DNA of 64,000 nucleotides from Candidatus Sumerlaeaceae bacterium. GTDB taxonomy: Bacteria; Sumerlaeota; Sumerlaeia; Sumerlaeales; Sumerlaeaceae. The notes below the pieces were generated by a model. It was not told where the DNA came from. It did no database searches and was given only the letters and a program-made list of their open reading frames with translations. How positions within the stretch are numbered: the stretch's first letter is position 1; every line of letters starts with the position of its first letter. The stretch is from assembly GCA_019695055.1 (NCBI GenBank), contig JAIBAT010000116.1:1-64000 (forward strand), written 5' to 3'. The position numbers and the translations under genes are program-made. This document shows, one piece after another, positions 1 to 64,000 of the stretch.

Positions 1-666
1 CCGTTGATTCCCGCCAAATATGGGCCCAAGAAGCTGGCCGGAAAGGCCGTGTGCAAGGCGGCATTGCAGAAGGAACTTGGGCTCGACGAGTCTGCGGATA
101 CACCCCTTATCGGCGTCATCTCGCGTCTCGATCCACAAAAGGGATTTGACCTCATAGCGGAGGCCATGGAGACTTTGCTGTCGGGGAATGTCCAGGTTGC
201 GCTCCTTGGAACCGTCAATCCGGAATACCACGCGCTGTTTGAGAAGGTGGCAGCAGCCCGGCCGCGACAGTTCAGTGCAAACCTGAAATTTGACAATGGA
301 TTGGCCCACCGCATTGAGGCAGGATGCGACATGTTCCTGATGCCTTCGCGCTATGAGCCGTGCGGGCTTAATCAGCTTTACTCGCTGAAATACGGCACCA
401 TTCCCATCGTGCGCAGCACAGGGGGACTGGCCGACAGCATCACCGACGCCACGCCCGAATTGATCAAAACCGGCGACGCCACGGGCTTCGCGTTTGCCGA
501 TTACACCAGCGCAGCCCTGCTTGAAACTGTCAAACGTGCGTTGGCGGTTTATGGTAAAAAGACCGAATGGAAAAAAGTGATGCAGAACGCCATGGCTAAG
601 GACTTCTCGTGGAAGTCTTCTGCGCACGAATACGTCAGTTTGTTTGAGTCTCTGGTTAAATCCTGA
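1..666 (+). CDS. glgA: Glycogen synthase, C-terminal part (5' end outside window)
   Basis: C-terminal half of a GT5 glycogen/starch synthase, which extends an alpha-1,4-glucan from a nucleotide-activated glucose in the cytoplasm. The frame is open from base 1, so the start codon and the N-terminal GT-B domain lie outside the window. The visible nucleotide-sugar-binding half is intact: SRLDPQKGFDL, then PSRYEPCGLNQLYSLKYG and STGGLADS, the conserved GT5 C-terminal block. It ends in TGA at 664-666, and its last 11 bases overlap the 3' end of the convergent ABC permease gene. Glycogen phosphorylase lies at 23675, so both arms of glycogen turnover are on this contig but not in one operon. Confidence 0.95.
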   Translation, partial: PLIPAKYGPKKLAGKAVCKAALQKELGLDESADTPLIGVISRLDPQKGFDLIAEAMETLLSGNVQVALLGTVNPEYHALFEKVAAARPRQFSANLKFDNGLAHRIEAGCDMFLMPSRYEPCGLNQLYSLKYGTIPIVRSTGGLADSITDATPELIKTGDATGFAFADYTSAALLETVKRALAVYGKKTEWKKVMQNAMAKDFSWKSSAHEYVSLFESLVKS

Positions 667-1462
667 ACTCGCGGGTGGAATAGACCAGGCACCCCATGAT
701 CAAACCTACGCAGGCCACAACTCCCAGCACTGCGTGATTCACGCTGAGATTGGCGGTCCCCAGCATGACCTGGGCAGGGGAAAAGAAGTGAAAGACCGAT
801 ATTCCCCCATAGGGTCGGGCCACGGGCCACATCTGGGAAAGGAAATTCCAGACGTACATGAAAAGAATGACCGTGACGGTCCACCCCGTCGCATCGCTCC
901 GCTCGTTGGTACACGCTGAGAAGAACAGGCAGATCCCTGCCACTGCAAGGCCGAGTGCAAACAGGTTCGCGCCGATGGATTGAATGGCTGCCATGTTGAG
1001 TTTTTCAGCCTGACCTGCCAAGTTGGCCGCAATCACGGTTCCGGCAGTGGAGGCTGTAATTGCCAACGCGGACCATAGAGCCGAAGTGGCCGCCGCCGAT
1101 ACCACAATACCAATCCGGCTAATGGGACGCGACAACAACAGGGCAATGGTCTTTCTCTCGATTTCCCCGGCCAGCAAGGCCGTAATGGTGGAGATGGGAA
1201 TGGCAAGCAGGGCGATGAGGAGGAACGGATGCTGGTACGCTACAGCCAGAAAACCATTTATTGTGTCCATTGGCAATTGGTCTATGCCCAAGAACTGGCG
1301 CAACCCCTGGGGCATGAAACGGGTAAATGGAGCCGGTGCGCCTTCGGTTCGGGAAATGGCAGAAAATATCCTGACTATTAGCAGCTGAAATCCGAACAGG
1401 CCCATGCTCACCAGGAGTCCCAATTTCCATGTCCGCGCGAGGTGGTGGCGAAAAAGTCTCAT
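656..1462 (-). CDS. ABC-2 type transporter permease
   Basis: Membrane subunit (268 aa) of an ABC-2 exporter. About six hydrophobic segments are visible, the first at residues 14-33 and the last near the C-terminus, with a short cytoplasmic start (MRLFRHHLARTW) typical of this family. The start ATG (1462-1460) overlaps the stop TGA of the ATPase gene (1461-1459) as ATGA, so the two are translationally coupled and almost certainly form one transporter. The substrate cannot be read from sequence. Relatives of this two-gene type include drug, bacteriocin-immunity and gliding/secretion exporters. Confidence 0.88.
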   Translation of the reverse strand: MRLFRHHLARTWKLGLLVSMGLFGFQLLIVRIFSAISRTEGAPAPFTRFMPQGLRQFLGIDQLPMDTINGFLAVAYQHPFLLIALLAIPISTITALLAGEIERKTIALLLSRPISRIGIVVSAAATSALWSALAITASTAGTVIAANLAGQAEKLNMAAIQSIGANLFALGLAVAGICLFFSACTNERSDATGWTVTVILFMYVWNFLSQMWPVARPYGGISVFHFFSPAQVMLGTANLSVNHAVLGVVACVGLIMGCLVYSTREFRI

Positions 1463-2403
1463 GAGGTTCTTTCGCCACCCCGTTGCGATTTTGTGCGGCT
1501 TGCCGCCCGGCGCTCGCGGTAAAGGTCGAGAAAACTCTCCTCAAATGCCGACTCGAATCGGAAGTCGAGGGGCTTCAAATTGGCAAGCTCTTCAAGCATG
1601 GTCCCCGAGTCTTTTGGTTCAACGTGATACACGAGCCAATCGCCACGTTTTCGGAGGAAAGTCGTGCCCGTAATTTGCGGATGTGCGGGTTGCATACCGG
1701 AATCCGAAGGCTGCAAAATCCAAAGCTGTCGTTCTGCCCTTGCCATGAGGGTGGGTATGTCGGCATCGAGGATGAGACGACCATCCATAAGCACGCCGAT
1801 CCGGTCGCAAAGGGTTTGAACCTCAGAAAGGACATGTGACGACAGAAAGATCGTCTTCCCCCGGTTCTTAAGTTCATGCAGTACCTCATTGAAGTCCGCC
1901 TGCACAAGTGGGTCGAGACCGGTGGTGGGTTCATCGAGGATGAGCAGATCCGGGTCGTGCTGTACGGCCTGGGCAATTGCGAGTTTCTGCTTCATCCCCT
2001 TGGAGTAAGTCTTGATGCGCCGCTGGCGGTCCGCCGGGCTTAACCGGATGGCTTCGCAGATCCAGTCGTGCAGAGGGGCCTGCCCCCCGCTCAAATCCCG
2101 GTAAAAGGCGAGGGCGTGGTCACCCCGCATATGCTCGTAGAGGCCGATTTCCCCGGGCAGGTAACCGATGCGGCGGCGCAAAGATGGACCGCCTTTTCCC
2201 GGGAATTCCCCAAAAATTCGCAGTTTTCCCCGTGTCGGGCGGATAAAATTCAGCATGAGCCGAATGGTCGTTGTCTTACCCGCACCGTTTGGGCCGAGAA
2301 ACCCGTAAATTTCCCCCTTGGAAACGGAGAAGCTGACGTTTTCGATGGCACGGTGCCCGTCGTAGGACTTTGTCAGGCCGTGGGCGTCAATGACAGACAT
2401 CAT
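1459..2403 (-). CDS. ABC transporter ATP-binding protein
   Basis: Cytoplasmic ATPase (314 aa) of the exporter encoded with the downstream permease. Walker A is GPNGAGKTT at residues 37-45, the signature is YSKGMKQKLAIAQA, Walker B is LLILDEPTTGLD, and the H-loop follows as SSH. About 80 C-terminal residues after the ATPase core form the regulatory tail common in the DrrA/CcmA-like ABC-2 class. Two ATG codons in tandem (2403, 2400) could serve as start. Transcription is divergent from the ferritin gene, with about 140 bases between the two starts, so both promoters must lie in that gap. Confidence 0.95.
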   Translation of the reverse strand: MMSVIDAHGLTKSYDGHRAIENVSFSVSKGEIYGFLGPNGAGKTTTIRLMLNFIRPTRGKLRIFGEFPGKGGPSLRRRIGYLPGEIGLYEHMRGDHALAFYRDLSGGQAPLHDWICEAIRLSPADRQRRIKTYSKGMKQKLAIAQAVQHDPDLLILDEPTTGLDPLVQADFNEVLHELKNRGKTIFLSSHVLSEVQTLCDRIGVLMDGRLILDADIPTLMARAERQLWILQPSDSGMQPAHPQITGTTFLRKRGDWLVYHVEPKDSGTMLEELANLKPLDFRFESAFEESFLDLYRERRAASRTKSQRGGERTS

Positions 2404-2541
2404 GGGAGCCCACCTTCCTCAGTTGCTGCATGCGGTGTCAACGCTTATGGATTTGGTCCTGATTGAGGGGTTTTTTTGTTGCCCGGTAACAGAATCGGGG
2501 GGAACATGAAGATTCAATACTGGGTGAGAGGAGACTTCGCG

Positions 2542-3060
2542 ATGAAACTTACCAAGGTCATGGAAAATGGCATCAACGGGCAGATCAACATGGAGTTCAA
2601 ATCGGCATATACCTATCTGGCCATGTCGGCCTACTGTGAGCGCATCAAATTTCCGGGATGTGCCAGCTGGCTACGGCAACAGGCAGGCGAGGAAAAAGGC
2701 CATGCCATGAAACTTTATGATTTTCTCCGCGAGCGCGACGCGACCATCGAACTTCTGCCCCTGCCCGCCCCACCCCAGAACTACAAGAGCATCACCGACG
2801 TTTTCGAAAAAGCCCTCAAGGCCGAGGAAGCCGTGAGCGCGAGCATTAACGACCTTTATGAATTGGCGTTCAAAGAGAAGACATTTGCCACAGCCGTAGA
2901 ATTGCAGTGGTTCCTCAAGGAGCAGGTGGAAGAGGAAAAGACGGCACGGGATATCCTGGCCAAGTTCCAGCGCGTCAGTGATGATCCGGGTGCCTTGCTG
3001 GATCTCGATAACGAGTTGGGTGCGCGGGCTGGCAGCGGCGAGGACGAAGAGGAGGAGTAG
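2542..3060 (+). CDS. ftnA: Ferritin, non-heme bacterial type
   Basis: Iron-storage ferritin of 172 aa, which oxidises Fe(II) at a di-iron centre and stores it in a 24-subunit shell. I start it at ATG 2542, preceded by GAGAGGAG, because the protein then begins MKLTKVMENGINGQ as bacterial FtnA does; an upstream in-frame ATG would add 22 unrelated residues. Ferroxidase ligands fit E18, E51 and H54 (AGEEKGHAMKLYDFL), with further Glu/Gln in the later helices (ELQWFLKEQVEEEK). An unusual acidic tail, GSGEDEEEE, ends the protein. It stands alone, divergent from the ABC genes, with a 23-base gap to the next gene. Confidence 0.95.
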   Translation: MKLTKVMENGINGQINMEFKSAYTYLAMSAYCERIKFPGCASWLRQQAGEEKGHAMKLYDFLRERDATIELLPLPAPPQNYKSITDVFEKALKAEEAVSASINDLYELAFKEKTFATAVELQWFLKEQVEEEKTARDILAKFQRVSDDPGALLDLDNELGARAGSGEDEEEE

Positions 3061-3083
3061 TCCAGCCACCCTCGGCAATTGAT

Positions 3084-4136
3084 ATGCAGATTGTTACCGT
3101 AGAAGCATTTGGGGGGACGGAGAATCTCCGTGTGGATCAGCGTCCCACCCCGTCACCCGGTCCCGGGCAGGTGCGGGTTAAGGTTACGAGCATTGGATTA
3201 AACCATGCGGACCTCATGGCCCGGCGTGGAGAGTACAGACTGGTTTCCGGTGATCCTCCCTTCACACCGGGCATCGAGGCCGGGGGACTTGTGGACTGCC
3301 TGGGGGAGGGAGTAACTTCCGTTTCTGCCGGTCAGCGCGTGATTCTTGGGCCACATGCGCCGCGACGCGCGCCGGGCATGACCAGCGACGTGGGGGGAGG
3401 AACTTACCGCTCCCATTACATCTGCGCTGCCGAGGACGTCGTGCCAGCGCCAGACGCCATTGCGGACGACCAACTGGGTGCCATCTGGCTGCCGTACCTG
3501 ACAGCCTGGGGTTGCCTTGTTTGGAAACAGAACCTCAAACCGGGCCAGTTCGTTGCCATCCCTGCCGCTTCGAGCAGTGTCGGACTCGCTGCAGGCCAGG
3601 TGGCCCGTCATTGCGGCGCCGTGCCCATTGGCATGACAACGTCGGCATCGAAGGTCGAAGCCCTGAAAGCCATGCCGGAATTCGACTTTGCCCACCTGGT
3701 TGTTACACGCGATCAAAGCGGCAAACAGACGAGTTGGCATCGCGATTTGAAACGCATCACGGGCGGGCGCGGTGTGGATGCCTTTTTTGACCCAGTGGCG
3801 GCAGGGGAGTTTCTCGACATGGAAATTCGTGCGCTGGCCCAATTCGGGACGATCTGGGTTTACGGGCTCCTCGGAGAGCCGGGCAAGGTGGACGTGACTC
3901 CCCTCATCAGGAAGCACGCGGCAATTCGCGGGTGGGTGCTGGGAGAGATTGTGGCGGCTGGTAACCCGCCACTCTCCGACGCACTGGCCGCCATATTGAA
4001 GGGCTTCGAAACCGGAGTTTACCGGCAACGCACGGCAAAGTCATTTCCGCTGTCACGTGTTCGCGAGGCCCACGAAGAAATGGAAAAGGGGAACCACATT
4101 GGGAAACTTGTCCTGGTGCCGGATTCACATGAGTAA
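3084..4136 (+). CDS. Zinc-independent MDR oxidoreductase (quinone reductase-like)
   Basis: Medium-chain dehydrogenase/reductase of 350 aa, closest in layout to NADPH:quinone oxidoreductases. The N-terminal GroES-like part carries the GLNHADLMARRGEY segment typical of QOR proteins, and a cofactor-binding Rossmann motif reads AASSSVGLAAGQVARHCGA. The structural-zinc cysteines of true alcohol dehydrogenases are not visible, so a zinc-free reductase is more likely. The substrate is unknown. The stop codon (4134-4136) lies inside the start of the next gene, whose ATG is at 4129, so the two are probably co-translated. Confidence 0.85.
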   Translation: MQIVTVEAFGGTENLRVDQRPTPSPGPGQVRVKVTSIGLNHADLMARRGEYRLVSGDPPFTPGIEAGGLVDCLGEGVTSVSAGQRVILGPHAPRRAPGMTSDVGGGTYRSHYICAAEDVVPAPDAIADDQLGAIWLPYLTAWGCLVWKQNLKPGQFVAIPAASSSVGLAAGQVARHCGAVPIGMTTSASKVEALKAMPEFDFAHLVVTRDQSGKQTSWHRDLKRITGGRGVDAFFDPVAAGEFLDMEIRALAQFGTIWVYGLLGEPGKVDVTPLIRKHAAIRGWVLGEIVAAGNPPLSDALAAILKGFETGVYRQRTAKSFPLSRVREAHEEMEKGNHIGKLVLVPDSHE

Positions 4137-5121
4137 CCTGTTTCGCTCGGCTGTGACCGTGCTGGTCGTGCTCTGTGCAATGGTCTCGTGGGGCGCTACG
4201 CTGCCTGGCTTCACGACGGATACGCAATTTGACGAGCAGACAAGTTCCTCCGTCTTCGCACCCGGCATACTGGTTCACTTCAATGCGCCTGGGCCTGCGA
4301 AACTGGATGCGACCAAGCCAACCCGCTTAATCATTTACACTCTTCCGAACGGTAATTCCACGACTTGGACCATTGGAAAGAAAACGGGACCTGGCGATGA
4401 CTGGCATTTCAACATCCAGCATATTGGTGCGCAGACCCGGCGATTGAGGGAATTGCTCCCCAACGAAAATATCATTACCGTCTACGCCGAAGCTTCCAAA
4501 AAGAGTTGGCCGACCTGGCGAAAGGAAACGCCGTCGGCGCCGGAGCACCTCTTGGCCTTTCTCGATTTTGCGCGCCTGCAATTTCGCGACTACAAACCTC
4601 GCGTGACACTGTCGGGCCACAGTGGCGGTGGCAGTTTTCTGTTCGGGTTTCTCAATGCCAATAATTCCATTCCGGAATGGGTGGATCGCATTGCGTTTCT
4701 GGATGCGGACTACGGCTATAGCGCCGAGGAAGGGCACACCACAAAGGTTCTATCCTGGCTCAAAGGTGACCCGTCCCGGCACCTTTTCGTGGCCGCCTAC
4801 GATGATCGCCGAATCACGGTGAATGGGAAACTGGTCGTCTCCGGTGATGGAGGGACCTATCGAAAGACCATGAAACTGATATCGGACCTGGGACGTGAAA
4901 CGGACCTCACCAGTGCGACGACAAACAACCTCATACACAACACTGGAATGAACGGCCAGGTGGAGATTTTTATCCACGAGAACCCGGAGAACAAGATTCT
5001 CCATACGGTTCTGGTCGAACGGAATGGTTTCGTAGCGGCTTTGCTCAGCGGGTCAAAGGCCGGCACGGAGGCCGACAAGTTCTATGCGGATCCTTCGTAT
5101 TCCCGATGGATAGGGAATTAG
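4129..5121 (+). CDS. Secreted alpha/beta-hydrolase
   Basis: Exported serine hydrolase of 330 aa. I chose ATG 4129, not an upstream ATG in the same frame, because it puts a clean signal peptide (MSNLFRSAVTVLVVLCAMVSWGA) at the N-terminus. The nucleophile elbow is GHSGGG with Ser165. The spacing suits an esterase or polyester/PHB-depolymerase-like fold, but the acid and histidine of the triad cannot be assigned with certainty. It overlaps the oxidoreductase gene by 8 bases. The substrate is unknown; the context gives no clue beyond co-expression with a reductase. Confidence 0.75.
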   Translation: MSNLFRSAVTVLVVLCAMVSWGATLPGFTTDTQFDEQTSSSVFAPGILVHFNAPGPAKLDATKPTRLIIYTLPNGNSTTWTIGKKTGPGDDWHFNIQHIGAQTRRLRELLPNENIITVYAEASKKSWPTWRKETPSAPEHLLAFLDFARLQFRDYKPRVTLSGHSGGGSFLFGFLNANNSIPEWVDRIAFLDADYGYSAEEGHTTKVLSWLKGDPSRHLFVAAYDDRRITVNGKLVVSGDGGTYRKTMKLISDLGRETDLTSATTNNLIHNTGMNGQVEIFIHENPENKILHTVLVERNGFVAALLSGSKAGTEADKFYADPSYSRWIGN

Positions 5122-5172
5122 CCTGTGCCTCGCTTGACATTGTGGTGCAGGTGTTGCTGAACGTGACGCATC

Positions 5173-6141
5173 GTGCCGGTTAATACCTCAAAATATCGAA
5201 TTTTCATAGTCAGCGACAAGCCGGATGAACTTGGGCAGATTGTACAGATTCTCAAGGAGGACCATGAGGTTCTGACGGCTACCAATGGTTTGGAGGCGCT
5301 GGATCATGTGGACAGGTATGAGCCAGATCTTATTATCGTTTCCGCCTCAATGGCCAGCCTCGACGGTTTTGACACGGTTCGCGCAATCCGTAAAGATGCC
5401 CGTTTCAGGGTTTTGCCTGCGGTTTTGTTGGTTGAGCCTCAGCGCCCCGCGCCTCCTGCGGAGATCGACGACCTCTATGTGGAGCTTCCCTTCGGTACAG
5501 CGCAACTCCGGGCCCGCATAACGGGATTCCTGGCCGATAGAGGCGCGGATCCCAGCCCGAAGCGATTCAGCATCACGGAGTTGGCGACCCTTGAGGCTGC
5601 CGGGGCGACCGCAGCATCCATTTCGCCTCCGCCAATTAGCGCGATTGCCGGACCTGCGAGGACGAGTTCTCTGACGGAGCAACTTGCCCAAGCCCTGGTC
5701 GAACCCCGCATCCGTTTGATGGTCGTGGATGATGAGCCGGACACGGTAAAGTTTGTCAGGGCAGTCCTTGCGAAAGACTATGAAACGTTTGGCGTGTCTG
5801 ACCCGGATCTTGCGCCGGACAAGATACTTGCCTACCAGCCTGACGTGATTCTTGTGGACTCCTCCATGCCACAACTCAGTGGTATCCACCTTGCCCAGAT
5901 CATACGCCTGAACAAGCGCATGCGGGCGTCACAGTTGATTTTCCTTGCGGCACGCAGCGATAAGGCCGCCGTGGAAAAGGCCTGTGCCTCGGGGGCGGCG
6001 GACCAAATCGAGAAGCCCTTCACCGCCGAGCAACTTCGGCGCAAAGTACGGGATGCCATAAAGCGGCCGGGATTTGTGCGGCAAAAAAAGCGTGTCGAGT
6101 TCGAGGAAATTCTTCGCCGGGAAGGCGAGATTGCCGGCTAA
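5173..6141 (+). CDS. Double-receiver response regulator, first receiver degenerate
   Basis: Cytoplasmic protein (322 aa) made of two CheY-like receiver domains joined by a Pro/Ala/Ser-rich linker (about 125-178), with no DNA-binding or enzymatic output. The C-terminal receiver is canonical: acidic pair D186-D187 (VVDDEPD), phospho-acceptor D229 (VILVDSSMP), and K281 in EKPF, although the usual Thr position reads Ala (LIFLAARS). In the N-terminal receiver the acceptor position is S57 (DLIIVSASM) and the Lys is replaced (VELPFGT), so it should not be phosphorylated. The start is GTG 5173. No histidine kinase lies nearby, so its partner is elsewhere. Confidence 0.85.
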   Translation: MPVNTSKYRIFIVSDKPDELGQIVQILKEDHEVLTATNGLEALDHVDRYEPDLIIVSASMASLDGFDTVRAIRKDARFRVLPAVLLVEPQRPAPPAEIDDLYVELPFGTAQLRARITGFLADRGADPSPKRFSITELATLEAAGATAASISPPPISAIAGPARTSSLTEQLAQALVEPRIRLMVVDDEPDTVKFVRAVLAKDYETFGVSDPDLAPDKILAYQPDVILVDSSMPQLSGIHLAQIIRLNKRMRASQLIFLAARSDKAAVEKACASGAADQIEKPFTAEQLRRKVRDAIKRPGFVRQKKRVEFEEILRREGEIAG

Positions 6142-6226
6142 ATCGGACAATCATAAATAGATGCTTGCCCCTGATATTTCCACCCCCTACCAAGACAGTC
6201 TTCATCAAGGGGATTTGGGAACAAAA

Positions 6227-7657
6227 ATGAAATTTAAGAGCTTATTTGGCGCACTTGCAGTGGTGCTTTTGTGCAACGTGGCACACGCGCAATTGCATAT
6301 CAGTGAAACGCGGGCGCTTTACCTCAGGCAGAAGGACGGCTCGACGTCCGATCCCGAGCGCGCCCAACTGATTCCTCCGCTCACCTGGGGGCAGGATCAT
6401 GAGTGGAGACTGTTGCTTAACGGTGATACACGTTATCGGGCAGAAAATCGTGTGAATTTCGACGGAAACCGGGAAATTCCGGACAATGATCGGGTGGCAT
6501 TTTGGCGGTCGCGGTTAAGCGCCGACCTTACTTATCGCCGGCGCATTCGTATCTTCCTGGAGTACCTGGATGCCCAGCAATTGGGTGCCAACATGCAATA
6601 CAACCAGGAAGATAAGCGAGACTTCCATCAGTACTTCCTCGAAATTGCGGATCCAGACAATACCCCGTGGAGCCTCCGGTTGGGAAAGCAGGAAATCGTC
6701 CTGGGCAAGGAGAAGCGGCTCGTCAATGCCTCGAATTTTAACAATATTCGCCGGGCTTTTTACGGCGGTCGCGCCATGTACCGGACAAAAGACTTGGACT
6801 TGGATCTGTTTGTGGCATCTCCATCTACCAATAGCATCATTGACGATGGAATCGTAAACGGGACAGCCGCAGCCAGGCCGACACATAACCGATACTTCTA
6901 TGGCGCGTACGGAACCTTCAAGCGTTACCAGCCGACACAATTGGAACTCTACTTCCTGGGCCTAAGCGACCGCGACAATCATCGGACCTACCCGAATAAG
7001 CAAGTGGACGAGGAAGGCAACTTCTCCACCACGGATCGCTACACGGTTGGTGCCGAACTTTACGGCCCCCTTCGCAAGAACGAGTGTGGTGAGCTATCCT
7101 ATGTGCTGGGCGGTGCTTATCAGTTCGGATACAATGGGCAGGACGACATAAATGCCTGGATGGCCCACGGGGACATTGGCTACCAGTGGAATCGGAAATG
7201 GAAACCCCGGTTGGATCTTGAGGGCACTATTGCCAGCGGCGACAATGTTAATGGGGATTACGATACGAATTCCTTTAATCCACTTTTCGGTGCCACAGAC
7301 CTTATCTATGGGCGTATTCCCTTTTTCCGTCTTCAAAACATACGGAGTGTGGGTCTTGTCGGGTCCATCGACCCCACAAGCAAACTCAAGCTTAGGGCGG
7401 CATACCATTACTACTGGTTGGATTCGCAAACGGACGCCTGGTATGATTCCAACGGCAGCAGCCGCGGGCGCGACACCACCGGGAAATCAGGTCGGGACGT
7501 CGGTCAGATGGTGGACGTAACAGCCTTCTACAAGTACAGCAAGTACATGTCGTGGGAGGGCGGAGCGGCTTATTTCCTTCCGGGTAACTTCAGCGGCAAC
7601 GTAGGCAAGCCCGACCAATCGGCTTACCTGTTCCTTCAAACCACTCTTAGTTTCTAA
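6227..7657 (+). CDS. Outer-membrane beta-barrel porin, alginate-export/OprD-like
   Basis: Predicted outer-membrane channel of 476 aa. ATG 6227 gives a clear Sec signal (MKFKSLFGALAVVLLCNVAHA) and has AAGGGG upstream; an in-frame ATG at 6161 would bury that signal. The mature part is a series of alternating, Tyr/Trp/Arg-rich strands (for example LRLGKQEIVLGKEKRLV and LRAAYHYYWLD) and ends in Phe (LQTTLSF), the usual signature for outer-membrane insertion. The pattern resembles the alginate-export (AlgE-like) porin family. The transported solute is unknown. It ends 23 bases from the 3' end of the convergent gene. Confidence 0.8.
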   Translation: MKFKSLFGALAVVLLCNVAHAQLHISETRALYLRQKDGSTSDPERAQLIPPLTWGQDHEWRLLLNGDTRYRAENRVNFDGNREIPDNDRVAFWRSRLSADLTYRRRIRIFLEYLDAQQLGANMQYNQEDKRDFHQYFLEIADPDNTPWSLRLGKQEIVLGKEKRLVNASNFNNIRRAFYGGRAMYRTKDLDLDLFVASPSTNSIIDDGIVNGTAAARPTHNRYFYGAYGTFKRYQPTQLELYFLGLSDRDNHRTYPNKQVDEEGNFSTTDRYTVGAELYGPLRKNECGELSYVLGGAYQFGYNGQDDINAWMAHGDIGYQWNRKWKPRLDLEGTIASGDNVNGDYDTNSFNPLFGATDLIYGRIPFFRLQNIRSVGLVGSIDPTSKLKLRAAYHYYWLDSQTDAWYDSNGSSRGRDTTGKSGRDVGQMVDVTAFYKYSKYMSWEGGAAYFLPGNFSGNVGKPDQSAYLFLQTTLSF

Positions 7658-7680
7658 GCGGTGATCCTGGGTCGTTTTGG

Positions 7681-8931
7681 TTAGATTCCACTTAACTGAG
7701 AGGCGACATTCTCCCAGCCGTCGCCCTTGCGAAATGTCGCACGCCGGGATGACTTTGCGTCTGGCGAAATCACAAGGATTGTCGGAGCCTTGAACACAGC
7801 GTACTGTCGTGCAATGGTCCCGCCTCGCAACTGGTTCATGTCGACTTTTGAACAGGAACACCGCTGAAGATAACTCTTTGCATTCGAGTCGGTTTCCATC
7901 AACCTGTTGAGTTCCTCCACAGCGGGAACGTTCTGGGCCCCGAAGTAGATGAGGAATGGCCTATTCTCGCTTTTGGCCCTGGCCCATGCCGCCTCGGGTT
8001 CCACCCAGGAGGTCAGGGTATTTAACCCGGGCATTTTCGGGGCTGCCGGCGCCGATGCCGTGGCTGATTTCCTCATGCTCGCAGGACCTTCGGGGAACTT
8101 CCACCCTGCGGAGTACGGTGAAACAGGCATAACCATCTCGTCGGTGGTGGATTGAATGGAGAGGTTATCAATGTAGGCATCATAAGTCACTGTCTTCCAA
8201 GCAGCGAGGACACCGACGCTCAGGCTCTGGAGCTTGGAATCCATGATGGGGGAGAATGACGCCTCACGGCCGTCCACGAAGCACCGAATCTTCTCCCGGC
8301 CTTCAAATGCGATCGCAAATCGATGCCAGCCGGGGCGGGGAATGCCGTCCGTCAGTCCTTTGTCGACTTTATAGATGGTGGCCGTATTGGTGGTGGGCTC
8401 CAGGAGGGAAAAGTACACGCGCCCCGCAGTCACGCCAAAACGATAGAACGAGGTCGGATTAAGAGTTTTTGCGGCTGGATCCGAACCGGCCTCCATGGCA
8501 AGAACCGCCACATCGGGAGTTTGCCCCTGGGTGGGAATGAAGAAATCCATTTGATAGAGGGACCGACCATTGGCGCCCAGTTTCTCGCGATTTAGTGTTT
8601 CGCCAATGGCCAGACCACCGGTAATGGAAAACTTTTGATCCGGTGCAGGTCGTGCTTTGATGCATAACGCGTATTTGCCGGTTTCTTGTGCGGCTTCTGC
8701 ACTGCGGAATTCCGGGGGCATTCCCGGCACCTTGTCCAATTCCACGACCGACATCACGTTGGCGGCATCGGACCTGACCAGTTTTGAGGATGCGGGGAGT
8801 TTCCCGTCCTCAAAATTTCCCCACTGGAAGACTTCGTACTGCGCTTGTACCGTTTGGGGCGAAAAAAGCGCCAACGCTGAACCCAAAACTACCCCAATAC
8901 GTAAACCGACGACCCACCTGACAGTTTTCAT
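7681..8931 (-). CDS. Secreted protein with LamG-like part and cysteine-poor thioredoxin-fold tail
   Basis: Exported protein of 416 aa. ATG 8931 follows GGAGGGG and gives a signal peptide ending in VQAQ. Residues about 35-250 look like a jelly-roll/LamG or concanavalin-like domain (FRSAEAAQETGKYALCIKA, GWHRFAIAFEGREKIRCFVDG). A Pro/Ala-rich linker leads to a thioredoxin-like domain from about residue 305 (SENRPFLIYFGAQNVPAVEEL, then FKAPTILVISPD). The place of the CxxC redox pair is occupied by AQNVP, so it is unlikely to be a disulfide oxidoreductase. The protein at 19857 ends in a similar module. Function unknown. Confidence 0.7.
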   Translation of the reverse strand: MKTVRWVVGLRIGVVLGSALALFSPQTVQAQYEVFQWGNFEDGKLPASSKLVRSDAANVMSVVELDKVPGMPPEFRSAEAAQETGKYALCIKARPAPDQKFSITGGLAIGETLNREKLGANGRSLYQMDFFIPTQGQTPDVAVLAMEAGSDPAAKTLNPTSFYRFGVTAGRVYFSLLEPTTNTATIYKVDKGLTDGIPRPGWHRFAIAFEGREKIRCFVDGREASFSPIMDSKLQSLSVGVLAAWKTVTYDAYIDNLSIQSTTDEMVMPVSPYSAGWKFPEGPASMRKSATASAPAAPKMPGLNTLTSWVEPEAAWARAKSENRPFLIYFGAQNVPAVEELNRLMETDSNAKSYLQRCSCSKVDMNQLRGGTIARQYAVFKAPTILVISPDAKSSRRATFRKGDGWENVASQLSGI

Positions 8932-9088
8932 GGACCCCTCCGACCGCGCCACCCTAATGGAGGAGCGGGCAGGGTGGTCAAGGAGAAACGCTCAATGAGG
9001 TGAGGAATGCGGCTGGATTCGAATTGCGGAAGATTGCCGGGAGGCTAACGGCCTGCTCTCAAGGGGATAGTGGCTTCTATGCGCGCCT

Positions 9089-9949
9089 TCATGCAGATGG
9101 ACTCCTGGCGATTCGGGCGGAAACGAGACGATGGAGAAAAACACAATTTCCCACCAGATAACGTCGCCAGAGTCGACCGGGTTCCAACACGAGCCGGAAT
9201 AGCCACTCCAGACCTGCTTTGCGGATCCACACTGGTGCACGGGCCCTTGCTTTGCCATGGTATTCAAACATGGCTCCCACGCACCAGATAGCTCTCACAT
9301 TGAGTTCTTCCAAATGGGCCATTGCCCACTTCTCCTGCATGGGAACACCCAAGCCGAGGATTAGCAGGTCCGGCGCTGAAGAGTTAATCTTCCGGAGGAT
9401 CTCACCCTTGTTGTCATGGAAGTAACCCGAATCGGCACCAGTGATGTGCAAGCTAGGTGCCGCCGACAGAAACGTATCCGCGGCCTTTGCCGCCACCCCA
9501 TTGGCTGAACCCAGCAAATGCACTGAGACATGGCGTCTTGCGGCCTCCCGGCAGAAATCGAGTATGAAGTCCGCTGCATTGACTCGCTCCGGCAATGGAG
9601 ATCCAAGGATCCGTGACGCCCACACGATTGCCTGCCCATCCGCATAGACAGCATCCGCGTTCCGGAGAATTTGTGCATACTCCGGGTCCCTGCCGGCGAT
9701 ATTCGAACACCATGCATTAAGGTATGTCACGAAAAGCGGCCGGGCACTTTGGGCGGCTTTGATGGCTTGGATGCCATCAAGGAATGCCCCAATGAACTCG
9801 GCAGTGGTGCAGCACGCAACTGGCACGCCCAGCATATCTACCGGGGGCCTCGCAAATCCCAATCGTCGCTGGTTTGTTTCCATAATGGGTAGGAAACGGT
9901 GTAAATTGGCAAATACAGCCTGACAACCGCGATTCTTGCCCCCTGTCAT
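9089..9949 (-). CDS. WecG/TagA/CpsF family glycosyltransferase (GT26)
   Basis: Transfers a sugar, usually a ManNAc-type residue from its UDP form, to a lipid-linked intermediate in polysaccharide or teichoic-acid-like polymer synthesis. The 286-aa sequence holds the family blocks in order: ADAVYADGQAIVWASRILG, ERVNAADFI, LGLGVPMQEKWA, and the C-terminal GLEWLFRLVLEPGRLWRRY with its flanking ARAPVWIRK. It may start at 9949 or at a second ATG, METNQRRLG (9883), which fits relatives better in length. It is divergent from the RmlC-like gene, 41 bases away, suggesting a small surface-glycan locus. Donor and acceptor are not known. Confidence 0.88.
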   Translation of the reverse strand: MTGGKNRGCQAVFANLHRFLPIMETNQRRLGFARPPVDMLGVPVACCTTAEFIGAFLDGIQAIKAAQSARPLFVTYLNAWCSNIAGRDPEYAQILRNADAVYADGQAIVWASRILGSPLPERVNAADFILDFCREAARRHVSVHLLGSANGVAAKAADTFLSAAPSLHITGADSGYFHDNKGEILRKINSSAPDLLILGLGVPMQEKWAMAHLEELNVRAIWCVGAMFEYHGKARARAPVWIRKAGLEWLFRLVLEPGRLWRRYLVGNCVFLHRLVSARIARSPSA

Positions 9950-9990
9950 TTCGGTTGAACCTTGGTTTTGAGCCTTCCTATTCTCGCGTC

Positions 9991-10458
9991 ATGCCCCAGA
10001 AACTTATCGAAGGTGTGCGCACAAAGGCGCTCAAGATGCACTGCGACGAACGCGGCAGGCTCATGGAAATGCTGCGTTCAGATGACGAGTTGTTTCTCAA
10101 ATTTGGCCAGGTTTACCTGACCACTGCCTATCCGGGTGTGGTAAAGGCCTGGCACTTCCACCGTAAGCAAACGGACAACTTCGTCTGCATTTCCGGAATG
10201 ATGAAACTCGTGCTCTACGATGCGCGCGAAGGGTCCGCCACCAAAGGCGTGGTAAATGAGTTCTTTCTCGGCGAACATAATCCGCTGCTTGTTCAGATAC
10301 CCGCCGGGGTTTACCACGGGTTTAAGTGCATCTCCGAGAAGGAGGCGCTGGTCATCAACACGGTGACTGAAGTTTACAACTATTCAAACCCCGATGAATT
10401 CCGGACAGATCCGCATTCCAGCGAGATTCCCTACGACTGGGCGCGAAAGGACGGGTGA
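9991..10458 (+). CDS. RmlC-like cupin, dTDP-sugar 3,5-epimerase family
   Basis: Single cupin domain of 155 aa related to dTDP-4-dehydrorhamnose 3,5-epimerase. ATG 9991 begins MPQKLIEGVRTKALKMHCDERG, matching the start of the family. The catalytic-region motif AWHFHRKQTDNFVCISG and the later IPAGVYHGFK are present. It lacks the usual length of RmlC (about 180 aa), so it may act on another nucleotide sugar or be a ketoisomerase relative. Its stop is followed after one base by the GTG start of pheA, so the two are probably in one transcript. The divergent neighbour is a WecG/TagA-type transferase. Confidence 0.8.
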   Translation: MPQKLIEGVRTKALKMHCDERGRLMEMLRSDDELFLKFGQVYLTTAYPGVVKAWHFHRKQTDNFVCISGMMKLVLYDAREGSATKGVVNEFFLGEHNPLLVQIPAGVYHGFKCISEKEALVINTVTEVYNYSNPDEFRTDPHSSEIPYDWARKDG

Positions 10459-10459
10459 C

Positions 10460-11599
10460 GTGACCGGTAAACAACCTAAAAAACTCACCCTTGATGAACT
10501 GAGGGCGCAGATTGATGAACTGGATCACGAATTGGTCCGTCTCCTCGACAAGCGTGCCGAGGTGGCGCGAAGGATTGGCGAAGCAAAGCTGACCGAGGGA
10601 AAACAGCGTTTCTTCGACGCATCACGGCAGAAGAAGGTGCTACAGTCGGCACTTGATGCCAGCAACGGGGAATTCCCGGGCGAATCTTTGCGCAATGTTT
10701 TTGTGGAAATTATGTCCGGTTGCCTTGCCCGCGAGAAACCCCCGACGGTCGGTTACCTTGGGCCGGAGGCCACTTACAGTCATCTGGCTTCCATGAGCGA
10801 ATTCGGAAACTCCGCCGACCTTCGGCCGTTCAATTCGATTCTCGATGTCTTTATCGCTACGGATCGCGAGTGGATTGATTACGGTGTGGTACCCATCGAG
10901 AATTCCACCGGCGGAGTCATTCATTCCACCTTGGATATGTTCCTGGATTACGACCTGCGGATTTGCAGTGAGATCTTTCTGCGAATTCACCAGAACCTCA
11001 TTTCACGCAACCCCATGGAACGCATTAAGACAATCTACTCCAAAGCGGAGCCGTTCCAGCAGTGCCAGATTTGGCTGCGGGAGAACCTGCCCAACGTTCA
11101 GTTGATTGAGGTCAGCGCCACGGCCCGTGGAGTGGAAATGTCCAAGGACCGCGACTATGCCGCCGCCATAGGCCCCGCCTTGGCCGCGCGAAAGTACAAT
11201 GTCCCGATTTTAGCCGCTAATATTGAGGATATGAAGGACAATACCACTCGGTTTCTTGTGATTTCCAAACAGGATTCCCCTCGCACGGGGAAGGACAAGA
11301 CCAGTGTCATGATCTCAATTAAGGACAAGCCGGGGGCCCTGTTTGACCTGCTGAAGCCCTTCCAGGCGCGGGGCATCAACCTTACGAAAATCGAAAGCCG
11401 GCCGACTCGCCGCAAGGCATGGGATCTGGTGTTCTTTGTCGACCTCGAAGGACACGTTGCGGACAAACCCATTGCTGAAGCCTTGGAAGAGGTTCGCAAA
11501 GCGGCCAAGTCCTTCAAAATCATGGGCAGTTATCCCCGGGACATCAAGATCACCGAACGCATGGAACGGCTTGAACAGACCGCCGGGGACATATTCTGA
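10460..11599 (+). CDS. pheA: Bifunctional chorismate mutase / prephenate dehydratase (P-protein)
   Basis: Makes phenylpyruvate from chorismate in phenylalanine synthesis. The 379-aa protein has three domains: an AroQ-type chorismate mutase at about 10-90 (LRAQIDELDHELVRLLDKR), prephenate dehydratase at about 95-275 (GYLGPEATYSHLAS, VVPIENSTGGVIHSTLD, and the catalytic TTRF), and a C-terminal ACT domain for feedback control (KPGALFDLLKPFQARGINLT, KIESRPTRRK). I place the start at GTG 10460, directly after the upstream stop; the in-frame ATG at 10394 lies inside the previous gene. The ESRP motif of the Phe-binding ACT site is intact, so inhibition by Phe is expected. Confidence 0.95.
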   Translation: MTGKQPKKLTLDELRAQIDELDHELVRLLDKRAEVARRIGEAKLTEGKQRFFDASRQKKVLQSALDASNGEFPGESLRNVFVEIMSGCLAREKPPTVGYLGPEATYSHLASMSEFGNSADLRPFNSILDVFIATDREWIDYGVVPIENSTGGVIHSTLDMFLDYDLRICSEIFLRIHQNLISRNPMERIKTIYSKAEPFQQCQIWLRENLPNVQLIEVSATARGVEMSKDRDYAAAIGPALAARKYNVPILAANIEDMKDNTTRFLVISKQDSPRTGKDKTSVMISIKDKPGALFDLLKPFQARGINLTKIESRPTRRKAWDLVFFVDLEGHVADKPIAEALEEVRKAAKSFKIMGSYPRDIKITERMERLEQTAGDIF

Positions 11600-11625
11600 T
11601 TCTCCATGGAGCCGGGCTGTAACAG

Positions 11626-12291
11626 GTGGCTGAGGCTTTGAGCAACGACCCGACTGTCTCCTCACCGCTTTGGCTGGAATACAGCGGACTTCCCGCATAT
11701 CTGGGCCAAAAGATCAAAGGGGGTGCCGGTTGGCCTGTTTTAAAGAAGATCACCGAACTCGACTGCGCAGCCAATGGTTTTCCCGACACTGTGGAAATTG
11801 GTATTTCGGAACTTGCCGAGAGGTCGGGGGTCGCCGCCGGGGCTGCGCGCAAGGCGCTGCTCTCTCTCCGCAAACTGAAGTTGGTGGCGTGCTTCTTGCC
11901 GGAAACGGACGAGGAAGTAGCCTTGCTTAAGGTCCGAGTACCGCTTCCGGTGCCGCTGTCCAGGGATGAGATGCTGGCCCGATGGCCGGGCCGTCTTGAC
12001 GACCTCCCAGCCCACTGGCGTTACCTTGATCCCGTCGGTGGCGAATCGAGTGACGATTTGGATGGCCGCGATCGCGTGCTACAGGAAGTTGTGGACCTAT
12101 ACTTCAATGCCGTCGGACTGAAGATGAACGCTTTTGTGCTCGACGAGTTGCGGCTTCTGCGCCAGCAATTTCCCATTGAGCAGGTGCGAAAGGTATTTCG
12201 CCGGGCCCAGGTGAATGAAATCCGGTCTCTGCACTGGATTCTTCGCGAATTGGTGCGCGCGAGAAAGAAAGATGAGAAGAAAGACAGCTAA
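11626..12291 (+). CDS. Winged-helix / DnaD-like protein, possible helicase-loading factor
   Basis: Cytoplasmic protein of 221 aa with a winged-helix-like N-terminal half (ISELAERSGVAAGAARKALL) and a helical C-terminal half (VDLYFNAVGLKMNAFVLDEL ... RSLHWILREL) that recalls the DnaD replication domain. It starts at GTG 11626, 26 bases after pheA. The next gene, an AAA+ ATPase of the DnaC/DnaI class, overlaps it by 20 bases. The DnaD-like plus DnaC-like order mirrors replication-initiation modules of Firmicutes and phages, so a role in helicase loading is a reasonable guess. The family match is by eye and not certain. Confidence 0.6.
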   Translation: MAEALSNDPTVSSPLWLEYSGLPAYLGQKIKGGAGWPVLKKITELDCAANGFPDTVEIGISELAERSGVAAGAARKALLSLRKLKLVACFLPETDEEVALLKVRVPLPVPLSRDEMLARWPGRLDDLPAHWRYLDPVGGESSDDLDGRDRVLQEVVDLYFNAVGLKMNAFVLDELRLLRQQFPIEQVRKVFRRAQVNEIRSLHWILRELVRARKKDEKKDS

Positions 12292-12970
12292 CGCCACGAC
12301 CGTTTGCCCCAAATGCGAGGGCAGTGGATTCGTGCTGACCGACGAAGGGGCCGCGCCCTGCGAATGCCAGCGCGATACGGAGACATACCGTGCCTACCGT
12401 GCCGCCCGCATTCCTCGCAAGTTCTATATGAAGACCCTCGATTCGTTTCAGGCGAAGAATGCCCGGCAGCGGGAAATCCTGATGGCATCAAAGGAGTTCG
12501 CGAAGAGCTTCCGTTCACAAGCATCCGACCACCCCGGGAAGGGGTTATTGCTTGTAGGAAAGGAAGGGACGGGCAAGACCCATATTGCGGTGTCCATTCT
12601 TAAGGACGTTATCGGGCGCGGATTCACGGGGCTTTACTGGAACGTACCGGAGCTGTTTCTCGAATTGCGCCGGCTTATGAACACGTCGAGCGAGCTGACC
12701 GAAGCCGACATCTTCGACGAGGCTCTGTCAATTGATTTGCTGGTATTGGATGACCTTGGGGCCGAGCGGTCCAGCGACTATGTAACGGAACGCCTGTATG
12801 TTATGGTCAACGGGAGGTATGAGCACGACCTGGCCACAATCATTACAACCAACAAGACCCTTGAGGAACTCCGCCAGCAGCTCGGTGCTCGAATCGTTTC
12901 GCGCATTTGTGAAATGTGCATTCCGATTGAGTTCCCAGAGGGCGATTTTCGCCTGAAAAACATGAAATAG
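12272..12970 (+). CDS. DnaC/DnaI-like AAA+ ATPase with N-terminal zinc motif
   Basis: ATPase of 232 aa similar to the helicase loaders DnaC/DnaI and to IstB. ATG 12272 lies inside the end of the previous gene. An N-terminal zinc-ribbon-like motif uses C12, C15, C30 and C32 (CPKCEGSGF, CEC). Walker A is GKEGTGKT at about 96-103, Walker B is LLVLDDLGAE, sensor 1 is IITTNKT, and the arginine-finger region reads ARIVSRICEMC. No transposase lies nearby, which argues against an IstB of an insertion sequence and for a chromosomal helicase loader working with the DnaD-like neighbour. Confidence 0.85.
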   Translation: MRRKTANATTVCPKCEGSGFVLTDEGAAPCECQRDTETYRAYRAARIPRKFYMKTLDSFQAKNARQREILMASKEFAKSFRSQASDHPGKGLLLVGKEGTGKTHIAVSILKDVIGRGFTGLYWNVPELFLELRRLMNTSSELTEADIFDEALSIDLLVLDDLGAERSSDYVTERLYVMVNGRYEHDLATIITTNKTLEELRQQLGARIVSRICEMCIPIEFPEGDFRLKNMK

Positions 12971-12984
12971 GGGAGCACCCACCC

Positions 12985-13359
12985 ATGAAACACAGTGAAG
13001 GATTTCTGGCCATAGTGAATGATGCCAAGAGCCGCGTTCGGCAGGAAACTGCATCCGAGGCTTTGGCCCGGATTACCGGGCAGCGCAACGCGGTTCTTGT
13101 GGATGTTCGTGAGGACGATGAATGGCGTGCCGGGCACGTGGAGGGGGCCGTTCATCTGGGTAAGGGCATTATTGAGCGAGACATCGAGAACCGCTTTCCG
13201 GACAAAAGTACCGAGCTGCATCTCTATTGCGGTGGCGGTTTCCGGTCGGCAATGGCAGCTGACAATCTCCAGAAAATGGGCTACACCAACGTCATTTCCG
13301 TGGATGGGGGAATCCGCGCACTCGCAGAGTCCAATGCTACGATTGTCACCGGCGACTAA
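12985..13359 (+). CDS. Rhodanese-like domain protein
   Basis: Single-domain rhodanese of 124 aa, cytoplasmic, with no signal peptide. The active-site loop is CGGGFRSAM with the sulfur-carrying Cys82, and the CDC25/rhodanese landmarks VLVDVREDDEWRAGHVEGA precede it. Such proteins move sulfane sulfur or detoxify cyanide; the partner is unknown here. It begins 14 bases after the DnaC-like gene with GGGGAG as ribosome-binding site, and its stop codon directly abuts the GTG of the next gene, so all probably share a transcript. Confidence 0.9.
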   Translation: MKHSEGFLAIVNDAKSRVRQETASEALARITGQRNAVLVDVREDDEWRAGHVEGAVHLGKGIIERDIENRFPDKSTELHLYCGGGFRSAMAADNLQKMGYTNVISVDGGIRALAESNATIVTGD

Positions 13360-14319
13360 GTGATCACCCGTAGTCTGGTTTTGCTCACGGTCGCCGCTTC
13401 AGCGACCGCTTACTCTGCTCCCCCCGCCGCAAGTGATGTCGCCACTGTGCTGAAAGCCAGGCGGGACGCGATCGCTGCGTTGCCCCTTCAAATGCAATAC
13501 CGTGAAATCACGCGGACGTTTGTTCCACCGGAAGAGATCGTAACGGTTCTCACCTCCTCCACCGCGCTAATACGGGACAAACATCGCCTCGTCATCGACA
13601 ATGATACCACTGCGGTGGCGGTCCGCGGGGGGGGATATTTGCCAGAGCTGAAACTTGGTTTCCTGGAAAGTGAAAGCAGTGTGACGATACTTGCCCGGGG
13701 GCATGCGTTTCGCGTGAATCGCGAATGGGCAATAACTGCGAAAGCGGAAGGTTCGGCCGCGAGGAAGATCCGGGAAAGGCGTATTTTGACAGCTTCCTTC
13801 GATGGCAGGAATACGACACTCTTGTACACAATTGAGAATTCGGGGGAACCTCCAAAGCGATTGGGGCACACCTTTCAAGGGGAGCGCCGCATGCCCTTTG
13901 AGTTGCTCACCCCGGTAAGCGCCTTTAATATTCCCGGCAAACTGGACCGCTACCAGTTCACGGAAACGTCCGCAGGTCTCCTGAGCATTGCGCTTCCAGG
14001 CAAATACGAATTCCAGTTGGACCCAGCCACAGGATTTATGATCAGATCTGGAGAACTAACAATTGGTGGTGGCAGGGTCCGTCAGGCGTTTTTAGGTGAG
14101 GTGGCACTGTCTGGGGCCACCTTGCCCGAGTCTGGAGAAATTACTGAAATGGATTCTGCAGGAAAACCAGCTCGAACACGTTTCTTCAGGGAAATTCGCT
14201 ATTCCTTGGTACCGGACATTGACAAGGCCTTACAGGATTCGACATTGCCCGAAGATACCCTGTTGAATTCCGAGGACCCGGTCTTCAAGGGCTACATAAG
14301 TCGTTCCCGACAGTTCTGA
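13360..14319 (+). CDS. Exported protein of unknown function, possibly LolA/LolB-like fold
   Basis: Predicted periplasmic protein of 319 aa, starting at GTG 13360 with no gap after the rhodanese gene. The first 20 residues form a signal peptide (ending ATAYSA). The body is made of alternating polar/apolar beta strands (LPLQMQYREITRTF, LLSIALPGKYEFQLDPATGF), reminiscent of the open-barrel proteins that carry lipoproteins (LolA-like), but no diagnostic motif supports that. No cysteines or catalytic motif stand out. I do not recognise the gene. It is the first of three exported hypothetical proteins in a row (13360-16759). Confidence 0.65.
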   Translation: MITRSLVLLTVAASATAYSAPPAASDVATVLKARRDAIAALPLQMQYREITRTFVPPEEIVTVLTSSTALIRDKHRLVIDNDTTAVAVRGGGYLPELKLGFLESESSVTILARGHAFRVNREWAITAKAEGSAARKIRERRILTASFDGRNTTLLYTIENSGEPPKRLGHTFQGERRMPFELLTPVSAFNIPGKLDRYQFTETSAGLLSIALPGKYEFQLDPATGFMIRSGELTIGGGRVRQAFLGEVALSGATLPESGEITEMDSAGKPARTRFFREIRYSLVPDIDKALQDSTLPEDTLLNSEDPVFKGYISRSRQF

Positions 14320-14527
14320 GTTGTCTGTTTCATGACGACGTGCTGGAATCCCGTACAGCAGGAACGGACTTGCCCGGCGGCTGCCAACTCAAAGCCAGTC
14401 TTCTCAGTATTCCAAGGGTTGGCATCCCCATTGCTCAATCGCCATTCGTGTTGCCTGAGTGGTTGACAATACCTCAGCTGGCAGGCACAACTCTTGGCAA
14501 TCTTTGAATTTGGGGAGTCCAAAATCG
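14320..14527. other. Intergenic gap with possible -35 element
   Basis: About 210 bases between two exported-protein genes. No gene or strong hairpin is visible. A perfect TTGACA lies at 14463-14468, 59 bases before the next start, but no convincing -10 hexamer follows at normal spacing. It marks a possible promoter for the second and third secreted proteins. Confidence 0.3.
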
Positions 14528-15466
14528 ATGCGTAAGTTCGCCGTTGTGACGAGTCTCCTGGCTATTACGGCCGGGGCAGGTTATGTTTCCAGCCAGCCAC
14601 CCACCGCGGCGGACGCTCCAAAGACTGAGGCCCCAAAGGCGGAAGCTTCGAAACCCGCCGAGTCACCCAAGCCGGTCCATGATGGTTCTCACAAAGGGCC
14701 GACCAAAGCCCCGGAGACGACGCAGGTCGATGGCCGTATCATGTTTGCAGAGGGAATTCCCGCGGAAGGCGGCGTTGCCTATTTTGTTTTTCAAAGTCGC
14801 CTGATGGAACTGAGTCACGCAGATCCCATGGGCTCCGTGAGAGACATGGCGGAGGCTGTGACTGCCGTGGATGGCGGCGGGAGTTTTTCCCTGGAAATGG
14901 CGCCCGGCAATTACGCCATGATTTACGACCCGAAGGCCGCCAGTTCCCCCGAAGCACTTCAGCCGGGTCCCATGAGCATGACGAAGGCGAGAAAAATGAC
15001 GGATGAACAGCTTCAGGCCCGCGCGGACGCCATCAAGGAAAATGCCGCAAAGGGGCTACCCATCCAGGATGGTGCCGTCGGGGATGCCTTTATTGTGGAG
15101 AACCGAATCGTTCGTCCGCCCATCACCGGCTTTGGAGAGATGGTTCTCAGTCAGGACAATAGTGTTACAATTCTTGCTGTCAAAGAAGACGGCAAGCCGA
15201 TAGACTTCCCGGCCCGCCTTAAGATGCGCGGAAAAAACGGGGACATTTATGAGGCTCACACCCCGAGCGTCACGGCCCCCGGTTATTATGTGTTTAACGA
15301 TGTGTTCCCGCAGTATTATCAGGTTATTGCCTTTGCCGTACGCCCCAAACCTGGTGCCGGCGATGTTGCCACGACACCCACTCTGAAGAATACCGATGTT
15401 GTCTTCGAGGGGAAACCAGTGGAGAAGAAGGTCACCGTGATTCCAAGCATACCGGGCAAGAAGTAA
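14528..15466 (+). CDS. Exported protein with Pro/Ala/Lys-rich linker and carboxypeptidase-regulatory-like domain
   Basis: Secreted or periplasmic protein of 312 aa. ATG 14528 is chosen because it starts a signal peptide (MRKFAVVTSLLAITAGAGYV); the frame also opens further upstream but without a signal. Residues 25-70 are a disordered linker rich in Ala, Pro, Lys and Glu. From about 75 a beta-sandwich of carboxypeptidase-regulatory type follows (VDGRIMFAEGIPAEGGVAYF, FSLEMAPGNYAMIYDP), then a second beta-rich part. Such domains usually bind surfaces or act as spacers. The function is unknown; the neighbours are two other exported unknowns. Confidence 0.65.
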   Translation: MRKFAVVTSLLAITAGAGYVSSQPPTAADAPKTEAPKAEASKPAESPKPVHDGSHKGPTKAPETTQVDGRIMFAEGIPAEGGVAYFVFQSRLMELSHADPMGSVRDMAEAVTAVDGGGSFSLEMAPGNYAMIYDPKAASSPEALQPGPMSMTKARKMTDEQLQARADAIKENAAKGLPIQDGAVGDAFIVENRIVRPPITGFGEMVLSQDNSVTILAVKEDGKPIDFPARLKMRGKNGDIYEAHTPSVTAPGYYVFNDVFPQYYQVIAFAVRPKPGAGDVATTPTLKNTDVVFEGKPVEKKVTVIPSIPGKK

Positions 15467-15595
15467 CGCGTTTTCTGGTCGTTACGACTGCCTTGGCGCA
15501 GCCCAGTTGGAATCTGACCGCCGTGCCGCGCTCACTATTTTCGACCCGAAACCGCTGTGAACCTCTGCAGGACTTGTATTTGGAGACGGTCAAGA

Positions 15596-16759
15596 ATGGA
15601 TAACTTCTCCCACGCGCCCCGGTCCACAACGGGCAAAGTCATACTTCTCGTTGTTTTTGTCGCTGTCTTCCTGTGCTTGCGCGACGGGGGCGCCGCGCCC
15701 AACAGGCTTAACAAGGAGCCGATACTCTCTCCCGATAAGACCTACTATGCCAACGTGGAATGGGAGAACGTGGGGTTCATTGGAATCCTCCGCATGCGTG
15801 TTTGGGACCAACATGGCAAACTCCTCCACACCATTGAACTGCCCCAAATCAATCCGCAGCCAGCCAATCTTTCCTGGATCGATGGTGAGTGGGTGGCTTG
15901 CGAGTCCTACATCGGGGAAAACGGCAGCGGCTTTTTCTATGTAAATGCACGCTCCGGTCGCGCCTACCTCATGGAGATCGTCGCCAAGGCCCCCGGCGCG
16001 GATTGGATCTTCCATTTCAGCACGAATGATCCCGTCAGCTCCTCCACAATTTCCTGTGTCAGCCGCGGGAGGAACAGTATTTTCCCCATTCTGCTGCGCT
16101 CAGTTCCCCAGAAGGAATCCGAATTTTATGCGAAGGAGTTTATCAACCAGTTGACCACTGCGGTCGACGCCTATGGAAACTTTCGCCGAAGTTCCCGCGT
16201 CAGGGAGATCACTTTTCTCGGGGAAGCCGATATCCGACCCGATGTCGGAGCGATTGTGGCGGCAAGGGTGGATGGTGTCCCGGAACTTCTCTATTTCCCC
16301 GCCGGCGCTGACTCTCCGGCGGATATGTTGGCTCGCCTGAAACGTGTGGCACTTCCCACGGATGCCCGCATCCGGCTGGACCAGCCGGATCCTCCGGAAC
16401 TGAGTGCGCGATGGGGGACAGGGGCCGAATTCACAGTTGCGGGTGTGGTCCCCGGGGCAAAGCCCGACAGTGCCAAACTCTATATGAAGGGACGAATTGA
16501 GGGTGCCAATGACAAGCCGTTCGATCCTGCGGCTCCGACGCTCGACATGTCGCAACGCACCGAAGATGGCGCCCCTGTAATGATTCCGTCCGAGATGGAG
16601 CATGAAGGAGATGAGTCGGGGGCAAAAGACCCAACGGAGGCGCCAGCAGACAAGAAGGGGCAGACTACAAAAACCTCGGCCATGGAATCCGGTTCAAAGG
16701 TAGCTGCCCCCAAGACCACCCCGGCAAAGAAAGAAACGCCCAAACCGAAGCGAAAGTAG
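15596..16759 (+). CDS. Membrane-anchored or exported protein, unknown, with basic Lys/Pro tail
   Basis: Protein of 387 aa from ATG 15596. A hydrophobic segment at residues 14-29 (VILLVVFVAVFLCLR) acts as signal or anchor. The middle 200 residues contain beta strands like those of WD/propeller-type proteins (PDKTYYANVEWENVGF, LSWIDGEWVACESYIG). The last 60 residues are low-complexity, rich in Lys, Pro, Thr and Glu, ending KKETPKPKRK, probably disordered. No known family is recognised. A G+C-rich hairpin lies about 45 bases downstream and may end the transcript of the three secreted proteins. Confidence 0.65.
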   Translation: MDNFSHAPRSTTGKVILLVVFVAVFLCLRDGGAAPNRLNKEPILSPDKTYYANVEWENVGFIGILRMRVWDQHGKLLHTIELPQINPQPANLSWIDGEWVACESYIGENGSGFFYVNARSGRAYLMEIVAKAPGADWIFHFSTNDPVSSSTISCVSRGRNSIFPILLRSVPQKESEFYAKEFINQLTTAVDAYGNFRRSSRVREITFLGEADIRPDVGAIVAARVDGVPELLYFPAGADSPADMLARLKRVALPTDARIRLDQPDPPELSARWGTGAEFTVAGVVPGAKPDSAKLYMKGRIEGANDKPFDPAAPTLDMSQRTEDGAPVMIPSEMEHEGDESGAKDPTEAPADKKGQTTKTSAMESGSKVAAPKTTPAKKETPKPKRK

Positions 16760-16802
16760 CCCAGCGTTCCAAACAACCGGGAAAAAGTCCCCCCAAAATG
16801 AA

Positions 16803-16836
16803 TGGGGCGAGGACTGACTGCCCAGACCTCGCCCCA
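16803..16836 (+). terminator. Possible transcription-end hairpin
   Basis: A perfect 10-bp stem, TGGGGCGAGG pairing with CCTCGCCCCA, encloses a 14-base loop, 43 bases after the stop of the preceding gene. There is no run of T after it, so if it ends transcription it does so inefficiently or together with Rho. Confidence 0.45.
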
Positions 16837-16962
16837 CCACTCGCGGCTTCACTCTCAATAAAGCGCATCTCTTTCCTAGCAAATCGTACGCCGATGAAAA
16901 CACGCTCTCAATGTGCAGGCCATACAATTTTGATTTTACACAACTTAAGTCATGCAGAGGAG

Positions 16963-17017
16963 GCAGTCTTTGTAGGAGAAAAACCTACAAATCCGTACCA
17001 AATTGTACAAAGACTGC
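16963..17017 (+). promoter_or_regulatory. Two mutually exclusive hairpins upstream of the GT4 gene
   Basis: A perfect 12-base inverted repeat, GCAGTCTTTGTA (16963-16974) and TACAAAGACTGC (17006-17017), encloses 31 bases. Inside it, TTTGTAGG (16969-16976) also pairs perfectly with CCTACAAA (16984-16991). The two stems share bases 16969-16974, so only one can form at a time. The right arm also contains the palindrome TTGTACAA (17004-17011). The layout resembles an attenuator or an RNA switch, or two overlapping operators in DNA, about 130 bases before the glycosyltransferase start. No known riboswitch was recognised. Confidence 0.5.
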
Positions 17018-17144
17018 ACCTTGCCTGCCCACTACGTACTTCAATCTGGGACATTCCCTCCGCTATGGCAGCCCTGTTCGGCAACCAGGTGGATTTTCGC
17101 TGTTGAAGACATCTGAGTAAACCCTCACCTATGGTTTGCGACCC

Positions 17145-18305
17145 ATGAAAATCTGCTTTGCTGTCCGCGCGCTTCCCGTCCACCGTCTTGGTGGATTGGA
17201 GTTCCATGCCCTGGACCTTGCAGACAACCTCGCAAAAAGGGGCCATGGGGTTACCGTATTTACCAGCCGCCATCCCGCGGGCCTGGAAGCCGAGGAACTC
17301 CCCAGTGGAGTCAGGATCCAGTACCTATCCTGTGGGACTCCCGGCGATTACACCAGATCTTTCTATTCGCAATTGGGACGGGAGATTGCAGCGTTTGAAA
17401 CCCGCGAGGCCCCCGATGTCATTCACTCACACGAGTTTGCCGGCTTGTTCCTCCAAGCCCGCCGGGCTCGTCTCTACTGTTCCATCCATGGAACCATGTT
17501 CAGCGAGGTGCCATTAAGCAGGAAATACATTCCCCACCTATCCCTCACCGACAAAGTCCGTTCCATTTGGCGATACAAATCCCGCATTCTGCTCAACCCG
17601 GCATTCCGCCGCATGTTGATCCGTGCGAACCGGCTGGTTGTGGACAGCAACTACACCAAGGCAGAGTTGACCCTGATCAAACCAGATCTCGCACCCAAGA
17701 CTTCCAAGGTGACACTGGGCGTTGATCAGTCGCGCTACAGCTGTAAACCGCGCAGCCCGATAAATATCACAGCCCCGCTCACCCTGATCCACCTCGGCCG
17801 GATCCAGGAAATGAAAGGTCTGCCCGATGTCCTTGCCGCTGCCTGCACCCTTCGTGATCGGGGCGTCAAATTTCGCATCATCATTGGTGGAACCGGCGAC
17901 TATCTGGAAACTCTTCGCCGGAAGGTTGCCAGTTCGGGACTTCAATCCCATGTCGATTTGAGGGGACGGATCCCGGCCGACGCCGTGTCCGATTTCCTCG
18001 CCGAGGGTGATCTGTTCCTTTTCCCCGACCGCACACAGCCGGCATTTGGTCTCGTGGCGGTGGAGGCAATGCTCCATGGCCTGCCCATAATCGGGACTCG
18101 ATGCGGCGCAATCCCCGAAACCGTTACGGAAGATGTCGGTTGGCTTTACAACGCATGGGATGCCCCCGGACTCGCGACGCTAATCCAAGGCATCGCCGCG
18201 GATCATTCGACCCTTGCAGCGAAAGCCGCCGCGGCCCGCGAGAAATCAAAGTGGTACAACGCGCAACGCATGGCTTCGGATATGGAGGCCGTGTATAATT
18301 CCTGA
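17145..18305 (+). CDS. GT4 family glycosyltransferase
   Basis: Cytoplasmic GT-B glycosyltransferase of 386 aa. ATG 17145 begins MKICFAVRALPVHRLGGLEF, with the glycine-rich N-terminal loop of GT4 enzymes; a TTG three codons earlier is less likely. The C-terminal donor-binding domain carries LIHLGRIQEMKGLPDVLAAA, then GDLFLFPDRTQPAFGLVAVE, in which the second Glu of the GT4 E-X7-E motif is present while the first is replaced by Asp/Thr-containing sequence, followed by PIIGTRCGAIPE. It probably builds a surface or storage glycan. Its acceptor is unknown. It ends 22 bases from the convergent DUF309 gene. Confidence 0.9.
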   Translation: MKICFAVRALPVHRLGGLEFHALDLADNLAKRGHGVTVFTSRHPAGLEAEELPSGVRIQYLSCGTPGDYTRSFYSQLGREIAAFETREAPDVIHSHEFAGLFLQARRARLYCSIHGTMFSEVPLSRKYIPHLSLTDKVRSIWRYKSRILLNPAFRRMLIRANRLVVDSNYTKAELTLIKPDLAPKTSKVTLGVDQSRYSCKPRSPINITAPLTLIHLGRIQEMKGLPDVLAAACTLRDRGVKFRIIIGGTGDYLETLRRKVASSGLQSHVDLRGRIPADAVSDFLAEGDLFLFPDRTQPAFGLVAVEAMLHGLPIIGTRCGAIPETVTEDVGWLYNAWDAPGLATLIQGIAADHSTLAAKAAAAREKSKWYNAQRMASDMEAVYNS

Positions 18306-18326
18306 GAAACTGAAGGGACAAGATTC

Positions 18327-18716
18327 CTAGTCGGTGGAAAGTTCCAGCCGGGGAATGTACTCATCCTCAAATTTCAGGATTTCAAGCGGCGACCGGTGCA
18401 GCGCACGTTGACTCCAATAGTCGATGGATTGCCTTACAACTCCGAGGTCAAGCCCATGGTGTAGCGCCGGATAAGGTTCCAGGTGCAGGGATGCTAGACT
18501 GAGCAGCCGCTCGAATCCGCGCATGTTCCTGCGCCACAACAGGTGGAACGCCGCCGCAAACTGAATCAGCCCCTGGTAAAAATAGCGTTCCCCGCTCGCA
18601 CAATCGTGCCAAAGGTCTTCCAGCACCTCGTGGCATTGCCAGAATTCGCGCCGATTAAAAAAAGCGAAATACTCAAGGTAGCGATCATCATAGGTGTCTG
18701 GCTTGGGGGATGTCAT
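18327..18716 (-). CDS. DUF309 family protein
   Basis: Small helical protein of 129 aa. The frame stays open upstream, but I start at ATG 18716 (MTSPKPDTYDDRYLEYFAFF), where similarity to the family begins. The hallmark FNRREFWQCHEVLEDLW is complete, followed by YFYQGLIQFAAAFHLL. DUF309 proteins are widespread, soluble and of unknown activity; the conserved His-Glu pair suggests metal binding. The gene is divergent from lepB (starts 156 bases apart) and convergent with the GT4 gene. Confidence 0.88.
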   Translation of the reverse strand: MTSPKPDTYDDRYLEYFAFFNRREFWQCHEVLEDLWHDCASGERYFYQGLIQFAAAFHLLWRRNMRGFERLLSLASLHLEPYPALHHGLDLGVVRQSIDYWSQRALHRSPLEILKFEDEYIPRLELSTD

Positions 18717-18872
18717 GGCACGCAATTTCCAATTTATGCGGTGGAGAAAGCCTAATATTCGCCAACGCGGACCACTGAGTGCCAGGCTCAGTCGTAGAAA
18801 ACCTCCACTTTTCTGTTGCCAATGGCCGCCCCGGCCCACGTGCTGGTGCGTCATTTGCATCCAGACCCCATT

Positions 18873-19754
18873 ATGTCCGACTCTCCCGACAAATCCAAAC
18901 GCCCAGAGGAAGCCCCGGCAAAGCAATCACCCCTTGCCGAGGCCGCAGCGGAACATCCCAAGGGGTTTCTCATGGGTCTGCGCGAATGGGCGGATGCGCT
19001 CATCATTGCGTTCGTGTTCGCCATGTTCATCCGTACTTTTGTGGTCGAACTCTTCAAGATCCCCAGCGGATCCATGACCCCCACGCTCCTTGGCGATTTC
19101 GTGGCCGAGGGCCCCGCAGTGGATGCCTCGGGCCAGTCCAGCCAGTATCTGCTGGTTCGCGACCGCCAAAGCGATCAGGTGCAGGTTTTCCGCAAGGATT
19201 CCAAGGGCTTCTACGCTTACGAGGGCGGCCGCTCCATTGTGACCCTGACCACCAGCCAGCGCGACTTGCTGGAGCGAAATCTCCACCTCGAGGAGCATCG
19301 CATCTTCGTCAACAAATTTGCCTATTGGTTTCGCGAGCCCGACCGCGGCGATATCGTGGTGTTTCGGGTGCCCTTTGGCAAGGAGCCCCGCTCCTACGAG
19401 CGCGACGGCCACCGATTTGACGTGCGCCAGTTCAACAGGAATATGGCCGTCTACGTGAAGCGAGCCGTGGCCTTTGGCGGGGAAACCGTCGAGGTGGATG
19501 CGGACCACAGACTTCGCATCGACGGTAAGGTCGTTGAGAGCCCCACGATCTTTCAACAGTTGCGATACTACGTCGATAATCTGCGCCTGCGCACCTTCGA
19601 GGTAAAGGTGCAGCCCAATCAGGTGTTCATGTTTGGCGACAATTCCGACAACAGCCTCGATAGTCGGTATTGGGATGGCGTTCCGATTGAGAACCTTCGC
19701 GGCAAGGCTTTCTTCCGCTATTGGCCGCTGAAGAAATGGAGCTTCCTCGACTGA
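18873..19754 (+). CDS. lepB: Signal peptidase I with an insertion
   Basis: Membrane serine protease of 293 aa that removes Sec signal peptides. One N-terminal membrane helix (about 38-58) precedes the catalytic serine S67 in KIPSGSMTPTL; the general base is K196 in VYVKRAVAFGGE, and the last conserved box is FGDNSDNSLDSRYWDGVP. Between S67 and the GDIVVFRVP box there are about 90 residues, against some 35-40 in most enzymes, an insertion around VQVFRKDSKGFYAYEGG. ATG 18873 is chosen since upstream residues have no family match. The many exported proteins in this window would be its substrates. Confidence 0.93.
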   Translation: MSDSPDKSKRPEEAPAKQSPLAEAAAEHPKGFLMGLREWADALIIAFVFAMFIRTFVVELFKIPSGSMTPTLLGDFVAEGPAVDASGQSSQYLLVRDRQSDQVQVFRKDSKGFYAYEGGRSIVTLTTSQRDLLERNLHLEEHRIFVNKFAYWFREPDRGDIVVFRVPFGKEPRSYERDGHRFDVRQFNRNMAVYVKRAVAFGGETVEVDADHRLRIDGKVVESPTIFQQLRYYVDNLRLRTFEVKVQPNQVFMFGDNSDNSLDSRYWDGVPIENLRGKAFFRYWPLKKWSFLD

Positions 19755-19856
19755 CGAAGCGGAATTTGCCCGCGTCGGTTTGATTTTGACTTGGCCGAAA
19801 CTGCCGGGCAGACATGAGATTCGTTGTTCTCACCAATCCGTACTTGGGTATAATCT

Positions 19857-21236
19857 GTGAATCGATCCGTCTTGTGTCTGGTTTTCGTTTCGGTACTCTC
19901 TGTTCTCTCTCCGGGATCAGTATTTTCGCAGGACTGGAGATTCGAAACCACCATCCCCATGCAGGGATACGTCGTGGTTTTTGTTTCAACGACGCCAACA
20001 GGGGATGTTGTAGCAACCACCTTCAACTCCAATAAGAATCGCGAAGCCAACCTTCCCGTCATCCTTATCCACAAGCCTCTCAGCGCCCAGCCCAGCTACC
20101 ATGTCGTATGCCAGAACACTTTCCCCGCCTTCAGGGGTTACTCGGGCATCGCCGTCGACAAGGAGGGCAATTACTACGTCGCTGCCGACACCGGTGACGG
20201 CGCCACATCCTGGATCCGCAAGTTCTCACCCTCCGGAAAACAGGATATGGCTTTTGGCGAGGGAGGACAGATTGCGGCCGGCAAACGATTTGTCGGCCTC
20301 GACATTTTCGACACGTATCTCTTCACGACAGCAGCATTTGCGGAACTGATGGTCTTTGACACGCGGACTGGAAAACTCGTCGGCAAGGGACCCGCCGTAA
20401 CTCAGAATGCTCCCGGCACTCCTGCGATCCGCGACATCGCGGTCGACCCATCCAAGCAGTTGGTTTACGGCGTGGCCGCCGGAGCCGCCTGGGTCTGGGA
20501 GGGCGGAACCTTCGACAATCCCGCAACGTACAAACTCCGCCGCTTGTCCCCGGATACCGCCGGTGTTCGCGCCGGCGAAGGCGTCTATTTCGACCCCGTT
20601 TCCCGTAAGGTTCTTATCCCGGAAAACGAGACAGGGAACCTTCTTTCTGTTGGCGAAGGTGCCACGTTCTCGCAATCCAATGTTGTCAAACCTTCCCCCA
20701 CGGAAAATCAGATTTGCGATGTGGTGCTGCTTCAGGATGGGAAAACCCTGTTCATTACCGATTTGCGCCGCAGCCAGATTTATGTCATGAAGCGAAGCGA
20801 AGGCGACACCCTGCCGGTACTGCCCGGAACCGTTGCCGTGGCGGATGCCACCCCCACGGCAGCAGCGCCGCCTGCAAGTTCCACCGGGGCGGGGGGTGTC
20901 ACCTGGGTCAACGAGTACAAGGTCGCCCTTCGCCAATCCCGCGACCAGAACAAGCCGCTCATTGTCTTCTTCCGTGCACCAAGCGTAAATCTGTGTAATG
21001 AGCTGGAGGCGGGTTATCTAACATCTCCGGAATTTGCAAACCTTGCCAGCCAGGCCATCGTCTGCCGGTTCGATGTCTCTTCGGATCGCCTGCTGGCCCA
21101 GCAGTTGGGCGTGTTCAAGGTTCCGGAACTCGCCATTTACTCATCCAAAGGCGACCGCCTCACCCGCACCTCGGGCAAGATTGATCCTGCCAAGGTCACG
21201 GCTGAATTCCAGGCCGCCATTTCCAAGGCAAAGTAG
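19857..21236 (+). CDS. Secreted beta-propeller protein with thioredoxin-fold tail
   Basis: Exported protein of 459 aa. It opens with a signal peptide ending in VFSQ, starting at GTG 19857. Residues 30-310 form NHL/SMP-30-like propeller blades (YSGIAVDKEGNYYVAADTGD, IRDIAVDPSKQLVYGVAAG). After a Thr/Ala/Pro linker, residues 345-459 look like a thioredoxin fold (QNKPLIVFFRAPSVNLCNEL, then FKVPELAIYSSKGDRL). The redox site keeps one cysteine at most (APSVNLC), so dithiol chemistry is unlikely. A TATAAT lies at 19849-19854, three bases before the GTG. The arrangement parallels the protein at 7681-8931, which ends in a similar domain. Confidence 0.72.
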   Translation: MNRSVLCLVFVSVLSVLSPGSVFSQDWRFETTIPMQGYVVVFVSTTPTGDVVATTFNSNKNREANLPVILIHKPLSAQPSYHVVCQNTFPAFRGYSGIAVDKEGNYYVAADTGDGATSWIRKFSPSGKQDMAFGEGGQIAAGKRFVGLDIFDTYLFTTAAFAELMVFDTRTGKLVGKGPAVTQNAPGTPAIRDIAVDPSKQLVYGVAAGAAWVWEGGTFDNPATYKLRRLSPDTAGVRAGEGVYFDPVSRKVLIPENETGNLLSVGEGATFSQSNVVKPSPTENQICDVVLLQDGKTLFITDLRRSQIYVMKRSEGDTLPVLPGTVAVADATPTAAAPPASSTGAGGVTWVNEYKVALRQSRDQNKPLIVFFRAPSVNLCNELEAGYLTSPEFANLASQAIVCRFDVSSDRLLAQQLGVFKVPELAIYSSKGDRLTRTSGKIDPAKVTAEFQAAISKAK

Positions 21237-21263
21237 TCCTTTGTTGACCCTCATCGCCCCCTT

Positions 21264-21293
21264 GTGACATAAATAAGGTCGCAGGGGTATATT
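21264..21293 (+). promoter_or_regulatory. Candidate sigma-70-type promoter
   Basis: GTGACA (21264-21269) and TATATT (21288-21293) are separated by 18 bases, each one mismatch from the consensus. The predicted start would be near 21300, about 40 bases before the small cysteine-rich protein gene, which has GAAAGG as its ribosome-binding site. Seen only by eye. Confidence 0.4.
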
Positions 21294-21339
21294 GCGCTTG
21301 GCCTATTCCCCCCAATTCACTGAAAGGCGCGCCTAAGCA

Positions 21340-21552
21340 ATGGCTCGATTTGTGAAAGGCCCCGTAAAGTCGGAAAGCCCGATGCTGGTGAACTGCAAGC
21401 TAACCGATTGCGTCTACCACGAGGGCAGCCCGAACGGCCAGCTGGACCGCTGCCTTTGCAGCCACCCGAACAAGACCTATTACATCTCCAACACCACTTG
21501 CCCGCTCTATTCCATGGACTGGACCAAGAAACTGCGCAAACCGGGCACCTGA
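21340..21552 (+). CDS. Small cysteine-containing protein, possible metal binder
   Basis: A 70-aa cytoplasmic protein with no signal peptide. Five cysteines (C19, C24, C38, C40, C54) and two histidines (H27, H42) are spaced like a small zinc-binding module: NCKLTDCVYHEG, DRCLCSHPNK, NTTCPLY. The Lys/Arg-rich ends could contact nucleic acid. I do not recognise a named family; the DUF1540-type zinc proteins are the nearest I can suggest, without certainty. A good promoter candidate lies just upstream, and the next gene is a separate cupin. Confidence 0.6.
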   Translation: MARFVKGPVKSESPMLVNCKLTDCVYHEGSPNGQLDRCLCSHPNKTYYISNTTCPLYSMDWTKKLRKPGT

Positions 21553-21689
21553 TCCGGCAATTGTTCGCTTGAAGTCCGCCGGGGGAATGGATACCATCAT
21601 TCTTGTGGGTGGAATCCTGCCCCCATCCCAAAAGGATTTCAATTCTGTGCGGTTTCCCACTGAGGGAAACTGCGAAGGAGTCTCCCCAA

Positions 21690-22049
21690 ATGGCCCCAAT
21701 GGAAATGAAGGACCTGTCCCGACCCGACGAAACTCGCGAGTTTCCCCTCGGCAAACTCGAGTTGATCACCCTTGGCGGCGTCACGTTCGGACGTGCAACT
21801 CTCCAGCCCGGATGGAAGTGGTCCGAATCCGTTAAGCCGGTGGCAGGCACGGAAAGCTGCCAGGCGCCCCATCTCCAGTATCACATATCCGGCCGCCTCG
21901 CCGTGAGGATGGACGATGGCAGTGAGGCGGTATTCGGCCCCGGTGAAGTTTCCCTGCTCCCTCCCGGCCACGATGCCTGGGTCGTTGGCAGCGAAGCCGT
22001 CGTCGTGATCGATATCACCGGAATGGGAAAGTACGCAACCGGCGGGTAG
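21690..22049 (+). CDS. Small cupin-domain protein
   Basis: Single cupin of 119 aa. I start it at ATG 21690, 10 bases after GAAGGAG; upstream in-frame codons give no family similarity. Visible landmarks are FGRATLQPGWKWSES, the metal-site-like CQAPHLQYHISGRLAVRMDDG, and FGPGEVSLLPPGHDAWVVG. Proteins of this size bind small ligands or metal, sometimes as sensors; this one's ligand is unknown. It ends 64 bases before pyrC on the same strand. Confidence 0.8.
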   Translation: MAPMEMKDLSRPDETREFPLGKLELITLGGVTFGRATLQPGWKWSESVKPVAGTESCQAPHLQYHISGRLAVRMDDGSEAVFGPGEVSLLPPGHDAWVVGSEAVVVIDITGMGKYATGG

Positions 22050-22113
22050 GAGGCCTGTTTTTCACACAAAAAGCGGTTGCGCAAACCATGCCCGGACGCG
22101 CATCTCGACCGGC

Positions 22114-23427
22114 ATGGGGAAACTGATTGTAAAAAATGGTCGCGTCCTCGACCCGGCCAATCGCATTGACAGCGTCCAGACCCTCGAAATCGAAAATGGA
22201 GTGGTTCTGGGCTTTGCCTCGAAGGACGCCACCGCCGACAGCAGCGCCGGGATCCTCGACGCATCCGGATGCCTTGTTTGCCCGGGGTTCATTGATATCC
22301 ACACGCATCTGCGCGAGCCGGGGCGCGAAGACAAGGAAACCATCCTCTCCGGAACCCGCGCCGCCGCGGCAGGCGGATTCACCACCGTCTGCCCGATCCC
22401 TAACACAAACCCCGTGATTGATTCCCAAACGGGGCTCAAGTTCATCCTGTCGCGGGCCGAGACGGATGCCTGCGTAAACGTCTTTCCTTACGCTGCCGTC
22501 ACCAAAGGGCAGGCAGGCGAGGAAATGGTCGAGATGGGCGACCTCGTCTATTACGGCGCCCGCGGATTCACCGACGACGGACGCCCCATCATGAACGCGG
22601 AAATCATGCGTCGCGCTCTGGAGTATTCGGCCATGTTCAATGTCCCCATCCTTGACCATTGTGAGGATTCGCACCTTGCTGAGGGCGGAGTAATGCACGA
22701 AGGCCGCGTTTCCAACCGACTCGGACTCAAGGGTATTCCCGGAATTGCCGAGAGCGTCCAGGTGGCCCGCGACGTGGAGCTTGCCGAGTTCACCGGCGGC
22801 CATATCCACATCATGCATGTGTCCAAGCGCGAGTCCCTCGAACCCATTCGCCGGGCAAAGGCCCGCGGCGTGAAGGTCACCTGCGAAGTCACCCCCCACC
22901 ACCTGACCCTCACCGACGATGCGCTTCTCGATTTCAACACCGCTGCGAAGGTGAATCCACCGCTTGGGTCGGAAGACGACCGCGAAGCGCTCATCGAGGC
23001 GCTGCTCGACGGGACCATTGACTGCATTGCTACCGACCACGCACCGCACACCGACATTGAAAAGGACCTCCCCATCACCGAGGCGCCCTTTGGCATGATT
23101 GGGCTCGAAACCGCGTTTGCGCTTCTCTACACACGCCTCGTCATCCCCGGAATCATTCCTCTGCCCCTGCTGATTGAGAAACTGACCTCCGCCCCCGCAA
23201 GAGTCATCCACCTTGAGCCGAGGGGAATGCTGTCCGCCGGGGCACCCGCCGATCTGACAATTGTGGACCTTTTCGAGGAGTTCACAGTGGAAGAATCCAT
23301 GTTCCAATCCAAGAGCCGCAATTCGCCACTCATAGGCGTGCCATTGCAGGGACGCGTCAGGGCAACGATTGTAGGCGGCAAGGTTGTCCATTCCCGTTTC
23401 CCCAAGGGTTCTGTCACGTTATCCTGA
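22114..23427 (+). CDS. pyrC: Dihydroorotase, class I
   Basis: Zinc enzyme of 437 aa in pyrimidine synthesis, closing carbamoyl-aspartate to dihydroorotate. Metal-binding motifs are complete: DIHTHLREPGREDKE near residue 61, AAAGGFTTVCPIPNTNP, HIHIMHVSKRESLE, and the catalytic Asp in CIATDHAPHT. Length and motifs match the class I (PyrC/AllB-like) group. It starts with ATG 22114 and no other pyrimidine genes are in view. No aspartate transcarbamoylase gene precedes it, unlike many pyrBC operons. Confidence 0.95.
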   Translation: MGKLIVKNGRVLDPANRIDSVQTLEIENGVVLGFASKDATADSSAGILDASGCLVCPGFIDIHTHLREPGREDKETILSGTRAAAAGGFTTVCPIPNTNPVIDSQTGLKFILSRAETDACVNVFPYAAVTKGQAGEEMVEMGDLVYYGARGFTDDGRPIMNAEIMRRALEYSAMFNVPILDHCEDSHLAEGGVMHEGRVSNRLGLKGIPGIAESVQVARDVELAEFTGGHIHIMHVSKRESLEPIRRAKARGVKVTCEVTPHHLTLTDDALLDFNTAAKVNPPLGSEDDREALIEALLDGTIDCIATDHAPHTDIEKDLPITEAPFGMIGLETAFALLYTRLVIPGIIPLPLLIEKLTSAPARVIHLEPRGMLSAGAPADLTIVDLFEEFTVEESMFQSKSRNSPLIGVPLQGRVRATIVGGKVVHSRFPKGSVTLS

Positions 23428-23674
23428 CGATCACGAACCGCATCCCCGGGGGGATTGCCGGATAACACCGCTCTCACCATTCGCAACACCCCATAAATCG
23501 CTCATTGGACCGCTCCAAAAATAGCCCTTGCCACCGCTCCACGCCCGCGGTTTCATACGGGCCAATACCGTTCACGATGGCCAAACTCGGGCTTGCATCG
23601 CCTGAATTGATGTCGTCTCGTTGCGGCCCCGCTCGCAAACGAAGCAGTAGTGTTGGGAAGGAATCGCAGTACAC

Positions 23675-26191
23675 ATGAGCAAAAGTCTCGAAACGCCGAC
23701 TCCGGCAAACGGAATCCCGGCGATCACCAATGGCGCCAATGGCAAGGCCAAGCCTGCCACGGCGGAGCAGTTCATGGAGCATTTCCGCCGCCATGTCCGC
23801 TACTCCCTAGGCAAGGATTGGGGCGCCCTTTCCACCACCAACATGCTGCTCGCCGTCAGCCTCGCCGTCCGCGACCTCATGGTGGACCGCATGATCGAGA
23901 CTGAGCGGCGCTATCGCGAGGCCAAGGCCAAGCGCGTCTATTACCTCTCCATGGAATTCCTCGTGGGGCGTTCCCTGGGCAACAACGTCACAAACCTCGG
24001 CGTCGTGGATGCCGTCCGCGACGCCCTGCTCGAGCTTGGCGTGGATTTTGACGACCTGCGCGAGGAGGAGGTCGACGCGGCACTGGGCAACGGTGGTCTC
24101 GGCCGCCTTGCGGCCTGCTTCCTCGATTCCCTCGCCACTCTCGACATGCCGGGTTTCGGCTACGGCATCAACTACGAGTACGGCCTCTTCAAGCAGGACA
24201 TCGAGAACGGTTTTCAGAAGGAACGCCCCGATAGCTGGCGCTCCCAGACAAACCCATGGATGATCGAGCGGCCCGATGAATCCGTGGACATCCCCATCTA
24301 CGGCAACCTCGCCCACGGCACCGACCGCGACGGCTCCACCAAGCCCATGTGGGTCAACTGCCGCCATTTTGTCGGCGTGCCCAGCGACATGCCCATTGTC
24401 GGCTACGGTGCCAACACCGTGAACTTCCTGCGCCTCTACACCGCCAAGGCCAGCCAGGAGTTTGACATCCAGAAATTCAACGAGGGCAACTACATGACCG
24501 CCGTCGAGGAAAAGATCGCCTCGGAGACGGTGTCCAAGGTTCTCTACCCCAGCGACGAGGCGGAGAAAGGCAAGGAACTGCGCCTCCTCCAGGAGTACTT
24601 CTTCGTCTCCTGCGCCATCCGCGACATCGTGCGCCGCTACCTGCGCAAGCACGCGACCTTTGACGAGTTTCCCAACAAGGTCGCAATCCAGCTTAATGAC
24701 ACGCACCCGGCCCTCGCGGTTGCCGAATTGATGCGTGTCCTCATGGATGAGCACCGGATCAGTTTCGAGGCGGCCTGGGAGATCACCACAAAAACCCTGG
24801 GCTACACGAACCACACCCTGCTTCCCGAGGCGCTGGAAAAGTGGCCCGAGGCGCTGTTCCACCGCGTGCTGCCGCGGCATCTGCTCATTGTCCACGAGAT
24901 CAACCGCCGTTTCCTCGAGAAGGTGGCCCAGAAGTGGCCGGAAGATCATGCCCGCCTGGCGCGCATGTCCATCATCGAGGAAGGCCATGGTTTTAAGCAG
25001 GTGCGCATGGCACATCTCGCCCTCGTCGGCAGCCATGCCGTCAACGGCGTGGCCGAGCTGCACTCCGATCTGGTCAAAACGTCCCTAGTCCCCGACTTCT
25101 ACGAGCTTTGGCCGGAGCGGTTCTCCAACAAGACCAACGGCGTCACTCAACGGCGCTGGCTGCTGAAGGCCAACCCCGGTCTTGCGGACCTCATCTCGCG
25201 CTCCATCGGCGATGGTTGGATCACCGACCTCTACGGCCTGGAGAAGCTCGAACCCTTCGCCGAGGACGAGGGTTTCCGGAAGGAATTCCTCGCCGTGAAG
25301 CGCGCCAACAAGATCCGCATGGCCAAGACCATCAAGGACGTCTGCGGCGGCGTGGTGGTGGACCCGGATTCCATCTTCGACGTCATCTGCAAGCGCATCC
25401 ACGAGTACAAGCGCCAGCTATTGATGGCGCTCCGCGTGATCCACGAATACCTTTGCCTCGTCGAGGACCGCAAGGAACCCGTTGCACCCCGCACCTACAT
25501 CTTCGCCGGCAAGGCCGCGCCTGGCTACTGGGCCGCGAAACAGATCATCAAGCTCGCGAATGACCTCGCCCGCATCGTAAACAACGACCCCCGCGTGCGC
25601 GACCGTATGAAGGTGGTCTTCGTGCCCGATTACCGCGTCTCCCTGGCCGAGAAGCTGATCCCCTCTGCCGACCTCAGCGAGCAGATCTCCACCGCCGGCA
25701 AGGAAGCCAGCGGAACCAGCAACATGAAGTTCGCCATGAACGGCGCGCTCACCATGTGTACCTGGGACGGCGCCAACATCGAGATAGCCGAGGCCGTCGG
25801 CGCGGAAAATATTTTTGTGTTCGGTCACAAGACCGAGGAAATCAAGCAGATGCGCGAGACCGGCACCTACAATCCCTGGGACTTGTATCACAACAACCCC
25901 GCCATCAAGCGCGTCATGGACACCTTCCAGTCCGACCGCCTCTTTGGCCGCGACTCCGCCCTGTTCAACTGGATCTTCCACTCCCTGTTGAACCAGGGCG
26001 ACACCTACTTCCACCTCGCCGATTTCGAGAGCTACCTGGCGACGCAAGACAAGGCCGGCAAGGAGTTCAAACAGCCCGCCCTGTGGGCGAAGAAGGCCAT
26101 CCTCAATGTCAGCCGCATGGGCAAGTTCAGCAGCGACCGCACAGTGCGCCAGTACGCCGAAGAGATCTGGGGAATAAAGAGCATCCCCTGA
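23675..26191 (+). CDS. glgP: Glycogen/starch phosphorylase
   Basis: GT35 phosphorylase of 838 aa that releases glucose-1-phosphate from alpha-1,4-glucans with pyridoxal phosphate. The PLP lysine lies in EASGTSNMKFAMNGALTM, followed by CTWDGANIEI. Other hallmarks are YYLSMEFLVGRSLGNN, GNGGLGRLAACFLDSLATLD and QLNDTHPALAVAELMR. The start MSKSLETPTPANG follows GGAAGGAA by about 15 bases. Codons are strongly C-ending, like its upstream neighbours and unlike the genes beyond 27 kb. Together with the glycogen synthase at base 1 it implies a carbon-storage cycle. Confidence 0.97.
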   Translation: MSKSLETPTPANGIPAITNGANGKAKPATAEQFMEHFRRHVRYSLGKDWGALSTTNMLLAVSLAVRDLMVDRMIETERRYREAKAKRVYYLSMEFLVGRSLGNNVTNLGVVDAVRDALLELGVDFDDLREEEVDAALGNGGLGRLAACFLDSLATLDMPGFGYGINYEYGLFKQDIENGFQKERPDSWRSQTNPWMIERPDESVDIPIYGNLAHGTDRDGSTKPMWVNCRHFVGVPSDMPIVGYGANTVNFLRLYTAKASQEFDIQKFNEGNYMTAVEEKIASETVSKVLYPSDEAEKGKELRLLQEYFFVSCAIRDIVRRYLRKHATFDEFPNKVAIQLNDTHPALAVAELMRVLMDEHRISFEAAWEITTKTLGYTNHTLLPEALEKWPEALFHRVLPRHLLIVHEINRRFLEKVAQKWPEDHARLARMSIIEEGHGFKQVRMAHLALVGSHAVNGVAELHSDLVKTSLVPDFYELWPERFSNKTNGVTQRRWLLKANPGLADLISRSIGDGWITDLYGLEKLEPFAEDEGFRKEFLAVKRANKIRMAKTIKDVCGGVVVDPDSIFDVICKRIHEYKRQLLMALRVIHEYLCLVEDRKEPVAPRTYIFAGKAAPGYWAAKQIIKLANDLARIVNNDPRVRDRMKVVFVPDYRVSLAEKLIPSADLSEQISTAGKEASGTSNMKFAMNGALTMCTWDGANIEIAEAVGAENIFVFGHKTEEIKQMRETGTYNPWDLYHNNPAIKRVMDTFQSDRLFGRDSALFNWIFHSLLNQGDTYFHLADFESYLATQDKAGKEFKQPALWAKKAILNVSRMGKFSSDRTVRQYAEEIWGIKSIP

Positions 26192-26216
26192 GGGCCATCC
26201 CCGGCCCTGAAAGGGC
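26191..26216 (+). terminator. Weak overlapping hairpins after glgP
   Basis: Right at the glgP stop, AGGGCC (26191-26196) pairs with GGCCCT (26203-26208), and an alternative stem uses GCCCT (26204-26208) with AGGGC (26212-26216). Neither is followed by a T-run, so termination is only possible, not shown. Confidence 0.3.
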
Positions 26217-26722
26217 ACCCCAACGCAGGGTCAGCGTCCACCTTGACGTCCTCCAGATCCGTCCGATCCGTCTGACTCCCCGGAAAAAGGAGGGACAGCT
26301 AAAAAATCAGCAGCCATCCACCAATAATTCGCCGAACCCACCATGCCAACCCGCAACAAAAACCCACAACCCCCCTTGGTGAACTTCCTGCCCTTGCCGT
26401 CTTTGTAGTCTGATTCGTGGTTCGCTTTGCCTTTAACTCAGCTTTTTCTCCCTGCGTTCTCAGCTCTCTCCGCGGTGAAACGTGGTTTTGGATTATGGGT
26501 CCACAAGCAGTCCTAAGCGTCCATAAGGGAATAGGCAAAACCCTTTCCCCATGCTACACCCATCCTCAGTTAAGTCGCCCGATCTCCCCACTCCCGCCGC
26601 CACCGCACAAAGCACGAACGGAAGGGGAGCGGCTGCCCCGCACCGGGCATTGTTCTTTGACATAACAAACAGACCGGAAGGCTATCCCCATCTCCCCAGG
26701 CCCAACCACCCATACGCTCCTC

Positions 26723-26749
26723 TTTCGCTCCTTTCGCGTGTTTCGCGGG
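26723..26749. repeat. Three 9-base tandem units
   Basis: TTTCGCTCC, TTTCGCGTG and TTTCGCGGG follow each other at 26723, 26732 and 26741. The first six bases are identical in each. Similar TTTCGC/CGCGAAA stutters are common in intergenic DNA of environmental bacteria. Confidence 0.6.
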
Positions 26750-26879
26750 CAAAGAAGATGCACTTTCACGCACATTTGGATCGGTTTTAGTCCACGCAAT
26801 TCGGCAGGTTGGATCGGTTGAAACGCACTCCAAAATCATAAGGATCATTGATAGGACTCAACTTGTGAAGAATACTGCT

Positions 26880-26911
26880 CCCCCCCTCCCCCCTCCCCCT
26901 TCGCGAGGGGG
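26880..26911. repeat. C-tract followed by a small hairpin
   Basis: An almost pure run of C broken by single T bases (26880-26899) ends in CCCCCT (26895-26900) pairing with AGGGGG (26906-26911) around TCGCG. The sequence with TTCGCGAG in the middle is of a type seen as dispersed intergenic repeats in many genomes. No second copy was seen in this window. Confidence 0.4.
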
Positions 26912-27099
26912 ATTCCGAAGTTCCCATGCAATATTGGGAGCAGTCGTTCGTCTACTGGGATGAGGCGCCATTGGTCCCGTAAGATTGGCTCCGAAAATGC
27001 ACTCGTAAGGTTCTGGTAATGCTCATTGGATTTCATTGTGCTGCACATGGGGCGCCTCTTGGATTACTGGCAATCTGGAGATCGCGCCAGGGGGACGAG

Positions 27100-27708
27100 A
27101 TGAGACGAAGCGGTTTCACACTGATCGAGCTGCTGGTGGTGGTGGCGATTATCGCGATCCTGGCGCTGATTGCCCTGCCCAACATGATGGCGGCGCGGAC
27201 GCGGGCGAAGGTGTCGCGGGCGAAGTCGGACCTGCGGACGGTGGTGACGGGCATCGAGGCCTACCACGTTGATCACAATGGTTACCCGACCTATCACTAC
27301 TCGAATGTCCCGTCGGCGGCGCTGAACTTCCACATGGGCGGCAAGGTGCCGGCGTTTGGTGTGCCAGATCCGGATTGGAATGGTGCGATTCCCATCACAA
27401 CCCCGGTGGCTTACCTTAGCGTGATGCCGGAGGATACGTTCGCCGATCACCGCCGCGGCGAACCGGACGAGGTGCGGCAGTTGCTGTATGTGAACTGGCC
27501 CTACGCGATTCAGCAGGTGCCGTCGAACCCGGTTTTCCCGATGGCGTATAAAGCGTACGGCGCCTATCGCCTGCACAGTCGAGGTCCTGATTTGGTCGGA
27601 CCGAACACTGGGACGCCATACGATCCGACGAACGGTACTGTGAGTGATGGCGACATCACTTATGGTCCGAACACGGGATTGGATCGTTACGTTCCGTTGG
27701 TGCCCTGA
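27100..27708 (+). CDS. Type II secretion-like pseudopilin (prepilin)
   Basis: Prepilin of 202 aa. ATG 27100 follows GGGGACGAG and gives the type IV prepilin leader MRRSG cut before FTLIELLVVVAIIAILAL, with the Glu at +5 that is needed for assembly. The rest is a globular C-terminal domain rich in Pro, Tyr and Asp (YHVDHNGYPTYHYSN, RLHSRGPDLVGPNTGTPYD) resembling the major pseudopilin GspG fold (SRGPD-like calcium loop). No secretion ATPase, prepilin peptidase or other pilins lie nearby. Such orphan pseudopilins are plentiful in Planctomycetes, Lentisphaerae and related phyla. It may serve export of the giant protein next door, but this is a guess. Confidence 0.9.
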   Translation: MRRSGFTLIELLVVVAIIAILALIALPNMMAARTRAKVSRAKSDLRTVVTGIEAYHVDHNGYPTYHYSNVPSAALNFHMGGKVPAFGVPDPDWNGAIPITTPVAYLSVMPEDTFADHRRGEPDEVRQLLYVNWPYAIQQVPSNPVFPMAYKAYGAYRLHSRGPDLVGPNTGTPYDPTNGTVSDGDITYGPNTGLDRYVPLVP

Positions 27709-27869
27709 ATTTGGGCATGGGCAGGTGATAGCGTTTTCATGGCACACCCCTTTGGATTCTTTGCGTGGTGAACATTAGAGATGACGAGTTTCGCCCGATA
27801 AAAATCATCATGCCACGCAATGCCTGCTTGACTGTAGCGGATTTGCCCTTAGAACGTTGGCCCACCGTG

Positions 27870-27889
27870 GCCGCTACGTGTAGCGGCCG
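27870..27889. promoter_or_regulatory. 20-base palindrome before the giant secreted-protein gene
   Basis: GGCCGCTAC and GTAGCGGCC form perfect 9-base arms around GT, about 90 bases upstream of the start at 27982. With a two-base centre it fits a DNA operator for a dimeric protein better than an RNA hairpin. The rest of the 273-base gap shows no gene. Confidence 0.4.
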
Positions 27890-27981
27890 GTAAGCTGTAA
27901 CCGAGGCCCCTGACCGCCCGCCTTCAGCCGCTTCGGCGTAGCAAAACATGCAGGGCCATTATGCGTCAGGGGTGATACAAG

Positions 27982-30900
27982 GTGAAATCCTTATCCCGTT
28001 CTTTATATCTTTATTCTGTTGTATTGGCTTTTGTTTTGTTTTTGCAGTGCGAGTCCCGGGGCGACGGGCAGTATACCGCCAGCAGCGCCGCTCCGGCCCA
28101 GAAGGTGGAGGACGATCTGTACGAGCCGTCGGCCGGCAACGCCGCCCCAAGCGCGGTGGCTGTGGCGCCGGGAGGCGAGTCGGCGGATCCCTCGGGCAAG
28201 GGCGGCGGTGCCGCCTCCGGCGGACCGAAGAAGGCGTTTGTGGTGAACGGGCCACCGTCCATCAGCAACGACTTCATCAACTTTGGTTATCTGCAGAATG
28301 ATTCGATTCTGCCGCATATGCGGTGGAACGCGCTGACCCACATCGGCACGACGTTCATCAGTTTCAACTCCACGGGCAATTGGGTGAACCTGAGCTCCTT
28401 TACCGGTCGCGACGCATCGCTGAAGGCGGGCGGTGCGGCGGAAAACGCGGGGGTGAAGGTCATCCTCGTGGCACTCAACAGCGGTTTTGATTCGGCCGTG
28501 ACGAACGCCGTCATGCAGAGCGCAACAAACCGCACGACACTGGTGAACAACGTTGTATCGGCCGTCACGAGCGACGCCTATTGCCAGGGCGTGAGCTTCG
28601 ATTTCGAGCCGTTCTCCTATGGCACGGCGACGCGTGACGGCATGGTGTTGTTCTTCCAGGAGCTGCGCAATGCCTTCAACGCGAGCAGCAAACCGAACGC
28701 GGAAATCAGTCTCTACACGGATGCGACGTATAGCAGCTCCAACTACAACATCCCCGGGCTGGTGCCGAACATCGATTACTTCAATTACAGTTGCTACGAC
28801 TGGGCCACAGGGAGCACGGCGCACGCCGTATCGGACACGGACAACTATGTTTCGCGGGTGAACACCTTCCTGAATGTCGGCATTCCGCCGAACAAGATGG
28901 TGCTGCTCGACTCGTCCTACGGGGGCGACTGGCCAAGCTGCGCCGCGGCGGCCTACAACACAACTGGCGGCAGCCGGACGGCCATCGGGTTCTGCGATGG
29001 CTTGTTCGACACGACGCTGAACACGGCCAACGGCGGACCGTTTGCCGCGAACTACCAGACGGGTGACGAGGCCGGCTGGTATGCGTATGTTTCCGCGTCG
29101 CAGCATGTGGCAACCTGGGAGGATCCCCGGGCCGCAGAGTACAAGATTCGCCTCATTCAGAGCTTTCAGGACAGTGGAAACACCAACTCCGGCAAGCGGC
29201 TGAGGGGTGTGGGCTGGTGGTCGCTTTACTGGTTTGCGAATTTCACGACATCTTACAACCCGCTGCCCCCGGCAACACCGCAGGGCAACACGTCGAAGAC
29301 GCGCACCTATCCGCAGATCTATCAGCTCTGCCAGGAAATCCTGTCGCCACCGGCGACAACCAAGTATGTATTTGAAAAGTTTGAGCAGGACAATCCGCGT
29401 TGGGCGAGCTTTGCCTCGACGCAGAGTTCGTCTCCGGACAATACGAACTGGCTTTCGGCCTCGACGACCAAGGCGCTGATCGCGTCGCCATCGGGTTCGG
29501 GAACACCGGTCAATTCCACGAAGGCGATGGACCTGCACTTTGCATTCTCGGGCAGCTCGGCAGGCAAGATCTTCTTCCGTCACGAGGTGCTGAAGGACAA
29601 CAATGTAACAGCCGTGGTGGACACGAACGCCATGGCGGCGAAGTTCGATGCGAACAACGCGGTTAATGCCTATGTTTACTCGGCGGGCGCGTATACCGGA
29701 CTCACAGTGAGGCCGGTGGTAATGGACAAGAATCGCCAGCTTGAGGCGGGTCCCGCCGTGGCAATGAACTCCACGGGGTGGCGCACACTGACCTGGGACC
29801 TGACGGACACGACGGCGGGTAATATCACGGGCCTGACGACGGCGGAACCTGCGTTCACGAACGGCAATGGCACGATTGACACAGCCGGCGCAGGCGCACG
29901 CGACATAGGCTTTGTGGGGTTCCTCGTCGAAAAGGCCGCGAGCGGCTCCACCACGGGGGATCTGTACTTTGATGAGTTAAGCTACGAACACAAAAACCCC
30001 GGGGGGAAGAACTACAAGATCAACGAGTTCCGCTATGCCGGCAATGCCAACGAATTCCTGGAAATTGTTGGCCCGGCGGGTGGTTTCCCGGCGAACCTGG
30101 AGTTGCGGTTCTACAACCCGACGAACGGTTCGGTGTTGTCGTCCGTTGCGCTGGGTGGTCAGACCGTTCCGGCCAACGGCTTCTTTGTAGTGGCTGATCC
30201 CAATGTGACAGTCGGTGGCGGCGCCACGAAGTACACGCCTGCGGCATGGACAGACACGGCGGACAACATGGCCAACTCCACCACTCAGGCCGGCTCGGCG
30301 CAGCTTTACGACACGGTGACCGGATGCGTTTATGATTCCGTCGTCTATCAGGCGCGCGGCGGTCTCGCCGACCTGATTCGCCAGGAAACCCATGGCGTCA
30401 CGGCGGAAGGCTATCCGTGGATCGGCGAAGTCTCCGCGGGTGCGGATGCCTCGGGCGCAGGCCACTCGATGGGCCGTTATCCCGATGGCACGGATACGAA
30501 CTGGAACTTTGCGGATTTCTCCGCGCAGCGGGCAACGCCGGGCGCAGCGAATGGCGCGCAGTTCTCGCTGCCGATGGTGTTCGATTGTGAAACGGCCCCG
30601 ACCAGCGGGCAGCCCTTCACGACGTTTGGCACCTACGGCGTCACGGCGCCACCGGCGGGAATTGCCCACACGGGCAACGCTCACCGCTGCGTGGACGCGA
30701 CGGGTGGCGGTACGATGACCTTCTGGGGTGATGCCTCGCTGGGTTCGGACGGCAACGGATACAATGTGTCCGGTGACATCTACCTGCAGCCGAGCTCGGC
30801 ACGCACGGCGGCCCAGGGCATTGGTTTCTGCGGGAAGCAGGGCACGCGCTTCTTCACGGCTAACGTCAACAACCTAAAGGTCTCCGGCTATGAGTCGGGC

Positions 30901-33900
30901 TACTGGATTGTTTATGAAAACAACAACGGCCTGGCACTGAACGACGACCAGGCGGATCACGGCGGGATTTTGTATTTCCTGCACGCAACGAATGATAACA
31001 TGGGTGCCACAAAGACCACGTTGCTGACCAGTGCAACCCTGGCCTCGGTGGGACTTTCCGGCTACCAGACCTCCGGCGGCTGGACGACGTTCCTGCTCTG
31101 GATCAATCCCAATGCGGCAGCGGGTGATCGCTTGATTGCATCGGTAAACGGCACACAGATTTATCATGGTGTGATTCCCGCTGGTGGGCCAATCTCCGGC
31201 GCAGTAATGGCGGGCTATCGCGAGGCGACAGGCGGGACGTTCGCAAATACGGATGGAACCTGGGTGGACAATCTGGTTATCGCTTCGTCAGCGGTGCCGG
31301 CGGCTCCGAGCGGGCTGGGTGCTACGGCGGTCAGCCAGACGCAGATTAACCTGACCTGGACGGACAACTCGTCGAACGAGACCGGCTTCATCGTTGGGCG
31401 CGGCACGACTTCCGGTGGTCCTTACACGGATATCGCCTCGGTCGGCGCGAATGTGACCAGCTATAACAACACGACAGGCCTGTCCGCCAACACCACATAC
31501 TATTATGTGGTTCGCGCGACGAACACCGGTGTGGATTCGGCAAACTCGGCTCAGGCCAGTGCGACAACGCTGCCAAATGCTCCATCTGCTCCGAGTGGAT
31601 TGGGTGCGACGGCGGTAAGCCAGACCCAGATCAACCTGTCCTGGACGGACAACTCGTCGAACGAGACCGGCTTCATCATCGGTCGCAGCACGACGTCTGG
31701 TGGACCTTACACAGATATCGTGACGGTTGGGGCAGGTGTTACGACCTACAACAACACGACGGGCCTGTCGGCGAACACGACTTACTACTATGTGGTTCGT
31801 GCGACGAACACCGGTGGTGATTCGGCGAACTCGTCGCAGGCCAGCGCGACGACGCTGCCGAACGCTCCAGCAGCTCCGAGTGGATTGGGTGCTACGGCGA
31901 TCAGTCAGACTCAGATCAACCTGAGCTGGACCGACAACTCGTCGAACGAGACGGGTTTCATCATCGGTCGCAGCACGACGTCGAGTGGGCCGTACACGGA
32001 CATCGTGACGGTGGGTGCTGGTGTTACCTCGTACAATAACAACACCGGCTTGTCGGCGAACACGACTTACTACTATGTCGTGCGTGCCACGAACACGGGC
32101 GGTGATTCGGCCAACTCATCCGAGGCCAGCGCAACTACGCTGCCGAACCCTCCGGCTGCCCCGAGCGGTTTGGGTGCAACGGCGGTCAGCCAGACCCAAA
32201 TCAACCTGAGCTGGACGGACAACTCGTCAAACGAGACCGGGTTCATCATTGGTCGCAGCACGACGTCGGGTGGACCGTATACAGACATCGTGACGGTTGG
32301 TGCGGGAGTGACGACGTACAATAACAACACCGGCTTGTCGGCGAACACGACTTACTACTATGTCGTGCGTGCAACGAACACGGGCGGTGACTCGGCGAAT
32401 TCGTCGCAGGCCAGCGCGACGACGCTGCCTAATGCTCCGGCGGCTCCAAGCGGTTTGGGGGCAACTGCGGTCAGCCAGACCCAAATCAACCTGAGCTGGA
32501 CGGACAACTCGTCGAACGAGACCGGCTTCATTATCGGTCGCAGCACGACGTCGGGTGGTCCATACACTGATATCGTGACGGTTGGTGCTGGAGTGACGAC
32601 GTATAACAACAACACTGGTCTCTCCGCGAACACGACTTACTACTATGTTGTTCGCGCGACGAACACCGGTGGTGATTCGGCGAATTCGTCGCAGGCCAGC
32701 GCGACGACGCTGCCTAATGCTCCGGCGGCACCAAGCGGCTTGGGTGCTACGGCGATCAGCCAGACTCAGATCAACCTGAGCTGGACGGACAACTCGTCGA
32801 ACGAGACAGGCTTCATCATCGGTCGCAGCACGACGTCGGGTGGTCCTTACACTGATATCGTGACTGTGGGTGCCGGTGTTACCACCTACAACAATAATAC
32901 CGGCTTGTCGGCGAACACGACTTACTACTATGTGGTTCGCGCGACGAACACAGGTGGTGATTCGGCGAACTCGTCGCAGGCCAGCGCAACGACACTGCCG
33001 AATGCTCCTGCAGCTCCGAGCGGCCTGGGAGCAACGGCGGTCAGCCAGACCCAAATCAACCTGAGCTGGACGGACAACTCGTCGAACGAGACAGGCTTCA
33101 TCATCGGTCGCAGCACGACGTCGGGTGGACCGTATACAGACATCGTGACAGTTGGTGCTGGTGTGACGACTTACAACAACACGACGGGCTTGTCGGCGAA
33201 CACGACTTACTACTATGTGGTTCGTGCGACTAACACGGGTGGTGATTCGGCGAACTCGTCGCAGGCCAGCGCGACGACGTTGCCTAATGCTCCTGCAGCT
33301 CCGAGCGGCTTGGGTGCGACGGCCATCAGCCAGACTCAGATCAACCTGAGTTGGACGGACAACTCGTCGAATGAGACCGGATTCATCATCGGTCGCAGTA
33401 CCACATCCGGCGGTCCGTACACGGATATCGTGACGGTTGGTGCGGGTGTCACGACGTATAACAACACCACTGGTTTGTCGGCCGGGACGACGTACTACTA
33501 CGTAGTGCGCGCGACAAACACAGGTGGTGATTCGGCTAATTCGTCTCAGGCCAGCGCGACGACATTGCCGAATGCCCCAACAGCGCCGAGTGGCCTGGCA
33601 GCTTCGGCGGTTAGTTCCTCTCAGATCAATCTGACGTGGACGGATAACTCAAGCAACGAGGCGAATTTCGTGGTGGCCCGAAGCAACGTTTCGGGTGGGC
33701 CTTACACGGACATCGTCACGCTTGGCGCGAATGTCACGTCCTATAGCAACTCTGGATTGAACGCGTCGACGCCCTACTATTATGTGGTTCGGGCAACGAA
33801 TGCGGGCGGTGCCTCGGCGAATTCGGCTCAGGCGAGCGCAACAACACTCCAAGCCAACCGCATCACCAATGGAAGCTTTGAGAACGGCTTCACGGGTGGC

Positions 33901-34836
33901 GTTGGCAACGGCTGGTCATCATGGACAGCCACTGGATCGGCAGTCCTTGGGTTCGGTCAGGCTTCCCTGAATAAGCAGGACGGCGCCTACTCGCAATACT
34001 GGAACCGTGCTGACACTGCGGCTTGCGATGGCGGCGTTTACCAAACGTTCTCTGTCGTTCCGGGCGGAACCTACCAGATCACGGGCTGGATGAAGCGCCA
34101 ATCCACCTTTACCGGATCGTTCCTTAAGGTCGGCTATGACTTGACCGGCGGCACGAACGGTACAGCGGCCAGCGTTACATACACTGATATTACTGGTGGT
34201 ACGGATAATGTTTGGGTTCAGTACAGCCAATCAGTGGTAGCGACTGGGGCGACCATAACGGTCTTCTCACGTGGCGGCCATACGGGAACGACTGGCGGCG
34301 CCAATGCGTACTTCTACTTCGACGCAGTGACGGTGGTTGGCCCTGGCCCAAGCCTGGCGACGAACGGAAGCTTTGAGAATGGCTTTACGGGCGGCGTGGG
34401 CAACGGGTGGACCTCGTGGATCTCCAGCGGGACCCCGACATTCGGGCAGGCTTCGGCAAACAAGCAGGACGGCTCCTACTCGCAGTATTGGAACAGGGCA
34501 GACACGGCGGTGTTTGACGGCGGTGTGCGGCAGACGATCACCGTGGTGCCCGGGCAGCAGTATACGATCGTGGCTTGGATGAAGCGGCAATCAACCCTGG
34601 CAGGGACATCCATGAAGTTTGGATATGACCTGACGGGTGGCACTAACGGGACGGCGGCCTCGGTGAACTACACGGATATCACCGGGGGCACCAATAATGT
34701 GTGGGTGCAGTACACGGCGAATGTGGTGGCCACAGGCAGCAGCATCACGCTGTTTGCCCGCGGCGGCCATACGGGAACCACGGGCGGCACCACATCCTAC
34801 TTCTACGTGGATGCGGTAAAGCTCTACGTGCCGTGA
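27982..34836 (+). CDS. Giant secreted multidomain protein, GH18-like with nine FnIII repeats
   Basis: Exported protein of 2284 aa, starting at GTG 27982 with a signal peptide (MKSLSRSLYLYSVVLAFVLF). Order: a GH18-like TIM barrel at about 85-450, with the active-site strand GVSFDFEPF (E209 as probable acid) and later strands YFNYSCYDW and VGWWSLYWF; a jelly-roll module to about 672; a lamin-tail domain at about 675-865 (INEFRYAGNANEFLEIVGP ... WNFADFSAQRATPGAANG); a LamG-like module to about 1106; nine fibronectin-III repeats at 1108-1958; and two related 160-aa beta modules (1960-2124, 2125-2284). GH18 enzymes cut chitin or related GlcNAc polymers; here the DxxDxDxE motif is only partly kept (SFDFE), so activity needs proof. 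A strong terminator follows. Confidence 0.88.
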   Translation: MKSLSRSLYLYSVVLAFVLFLQCESRGDGQYTASSAAPAQKVEDDLYEPSAGNAAPSAVAVAPGGESADPSGKGGGAASGGPKKAFVVNGPPSISNDFINFGYLQNDSILPHMRWNALTHIGTTFISFNSTGNWVNLSSFTGRDASLKAGGAAENAGVKVILVALNSGFDSAVTNAVMQSATNRTTLVNNVVSAVTSDAYCQGVSFDFEPFSYGTATRDGMVLFFQELRNAFNASSKPNAEISLYTDATYSSSNYNIPGLVPNIDYFNYSCYDWATGSTAHAVSDTDNYVSRVNTFLNVGIPPNKMVLLDSSYGGDWPSCAAAAYNTTGGSRTAIGFCDGLFDTTLNTANGGPFAANYQTGDEAGWYAYVSASQHVATWEDPRAAEYKIRLIQSFQDSGNTNSGKRLRGVGWWSLYWFANFTTSYNPLPPATPQGNTSKTRTYPQIYQLCQEILSPPATTKYVFEKFEQDNPRWASFASTQSSSPDNTNWLSASTTKALIASPSGSGTPVNSTKAMDLHFAFSGSSAGKIFFRHEVLKDNNVTAVVDTNAMAAKFDANNAVNAYVYSAGAYTGLTVRPVVMDKNRQLEAGPAVAMNSTGWRTLTWDLTDTTAGNITGLTTAEPAFTNGNGTIDTAGAGARDIGFVGFLVEKAASGSTTGDLYFDELSYEHKNPGGKNYKINEFRYAGNANEFLEIVGPAGGFPANLELRFYNPTNGSVLSSVALGGQTVPANGFFVVADPNVTVGGGATKYTPAAWTDTADNMANSTTQAGSAQLYDTVTGCVYDSVVYQARGGLADLIRQETHGVTAEGYPWIGEVSAGADASGAGHSMGRYPDGTDTNWNFADFSAQRATPGAANGAQFSLPMVFDCETAPTSGQPFTTFGTYGVTAPPAGIAHTGNAHRCVDATGGGTMTFWGDASLGSDGNGYNVSGDIYLQPSSARTAAQGIGFCGKQGTRFFTANVNNLKVSGYESGYWIVYENNNGLALNDDQADHGGILYFLHATNDNMGATKTTLLTSATLASVGLSGYQTSGGWTTFLLWINPNAAAGDRLIASVNGTQIYHGVIPAGGPISGAVMAGYREATGGTFANTDGTWVDNLVIASSAVPAAPSGLGATAVSQTQINLTWTDNSSNETGFIVGRGTTSGGPYTDIASVGANVTSYNNTTGLSANTTYYYVVRATNTGVDSANSAQASATTLPNAPSAPSGLGATAVSQTQINLSWTDNSSNETGFIIGRSTTSGGPYTDIVTVGAGVTTYNNTTGLSANTTYYYVVRATNTGGDSANSSQASATTLPNAPAAPSGLGATAISQTQINLSWTDNSSNETGFIIGRSTTSSGPYTDIVTVGAGVTSYNNNTGLSANTTYYYVVRATNTGGDSANSSEASATTLPNPPAAPSGLGATAVSQTQINLSWTDNSSNETGFIIGRSTTSGGPYTDIVTVGAGVTTYNNNTGLSANTTYYYVVRATNTGGDSANSSQASATTLPNAPAAPSGLGATAVSQTQINLSWTDNSSNETGFIIGRSTTSGGPYTDIVTVGAGVTTYNNNTGLSANTTYYYVVRATNTGGDSANSSQASATTLPNAPAAPSGLGATAISQTQINLSWTDNSSNETGFIIGRSTTSGGPYTDIVTVGAGVTTYNNNTGLSANTTYYYVVRATNTGGDSANSSQASATTLPNAPAAPSGLGATAVSQTQINLSWTDNSSNETGFIIGRSTTSGGPYTDIVTVGAGVTTYNNTTGLSANTTYYYVVRATNTGGDSANSSQASATTLPNAPAAPSGLGATAISQTQINLSWTDNSSNETGFIIGRSTTSGGPYTDIVTVGAGVTTYNNTTGLSAGTTYYYVVRATNTGGDSANSSQASATTLPNAPTAPSGLAASAVSSSQINLTWTDNSSNEANFVVARSNVSGGPYTDIVTLGANVTSYSNSGLNASTPYYYVVRATNAGGASANSAQASATTLQANRITNGSFENGFTGGVGNGWSSWTATGSAVLGFGQASLNKQDGAYSQYWNRADTAACDGGVYQTFSVVPGGTYQITGWMKRQSTFTGSFLKVGYDLTGGTNGTAASVTYTDITGGTDNVWVQYSQSVVATGATITVFSRGGHTGTTGGANAYFYFDAVTVVGPGPSLATNGSFENGFTGGVGNGWTSWISSGTPTFGQASANKQDGSYSQYWNRADTAVFDGGVRQTITVVPGQQYTIVAWMKRQSTLAGTSMKFGYDLTGGTNGTAASVNYTDITGGTNNVWVQYTANVVATGSSITLFARGGHTGTTGGTTSYFYVDAVKLYVP
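31303..33849 (+). repeat. Nine 285-base tandem repeats (FnIII array)
   Basis: Units begin at 31303, 31588, 31873, 32158, 32443, 32728, 33013, 33298 and 33583, each exactly 285 bases (95 aa; the last is slightly shorter). Units 2-8 differ by only a few residues (AVSQ or AISQ, NNTT or NNNT), and long stretches are identical at the DNA level. Unit 1 is close to these and unit 9 (GLAASAVSSSQINLTW) is most diverged. The exact period and high identity point to recent expansion or gene conversion. Short-read assembly of this array could be collapsed or expanded. Confidence 0.95.
33859..34836 (+). repeat. Duplicated C-terminal module of the giant protein
   Basis: Two copies of a 160-165 aa domain (33859-34353 and 34354-34836) share NGSFENGFTGGVGNGW, YSQYWNRADTA, GYDLTGGTNGTAASV and RGGHTGTTGG. 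The fold looks like a galactose-binding or carbohydrate-binding jelly roll, so the pair may anchor the enzyme to polysaccharide or to the cell surface. Confidence 0.85.
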
Positions 34837-34877
34837 TGACACGACATTAACCTGGCCGGATTAGCTGGGCCGGCAAT

Positions 34878-34919
34878 GCCCCGCGGAGGACCCCTCCTCC
34901 TCCGCGGGGCTTTCTTTTT
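34878..34919 (+). terminator. Strong Rho-independent terminator
   Basis: A perfect 13-bp stem, GCCCCGCGGAGGA (34878-34890) with TCCTCCGCGGGGC (34898-34910), encloses a 7-base loop and is followed by TTTCTTTTT (34911-34919). It ends transcription of the giant secreted-protein gene. Confidence 0.93.
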
Positions 34920-35013
34920 AAGGCTTCAAGGGGGCATTTCCGGGCTTGAACTGTGAGAATTGGCGGGTTAGCCCATGAGACACAATACAATGCTTAAAAG
35001 AGGCAGGTTCCCC

Positions 35014-35190
35014 ATGAAGCGCACCGCAATCTGGATGATTTTAGCCGCGTCGGCATTCCTTGGCGGGTGCAGCTATATGCAGGACGGTTCTTACGGCCCC
35101 TGCTGGGATTGTGGCCCGGCGCGGACCTATCCGCCGTCGTACCCTGCAAAAATGAGTGAGCGTCCCTTCTGGTGGCCGGGGGAAATGTAG
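35014..35190 (+). CDS. Small lipoprotein
   Basis: A 58-aa protein with a lipoprotein signal: MKRTAIWMILAASAFLGGC, with the lipobox LGGC placing the lipidated Cys at residue 19. The mature part is only about 40 residues, rich in Tyr, Pro, Trp and Cys (YMQDGSYGPCWDCG, YPPSYPAKMSERPFWWPGEM). ATG 35014 is used; two in-frame upstream ATGs lack a signal-like context. The CWDC pair could bind metal or form a disulfide. Function unknown. It ends 27 bases from the convergent DUF2314 gene. Confidence 0.75.
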   Translation: MKRTAIWMILAASAFLGGCSYMQDGSYGPCWDCGPARTYPPSYPAKMSERPFWWPGEM

Positions 35191-35217
35191 CCGCCAAATC
35201 GAATTCCCGGACATTTT

Positions 35218-35886
35218 TCAGGGAATGTTCGGACGACTTGGTGTGGAACCTTGGCTGGCCTTTTGCCGGCGAAGCAGCGCTTGGCCCGTGTAGCCTCCCT
35301 GTACACTGTCTTTTCCCATAATGACCCAGTCGGCGATATTGTCGACGCTGACACTGCCCTGGTCCCCGACCCGGGTTGTTCCGAGGCCGGCTGGCGCCTT
35401 GTCAACGGTGCCGCCAAAGGTGTTGTTCTTGTACTCCGTGACAAGTATCCAAAGGTAGACCTTGTTCCCGTTGGAAAGTACGCCCGGGATTTCCTTCTTC
35501 ACGAGGTACTTCTCGTCGGGTTTCCGGCCCTGAAACTGGCGGATGAAGACATGGACTGTGTTGCGGGCTTCCTGTGTTGCCGCGATCATATCTGGCGCTT
35601 CGACGGTTTCCGACTGCTCGGAATCGCCAGTTTGGGCTGAGGTGGAATCAGTCGCTGGGGAACTGCGGGCAGTTTCCGACTTCTCGAAAAAGTCGGAATC
35701 CCCGATGCTGATCTCGTGGGCCGCCTTGGGCGGTTTTGCGCCCTTTGCGGTTTTGGAAGCCTTGGCGGATATTGACGTCGTTGTAATTGGGTTTGCCTTT
35801 GCCGTGGCATTGTCGGCGGCGTAGGCCGCCGAGATTGTGGTGGTGGAGGCCACAGCCAGTGCCAAATTTGTCAGAATTTTTCTCAT
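35218..35886 (-). CDS. Exported DUF2314 domain protein
   Basis: Predicted periplasmic protein of 222 aa with a signal peptide (MRKILTNLALAVASTTTISAAYA), a Lys/Ala/Ser-rich disordered region (about 25-105) and a C-terminal DUF2314 domain. The domain shows KYLVKKEIPGVLSN, VYLWILVTEYKNNTFGGTVD and NIADWVIMGKDSVQGGYTGQ, the conserved IxDW...GGyT end. The DUF2314 role is unknown, although the domain is common in cytoplasmic regulators, so an exported version is unusual. It is divergent from the ArnT-like gene. Confidence 0.8.
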   Translation of the reverse strand: MRKILTNLALAVASTTTISAAYAADNATAKANPITTTSISAKASKTAKGAKPPKAAHEISIGDSDFFEKSETARSSPATDSTSAQTGDSEQSETVEAPDMIAATQEARNTVHVFIRQFQGRKPDEKYLVKKEIPGVLSNGNKVYLWILVTEYKNNTFGGTVDKAPAGLGTTRVGDQGSVSVDNIADWVIMGKDSVQGGYTGQALLRRQKASQGSTPSRPNIP

Positions 35887-35994
35887 CGAGGGGCATGCCT
35901 TTTCTGAGTAGGGTATTAATGACTACAACCGGGAGAGATAAATTGCGCTTGAGAAGGCCGGGTAAAAAACGCGCTGTCATCTGCTGATTTTTAA

Positions 35995-37719
35995 ATGAGA
36001 TCATTGCAGACCGAAATGATTCCGCCGGCTGGTTCCGGCAGACGTGAGGCGGTGGGCCGCGACATGCTGGTGCTGGCGGGTTTTGCGCTGGCCCTATGGC
36101 TGCCAACTTGCGGGCTGTGGGATCTGTGGACGCCCGACGAGGGGCGCTATGCGCAAGTGGCCAGGGAAGTGCTGCGGAACGATCACTGGTTTGCCCTGAC
36201 GCTGTTTGGTCAGCCTTACAATCAAAAGCCGCCCCTGCCGTTCCTGCTGTTTGCGGCCATGATCAAGGCGAGTGGCGGCGCAATCAACACCTGGCTGTTG
36301 CGCCTGCCTTCCATTTTCATGGGTGTGGTGGCGCTGCTGTGCACCTATCGGATCGGGCAGAAGCTGTTTGGCCGCGATTGCGGATTTGCTGCGGGGCTCA
36401 TGCTGTTGACGGCGCCGACCTTTCTGGAGAATGCGTCGGCGGTGGAACTCAACGTCATGTATACGGGCTGGTGCATGGTCGCCATGGCGGCATGGCTCAC
36501 AAGGCCGCCGGATAAGAAGTTGTCGTGGGGGCGCTGGCTTGTATTCTGGTTGGGGATTATCTGTGCCTTCTTTACGAAAGGGCCGCTTGTGTTCCTGGTT
36601 TGGGGAGCAGTGGCCATTTACGAGGCGAGGGCGGCGCGAAGCTGGAAGGTGTTTCTGCAGGTGCGGCCGATCCCAGGGCTGCTGATTCTCGGGGGGCTGT
36701 TATGGAGGTGGATGTACGCTGAGAAAGTGGCATTTGGGACGGACTACGCACGGGACACGGTTCATGGTGGCAATCCCATGGCCAAGATCCTGGCAGGGCA
36801 GCACGCCGGATGGCCGTGGTATTATGTAGAGCATATGCTGCTGGAAATGTATTTCCCGTGGATTCTGCTTTTTGTGCCGGCTCTGGTGGTACTTTGGCGT
36901 GGGCGGAAGCAGCTTTCCACCGACACGCTGAGGATTGTGTGGTGGTTCCTCGGGCCGGGAATCTTCCTAAGTATCATGATCGGGAAGAGGCAGTCGTATT
37001 TCCTGCCGTTGATGCCGGCGGTGGCCATACTGACGGCGCAATTTGCCAGTACGAGCTCGTTTCTTTTGGATAAGCGTGAACGCATCCTGCGCGGACTGAT
37101 GGTCGTCGCGGCGATCGCGGCTATCGGTTTGCTGGGGGGTGCGGCCATTGGCGGCATGGCGCCGGATTGGGCGAAGCGCGCTGAATTGCAGGTTGGTGTT
37201 CAGGCACTAAGCGTGCTGGCGGCTGCGGGTGCCGGACTTCTGGGATTGGTATTGTGGATGAATTTGAAAAAGCAGGGCGAGCTGAATCCTATTTATGTTA
37301 CGGCGGTGATGGTGCTTGCCCTGAGCGTGGCGTATCTGGGGGCGGTGCGGCCAATGAGGAATCATCTGCACTCGAGCCGGGAGTTTGGGGAATGGCTCGG
37401 CAATGTGCTCCGGACGGAATTCGGAACCACGGAATTTGGGGCGGTGTCGTCGGCCGCGCGACCGGAATACTTTGTGTATGGTGACGTGAAAATGCGCGAC
37501 ATGAGGCGACAGGATGTTCTGTCCGGGGAGACCACAATACCTGCAGTACTGGTGACACGGCCCGGAGGAAAAGTTTCGGAGAGGTCTGATGATTGGGCCA
37601 TGGTCACCGAGGCCCTGAAGGCAAGAGGGTATGAACTCCTGCGCGACTCAGACGTTTCGGAGGATGAACTGGCTGTGTTTGGCGATGTGACACGACGGCG
37701 GAGGCACGTGGCGCATTGA
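35995..37719 (+). CDS. ArnT-like membrane glycosyltransferase (GT83/GT39 family)
   Basis: Polytopic membrane enzyme of 574 aa of the PMT/ArnT superfamily, which moves a sugar from a polyprenyl-phosphate donor to lipid A, protein or another acceptor on the periplasmic side. The first outer loop carries the family signature WTPDEGRYAQVAREVLRNDHW with the acidic DE pair, then QPYNQKPPLPFLL. About 11-12 hydrophobic segments follow and a soluble C-terminal tail ends the protein. Start ATG 35995 has no clear ribosome-binding site; Met8 (36016) is an alternative. The acceptor is unknown. Confidence 0.88.
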   Translation: MRSLQTEMIPPAGSGRREAVGRDMLVLAGFALALWLPTCGLWDLWTPDEGRYAQVAREVLRNDHWFALTLFGQPYNQKPPLPFLLFAAMIKASGGAINTWLLRLPSIFMGVVALLCTYRIGQKLFGRDCGFAAGLMLLTAPTFLENASAVELNVMYTGWCMVAMAAWLTRPPDKKLSWGRWLVFWLGIICAFFTKGPLVFLVWGAVAIYEARAARSWKVFLQVRPIPGLLILGGLLWRWMYAEKVAFGTDYARDTVHGGNPMAKILAGQHAGWPWYYVEHMLLEMYFPWILLFVPALVVLWRGRKQLSTDTLRIVWWFLGPGIFLSIMIGKRQSYFLPLMPAVAILTAQFASTSSFLLDKRERILRGLMVVAAIAAIGLLGGAAIGGMAPDWAKRAELQVGVQALSVLAAAGAGLLGLVLWMNLKKQGELNPIYVTAVMVLALSVAYLGAVRPMRNHLHSSREFGEWLGNVLRTEFGTTEFGAVSSAARPEYFVYGDVKMRDMRRQDVLSGETTIPAVLVTRPGGKVSERSDDWAMVTEALKARGYELLRDSDVSEDELAVFGDVTRRRRHVAH

Positions 37720-37753
37720 CCGTTGCTTGCGATTCACACCATGGGAAGGCGAA

Positions 37754-38350
37754 ATGCTGAATAAACTTTTGACGGATGAAGAACTGCTGGCGATGGTGCA
37801 GCGGGCAGACGAGTTTGCAAAGGTGCTGCAGCGGGATGGCGAAACACAGGTGGTGCCGATGCTGGAACTGATTTACAAGACCGAATCCAACGACAATGCC
37901 GCAAGCGCATTGGGCCCACTGGAGATTCCGGACTCGCTGGACGAACGGGCGGTGTATATGTTCGAAGCTGGGCGGCTGGCTGCGCTGCAAGGGCTGACCA
38001 TGGAGGGCGGGCCCATGTTTCCCGTGGCGGCAATGATGCTGGGGGAGGGATGGATGATTACGCAGCAAACGCAGGCAGCCTCAGGGGTTTCCCCGTCGCT
38101 GCACCCGGATCGTCGGGAGTGCCTGGCCGTCAATGCGATGGCGGTGGATGGGCGCGAATGTGTGGTGGTCTACGACCTGCGGCGCCGGGGCGAGGGCGAG
38201 GTGGTGTTGGTGCCAATGGCAAAAGAGATGGTGGTGCACCCGTTTGACCCAAAGGTGGGGGTACGATCGCCATTGCTCGCGCATTTCTTTGGAGGAGTCG
38301 CGGCCGGGCTGCAGGGCGGAAGTTCTTTAACAGACCGTCCTGGGGAGTAA
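37754..38350 (+). CDS. Conserved-looking hypothetical protein
   Basis: Soluble protein of 198 aa, no signal peptide or membrane helix. ATG 37754 has GGGAAGGCG upstream; the frame also opens nine codons earlier without one. It is mixed alpha/beta (LLTDEELLAMVQRADEFAKVL, CLAVNAMAVDGRECVVVYDL) with no recognisable motif. I do not know the family. It sits between an ArnT-like enzyme (34 bases upstream) and comM on the same strand. Confidence 0.65.
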   Translation: MLNKLLTDEELLAMVQRADEFAKVLQRDGETQVVPMLELIYKTESNDNAASALGPLEIPDSLDERAVYMFEAGRLAALQGLTMEGGPMFPVAAMMLGEGWMITQQTQAASGVSPSLHPDRRECLAVNAMAVDGRECVVVYDLRRRGEGEVVLVPMAKEMVVHPFDPKVGVRSPLLAHFFGGVAAGLQGGSSLTDRPGE

Positions 38351-38425
38351 GCAAGCTCAACAAAATCTCCCGTGTAGTTTCTTGGTTTTCCTTGTGTAAC
38401 CCTTATCCGCTGGCATGGTGGCGCG

Positions 38426-39958
38426 ATGGTTGCCAAGGTATTCAGTCAGGCGGTTTACGGGGTGGATGCGTTCGTTGTCGAGGTTGAGGTCGACGTATCC
38501 AAGGGCAAGCCCATGTTCAACACTGTGGGCCTTCCCGAAGGGGCGGTGAAGGAGAGCAAGGACCGCGTCAAGGCGGCGCTCATTAATTCCCACTATTATT
38601 ATCCACCCGAGCATATTACGGTGAATTTGGCGCCTGCGGACGTCCGTAAGGAGGGGCCGTCGCTGGATCTGCCCATCGCGGTGGGGTTGTTGGCGGCGCT
38701 GGAGCGTGTCCAGCGGGAGCGGCTGCGGGATTACTGCCTGGTGGGGGAGTTATCGCTGGATGGCGCCGTGAAAAGCGTGTCCGGTGTGCTGCCGCTGGCG
38801 CTGGGGGCACAGGCGGCAGGGTTTCGCGGAATTCTGGTTCCCTTGGACAATGCGGCGGAGGCGGCGGTGGTGGAGTCCATCGAAGTCATTCCCGTAGCGT
38901 CTCTGCGGGAGGCAGTGCTATTTCTGAATGGTGAGACGGCAATTGTGCCGCATCGCGTGGACCTGGAAGAAGTCTTTGGGAGGACGTCGCATTACGCTGC
39001 GGATTTTGCCGATGTGAAGGGGCAGGAAAGCGCGAAGCGGGCGCTGGAGATTGCGGCCGCGGGAAGTCACAATGTCATCATGATCGGGCCGCCGGGGAGC
39101 GGCAAGACGATGCTGGCGAAGCGCCTGCCGTCCATCCTGCCCGACATGGCGCTCGAGGAGAGCATTGAGACGACGAAGATCCACTCGATCGCGGGGCTTG
39201 TTAACGCACGGGAATCGCTTATTGCAACGCGGCCGTTTCGGTCGCCACACCACACGGTGAGCAACATTGCGATGATTGGTGGTGGAACGATCCCGAAACC
39301 GGGAGAGGTGTCGCTGGCGCATAATGGCGTGCTGTTTCTGGATGAGATGCCAGAGTTCACACGAATGGTGCTGGAGGTGCTGCGGCAGCCGATGGAGGAT
39401 GGGCACGTCAATATCTCGCGGGCGAGCATGAGCCTGAGTTTTCCGGCAAGGTTTATTCTGTGCGGGAGTATGAACCCGTGCCCGTGCGGGTTCAGTACGG
39501 ACCCGACCAAGAATTGTGAGTGTTTGCCGCAACAGATCCAGAAGTACCGAAACAGGTTGAGCGGGCCCCTGTTGGATCGGATTGATCTGCATATTGATGT
39601 GCCGGCGGTGCCGGTGCGGGAACTGGCCAAGAGGGATGGCTTTGGCGAGCCCAGCGCAGCGATTCGTGGAAGGGTGAACGCGGCGCGGGACCGGCAGCGG
39701 CACCGGTACCACGGGCTAAAGCATATCCACTGCAATGCCCATCTTGGAACGCGGGAAGTGAAGAAGTTCTGCCCGATGACGGAGGAGGCCCAGACGACGC
39801 TGGAAAGCGCGTTAAATCTGTTGGGGCTGAGTGCGCGGGCCTATGACAGAATCATCAAGGTGGCGCGGACGGTTGCGGATTTGTCGGGAGTGGATACGAT
39901 TGACGCCGAACATGTGAGCGAGGCGATCAATTATCGGACGTTGGATCGAAGTGCCTGA
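38426..39958 (+). CDS. comM: YifB/ComM family AAA+ helicase
   Basis: Protein of 510 aa of the Mg-chelatase-like ComM family, which promotes branch migration during natural transformation and recombination. The N-terminal Lon-like/ChlI part (VEVDVSKGKPMFNTVGLPEG) precedes the AAA+ core with Walker A GPPGSGKTMLAKRLP and Walker B GVLFLDEMPEF. A zinc-binding stretch (CGSMNPCPCGFSTDPTKNC) and a C-terminal helical domain (ARAYDRIIKVARTVADLSG) complete it. Start ATG 38426. It is full length. No other competence genes are near, and presence alone does not prove natural competence. Confidence 0.95.
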   Translation: MVAKVFSQAVYGVDAFVVEVEVDVSKGKPMFNTVGLPEGAVKESKDRVKAALINSHYYYPPEHITVNLAPADVRKEGPSLDLPIAVGLLAALERVQRERLRDYCLVGELSLDGAVKSVSGVLPLALGAQAAGFRGILVPLDNAAEAAVVESIEVIPVASLREAVLFLNGETAIVPHRVDLEEVFGRTSHYAADFADVKGQESAKRALEIAAAGSHNVIMIGPPGSGKTMLAKRLPSILPDMALEESIETTKIHSIAGLVNARESLIATRPFRSPHHTVSNIAMIGGGTIPKPGEVSLAHNGVLFLDEMPEFTRMVLEVLRQPMEDGHVNISRASMSLSFPARFILCGSMNPCPCGFSTDPTKNCECLPQQIQKYRNRLSGPLLDRIDLHIDVPAVPVRELAKRDGFGEPSAAIRGRVNAARDRQRHRYHGLKHIHCNAHLGTREVKKFCPMTEEAQTTLESALNLLGLSARAYDRIIKVARTVADLSGVDTIDAEHVSEAINYRTLDRSA

Positions 39959-40115
39959 GGAGCAGAAATGGTGGGCGCTACGCAAACTTTCATCTTCAGA
40001 CCAGGAATCTACTCAATCAAATCAGAAGCCGCTATCTTTCATCGGAAGTTCCCTGCCTCAAATCTTTCAGGTGAAATGGTATTCAATGGAGCTTACACTG
40101 TTGGCACCATCCGCC

Positions 40116-40385
40116 TCACAACGATTTCAATACCTCTGCAATTTGCGCATCCTCCAGCACCTGATGCACCTCGAAATTGATGAGGTCGGCCCATTGCGAC
40201 ACCCAGCGGTAGATGGTTGTCGGGTCGGAGGTTTCTGCCAGCATGAAGCCCTTGTTATGGCCGAGCGTGAACCAGCGGCCATGGAGGGTCGCCCCGTCCG
40301 GCGGGGGTGCGCCCGTTTCAAGAAAACGCTTAATGCGCTCCTTATAGCCGGTCGTGGTGAGCTCGAACGTGATGATGTATTTCAC
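40116..40385 (-). CDS. DUF3303-like small protein
   Basis: Small soluble protein of 89 aa resembling DUF3303 (dimeric ferredoxin-like fold): KYIITFELTTTGYKERIKRF, GRWFTLGHNKGFMLAETSD, QWADLINFEVHQVLEDAQI. I start it at GTG 40385, eight bases after GGAGG; an upstream ATG (40406) has no such site. It lies alone between comM and the transpeptidase gene, opposite to both. Related proteins are of unknown role, although the fold is shared with stress-response monooxygenases. Confidence 0.75.
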   Translation of the reverse strand: MKYIITFELTTTGYKERIKRFLETGAPPPDGATLHGRWFTLGHNKGFMLAETSDPTTIYRWVSQWADLINFEVHQVLEDAQIAEVLKSL

Positions 40386-40617
40386 CGGAATTCCTCCAAG
40401 TCGCATGCCCTATAATTTTACAGATGATAACAGAGACCAAGATATCATCCGGACTGAGGGTGGTCAGGGTCAAGGTTGAATGATGAGGATGGCAGGGAGG
40501 ATTGGACTGAAGGACGAAGCCATGGAGTCGGAATGGATTCGTGGGTGGAAACCGTTGGCTGCGGTCGGCCAACATTCTTTTGAGAATGAGGTTCGTGCCC
40601 TCCAAATAGATCGAGGC

Positions 40618-41613
40618 ATGAAATTGAACTCCCTGAAAGTTGCTGCGTGGTTCGTGCTGGTTTGCGGAGTGCTGCTGACTGCATCGCCGTGCGCGGCTGC
40701 GTGGCCGTGGCAGCGGCAGGCGCCCAAGCAGCAGGTGCCGCAGTTGCGCATGGATGAGGTGCAGATCCTGTTGGATCGGTGCGGGTTTTCGGTGGGGCAG
40801 ATTGACGGGAAGCCCGGAGGCAACACGAACAAGGCTGTTGCGGCCTTTCAACAGGCGCAGGGGGTGCAGCCGACGGGGGAGCTGGACGCACGGACCATGG
40901 ACAGGCTATGGAGTGTGTCGGGGGGCTCACCGTGGATGGAATACACGATAACGGATGAAGACACGACGGGTCCGTTTATTGGAGAGTTGCCGCCGACGAT
41001 GGAGGAGAAATCCAAGCTGGATTATCTGGGGTATACCAGCATCAACGCGAAGCTGGCGGAGAAGTTTCACATCAATGCGGGGCTGCTGCAGTCCTATAAT
41101 CCGAACAAACCGTTTCGGGCGGGGCAGACCATCCAGGCGCCAAACGTTGTTCCGATGGAGCTGTCGAAGACTGGAAAGGCCGTGGCGGGACAGGCGTGGG
41201 GCGAGTTCACCATTGTTGCGTCGAAGAATAACCTGACGTTGCAGCTCCTGGACAGCCAGAACAGAATCCTGTTCCACGCGCCAATGACGGCGGGTGGGAA
41301 GAACGACCCGCTACCACTGGGACAGTGGAAGGTGGAAGGGGTAGACCGGAATCCGACCTATCATTACGATCCTTCACTGTTCTGGGATGCGAAGACGTCC
41401 GATACGAAGTGCATCCTGCCGCCGGGGCCGAATAATCCGGTGGGGGTGGCCTGGGTCAACCTGAACAAGGAGCATGTGGGAATTCATGGCACGCCGTCGC
41501 CGGGGAAGATTGGGTATGCGGTCAGCCATGGGTGCGTTCGGCTCACGAACTGGGATGTGCTCAGGCTGGCGGCGATGATTGGGCCCGGGACGAACGTGTT
41601 GTTTACGGAGTGA
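40618..41613 (+). CDS. L,D-transpeptidase with peptidoglycan-binding domain
   Basis: Exported cell-wall enzyme of 331 aa that makes 3-3 cross-links or attaches proteins to peptidoglycan. ATG 40618 gives a signal peptide (ending SPCAA). A PG_binding_1-like domain follows at about 40-95 (QILLDRCGFSVGQIDGKPGG), then a LysM-like stretch (LAEKFHINAGLLQSYNPNKP) and the YkuD catalytic domain with HGTPSPGKIGYAVSHGCVRL, holding the nucleophile Cys. The frame opens earlier (40480) but lacks a signal there. The domain order matches ErfK/YbiS-type proteins. Confidence 0.92.
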   Translation: MKLNSLKVAAWFVLVCGVLLTASPCAAAWPWQRQAPKQQVPQLRMDEVQILLDRCGFSVGQIDGKPGGNTNKAVAAFQQAQGVQPTGELDARTMDRLWSVSGGSPWMEYTITDEDTTGPFIGELPPTMEEKSKLDYLGYTSINAKLAEKFHINAGLLQSYNPNKPFRAGQTIQAPNVVPMELSKTGKAVAGQAWGEFTIVASKNNLTLQLLDSQNRILFHAPMTAGGKNDPLPLGQWKVEGVDRNPTYHYDPSLFWDAKTSDTKCILPPGPNNPVGVAWVNLNKEHVGIHGTPSPGKIGYAVSHGCVRLTNWDVLRLAAMIGPGTNVLFTE

Positions 41614-41664
41614 CGGGGCGGAAAACCATGGCGGATTTGCGGCACTCCATGGTTACCTGACAAT

Positions 41665-42072
41665 TCAAGGAATTGCTTCGACGTGCCGGGCGAAGCGGTC
41701 GAGGATTGCCTGCCACCCTTGCCGCTGTTGGTCGACGGAATGGGTCTCCTCCGCGTCGAAAGTCTCCCGGACCGTGGTGCTGCCATCGTTTTGAGTAAAT
41801 TCGACAATCGCAACGCGATCGCCGAAGGTGAACTCGATCAACTGGTGGGGGACAATTTGGGTGTAAGTCCCGGCGAAATCGAAACCGAAGCTGCCGTCCT
41901 TGGCCTCCATGCGCGAGGAGAATGCGCCGCCGACCCGCAAATCCACCGCGGCGGCAGTAGTGTGCCAGTCATCTGACGCGGCGTTCCACTGATTGATGTC
42001 CTCCGGTGTCGTCCACGCACGCCAGACCTTCTCGATGGGCGCAGCAACGGTGGTTTCCACTGTGATTTTCAT
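41665..42072 (-). CDS. SRPBCC/AHSA1-domain protein
   Basis: Soluble ligand-binding protein of 135 aa of the START-like AHSA1 group. It begins MKITVETTVAAPIEKVWRAW at ATG 42072, after GAGGAG, and has the helix-grip landmarks INQWNAASDDWHTT, VGGAFSSRMEAKDGS and the long C-terminal helix (GWQAILDRFARHVEAI). Ligands of these proteins range from lipids to aromatic polyketides. It follows katG on the same strand with a 98-base gap containing a stable hairpin. Confidence 0.88.
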   Translation of the reverse strand: MKITVETTVAAPIEKVWRAWTTPEDINQWNAASDDWHTTAAAVDLRVGGAFSSRMEAKDGSFGFDFAGTYTQIVPHQLIEFTFGDRVAIVEFTQNDGSTTVRETFDAEETHSVDQQRQGWQAILDRFARHVEAIP

Positions 42073-42110
42073 TCGTGGTGACTCCTCTTTGGGTTTTTGC
42101 GGATCATGGT

Positions 42111-42137
42111 CCAGCGGCAACCGAAGGTTGCCGCTGG
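42111..42137 (-). terminator. Stable hairpin between katG and the SRPBCC gene
   Basis: A perfect 12-bp stem (CCAGCGGCAACC and GGTTGCCGCTGG) encloses a three-base loop GAA. It lies 34 bases past the katG stop codon. Read on the minus strand it is not followed by a T-run, so it may slow or end transcription, or protect the 3' end of the katG message. Confidence 0.5.
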
Positions 42138-42170
42138 AGCCAGTTGTTTACCAGATGCACATGCCTGCGA

Positions 42171-44438
<2,268 letters not shown>

Positions 44439-44482
44439 CTAATGGGCAGGGGCAAGAAGGAATTAGCGGCTAGTTTGAGGCA

Positions 44483-45205
44483 CTAGTCCGTTAGTGCTTT
44501 GAGAAGGTAGTTCACCTCGTCCTCCAAGGTCGTTTCGCTGTCGAGGGTGTCGAGGATGGTGGCGCGGAACGCCTCGCGGTACCGCCTGCGCAGGCGGTGG
44601 GCGGCTACCTTGACGGCGGTTTCGGTCATATCCAACGTGGCGGCGAGTTCGGCGTAGGTTTCGTTCAGTTCCCCTGTAATGGTGGGCTTTAGGGCTTCAA
44701 AGACCGGGCGCTGGTCCGGGGAATCATAGGAACGGCCGACTTCTGCCAGGACGCGGTTCAGCAGGCCAAGGGCCCACTGTTTTGCGAAGATGTCCTCGGG
44801 AGTTTTACTGTCCTGGGCAACCAGTTGATACTTCTGTTCGGCCTCCATGGCATCGAGGGAAACGGTTGCGGTGTTGCCACCGCGTTTGCCGGCACGGGCA
44901 CGGTCGCGCTCATTGGAAAGGTAATGCATGAGCGCGGCCATTAGGTAGGAGCGGAAGCGGCCACGGCTTTGGTCGAGGGAGCCGAGCTGGCCCTTCTCCA
45001 ATAGGGTAACGATGAAGCCCTGAACAAGGTCGATGGCGTCCTCGGGGGTGTAGCCCTTTCGGCGGAGGAAGAAGTAGAGGGGCTGCCAATAGCACTCGCA
45101 CAAAGTTTCCAGCGCCGTGCGGGCGTTTTCATCGCGGGTGCCAGCGCGCAGGACGATACTCCAGCGGGTGGTGGCAAAACGGTTATCCTGTGCGAACTCG
45201 GTCAT
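44483..45205 (-). CDS. ECF-like RNA polymerase sigma factor (kinase-linked group)
   Basis: Sigma-70 family factor of 240 aa with a degenerate region 2 (PLYFFLRRKGYTPEDAIDLV) and a region 4 helix-turn-helix near the C-terminus (YAELAATLDMTETAVKVAAH). The start MTEFAQDNRFATTRWSIVLR is typical of sigma factors found in Verrucomicrobia and Planctomycetes next to Ser/Thr kinases. Its ATG (45205-45203) overlaps the kinase stop TGA (45204-45202) as ATGA, so synthesis is coupled. No anti-sigma factor is seen; phosphorylation by the kinase could control it, which is an inference. Confidence 0.88.
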   Translation of the reverse strand: MTEFAQDNRFATTRWSIVLRAGTRDENARTALETLCECYWQPLYFFLRRKGYTPEDAIDLVQGFIVTLLEKGQLGSLDQSRGRFRSYLMAALMHYLSNERDRARAGKRGGNTATVSLDAMEAEQKYQLVAQDSKTPEDIFAKQWALGLLNRVLAEVGRSYDSPDQRPVFEALKPTITGELNETYAELAATLDMTETAVKVAAHRLRRRYREAFRATILDTLDSETTLEDEVNYLLKALTD

Positions 45206-47019
45206 GGAGCGCCTGAAGGACGTTGGCGGGCCACGGTGAATTTGATATTGCCTATGGTGTGGGTGCCGGTGGTGAGGTCTGATTCGGCGAGGTAGACTTC
45301 GCCGCTGCCTGAAAAACCGGCGAGGGCGGACGTGGGAGTGTAATTCTCAAGGCAGAAGCGCGAATTAGAGAGAGCGGCCCGCCCCTTAAAGCCCCCTTGA
45401 ACATAAACCATGGCGTAACTGGAGGAAGTGCATGTTATGGAACCGGTCAGGTCGCCGGTAACAACTACATTTGCGTACGAGTTGATTTGTACTTCTGCAG
45501 GCATGCGTCCGTCCACTATCAGCGTGGCATAGCTGTCGAGATTGACGCGTCCTCCAAAATCTCCCCTTGCGATAAGTAGCACATAGGTTTGGACGTTCAG
45601 GACACCCTGCCTTCCCATGCCATCGAGGCAGAGGAGGGTGGCGTAATCGTTTCCGATAAGCACTGACCAATCGATTCGGGGGCGATAAGCCACGAGGCCC
45701 TCGACTCTTGGCGACTTCAGGTCTGGACTGTCAGCCTGCAGTACTTTGAACTGAGAAGGACTCAGCGATTGTGGACCAGCAATGCCAATGGGCCCTAGAA
45801 TCCTGGGCCAGGTTCCCGGAGGAAAATCCCTCAGGCGTTTGGAATCGGGCATTTTGAAGGGGGTCCCGGGTTGGATAGAATCACGATTCAGGTCATAGGT
45901 TGCGGCAAGAATTCGTGCCCGCTCAAACAGCTGGGCCACTTCAGTGTCTGCCCCGCCAGAAACCACCGGGTACGTCTTCCCGCCACTGCCTGGTGCATGA
46001 ACAATGAGTTCACCGCCCTTCATGAAGAAGACAATTGCCACAACAACAGCAATGAGCAGGAGCGCGTGCCAAAACCATTTGGGAGAACGGCGGTGGGACG
46101 AAGGTGGGGGAGGAGTGTGGCGGATGCTCTCCACCTTGTCGCCGAGTTCGCTGACATGCTGGTAACGCATCTCGGGTTTGCGCTCGAGGGCACGAAGGAC
46201 CACGGCATCGAGGCGGACATCCACGGCCACCTGCTGGGATGGCGGTTTGTACACGCCGTGGGGCAATTCGCCTGTGAGGAGTTCGTAGAAAACGACGCCG
46301 AGGGCATAGACATCGGCGCGGTGGTCCACAGTGGCCGGGCTTTCGATCTGTTCAGGCGCCATATAGGCGGGAGTGCCTATCACCGTCACGGAACCGTGAG
46401 GCATACCCTGGGCGCCATTTCCGGGAAGGAGCTTCGCGAGGCCGAAGTCGGCGATCTTGATCTCGCCTTTGAGGTTTATCAGGATGTTTTCCGGTTTGAT
46501 GTCGCGGTGGACGATGCCCGCGTTGTGGGCGTATTGGAGGGCAGCGCAAACCTGTGGGACGAGGGCGAGGGCTTCCTTTGGGGAAACGCCGGTGCGTAAT
46601 ACCTGGCGGAGGTTGGTGCCTTCCACATATTCCATGACCATGAAGCACCGGGAGCCGGCGCGGCCGAATTCGTAGAGGGTGACGATGTTGGGATGATTCA
46701 GGCGGGCGAGGGTCTTGCCTTCGCGCTCGAACCGCTCCACGAAGCGGGATTGCTGGGAGAGGCCCTCGGTCATGATCTTGAGGGCGATGAGGCGGTCGAG
46801 GCGGCGGTCGCGGGCCTTGTACACGACGCCCATGCCACCGCGGCCCAGCAGCTCGATGATTTCAAAGTCGGGGAAGTCCCGAGTCAGAACCGCGGGATCC
46901 AACAGTGCGGGATCGGTGCCCGGTTCTTCGGGCCCCTGGCTATCGGGGGCCATTCCGGCGCGCAGTAGTGCCTCCGGGTTCAATCCGCCGGGGCTGTCGT
47001 GGTTCTGCTGGTTACTCAT
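45202..47019 (-). CDS. Transmembrane Ser/Thr protein kinase with beta-helix-like outer part
   Basis: Eukaryotic-type kinase of 605 aa. ATG 47019 follows GGGAGAAG. The kinase domain spans about 53-300 (glycine loop GRGGMGVVYKA, K81, HRDIKPEN with D173, DFG at 191-193, APEQ). A single membrane helix at about 317-334 leads to an outer domain of about 270 residues. Its last third is made of short, evenly spaced repeats (YVLLIARGDFGGRVNLDSYA, LIVDGRMPAEVQINSYANVV, VTGDLTGSITC), like the beta-helix of bactofilins. PASTA, NHL or WD sensors common in such kinases are absent. It overlaps the sigma-factor gene and lies 150 bases from the ELWxxDGT gene. Confidence 0.92.
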   Translation of the reverse strand: MSNQQNHDSPGGLNPEALLRAGMAPDSQGPEEPGTDPALLDPAVLTRDFPDFEIIELLGRGGMGVVYKARDRRLDRLIALKIMTEGLSQQSRFVERFEREGKTLARLNHPNIVTLYEFGRAGSRCFMVMEYVEGTNLRQVLRTGVSPKEALALVPQVCAALQYAHNAGIVHRDIKPENILINLKGEIKIADFGLAKLLPGNGAQGMPHGSVTVIGTPAYMAPEQIESPATVDHRADVYALGVVFYELLTGELPHGVYKPPSQQVAVDVRLDAVVLRALERKPEMRYQHVSELGDKVESIRHTPPPPSSHRRSPKWFWHALLLIAVVVAIVFFMKGGELIVHAPGSGGKTYPVVSGGADTEVAQLFERARILAATYDLNRDSIQPGTPFKMPDSKRLRDFPPGTWPRILGPIGIAGPQSLSPSQFKVLQADSPDLKSPRVEGLVAYRPRIDWSVLIGNDYATLLCLDGMGRQGVLNVQTYVLLIARGDFGGRVNLDSYATLIVDGRMPAEVQINSYANVVVTGDLTGSITCTSSSYAMVYVQGGFKGRAALSNSRFCLENYTPTSALAGFSGSGEVYLAESDLTTGTHTIGNIKFTVARQRPSGAP

Positions 47020-47169
47020 TGATCTTCTCCCTGCCATGGCCCTGCGCGGAGCGCAAGGTTCCGGATGATGGTTGTTCCATGGTTAAGAGAAGAATTGGAG
47101 GGGCAAAGGTTACACCTGCGATTATTTTGCCCTGGCCTATCGGTGCCTTTCCGTCAACCTTGCCAGCGG

Positions 47170-49860
47170 TTACTCTATCCCGAAATGGGACAAAGAAACG
47201 GGCAGGCTGACGGGATTAAGGCCGTACAATTCGTTCCCGACATAAAAGCCCGTCCCGGAGTAAACTTTGCCTGTGAGGAAGATGGTGCTCCCGATCTGCC
47301 TGATGTACTTTGGCTCGCCGCCAACGGAGCCGGTGTACATGTCTGAGAAGAGGCCTGTGCCGCCGGGGTTACCATTGGAGGCCCACAGTTCGCGGCCGTT
47401 GACACCGTCGTCGGCGCTGAATAGCAAGTGCCCGCCCCCGACGGCGAAATCGGCGGGGGTGGAACTGGCAGAGCCGGGGCGGCAATCGAGTACGAGTTGG
47501 GTGCCGGTGGAGGTGCCATCGGTGCGCCAGAGTTCGATGCCGTTGGTGCCGTCAGTGGCGGAAAAGTACACATATCCGTTGTAGGAAATGAAATTTGCGG
47601 GATTGGAGCTGCCTGACCCCGGATTGATATCGGCAACGCGGACGGTGCCTGTGGTGGTGCCGTCGGTCTTCCAGACCTCGCGGCCGTCTGCGTCCTCTGC
47701 CGCGAAATACATCACGGAGCCATCAACGTAATATCCGTCGGGGAATGTGCAGTCGCTGGATACCTCAACAGTGCCGGGTTCTGTGCCGTCCGAAGTCCAG
47801 AGGGTGTGATTGCCGGCATACGCGCGGAAAAAGAGGGTGCCGTTAAAGGAGGTCAGCTTGTTGGGACTTTGGGGATTGGCGCTGGGAGTAATGACAACTG
47901 TGCCGGAGGCAGTGCCATCGGTTTTCATGAGGAACCGATCGGCTTCGTCATCCTGGTAAACAAAGTAAAGTGTTCCATTAACGTTGGTGAACTGGTCCAT
48001 TTGTGAGTCGCCGGCTGGATTGTAATCCACTACAATTGTTGTGCCTTCATCGGTACCATCCGATTTCCAGAGCTCCCATCCGAAATCAGGGTGAAAAGCC
48101 CTGAAATAGAGGTTGCTGCCGGCCGCGACCAATGACTCCGGACTGCCGCTGTCGACTCCGGGAATGATGTCTCTTACCATTGTGGTTCCGTTGACGGTCC
48201 CATCGGTGGACATCAATTCGTTGCCGCTATTTTGGACGAGTCCCCTGAAGAATACCTTTCCGGCGAAGGGCGTGAGTTCGGCACCATCCGGGCCGATGGC
48301 AAATGTCCCAGTACTGGTGCCGTCGCTGACGGTGAGGGGAGTTTCGTCGGTATAGGTCTTAAATGCGTAGAAGATGGCCTTGCCGCCGAGTTCAACGAGG
48401 GATGAGAAGGTTGAGTCGTAGTTTCCCTGATTGATATCTGCGATGCGTGTGGTTCCGGCGCTGGTGCCGTCACTTTTCCAGGGTTCGCGGCCCACCTCAT
48501 CAAATCCCTGAAAGACCATGGAGCCGGGTGCAAAGGCTTCGGTTATGTAAGTCGGATAAATGGAATAGTTTCCTGGCTGGCGGTCGTAAACGACGGTGGT
48601 TCCACTGACGGTACCGTCGGTGCGCCAAAGCTCGTTTCCGTATGTGAAATACTCGTCGGGTTGGAAATAGACCTGGGATCCGATCGTCACCGGCTCGAAG
48701 AACGGCTCAGAGTCGTAACTACCGGAATTGATGTTCATGAGGAGGGATGTGCCACCTCCATCGCTTTTCCACAGTTCGCGGCCATTGGTGCCGTCGTCGG
48801 CCCAGAAAACCAGTTTGCCGCCCGCATTTGCCAGTCTCTTGGGGGTGGAGCTCGGGGTGCCACTGCGGATATCGGCGACAAGGGAAGTGGTGCCGGCCGT
48901 GCCATTGCTTTTCCAAAGCTCGCGTCCATTAGCGCTGTTCAGCGCGGAGAAGTAGAGTGTGCCGGCAACATCTGTAAGGTTTTCGGGGGTGGACGAGAAT
49001 GCGCCGCTGTATATGTCCGTTACGATCCCTGTTCCGCCGGCGGTGCCGTCGCTCTTGTATAGCTCGCGGCCCTGGGTGGTGTTCTGGGCAGTGAAGTAAA
49101 GGGTGCTGCCTGAACCACATAACAGAAGGGGAGAGCTGCCGTTGACACCCGGGTCCACGTCCTTCACCAAAATGGTTCCAGAATTGGTGCCGTCGGTGCG
49201 CCAGAGTTCCTGACCATTGGTTCCGTCGGTGGCACTGAAGTAGAGGTAGGAGCCAAAGGCGTACATCCTGTTCATGTTACTCCCGCTGCTGCCGGGTCGG
49301 ATATCCTTCACAACGGTTGTGCCGGCATCCGTGCCATCGGACATGAACAGTTCCTCCCCCGTGGAGGGGGTGGCGGCCCTGAAATAGATCTTGCCGTTGT
49401 ATGCGACCAAGAAATCGGGATAACTATTGGACGACCCTGGGTTGATATCCTTTACGGGAATGGTTCCTCCCGGTGTACCATCGGTTTGGTAGAGCTCCCA
49501 GCCGATTCCCGACACGGCGGACCAACCGGAAAAGTATACGCGGCCATTCAGGACTGTGAGGTTTGAGATAACTGAGTTGTCCGGCCCGGGGGTTAGATCG
49601 CAGACCAATTCCGTGCCGGCTTCCGTGCCGTCGGTCTTCCACAATTCGGTGCCATATACGGGGGTGGTCGCCTTGAAGAAGACAAGTGTGCCGCTGCTGA
49701 CAAAACCTGTGGGGTCGGAATCGCGGGCATGGCCGTCTGCGACGTCCTTGATTAGGTATGGGGTGGGATTTGCGTGGACCGTTGTCGCAGGGATTGTGGC
49801 GATAGCGATTTGCAGGAATGCGAGCAGAGTGCAGAATAGGCGTGCAGGAACAGCAAACAT
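47170..49860 (-). CDS. Secreted ELWxxDGT-repeat protein
   Basis: Exported protein of 896 aa. Two adjacent ATGs (49863, 49860) follow GGAGG; 49860 has the better spacing. A signal peptide ends in VHA. The rest is an array of about 17 units of roughly 48-50 aa, each with a version of ELWxxDGTxxGT (for example ELWKTDGTEAGT, ELFMSDGTDAGT, ELWRTDGTVSGT), which should form one or two beta-propellers. The protein ends LSHFGIE; no sorting signal is evident. The family is exported and of unknown function. It is followed on the same strand by the kinase gene, which may be co-regulated. Confidence 0.92.
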   Translation of the reverse strand: MFAVPARLFCTLLAFLQIAIATIPATTVHANPTPYLIKDVADGHARDSDPTGFVSSGTLVFFKATTPVYGTELWKTDGTEAGTELVCDLTPGPDNSVISNLTVLNGRVYFSGWSAVSGIGWELYQTDGTPGGTIPVKDINPGSSNSYPDFLVAYNGKIYFRAATPSTGEELFMSDGTDAGTTVVKDIRPGSSGSNMNRMYAFGSYLYFSATDGTNGQELWRTDGTNSGTILVKDVDPGVNGSSPLLLCGSGSTLYFTAQNTTQGRELYKSDGTAGGTGIVTDIYSGAFSSTPENLTDVAGTLYFSALNSANGRELWKSNGTAGTTSLVADIRSGTPSSTPKRLANAGGKLVFWADDGTNGRELWKSDGGGTSLLMNINSGSYDSEPFFEPVTIGSQVYFQPDEYFTYGNELWRTDGTVSGTTVVYDRQPGNYSIYPTYITEAFAPGSMVFQGFDEVGREPWKSDGTSAGTTRIADINQGNYDSTFSSLVELGGKAIFYAFKTYTDETPLTVSDGTSTGTFAIGPDGAELTPFAGKVFFRGLVQNSGNELMSTDGTVNGTTMVRDIIPGVDSGSPESLVAAGSNLYFRAFHPDFGWELWKSDGTDEGTTIVVDYNPAGDSQMDQFTNVNGTLYFVYQDDEADRFLMKTDGTASGTVVITPSANPQSPNKLTSFNGTLFFRAYAGNHTLWTSDGTEPGTVEVSSDCTFPDGYYVDGSVMYFAAEDADGREVWKTDGTTTGTVRVADINPGSGSSNPANFISYNGYVYFSATDGTNGIELWRTDGTSTGTQLVLDCRPGSASSTPADFAVGGGHLLFSADDGVNGRELWASNGNPGGTGLFSDMYTGSVGGEPKYIRQIGSTIFLTGKVYSGTGFYVGNELYGLNPVSLPVSLSHFGIE

Positions 49861-50254
49861 CATGGTCCTCCATGGGCGGGGCATGGGTGAGAGGAGTAAA
49901 ACGTGAAGTTTATTCCCCGAAAATCAGGTGAACGGTGGCAGTGTGGGGGATGGAATTCCAGAAGAAAATGTGTGAAATCGTTCGGATTAATTGCATTGGA
50001 AGCAGAGAGAATGATGGGGTGGCTGGGGTACACTATGTTGTCATTGCATGCCCCCGTTTTTGGGCGGTATGGGAATATCGATGGGCTGTTAGCTCAAGGG
50101 CTTCCCTGGCGGGTGCGGCAGGTACCAGATATTGTACCCTGGTGGGTGAGGTAATGGGTGGAGTTTGCAAACTCATACAACTGTGGGGCGATTTTAACGT
50201 CAAATTATCATGCAGGGTTTTAGGGGGATGTGCGTCTAGTAGTCCGTCACTGAA
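49861..50254. other. Divergent gap with a dyad
   Basis: This 394-base stretch separates the ELWxxDGT gene and the membrane ECF gene, which point away from each other, so it should hold both promoters. GGTAC (50121-50125) and GTACC (50134-50138) form a small dyad with an 8-base spacer. No gene, tandem repeat or recognisable -35/-10 pair was seen. Confidence 0.5.
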
Positions 50255-51871
50255 ATGAAAATCGAAGACCAAAGCTGCGTCGAAATGGCGGGAACGGGGG
50301 AGAAGCAGGGACCCGAGGATGGTGAGCTTGTGCGTGCCGCGCGTGCCGGGGATATGGGGGCGTTTGAGGCACTGGTGGAGCGATACTTCGGGATGGTATT
50401 TGCCTTGTCGCTTGCGCGCATGGGGACGTATGAGGCGGCGGAAGACCTGACGCAGGAGGTGTTCCTGCGGATTTACCTGAATCTTGGAAAGCTGGATCAC
50501 CCGGAGTACTTTGCGACGTGGCTGACGCGGGTGACACGGAATCTTGCGACTGACTGGCTGCGCCGGGGTGCACGGGCCACGCGGCTGGTTCCGATGGTGG
50601 CGCTGGAGGAATCGGAAATGCAAATCCCTGATACCCGCGAGACGGGGCCGGACGGCAGGGCGGTGGAGCGCGAGCAAAGGGAGCTGGTGCAGCGCGAGCT
50701 GGCGCGTCTGCCTGTGGAAGTACGCGAGATGTTACTGCTGCATTATGTTGAGGATTTCAGCATGGAGGAAATCGGGCGGCGACTGGAGAAGCATCCAACA
50801 ACGGTTGGGCGCCAGATGAAGAAGGCCGTATCGGCGCTGCGTGGTTCGCTTGGACCGATCATGGGGGAGGCGCGTTTTGCCCTGCGTGCGCCGAAATCGG
50901 TGGCTGCCCGTTCGGTGGCGGTTATTGCCGCGGCGGCGGCCATGTCCGCGGCTTCCAAGGCAGCGCTGGCGGCAGCGGGAGGGACGTTATCGGTTTCCTC
51001 GGTGTCGGGGGGCAAGGCCGGGGCGTTTGCGGCAGTCACTGGATTCATGGGTCTAACCAAACAACTAATGGCGGCTGCGGCCGTGGGAGGACAAGCAATG
51101 GGAATGGCAAAAGGAGTCGTCGCTGCTGTGGCGGCTGTAGCTGTGCTGGGCGGTGGAGTGGCCTACTATCAATCGGAACATGCTGGATCGGGGGGAAATG
51201 GTGGTTCATCAATGGCTGGTGGCAAGTTGTCGGTATCCGCTCCACCTGCGTTCTTTAAGTCGGGTGGCGCCATTGAGGGGAACTGGATAGGAAACCTCGA
51301 TGCCGGCAAGCAGGGTGTTCTGCGGATTGTGTTCCGGATCCAGCGGGAACAGGACAAGAGTTTCTCCGCGAGCATGGACAGCCCTGATCAGGGAATTTCC
51401 GGATTGCCGGTCACGGAATTCAGAATTGACGGGGACGCCGTTTCCTTTGGCGTCAGCGCAGTGAAGGGTAGTTACGAAGGAAAGCGCACGGGGGATTCCG
51501 AGATTTCCGGGACTTGGAAACAACCGGGATTTGAGCGGGCCATGAAACTGATACGGACAATGGAGGTGCCCGCTGTAAAAACGCCGACACCGAGGACCGA
51601 GATCACGGTGGACCCGTCGACGTTTGACCAGTACGTGGGGCAGTACGCCATCACCCCGAAGTTTTCGATTACGATTACCCGGGAAGGTGATGGCCTATAC
51701 GCGCAGGCGACCGGGCAGCAACGGATGCAGATCTTCCCTGAGGCGGAGAACAAGTTCTTCTGGAAGGTTGTGGACGCACAGCTTACGTTCGAGAAGGAAC
51801 CTGGCGGGGGAGTGAACAAGGTTGTGCTGCACCAGAACAACATGGATCTTACGGGTACGCGTATTAAGTAG
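50255..51871 (+). CDS. ECF sigma factor fused to a membrane anchor and outer domain
   Basis: Fusion protein of 538 aa. Sigma region 2 is at about 30-100 (GAFEALVERYFGMVFALSLA, YEAAEDLTQEVFLRIYLNL) and region 4 at about 140-200 (LPVEVREMLLLHYVEDFSME, EEIGRRLEKHPTTVGRQMKK). An Ala-rich linker leads to a membrane helix (about 287-305). The outer part has a lipocalin-like stretch at about 340-435 (GVLRIVFRIQREQDKSFSAS, MDSPDQGISGLPVTEFRIDG) and a DUF3471-like domain at about 445-538 (FDQYVGQYAITPKFSITITR). Both are usually found next to periplasmic beta-lactamase-like hydrolases. A sigma factor tethered to the membrane with its own sensor is the likely reading. Start ATG 50255; no anti-sigma gene follows. 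Confidence 0.9.
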   Translation: MKIEDQSCVEMAGTGEKQGPEDGELVRAARAGDMGAFEALVERYFGMVFALSLARMGTYEAAEDLTQEVFLRIYLNLGKLDHPEYFATWLTRVTRNLATDWLRRGARATRLVPMVALEESEMQIPDTRETGPDGRAVEREQRELVQRELARLPVEVREMLLLHYVEDFSMEEIGRRLEKHPTTVGRQMKKAVSALRGSLGPIMGEARFALRAPKSVAARSVAVIAAAAAMSAASKAALAAAGGTLSVSSVSGGKAGAFAAVTGFMGLTKQLMAAAAVGGQAMGMAKGVVAAVAAVAVLGGGVAYYQSEHAGSGGNGGSSMAGGKLSVSAPPAFFKSGGAIEGNWIGNLDAGKQGVLRIVFRIQREQDKSFSASMDSPDQGISGLPVTEFRIDGDAVSFGVSAVKGSYEGKRTGDSEISGTWKQPGFERAMKLIRTMEVPAVKTPTPRTEITVDPSTFDQYVGQYAITPKFSITITREGDGLYAQATGQQRMQIFPEAENKFFWKVVDAQLTFEKEPGGGVNKVVLHQNNMDLTGTRIK

Positions 51872-52499
51872 ATCCGAATGGTTTTCGTACTCAGGCAGTT
51901 GGGATTTTGCACTGCAAGCCCGTTTGCCCCCCACGGGGCGCATCGTTTGTGGTTTTGCGGCAACAAAGTGTGGCATCAATGTCACGTTTTCGCGCCTTGA
52001 GGCACAGGGATTTGGGTATAGTAGGGCATTGCGTATGCCGCAAATCCATGCTCTCATGGTTCTTTTAATTCCTGCAAATTCAGCATTCCGCGAATGAAAA
52101 TTCCAGTAATAATATGGCATTATTTCATCTCGCACTTTCTCTCATTCGAGATGGTTCGGCGTTTGCGATAGGTAATGGCGTCGGATGTCGAGGTGCCGAG
52201 GTCCGACAGTCTGGCGGGGCGGATTCCGGGGGGAGGCCGCTCAGTCAGGGTTCCAAAGGGGGAAGTAAAGCTTGGGCTCGGTCCCAGGGCGCTGCGGAAG
52301 GATGGCTTGGGGGAGACTACCAGTCGCGGCACCCGGACCGGGCCTTAAGTGTTTCAAGGACAAGTTTTTGGCGCGCGGCCCGCTTCCATTTTATAGGCCC
52401 CATCTATTTTTCCATAACTTGTGGCAGGGCGCCATCGGTTCAAACCGGTGGCGTTTGCCGTTAACGGGGTGAGGGCAACTTCAGCTCTCGGAATTCGCT
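51872..52499. other. Non-coding gap between two convergent transcripts
   Basis: About 630 bases without a credible gene; the short frames lack coding features. It is AT-richer than the flanks around 52070-52160. Small inverted repeats are AATAAT/ATTATT (52108-52124), CATCTCG/CGAGATG (52126-52153) and CGCCATCGGT/ACCGGTGGCG (52430-52453), the last a stable hairpin 46 bases past the end of the hydrogenase operon. A GCCCC/GGGGC hairpin at 51926-51939 follows the sigma-factor gene. These may terminate the two convergent transcripts; none has a proper T-run. Confidence 0.5.
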
Positions 52500-52967
52500 T
52501 CAGGAAACGGTGGCCAGTTCAGCAAGGCACTGCTTTATGACGTCATCTACAGCGTAAGAAACCACCTCGGAAAGTCCCACCCCGGGATCGAAATCGGCGC
52601 CTTCAATTCCGTAAACCACCAGCACGCGCGGCAGCGACCCCAGTGCACGCGTCAGCTCAATGGCCTCTGCCAGGCTGAAATCATGGGTGGAGTAGTGAAA
52701 GAACTTTGTCGGAACTGGCTCCTTGTGGGAGTCGATTCGATAAATGGTTCCGGGCGCGGCGCCGGAGCTGACTGCGTCAAACAGATAGACCGCGTTGTGC
52801 TCCGATAGCAACTCCACCAACTCGGCACCTTCGCCGCTGGCTTCCTGCACCTCAGCTTGCGGCACCAGTGGGCGAAGCTTGCGCACAATTTCCAAGCCCA
52901 CCCCATCGTCGCGTCGGAATTCGTTTCCGATCCCGACGATCAGCGGCATGCCGGATTCGTAATCCAC
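52500..52967 (-). CDS. [NiFe]-hydrogenase maturation protease (group 3b operon)
   Basis: Endopeptidase of 155 aa of the HycI/HoxW family, which cuts the C-terminal tail off the large subunit once nickel is in place. Conserved parts: IVGIGNEFRRDDGVGLEIVR, in which the Glu and Asp bind the nickel-site metal, and later LFDAVSSGAAPGTIY and STHDFSLAEAI with a metal-binding His. It begins at GTG 52967 directly after the hydA stop; Met7 (52949) is an alternative. It is the last gene of the leftward operon and presumably processes HydA, whose C-terminal motif reads DPCISCATH. Confidence 0.9.
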   Translation of the reverse strand: MDYESGMPLIVGIGNEFRRDDGVGLEIVRKLRPLVPQAEVQEASGEGAELVELLSEHNAVYLFDAVSSGAAPGTIYRIDSHKEPVPTKFFHYSTHDFSLAEAIELTRALGSLPRVLVVYGIEGADFDPGVGLSEVVSYAVDDVIKQCLAELATVS

Positions 52968-54278
52968 CTAATCCCGTTCCACGGTAAGTTTCAGGAAATG
53001 AGTGGCGCAGGAGATACATGGATCATAGTTGCGAATCGCCTGCTCACAGCGGAGGGACAGTTTCTCTGTGGGCAGGTCCAGATTTTCCGCCACGAAGTTC
53101 CTCAGGTCATTTTCGATGATCTTCTGGTTCTGGGAAGTCGGCGGAATGATGGTCGCGTCCAGAATCACGCCGTGGTTGTCCAGCCGGTAACGGTGATAAA
53201 GAATTCCGCGAGGCGCTTCGGTGCAACCGTACCCGACGGCGGTACGTGGACGGATTTCCACATGGGGTGCCGGTGGCATCTCGTAATTGGTGATGATGCG
53301 CAGGGCCTCTTCACAGGCCCACAGTGTTTCCACGCCCCTTACAATGATGCTCTTGAAGGGGTTGCGACAGGATTCGCCAAGCCCTGCCTCTTTGGCAGCT
53401 TGCTGTGCCATGGGGGACAGGCGGTTGAAGTTCAGGTTGTAGCGCGCAAGTGGCCCGACAAAGTAGGCGCCATGCCCCTTGATATACGAATGAAGGGCAT
53501 TGGAGTGCTCCACGTGCTCCTCTGCAAAGTGGGCGTCGTATTCTCGTGCCGGAATGTCGATCCCTCGACTCGACACGATCTGGCCTTCATTGAAAGGATA
53601 CTCGTCGGGGTGCCTTAGCGCCACGAATTCATAGTCCTGTTCAAAGTCCGGAAATGTCAGCCCGGCTGCCACCTTTATCAATTGAAGGGATGCGTCCTGA
53701 GCCCACTTGAGTTTCTCGACAAGGGGCTCCAATTCCGCTTTCGTTGGAACACGATAGAAGCCGCCGACCCTCACATTGATTGGGTGAATCTCGCGCCCGC
53801 CCAGCAGGTTTACGATGGAGTTGCCTGTCTTCTTGAGCTGAAGGGCCAGCTTCACCAAGTCCGGATGGTCCCTGGCCATTTGGATGGCATCTGGGTATCC
53901 GAGAAAATCCGGCGCGTTGAGCATGGCGATGTGGAGCACGTGACTCTCTATCCATTCGCCGCAATACAGTAGCCGGCGCAGCTCCCGCAGCTGGCCCTGA
54001 ACAAGGACGCCGAAGGCGTTCTCCATGGCGTGGCACGCGCTCATCTGGTAGGCCACCGGGCATATGCCGCAAATGCGCGCCGTCAGGTCGGGCGCCTCAC
54101 TGTAGCGGCGCCCCCTCAGGAAGGCTTCAAAGAAGCGTGGCGGCTCGAAGATTCGTAGCTTCACATCAGCCACCTTGCCGCTTTTCACACGGACGTACAT
54201 GGCCCCCTCGCCCTCCACACGAGCCAGGTAGTTGATTTTCAATATTTCCGACCGGCCGATTGGCTTTTTACTTTTCAT
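52968..54278 (-). CDS. hydA: [NiFe]-hydrogenase group 3b large subunit
   Basis: Catalytic subunit (436 aa) of a cytoplasmic bidirectional hydrogenase. The nickel-iron site is complete: the L1 motif [20 protein letters not shown] and the L2 motif [10 protein letters not shown] near the C-terminus. [20 protein letters not shown] is also typical of group 3b and related enzymes. ATG 54278 is preferred over GTG 54287; both overlap the end of hydD (54268). The C-terminus carries ten residues after the L2 histidine, the part removed by the protease encoded downstream. Order hydB-G-D-A matches the NADP-linked sulfhydrogenases of Pyrococcus and bacteria. Confidence 0.96.
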
Positions 54279-55050
54279 GGGCTTCACTCTGCTTTCGGAA
54301 CTGGTCCGCGTAGGCGTTAAAGGTGCGGTAGGCTCGCATCACGTCCTGTCGGTGAACCTTCAGCTTGCCCACCCACCACGCGCTTAGAGAATCGGGATTG
54401 GCCGATTCCATCGGCCCATAGCAGCCAAAGCACCCGCGGTTGTATGCCGGGCACAAGGCGTTGCAACCCGCGTGGGTTACCGGGCCCATGCAGGGAATTC
54501 CCTGTGAAACTGCAATGCAGGGTAGGCCGCGTTGCTTGCATTCAATGCAGACTGCATGGGGGGGAATATTAGGTTTGCGACCTGTCACGGTGGCACTGAT
54601 GATTTCCACCAACTGGTTCTTGTTTATGGGGCAGCCGTGCAATTCGTAGTCCACGAATACGTGGTCGTTAATGGGAGTCGATTTGCGCAGTGTCTGGATA
54701 TATTCAGGCGTTGCATAGACAATGGAGGTGTAGGCCTTCACATCCGCGAAATTGCGCAATGCCTGGATTCCCCCTGCAGTGGCGCAGGCTCCGATCGTTA
54801 TCAATAGTCCCGACACCCGACGCACCTGCTGGATCCTTTCGGCGTCGTGGGGAGTGGTAATGGAGCCCTCGACGAGCGAGATGTCATAGGGCCCCTTCCC
54901 CATGGCACTCGATGCCTCGGGGAAGTAGGCTATGTCCACGGCTCCCGCCACGGCCAGCAGTTCATCCTCACAATCCAGCAGGCTGAGCTGGCATCCGTCG
55001 CAGGAGGCAAATTTCCAGACGGCCACACGGGGTTTGTTGCCCTTTTTCAT
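54268..55050 (-). CDS. hydD: [NiFe]-hydrogenase group 3b small subunit
   Basis: Iron-sulfur subunit of 260 aa that carries electrons from the nickel site. The proximal cluster ligands are in [26 protein letters not shown] and [10 protein letters not shown]; further cysteines in [12 protein letters not shown] and [19 protein letters not shown] would bind two more [4Fe-4S] clusters, as in group 3b. ATG 55050 starts [20 protein letters not shown] one base after the hydG stop. The frame stays open upstream inside hydG, but that extension has no family match. Confidence 0.96.
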
Positions 55051-55051
55051 C

Positions 55052-55867
55052 TCAGATCTCTCGCTTTCCAAAGAGTTCTTCGATCTCGTCAAACTGAAAG
55101 ACTGGACCATCCTTGCACACAAAATGCGGCCCGTGCTGGCAATGCCCGCAGAATCCCATGCCGCACTTCATGTTGCGCTCCATGGACACATAAATGCGCG
55201 AAGGAGACACACCGCGACGGCGCAACTCCTGGACGGTGAAGCGCATCATGACTTCGGGACCACAGACCAGGGCCATGGCGCCTGTGGGGTCAAAAGGCGC
55301 CTTTGGGATCAGGGACGTTACCAGGCCCACATTTCCACGCCATGAACCTACGGCGCGGTCCACCGTGACATGGATCTCGAGATCAAACTGGGAGCGCCAG
55401 TGCTTGAGTTCGTCCAGATAAAGTATGTCGTCAGGGCTGCGTGTCCCGTAAAGGAGCACAATTCTCCCGTAATGATTGCGGCGTGACAGTAGCTCATAGA
55501 GGGCTGGCCGCAATGGGGCCAAGCCGATGCCACCGGCCACGATGATTACGTCGCCATTTCCGGCATGCTCCACGGGCCAGTGGGATCCAAACGGTCCGCG
55601 AACACCAAGCACATCCCCACGCTTAAGTTTTCGCATGGCTTTTGTTACCGTGCCAACTTCACGGGTCGTGTGGGTCAATGGCATTTTTCGGCCTGGGCCA
55701 CTGCTGATGGAGATGGGCACTTCGCCGACTCCGAACACGTAAAGCATGTTGAACTGACCGGGCTCAAACGACATGGGGGGCTGGCCGTCCTGGCCTTCCA
55801 GTTCCAGCGTGAAGGTGTCGTGGGTTTCCTGGCGAACCAGGCTGACCTTGTAGAAATCAGGGATCAT
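55052..55867 (-). CDS. hydG: Hydrogenase NAD(P)H/FAD-binding subunit
   Basis: Diaphorase-type subunit of 271 aa that passes electrons to NADP+ (or polysulfide). It has a ferredoxin-NADP-reductase fold: a flavin-binding part ([35 protein letters not shown]), the nucleotide-binding [30 protein letters not shown], and a C-terminal [2Fe-2S] motif [17 protein letters not shown]. It begins at ATG 55867, 20 bases after the cyclic-nucleotide-binding gene, and ends one base before hydD. Confidence 0.95.
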
Positions 55868-55887
55868 GGTTTCCGGCCTTTCCCCGC

Positions 55888-56346
55888 CTATGGCGACTTG
55901 AAGATGTCGAGAAGGCGGATGCGTGTGGATTGGAGCCGTTGGGCCATGACCACGATCACACGTTTAAGCAATTCGTACCCGAGAGCGGGGTTCTGCTCCA
56001 TCAGGTTGCGAATGGCTGTTGCATCAAAGGCAATCGCCCGCGTGGGTTCCAGGGCCCTGGCGTCAAAGGATTTGCGAAACGGTGGCACCGCCCAGGACCA
56101 GCCCAGCAGGTCGCCGCTTTCCAGGGTTTCAATGACCATTGGGCCGCGGGACGGCGTGTGCACCTCCAAGGCCACGCGACCCTGCTCGATGAGGTAGAAT
56201 TCCGCCGACTCGGCACCCTCCCGGTAGATCACTGCACCCTCCTCCATCCTGACCGGTTTCGCGTGCGCTGCCATCGCCTTGATCAATGCCGGATCCGCCC
56301 CGGCAAGGAAGGGATGGTTCTTCAGCCCTGTTTCCTCATGTTTCAT
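55888..56346 (-). CDS. cNMP-binding (CAP_ED) single-domain protein in hydrogenase operon
   Basis: A 152-aa protein consisting of one cyclic-nucleotide-binding domain and nothing else: no helix-turn-helix as in CRP/FNR and no enzyme domain. The beta-barrel is visible in [20 protein letters not shown] and [20 protein letters not shown]; the phosphate-binding cassette region is altered ([20 protein letters not shown]), lacking the usual GE(I/L)A...R(A/S)A form, so cAMP binding is doubtful. ATG 56346 lies one base after the hydB stop and uses GGAGGAGG within hydB. Its place between hydB and hydG suggests a partner or sensor for the enzyme rather than a DNA-binding regulator. Confidence 0.93.
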
Positions 56347-56347
56347 G

Positions 56348-57511
56348 TCAAACCTCCTCCCGGGAGTGATCCTTATCCCGGATTGCGCGAACTTCCTCGG
56401 TAATGTCGATGCCAACGGGGCACCAGGTGATGCACCTCCCGCATCCCACGCAACCCGACGTCCCAAACTGGTCATGCCATGTAGAGAGCTTGTGCGTCAG
56501 CCACTGGCGATAGCGTGCCGCAGGGGAGTAGCGGACACTGCCGCCGTGAATATAGGAAAAGGCCGTGGTGAAGCATGAATCCCATTTTCGCCAACGCTCG
56601 GCCACCTCGCCCGTCAGGTCTGAAACGTCCTCAATGTTGTGGCAGAAGCATGTCGGGCAGACCATGGTGCAGTTGGCGCAAGCCAGGCAGCGCGCTGCTG
56701 TTGTCTCCCAGCGCGGGTTCTCGAAGTTGCGATTGAGAAGCTGCCTAATGTCTGTTGTGTCGATTGTGCGGCCCATGTTCTCGGCGGCTGCATTGATTGC
56801 AGCCTCGGCAGCAGTAACTTGTTTCTCGTTGGCCGGGCGGCATTCCACCTCTCCCAGCACCTCGGTGCCAAATTTCGTCGCGGCCGTGGCGACAAAATAG
56901 TGCTCTGTGCCCAAGATTACTTCGGTGAGGGCAATGTCATAACCACCCTTTGCGCGCGGCCCGCTATCCATGGAAGCGCAGAAGCAGGTGCCGGCCGGTG
57001 CGGTACAATTGACGGCCACAATGAAGTTGTGCTCACGGCGCAACTGGTAATTGGGATCCACATAGTTCCCATGCAAGAAGACCTTGTCCTGAATGCCGAT
57101 GGCCTGCAGCTCGCAGGCCCGAACGCCAATAAAGGCATACCGTGGTTCTTCGGCGGGTTTGTCCACGGTGACCTCCACCTTGCCACCTTTGCGGTGAGCC
57201 TGCCAAAGGCGAAGAACGGACGGATACAATATTCTCTTCCAGGATTGCGGCCCAGCGGCATAACCGAACACGGCGTTGTCATCGCGAGTTTTCAATCTGT
57301 ACATTCCCGGCTGCTGTTCGTCGGTCCAGCCGGCGGGGAGGTCCGATGGAGAACTGATTTCTTCGTAGGTAATGGTTCCGTCCCGCAGGGTTGGTCCTAC
57401 CAGCTTATAGTTCCGACGCAGTAGCGCAGCGAAAAGTTGCTCGAGGCCTTGGGGTTCGATGACGCTTGGGACAGAAGGCGCATGAGGTGCGCCTTGGTGC
57501 GGCGAGGTCAT
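56348..57511 (-). CDS. hydB: Hydrogenase iron-sulfur subunit, group 3b beta
   Basis: Electron-carrying subunit of 387 aa, first gene of the leftward operon. ATG 57511 starts [15 protein letters not shown] and has GGGAGGTG upstream; the frame runs 64 codons further, but that part lies in the regulatory gap and has no family match. C-terminal cluster motifs are [16 protein letters not shown] and [14 protein letters not shown], giving two [4Fe-4S] sites; other cysteines (for example [20 protein letters not shown]) are also family-typical. In Pyrococcus the homologous beta subunit links the small subunit to the flavin subunit and to sulfur reduction. Confidence 0.93.
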
Positions 57512-57919
57512 TTTGCCAGACACCTCCCTTCGTGAGGGTGGAAAATGCCAAAACATTGCGTAACAGCCCACTCGGGAGATCAGGAAAAAGGGTATACGCC
57601 CCCGATTACTGACAATCCCATGCAAGTCGTGAACCAATACGCGAAGGACTAAGGATTTCTGGCTCCTACCATAAAATGGGAAGGATGGAACGCTGCTAAA
57701 CACAGGTTTTCAAAAGGTCTGCAGCAAAGGGGTGCCTGCTCTTGAGAATTGTCGAAGCCCGAAAACGACGCTTCACATGCCGCGAATTATGTGACACGCA
57801 CGCCACACTCTGCGACCCATGAGCCACAATCGACCGGGCTCATCTGACAGGTTTGGGAGGGGTGACGGGAATAAACCAGACCCTGCGGGTCGGATTTGGA
57901 GCGGATTCGAGCTGATTGG

Positions 57920-57948
57920 TTGCCAGTAAATGTTCTGTGGACTGGCAA
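57920..57948. promoter_or_regulatory. Dyad TTGCCAGT-N13-ACTGGCAA
   Basis: Perfect 8-base inverted repeat with a 13-base spacer in the hydrogenase regulatory gap, about 310 bases before hoxE. Spacing of about two helical turns between half-site centres would suit a dimeric or paired regulator. Confidence 0.4.
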
Positions 57949-58025
57949 AGTGCCCCCAGATTACTGTCATGTCATGGTTTAAATCGGTTCGCCCCGACAA
58001 TCACTTGGAGGAGCCACCTCAAACT

Positions 58026-58041
58026 GTGGCGTACACGCCAC
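58026..58041. promoter_or_regulatory. 16-base palindrome GTGGCGTACACGCCAC
   Basis: Perfect 7-base arms around AC, about 220 bases before hoxE. The right arm ACGCCAC is repeated at 57800-57806. With a two-base centre it is more likely a DNA operator than an RNA hairpin. Confidence 0.45.
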
Positions 58042-58257
58042 GGTTTTGTGATTTTAGTTGCGAAAACGTAACCGCAAGAATGGCCCATTCTGTTTGGTAT
58101 ATGGCTGATTTCAATTGGTTTGGGGTGCCAAAATGTCCCTGGGTTTTCTGTCAATCGGGCCAAGCACGAAAGTTGCGCTAAGGAGGCTGCGGCCACCAGT
58201 CGGCACTCCGACGTTCGGCTGCAAAGCCTGAAAAGTCTGGGGAAACGAGTTATCGGC

Positions 58258-58770
58258 ATGAGTGCTAACCTTAAGACCAAGCCCGCCTTGCCTTCGGCGG
58301 ACAAGAGATGGAAAATCGTCGACGCCACCATGCGGCGCCACGGTTACAGGTCCGATTCGCTGATCGAAGTGCTTCACACCGTGCAAGAGGCGTTCGGCTA
58401 CCTCGACGAGGTGGCCATGAAATTCGTGGCCGGTTCGCTTCGTATTCCGCCAAGCAAGGTTTACGGTGTGGCGTCGTTTTATCAGTTTTTCACACTGCGA
58501 CCGCCTGGTCGGCGCACTTGTGTGGTGTGCATGGGGACGGCCTGCTACATAAAGGGGGCGGCCAACCTGCTGGCGGCCGTGGCGGAGCACTACAACGTGA
58601 AGCCGGGAGAAACCACGGCGGATGGCGAACTCTCGCTCATCACAGCCCGGTGTTTCGGGTCATGCGGTCTTGCACCCGCTGCGGTCATTGACGGCAACGT
58701 TGCCGGAAAGCTTAATGTTGCCGACATGTTGGAACGCATCAAGGAGGGCGCGCAAAATGACGCTGCTTGA
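58258..58770 (+). CDS. hoxE: NAD-linked [NiFe]-hydrogenase subunit HoxE
   Basis: NuoE-like thioredoxin-fold [2Fe-2S] protein of 170 aa, first gene of the rightward operon. ATG 58258 starts [15 protein letters not shown]; the frame opens earlier but that part lies in the regulatory gap. The cluster ligands are in [14 protein letters not shown] and [11 protein letters not shown]. HoxE is the accessory subunit that distinguishes pentameric HoxEFUYH from tetrameric HoxFUYH; it may connect to a further electron acceptor. Its stop overlaps the hoxF start region by 14 bases. Confidence 0.95.
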
Positions 58771-60394
58771 GGATCTCCAACATATCACGGAGGAAGAAGA
58801 AGAGAAGGATTCCAAGTTCAAGTATCATATTAACATTTGTGTCGCTGCGGGCTGCCTTTCCTCTCAGAGCGATGTGATCAAGAAAACCCTTCAAGACGAG
58901 GTCAACAAGTGCGGATTGGCCGAGGTATGCAAAGTCAAAGGGGTTGGGTGTATGGGCCCCTGCAGTGGCGGACCGGTTGTGGCCCTGGCGGAGTCGGGTG
59001 TGCTTTACGAGCATGTTAAGGTGGAGGATTGCGCCGAAATCGTCAAGAGCCTTGAAGGAAAACCCGTGGAGCGCCTGGTGCAATCCACTGACACGCCGTT
59101 CTTCAAACGCCAGGTTAAGATTGTCTTGGAAAACTGCGGCAAGATTGACCCCGAATCCATTACCGATTACATTGCGGCTGGTGGTTATCGGGCCCTCACC
59201 CACGCGCTGGCGGAAATGACTCCCGTGGAAGTGGTAGAGGAAGTGAAAAAGAGCGGGCTCAGGGGTCGTGGGGGTGCCGGGTATCCAACGGGTTTAAAGT
59301 GGAGCACCGTGGCGAAGGCCCAAAGCAGCGGTCGCAAGTTTGTCGTTTGCAACGCGGACGAGGGAGATCCGGGGGCTTTTATGGATCGCAGTGTCCTTGA
59401 AAGCGATCCCCACCGCGTTTTGGAGGGAATGGCCATCGCCGGATACGCGGTCGCGGCGGACATGGGCTATGTATACGTACGCGCCGAGTACCCGCTGGCC
59501 ATCAAGCGCCTAAAGACCGCAATTAAGCAGGCCGAGCAGCAGGGCGTTCTTGGCAATGACATTTGCGGCACCAACTTCAGCTTCCATGTCGAGATTCGTC
59601 TCGGAGCCGGGGCGTTTGTCTGTGGAGAGGAAACAGCCCTCCTGGCATCCATCGAAGGTAATCGAGGCCAACCAAGGCCGCGACCGCCGTTCCCGGCCAT
59701 CAAAGGCTTGTGGGACCGACCCACACTGATCAACAACGTGGAAACATTTGGTAATATTGCCCCGATCATTCGAAACGGCGGCGAGTGGTTCGCCGGCATT
59801 GGCACCGAGAAGAGCAAGGGCACCAAAGTCTTTGCTCTGGCAGGCAAGGTGCAGAACACCGGCCTTATCGAGGTCCCGATGGGAGTTACTCTTAGGGAAA
59901 TCGTATTCGACATCGGTGGCGGTATCCCCGACGGACGTTCCTACAAGGCAGTGCAGACCGGCGGACCCTCCGGCGGATGCATACCGGCGGAACACCTCGA
60001 CTTGCCTGTGGACTACGAGTCCCTTGCCCGTGTCGGGTCCATTATGGGGTCGGGCGGCATGATCGTCATGGACGACACGTCCAACATGGTGGACGTGGCC
60101 AAGTTCTTCATGGAATTCTGCATGACCGAATCCTGTGGCAAGTGCGTACCGTGCCGTGTCGGTACCGCACAAATGTACGACTTGCTTACAAAGATGACGG
60201 AAAAGCGCGCAACTCCCAGAGACCTCGCCCTGCTCGAGGAGTTGTGCGAGGTTGTCAAGAACACCAGCCTTTGCGGGCTGGGCCAGACGGCTCCCAATCC
60301 CGTGCTAAGCACCCTGGAATATTTCCGGCATGAATACTACGAGGCGATCACGGGCGGAATTCCGGCCGGACCCGCGGTGGAGGCTGTGTCATGA
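58757..60394 (+). CDS. hoxF: NAD-linked hydrogenase diaphorase subunit HoxF
   Basis: NuoF-like subunit of 545 aa that binds FMN and NAD(H). A thioredoxin-like [2Fe-2S] domain is fused at the N-terminus ([23 protein letters not shown]). FMN/NAD motifs are [27 protein letters not shown] and [19 protein letters not shown], and the N3 cluster ligands are [13 protein letters not shown] plus a later Cys (TSLCGLGQT). ATG 58757 follows AAGGAGG at 58741-58747. The stop TGA (60392-60394) overlaps the hoxU ATG as ATGA. Confidence 0.97.
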
Positions 60395-61098
60395 GCGTCA
60401 AAACACTCGTCATCGACGGCAAGGACGTCAGTGGTAACGACAACCAAACAGTCATGGAGGTTGCACGGGAGAATGGGATCAGGATCCCAGCCCTGTGCCA
60501 CTTGGATGGGCTGACACCGGTGGGCGCCTGCCGTATGTGTGTCATCGAGGTCAAGGGGCTCAACAAGCTTCTGCCGGCCTGCGTAACGCGAATCGAAGAG
60601 GGTATGGAAGTATCGACGAACTCCGATCGTCTGCAGCGTTACCGTCGTACCATTCTCGAACTGCTCTTCAGCGAGCGAAATCATATCTGCAGCGTGTGCG
60701 TTTCAAATGGCCATTGCGACCTGCAGGGCCTGGCCGCGCGTCATGGCGTCACCCACGTTAGCGTGCCCTACCGCTATCCGAGCTGCCCGGTGGATGCCAC
60801 CCATTCGAGGTTCATACTTGACCACAATCGCTGCATACTTTGTACGCGCTGTGTTCGCGTATGCGACGAGGTCGAGGGGGCTCACACTTGGGATGTAATG
60901 GGTCGCGGAATTGAGGCACGTGTCATTACTGATTTAAATCAGCAGTGGGGAACATCGGGGTCCTGCACTAGTTGCAGCAAGTGCGTCCACGTCTGCCCGA
61001 CAGGTGCGCTCTCCGAAAAGGGCAAGTCGGTGGCCGAGATGGCCAAGCATCGCGAGTTTTTGCCATACCTGAAGCAGATGCGGGAGGATCATAGATGA
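60391..61098 (+). CDS. hoxU: NAD-linked hydrogenase iron-sulfur subunit HoxU
   Basis: NuoG-N-terminus-like subunit of 235 aa linking diaphorase and hydrogenase halves. Cluster motifs appear in order: [2Fe-2S] ligands in [17 protein letters not shown], then [18 protein letters not shown], and two [4Fe-4S] motifs, [15 protein letters not shown] and [18 protein letters not shown] 60391 overlaps the hoxF stop, and its own TGA (61096-61098) overlaps the hoxY ATG, so translation is coupled through the operon. Confidence 0.97.
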
Positions 61099-61625
61099 AA
61101 GCGCGAGTTGCCACTGTCTGGCTGGACGGATGTTCTGGATGTCACATGTCCTTCCTCGACATGGACGAACGTCTCGTCGAATTGGCAGAAAAGGCTGACA
61201 TCGTATACGGCCCCCTGGCTGACACCAAGGAGTTCCCCGAGAACGTGGACGTCACCCTTGTGGAAGGTGCCGTCAGTAGCGAGGAGGATTTGCACAAGAT
61301 TCTTATCATCCGAAAGAACTCTCGAATTGTTGTCTCTCTGGGCGACTGCGCGGTCACCTCAAACGTTCCCTCCATGCGCAATTCGGTGGGAACCGACGCA
61401 ATTCTGTTTCGCGCCTATCGAGAAAACGCCACCCACGCCCTACAGATTCCCGACAAGGTTATCCCCAAGCTGTTGCCGCGCGCCGTGCCGGTGCACGAGG
61501 TGGTCAAGGTAGACGTCTTCATTCCCGGTTGCCCCCCGTCGGCCGACACGATTTTCGAGGCCGTCATGGGGTTGTTGACCGGGCAAAAAGCAGACCTCGC
61601 CTCCCTCACAAGATTCGGAGCATAG
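61095..61625 (+). CDS. hoxY: NAD-linked hydrogenase small subunit HoxY
   Basis: Short-type small subunit of 176 aa. Only the proximal [4Fe-4S] ligands are present: [24 protein letters not shown] and IPGCPPSAD. The lack of the medial and distal cluster domain is normal for group 3d and separates it from HydD of the neighbouring operon. ATG 61095 overlaps the hoxU stop; hoxH begins 10 bases after the end. Confidence 0.97.
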
Positions 61626-61635
61626 GAGAGTCCCA

Positions 61636-63060
61636 ATGTCTCAGACCATCACCATTGATCCCGTCAGCCGCATCGAGGGCCACGCGAAAATCACGATCGA
61701 ACTCGACGAGCAGAAGCAGGTTCGGGATGCGCACTTCCACATCACCCAGTTCCGGGGATTTGAGAAATTCTGTGAAGGCCGTCCATTTACCGAAATGCCA
61801 TCACTCATGGCGCGCATTTGCGGGATCTGCCCGGTTAGTCACCTGGTGGCTTCGGCAAAAGCCTGCGATGCCATCATGGCGGTTCGTATCCCGGAAACCG
61901 CGGCCAAGCTCCGCCGCATTATGAATCTTGCCCAACACATTCAGTCCCATGCGCTTAGCTTCTTCCACCTCTCCTCGCCTGACCTTTTGCTGGGCATGGA
62001 TTCCGACCCGGCCACGCGAAACATCTTCGGGGTAATGCAGGCGCATCCTCATCTTGCCCTCGATGGCATCAAGCTGCGCAAGTTTGGCCAGCAGATCATC
62101 GAATGGCTTGGCGGCAAGCGCATTCATCCGGCATGGATCGTCCCGGGTGGTGTCAACGAACCTTTGACCGAGGAGCGCCGCGACCAAATTCTCGCCGAAA
62201 TTCCCGGAGCCATGCAGATCATTCTAAGAACTTTGGAATGGTTTAAGGAGGCGTCCGTCAAGTATACCGACGAGATTCGCCACTTCGCGAACTTCAACAC
62301 GATGTTCTTTGGACTGGTGGATGAAGGCGGCGGCCTTGAGATGTACGACGGCGTCATTCGCATCGTCGATGCCCAGGGCAATGTTGTGGCCGATCGTCTC
62401 GACCCGGCCAACTATCAGGATTTTATCGGCGAGGCCGTGGAGCCATATTCCTACCTCAAGTCGCCGTACTACAAAAACGTTGGCTATCCTGAGGGCATCT
62501 ATCGTGTCGGGCCACTGGCCCGGCTCAACATCGCCAGCCATATAGGGACGCCGCTTGCCCACAAGGAATGGGAAGAATTCCGCGGACCCAACAAGCGCGT
62601 CATACTTAGCTCTTTCCATTATCACCTTGCCCGGCTCATCGAGATTCTGTATGGTATTGAAATGATCGAGAAGCTGCTCAATGAGCCTGACATTCTCAGT
62701 GACCGCGTCCGTGCCGTCGCCGGCCCCAACAGCTTGGAGGGAATCGGTGTTTCCGAAGCGCCGCGAGGAACGTTGATGCACCACTATCGCATCGACAAGC
62801 ACGGTTTGATCACGTGGGCCAACCTAATCATTGCGACCGGCCACAACAACCTGGCCATGAACAAGGGTGTCCTCCAGGTGGCGAAGGCCTACCTGAAGGG
62901 TACGCAACCCACCGAGGGAATGTTGAATCGCGTCGAGGCGGTCATTCGCTGCTACGATCCCTGCCTGAGTTGCTCGACTCACGCTGTGGGTCACATGCCG
63001 CTTGTCCTTCAGGTTCGTTCGCACGATGGTGAGATCCTTGGAGAGACCGCAAGAAAATGA
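61636..63060 (+). CDS. hoxH: NAD-linked [NiFe]-hydrogenase large subunit HoxH
   Basis: Catalytic subunit of 474 aa of the group 3d enzyme, cytoplasmic. The nickel site is complete: L1 [19 protein letters not shown] and L2 [35 protein letters not shown] lies between. The residues after the L2 histidine ([19 protein letters not shown] and on) are the tail to be cut by HoxW. ATG 61636 follows AGGAGAG. Its TGA overlaps hoxW. H2 oxidation or proton reduction here is linked to NAD(H) through HoxF. Confidence 0.97.
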
Positions 63061-63539
63061 TTTCCGCGCCGCTGGTGGTGGGCTATGGCAATCCCTTAAG
63101 GGGAGACGATGGACTCGGATGGGAGATCGTTCGCAGTCTCGCCGAGAAACATGGTGAGGATTATGCCCATTTCATAGCAGCCCACCAGCTGGCGCCCGAG
63201 ATTGCCGAACATGTGGCTGCGGCGGGCCTGGTTATTTTTGTGGACGCCGCGGCCCACGAACCGCCGGGATCCATTACCTGCCGGAAAGTTTCTGCAAATG
63301 CGGATGACACGCGTCCGGCCACACACCATATGACACCTGAGGCCGTTTTAACCATGGCCCGGGTCCTCTACGGGAAGGAGCCCGAGACCTGGCTCTACAC
63401 AATCAATGGGATGTGTTTCGATGTTGGCGCTTCACTCTCAGGCGTCGTCTCCCCCAAAGTTGAGGAAGTTTCGTGGCTCATAGCTTCGCAGATTGATGAC
63501 TACGTAAAAACCATGGAAAGGACCACCGCCCATGCATGA
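63057..63539 (+). CDS. hoxW: Hydrogenase maturation protease HoxW
   Basis: Endopeptidase of 160 aa specific for the HoxH tail. Conserved: VVGYGNPLRGDDGLGWEIVR with the metal-binding Asp, VIFVDAAAHEPPGSITC, and HHMTPEAVLTMARVLYG with the metal-binding His. It overlaps hoxH (ATGA) and hypA by 8 bases. Its sequence differs clearly from the protease at 52500, in line with each protease serving its own operon's large subunit. Confidence 0.94.
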   Translation: MISAPLVVGYGNPLRGDDGLGWEIVRSLAEKHGEDYAHFIAAHQLAPEIAEHVAAAGLVIFVDAAAHEPPGSITCRKVSANADDTRPATHHMTPEAVLTMARVLYGKEPETWLYTINGMCFDVGASLSGVVSPKVEEVSWLIASQIDDYVKTMERTTAHA

Positions 63540-63939
63540 GTATGCCATAGTTCAGTCGCTTGTTGAAAATACACTGAAGTCCCTCGCGGTTCAGGAAGTT
63601 GTCAGCGTCGAGGCAATTCGCTTCCGCCGCGGGAGCGCATTCTCCGAGGAGGCTCTGCGCCAGGCCTTTGCCGCGGCTTCCGCAGGCACGGTATTGAAAA
63701 ATGCCACCCTCGACATTGAAACGGTGAATCTGGATCATCAGTGCCCCTGTGGGCACCAACAAGTCATAAATAGCGACGATCTCATTGGCCATATGTATGT
63801 ATGTCCCAAGTGCGGTACCATGCGCGAAATCGAGGAAGCGCACGACGTGGAACTAATTGAGATTGTCGGGGCAACCGTGAGTCACAAAGTATATCCCCCC
63901 GCGGGCGGCAAGAAGCCGCAGACCGCGAGGAAAAAATAG
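63532..63939 (+). CDS. hypA: Hydrogenase nickel incorporation protein HypA
   Basis: Metallochaperone of 135 aa that delivers nickel to the large subunits together with HypB. The nickel-binding N-terminus MHE is intact. The zinc site has a normal second pair (VCPKCG), while the first pair is CPCG, that is C-x-C instead of the usual C-x2-C. The C-terminal tail is basic (GGKKPQTARKK). ATG 63532 lies inside the end of hoxW. It is the last complete gene; other hyp genes probably follow beyond the window. Confidence 0.93.
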   Translation: MHEYAIVQSLVENTLKSLAVQEVVSVEAIRFRRGSAFSEEALRQAFAAASAGTVLKNATLDIETVNLDHQCPCGHQQVINSDDLIGHMYVCPKCGTMREIEEAHDVELIEIVGATVSHKVYPPAGGKKPQTARKK

Positions 63940-63962
63940 CGCGGGCTGAGGCGCCTCCCCCA

Positions 63963-64000
63963 ATGAATGCCGCCGCCTCAAAAACCAGGAAAACACCGGC
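63963..64000 (+). CDS. Possible start of the next gene (cut by window edge)
   Basis: ATG 63963 opens a frame (MNAAASKTRKTP) that reaches the window edge, 24 bases after the hypA stop. Position suggests the next hyp gene, perhaps hypB, but twelve codons are too few to identify it and no strong ribosome-binding site is seen. Confidence 0.25.
   Translation, partial: MNAAASKTRKTP

What the first reader, a model, noticed from the sequence alone, without database searches (positions are those of the whole stretch)
55888..56346. Single-domain cyclic-nucleotide-binding-fold protein embedded in the 3b operon
The gene sits between hydB and hydG, one base after hydB, and encodes only a CAP_ED domain with no DNA-binding part. 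The ligand cassette is altered ([18 protein letters not shown]). A CAP-fold protein placed among structural genes suggests an allosteric or structural partner that ties enzyme activity to a small molecule or redox signal. I recall similar proteins annotated beside other hydrogenases, but their function is not established to my knowledge.
Basis: partly seen in the sequence, partly recalled or inferred. Interest (0 to 1): 0.65.

Follow-up and report, generated by a model that had tools for sequence, protein, structure and literature searches.

The report
CAP-fold accessory protein of 3b hydrogenase
A small protein shaped like a cyclic-nucleotide sensor, but lacking the residues that grip cAMP and any DNA-binding part, is encoded inside the operon of a hydrogen-cycling enzyme here and in many other bacterial phyla, so it is probably a regulatory or structural subunit of that enzyme whose signal is still unknown.

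Summary
The gene is real but lies on the minus strand (56346 to 55888, 152 aa), one base after hydB, in hydB-CAP-hydG-hydD-hydA-protease. It is a single CAP_ED domain (Pfam E 7e-14; AlphaFold pLDDT 90, nearest folds GlxR/Crp and 3mdp) without a DNA-binding domain. CRP's cassette residues Glu72 and Arg82 are replaced in a family-wide GWSW motif. In Mycobacterium all 11 carriers are among the 49 hydB-positive genomes of 118. In the window's class all seven close-type hydB genes have it; the distant-type ones do not. A weaker-scoring actinobacterial branch lives apart from hydrogenases. The best analogue is HoxI of the Cupriavidus soluble hydrogenase, reported as its NADPH-activation subunit; a 2025 paper gave that name to a 3b-cluster gene. 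By profile score and tree HoxI is no closer than ordinary Crp proteins: similar in kind, not an orthologue. Most members keep three cysteines; the window copy has none. A HydB-CAP-HydG fold was inconclusive (pTM 0.68). Contact, ligand and effect are untested.

The parts
55888..56346 (-). CAP_ED (cNMP-binding fold) single-domain protein, 152 aa
56353..56361 (-). Shine-Dalgarno-like GGGAGGAGG ahead of the CAP ATG, inside the end of hydB
   Evidence: sequence
56053..56106 (-). altered phosphate-binding cassette [18 protein letters not shown] (residues 81-98); CRP Glu72 aligns with Trp83 and CRP Arg82 with Lys92
55921..55926 (-). Thr141-Arg142, near-invariant in the family, aligned with CRP Thr127-Ser128 of the C-helix
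55900..55989 (-). C-terminal helix (residues 120-149), equivalent to the CRP dimerisation helix
56348..57529 (-). hydB, 4Fe-4S beta subunit of the 3b hydrogenase
55052..55867 (-). hydG, FAD/NAD(P)-binding gamma subunit
54268..55050 (-). hydD, small (delta) subunit
52968..54287 (-). hydA, [NiFe] large (alpha) subunit with RICGICP and DPCISC motifs
52500..52967 (-). hydrogenase maturation protease

Best explanation
The gene encodes a dedicated accessory subunit or regulator of a bacterial clade of group-3b [NiFe]-hydrogenases. Shown: the fold, the absence of a DNA-binding domain, the altered ligand cassette, the operon position, and conserved adjacency to or co-occurrence with 3b hydB in the close family. 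Inferred: the protein dimerises through its long C-helix, docks on the HydB-HydG (Fe-S/flavin) electron-input module, and tunes enzyme activity or stability in response to a small molecule that is not bound as CRP binds cAMP (possibly a nicotinamide nucleotide, by analogy with HoxI). In most members a conserved cysteine triad could add redox or metal sensitivity; the window copy has lost it, so any such role is not essential here. It works like HoxI but is not its orthologue.
For: Operon: 64 of the 80 best genome-collection relatives have hydB directly upstream and hydG directly downstream; two more have hydB upstream with the contig ending before hydG, and one has CAP directly before hydB. 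All 13 orphan genomes among these 80 have a 3b hydB elsewhere. Mycobacterium: 11/11 carriers are hydB-positive, against 49/118 overall, Fisher p 3e-5. Actinomycetes: 18 of 28 hydB genomes carry CAP, against 19 of 219 without hydB, p 1e-10, 15 of the 18 adjacent. Own class: 7/7 close-type hydB (51% identity or more) have CAP in the operon; the distant-type homologues of six genomes (30-37%) have none beside them, and only G013, which also has a close-type operon, has a CAP gene at all. Fold. Cassette. HoxI precedent: dimer bound to the diaphorase, NADPH-activation site (PMC3702609, PMC3189943).
Against: No physical contact is shown; the linked three-protein AlphaFold run gave pTM 0.68 and no PAE. 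38 of 49 hydB-positive mycobacteria and 10 of 28 hydB-positive actinomycete genomes lack a match at the cut-offs used, so the enzyme can do without it. A weaker-scoring actinobacterial branch has no detected 3b hydB in its genomes and sits near stress or nitrate-reductase genes. The Fisher values ignore phylogeny. The 80 loci were found with a GWSW pattern and ranked by similarity to the window's alignment, so they are a biased sample of 378.
Confidence: 0.62

Rival explanations
1. A ligand-free structural or assembly subunit: the CAP fold is a scaffold that stabilises the HydB-HydG module, and the cassette no longer binds anything.
For: Cassette Glu and Arg lost; strong Shine-Dalgarno suggests substantial synthesis; tight operon position.
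Against: The cassette is not decayed but conserved in a new form: G82, W83, S84, W85 and P89 are invariant in the window protein and its seven class relatives, which were found without a motif search, and Thr141-Arg142 on the ligand side of the C-helix are near-invariant. That points to a pocket or an interface under selection, but does not tell which.
Confidence: 0.18
2. A free-standing sensor protein (redox, hypoxia or nucleotide) that acts on other targets and is only co-transcribed with the hydrogenase.
For: An actinobacterial branch lies beside universal-stress, CBS-domain and narGHJI genes or in genomes without detected 3b hydB; G011, an 81% complete genome, has the gene but no detected 3b hydB or hydA.
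Against: The position between hydB and hydG is conserved over many phyla, and the orphan genes of Mycobacterium still track hydB.
Confidence: 0.11
3. A true orthologue of HoxI that provides an NADPH-activation site, as a 2025 paper's naming implies for a 3b cluster.
For: Same fold, similar size and same kind of position beside hydrogenase genes; 32% identity over 116 residues, E 1e-7; naming in PMC12319191.
Against: HoxI scores 39.5 bits with the family profile, below GlxR (54.8) and 3mdp (73.4), while full-length members score about 108 or more; it falls outside the grouping of GWSW family, 3mdp and GlxR in the tree; its cassette is GELG, not GWSW.
Confidence: 0.05
4. A canonical cAMP or cGMP sensor subunit.
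For: Pfam cNMP_binding and CAP fold.
Against: CRP Glu72 is replaced by Trp, and Arg82 by Lys or other residues, across the family.
Confidence: 0.04

Closest known systems
HoxI of the Cupriavidus necator soluble NAD-reducing [NiFe]-hydrogenase (group 3d), WP_011154015.1 on pHG1
   Same: Small single CAP_ED protein without DNA-binding domain, encoded in a cytosolic NAD(P)-linked [NiFe]-hydrogenase operon; reported as a dimer on the diaphorase and NADPH-activation site (PMC3702609).
   Different: HoxI is in a 3d hox operon after the protease gene; its cassette is GELGFIDQTPHS; it is not closer to the window protein than ordinary Crp proteins by profile or tree.
CNBD gene of the 3b clusters of the methanotroph 'M. 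acidophilus' 29 (named HoxI, PMC12319191) and of Rhodococcus equi 103S (PMC13332983)
   Same: Cyclic-nucleotide-binding-domain gene in a group-3b hydrogenase cluster; probably the same family, though these sequences were not compared here.
   Different: Only annotation is given in the passages read; no function was tested there.
Gmet_1532 (PDB 3mdp), single-domain CNBD from Geobacter metallireducens
   Same: Closest solved single-domain structure: profile E 1.4e-19; TM 0.90 of the target, 24% identity; cassette GVSSLIKPYHYTSSARA resembles the family's.
   Different: Falls outside the GWSW family in the tree; its genome context was not examined.
GlxR / mycobacterial Crp transcription factors (4byy, 3d0s)
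   Same: CAP beta-roll and C-helix; best Foldseek matches (E 2.8e-14).
   Different: They carry a DNA-binding HTH domain and a GE...R cassette; the window protein has neither.

Membership tests
Pfam PF00027 cNMP_binding / CAP_ED fold | profile match above gathering score | tested here: met
   52 bits against 27.5
Pfam PF00027 cNMP_binding / CAP_ED fold | beta-roll with flanking helices | tested here: met
Crp/Fnr transcription factors | C-terminal helix-turn-helix DNA-binding domain | tested here: not met
   the protein ends after the C-helix
Canonical cAMP/cGMP-binding CNBD | cassette Glu (CRP E72) and Arg (CRP R82) | tested here: not met
   Trp83 and Lys92 in the window protein
HoxI | orthology with C. 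necator HoxI | tested here: not met
   39.5 bits with the family profile; outside the family in the tree; only one HoxI sequence was available
HoxI | gene in a hoxFUYH operon | tested here: not met
   lies in the 3b operon; no such gene within the divergent window hox cluster
HoxI | dimer bound to the diaphorase module | tested here: inconclusive
   linked fold gave pTM 0.68 without PAE; needs co-purification
HoxI | NADPH-dependent activation of the enzyme | not testable with these tools
   needs biochemistry
Group 3b [NiFe]-hydrogenase (host operon) | HydB/HydG/HydD/HydA subunits, with RICGICP and DPCxxC motifs in HydA | tested here: met
   best NCBIfam models are the sulfhydrogenase subunits, though below their archaeal equivalog cut-offs
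GWSW single-domain CAP_ED family delineated here | GWSW cassette and TR in the C-helix | tested here: met
GWSW single-domain CAP_ED family delineated here | Cys triad (C28, C111, C116), typical but not universal | tested here: not met
   79 of 89 compared members have all three; the window protein has none

The most novel reading that the evidence does not exclude
A family of CAP-fold hydrogenase subunits in which the cyclic-nucleotide cassette has been rebuilt around two tryptophans to sense a different ligand, with a cysteine triad as a redox or metal switch in most members, making group-3b hydrogenases of many bacterial phyla allosteric enzymes.
Probability: 0.25. Interest if true: 0.72.

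Novelty: new variant of a known kind. Interest (0 to 1): 0.47.

Why it matters
Group-3b hydrogenases are widespread cytosolic H2/NAD(P)H enzymes whose working direction and control in cells are unclear. A conserved extra protein of a known sensory fold, encoded between the two electron-input subunits and distinct from HoxI, gives a concrete handle on that control. It also warns against transferring the HoxI name and its NADPH role to the 3b genes without a test.

Tried and rejected
A first genome-collection scan with the single window protein found no relatives, because the peptides it used are divergent in the window copy; the scan with an eight-sequence alignment gave 378. A search of the whole phylum only re-sampled the class, as few genomes are held. 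A HoxI search in 398 genomes of the phylum of a Halieaceae genome gave only weak matches to other CNBD proteins, so no HoxI group could be built for the tree. The linked HydB-CAP-HydG fold used locus L069, where the three genes lie in one frame, reading stops as Gly; pTM 0.68 lies between what I would expect for no and for full mutual placement (a rough estimate of mine), and without PAE I draw no interface from it. A transcription-factor role was rejected for lack of an HTH. Two further literature searches found nothing more. Burgdorf 2005 is not held; its result is taken from papers that cite it.

Full report
Observation. The ORF is at the stated coordinates but on the minus strand. It encodes 152 residues, [16 protein letters not shown]...[15 protein letters not shown]. 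The hydB stop codon and the CAP start codon are one base apart, and GGGAGGAGG lies six bases ahead of the ATG. Pfam gives cNMP_binding only. NCBIfam gives no family assignment: its matches to family-2B encapsulin, Pat and CRP are far below their cut-offs. The operon is hydB, CAP, hydG, hydD, hydA, protease, divergent from hoxEFUYH at 58258-63060.

Fold. AlphaFold2 with 74 family sequences gave mean pLDDT 90.2 and pTM 0.85. Foldseek against the PDB puts GlxR and mycobacterial Crp first by E-value (2.8e-14 and 4.8e-14); the single-domain protein 3mdp fits best over its length (TM 0.90 of the target, rmsd 1.6). The chain ends with the C-helix, so there is no DNA-binding domain.

Ligand site. Aligned with E. 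coli CRP, Glu72 is Trp83 and Arg82 is Lys92; Ser83 is kept in the window protein but varies in the family. CRP Thr127-Ser128, which contact the base of cAMP in CRP (own knowledge), align with near-invariant Thr141-Arg142. GWSW is present in all seven relatives found in the window's class without any motif search. In the genome-collection set it is partly guaranteed by the search pattern, so its invariance there is not independent evidence. One plasmid relative has GASW and some actinobacterial members vary. Canonical cAMP binding is therefore unlikely; another ligand, or none, is open.

Cysteines. C28, C111 and C116 (window numbering) are all present in 79 of 89 compared members; these positions were not part of the search pattern. 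The window protein is the only one of the 89 with none. Some further actinobacterial members, including one adjacent to hydB (L151), also contain no cysteine in the matched domain. A redox or metal role is speculation, and is not needed in the window copy.

Link with 3b hydrogenase. A genome-collection scan found 383 motif hits, 378 of them relatives; the best 80 were kept. In 64 the order is hydB-CAP-hydG, in two the contig ends before hydG, and in L087 the gene lies directly before hydB, making 67 adjacent to hydB. The median gap from hydB stop to CAP start is 5.5 nt over 66 loci. Of the 13 others, 11 are from Mycobacterium or Mycobacteriaceae, one is from a Terriglobales and one from a Streptosporangiaceae genome; all 13 genomes have a 3b hydB elsewhere. 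The Terriglobales genome also has a second CAP copy beside its hydB. Record titles among the 80 name Acidobacteria, Bacteroidetes, Ignavibacteria, Planctomycetes, Zixibacteria, KSB1, Chlorobiaceae, Actinobacteria and Proteobacteria, among others.

Reverse test. In the window's class seven genomes have hydB at 51% identity or more, and all seven have CAP in the operon. Six genomes have homologues at 30-37%, none with a CAP gene beside it; the only one of these six with a CAP gene at all is G013, which also holds a close-type operon. In 118 Mycobacterium genomes, 11 have CAP and 49 have hydB; all 11 are among the 49 (Fisher 3e-5). In 247 genomes of the same class as Mycobacterium, 37 have CAP and 28 hydB, 18 both, 15 of them adjacent (Fisher 1e-10). 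These tests treat genomes as independent, which they are not, so the p-values overstate the evidence; the breadth across phyla is the better argument.

Limits of the link. Nineteen of those 37 CAP-bearing genomes have no detected 3b hydB. Most of them hold lower-scoring copies, up to four per genome. Two annotated plasmid examples (Streptomyces) lie beside a universal stress protein and carbonic anhydrase, and beside a CBS-domain gene and narGHJI. In the tree this branch also contains some hydB-adjacent members, so it is not cleanly separate, and many supports are low. G011, 81% complete, has an orphan copy and no detected hydB or hydA.

Relation to HoxI. In C. necator the HoxI dimer is described as bound to the diaphorase and as the NADPH-activation site (PMC3702609, PMC3189943), while the four-subunit enzyme without HoxI is active and was made in better yield (PMC12281615). 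A 2025 paper names a CNBD gene of a 3b cluster HoxI and cites that work (PMC12319191); a 2026 paper lists a CNBD gene in the R. equi 3b cluster (PMC13332983). So the gene's presence in 3b clusters is published, but I found no functional test. HoxI scores 39.5 bits with the family profile, against 54.8 for GlxR and 73.4 for 3mdp (two builds of a profile from the same alignment). In a tree of 75 sequences rooted on E. coli CRP, the GWSW family joins 3mdp (support 0.94) and then GlxR (0.97), with HoxI outside. Only one HoxI sequence was available, so this needs a wider sample.

Physical contact. A linked HydB-CAP-HydG model from locus L069, with 22 rows in which HydB and CAP are paired, gave mean pLDDT 86.9 and pTM 0.68. 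The tool returns no PAE or coordinates, so contact can be neither claimed nor excluded.

Conclusion. The mechanism beyond that is inference.

Noticed in passing
58258-63060 (+): A second, divergent bidirectional hydrogenase cluster hoxEFUYH stands back to back with the 3b operon and has no CAP gene of its own. L063 has the 3b operon followed directly by hoxEFUYH on the same strand, and L035 has hoxE/hoxF downstream.
   Followed up: partly
L137, L099: Single-domain GWSW CAP_ED proteins of Streptomyces lie beside narGHJI, CBS-domain, universal stress and carbonic anhydrase genes; actinomycete genomes with such copies can carry two to four and often have no detected 3b hydB.
   Followed up: partly
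L087:5-430: A Streptosporangiaceae operon has the order CAP-hydB-hydG instead of hydB-CAP-hydG.
   Followed up: no
L101 and L076 (same genome, G048): A Terriglobales genome has two copies: one beside hydB and one orphan.
   Followed up: no
L123 and L135 (genome G013): One genome of the class carries both a close-type hydB with CAP and a distant hydB-like gene without it.
   Followed up: no
50255-51871 (+): ORF of 538 aa that starts like an ECF sigma factor and continues with a long C-terminal part, Ala-rich and possibly membrane-spanning.
   Followed up: no
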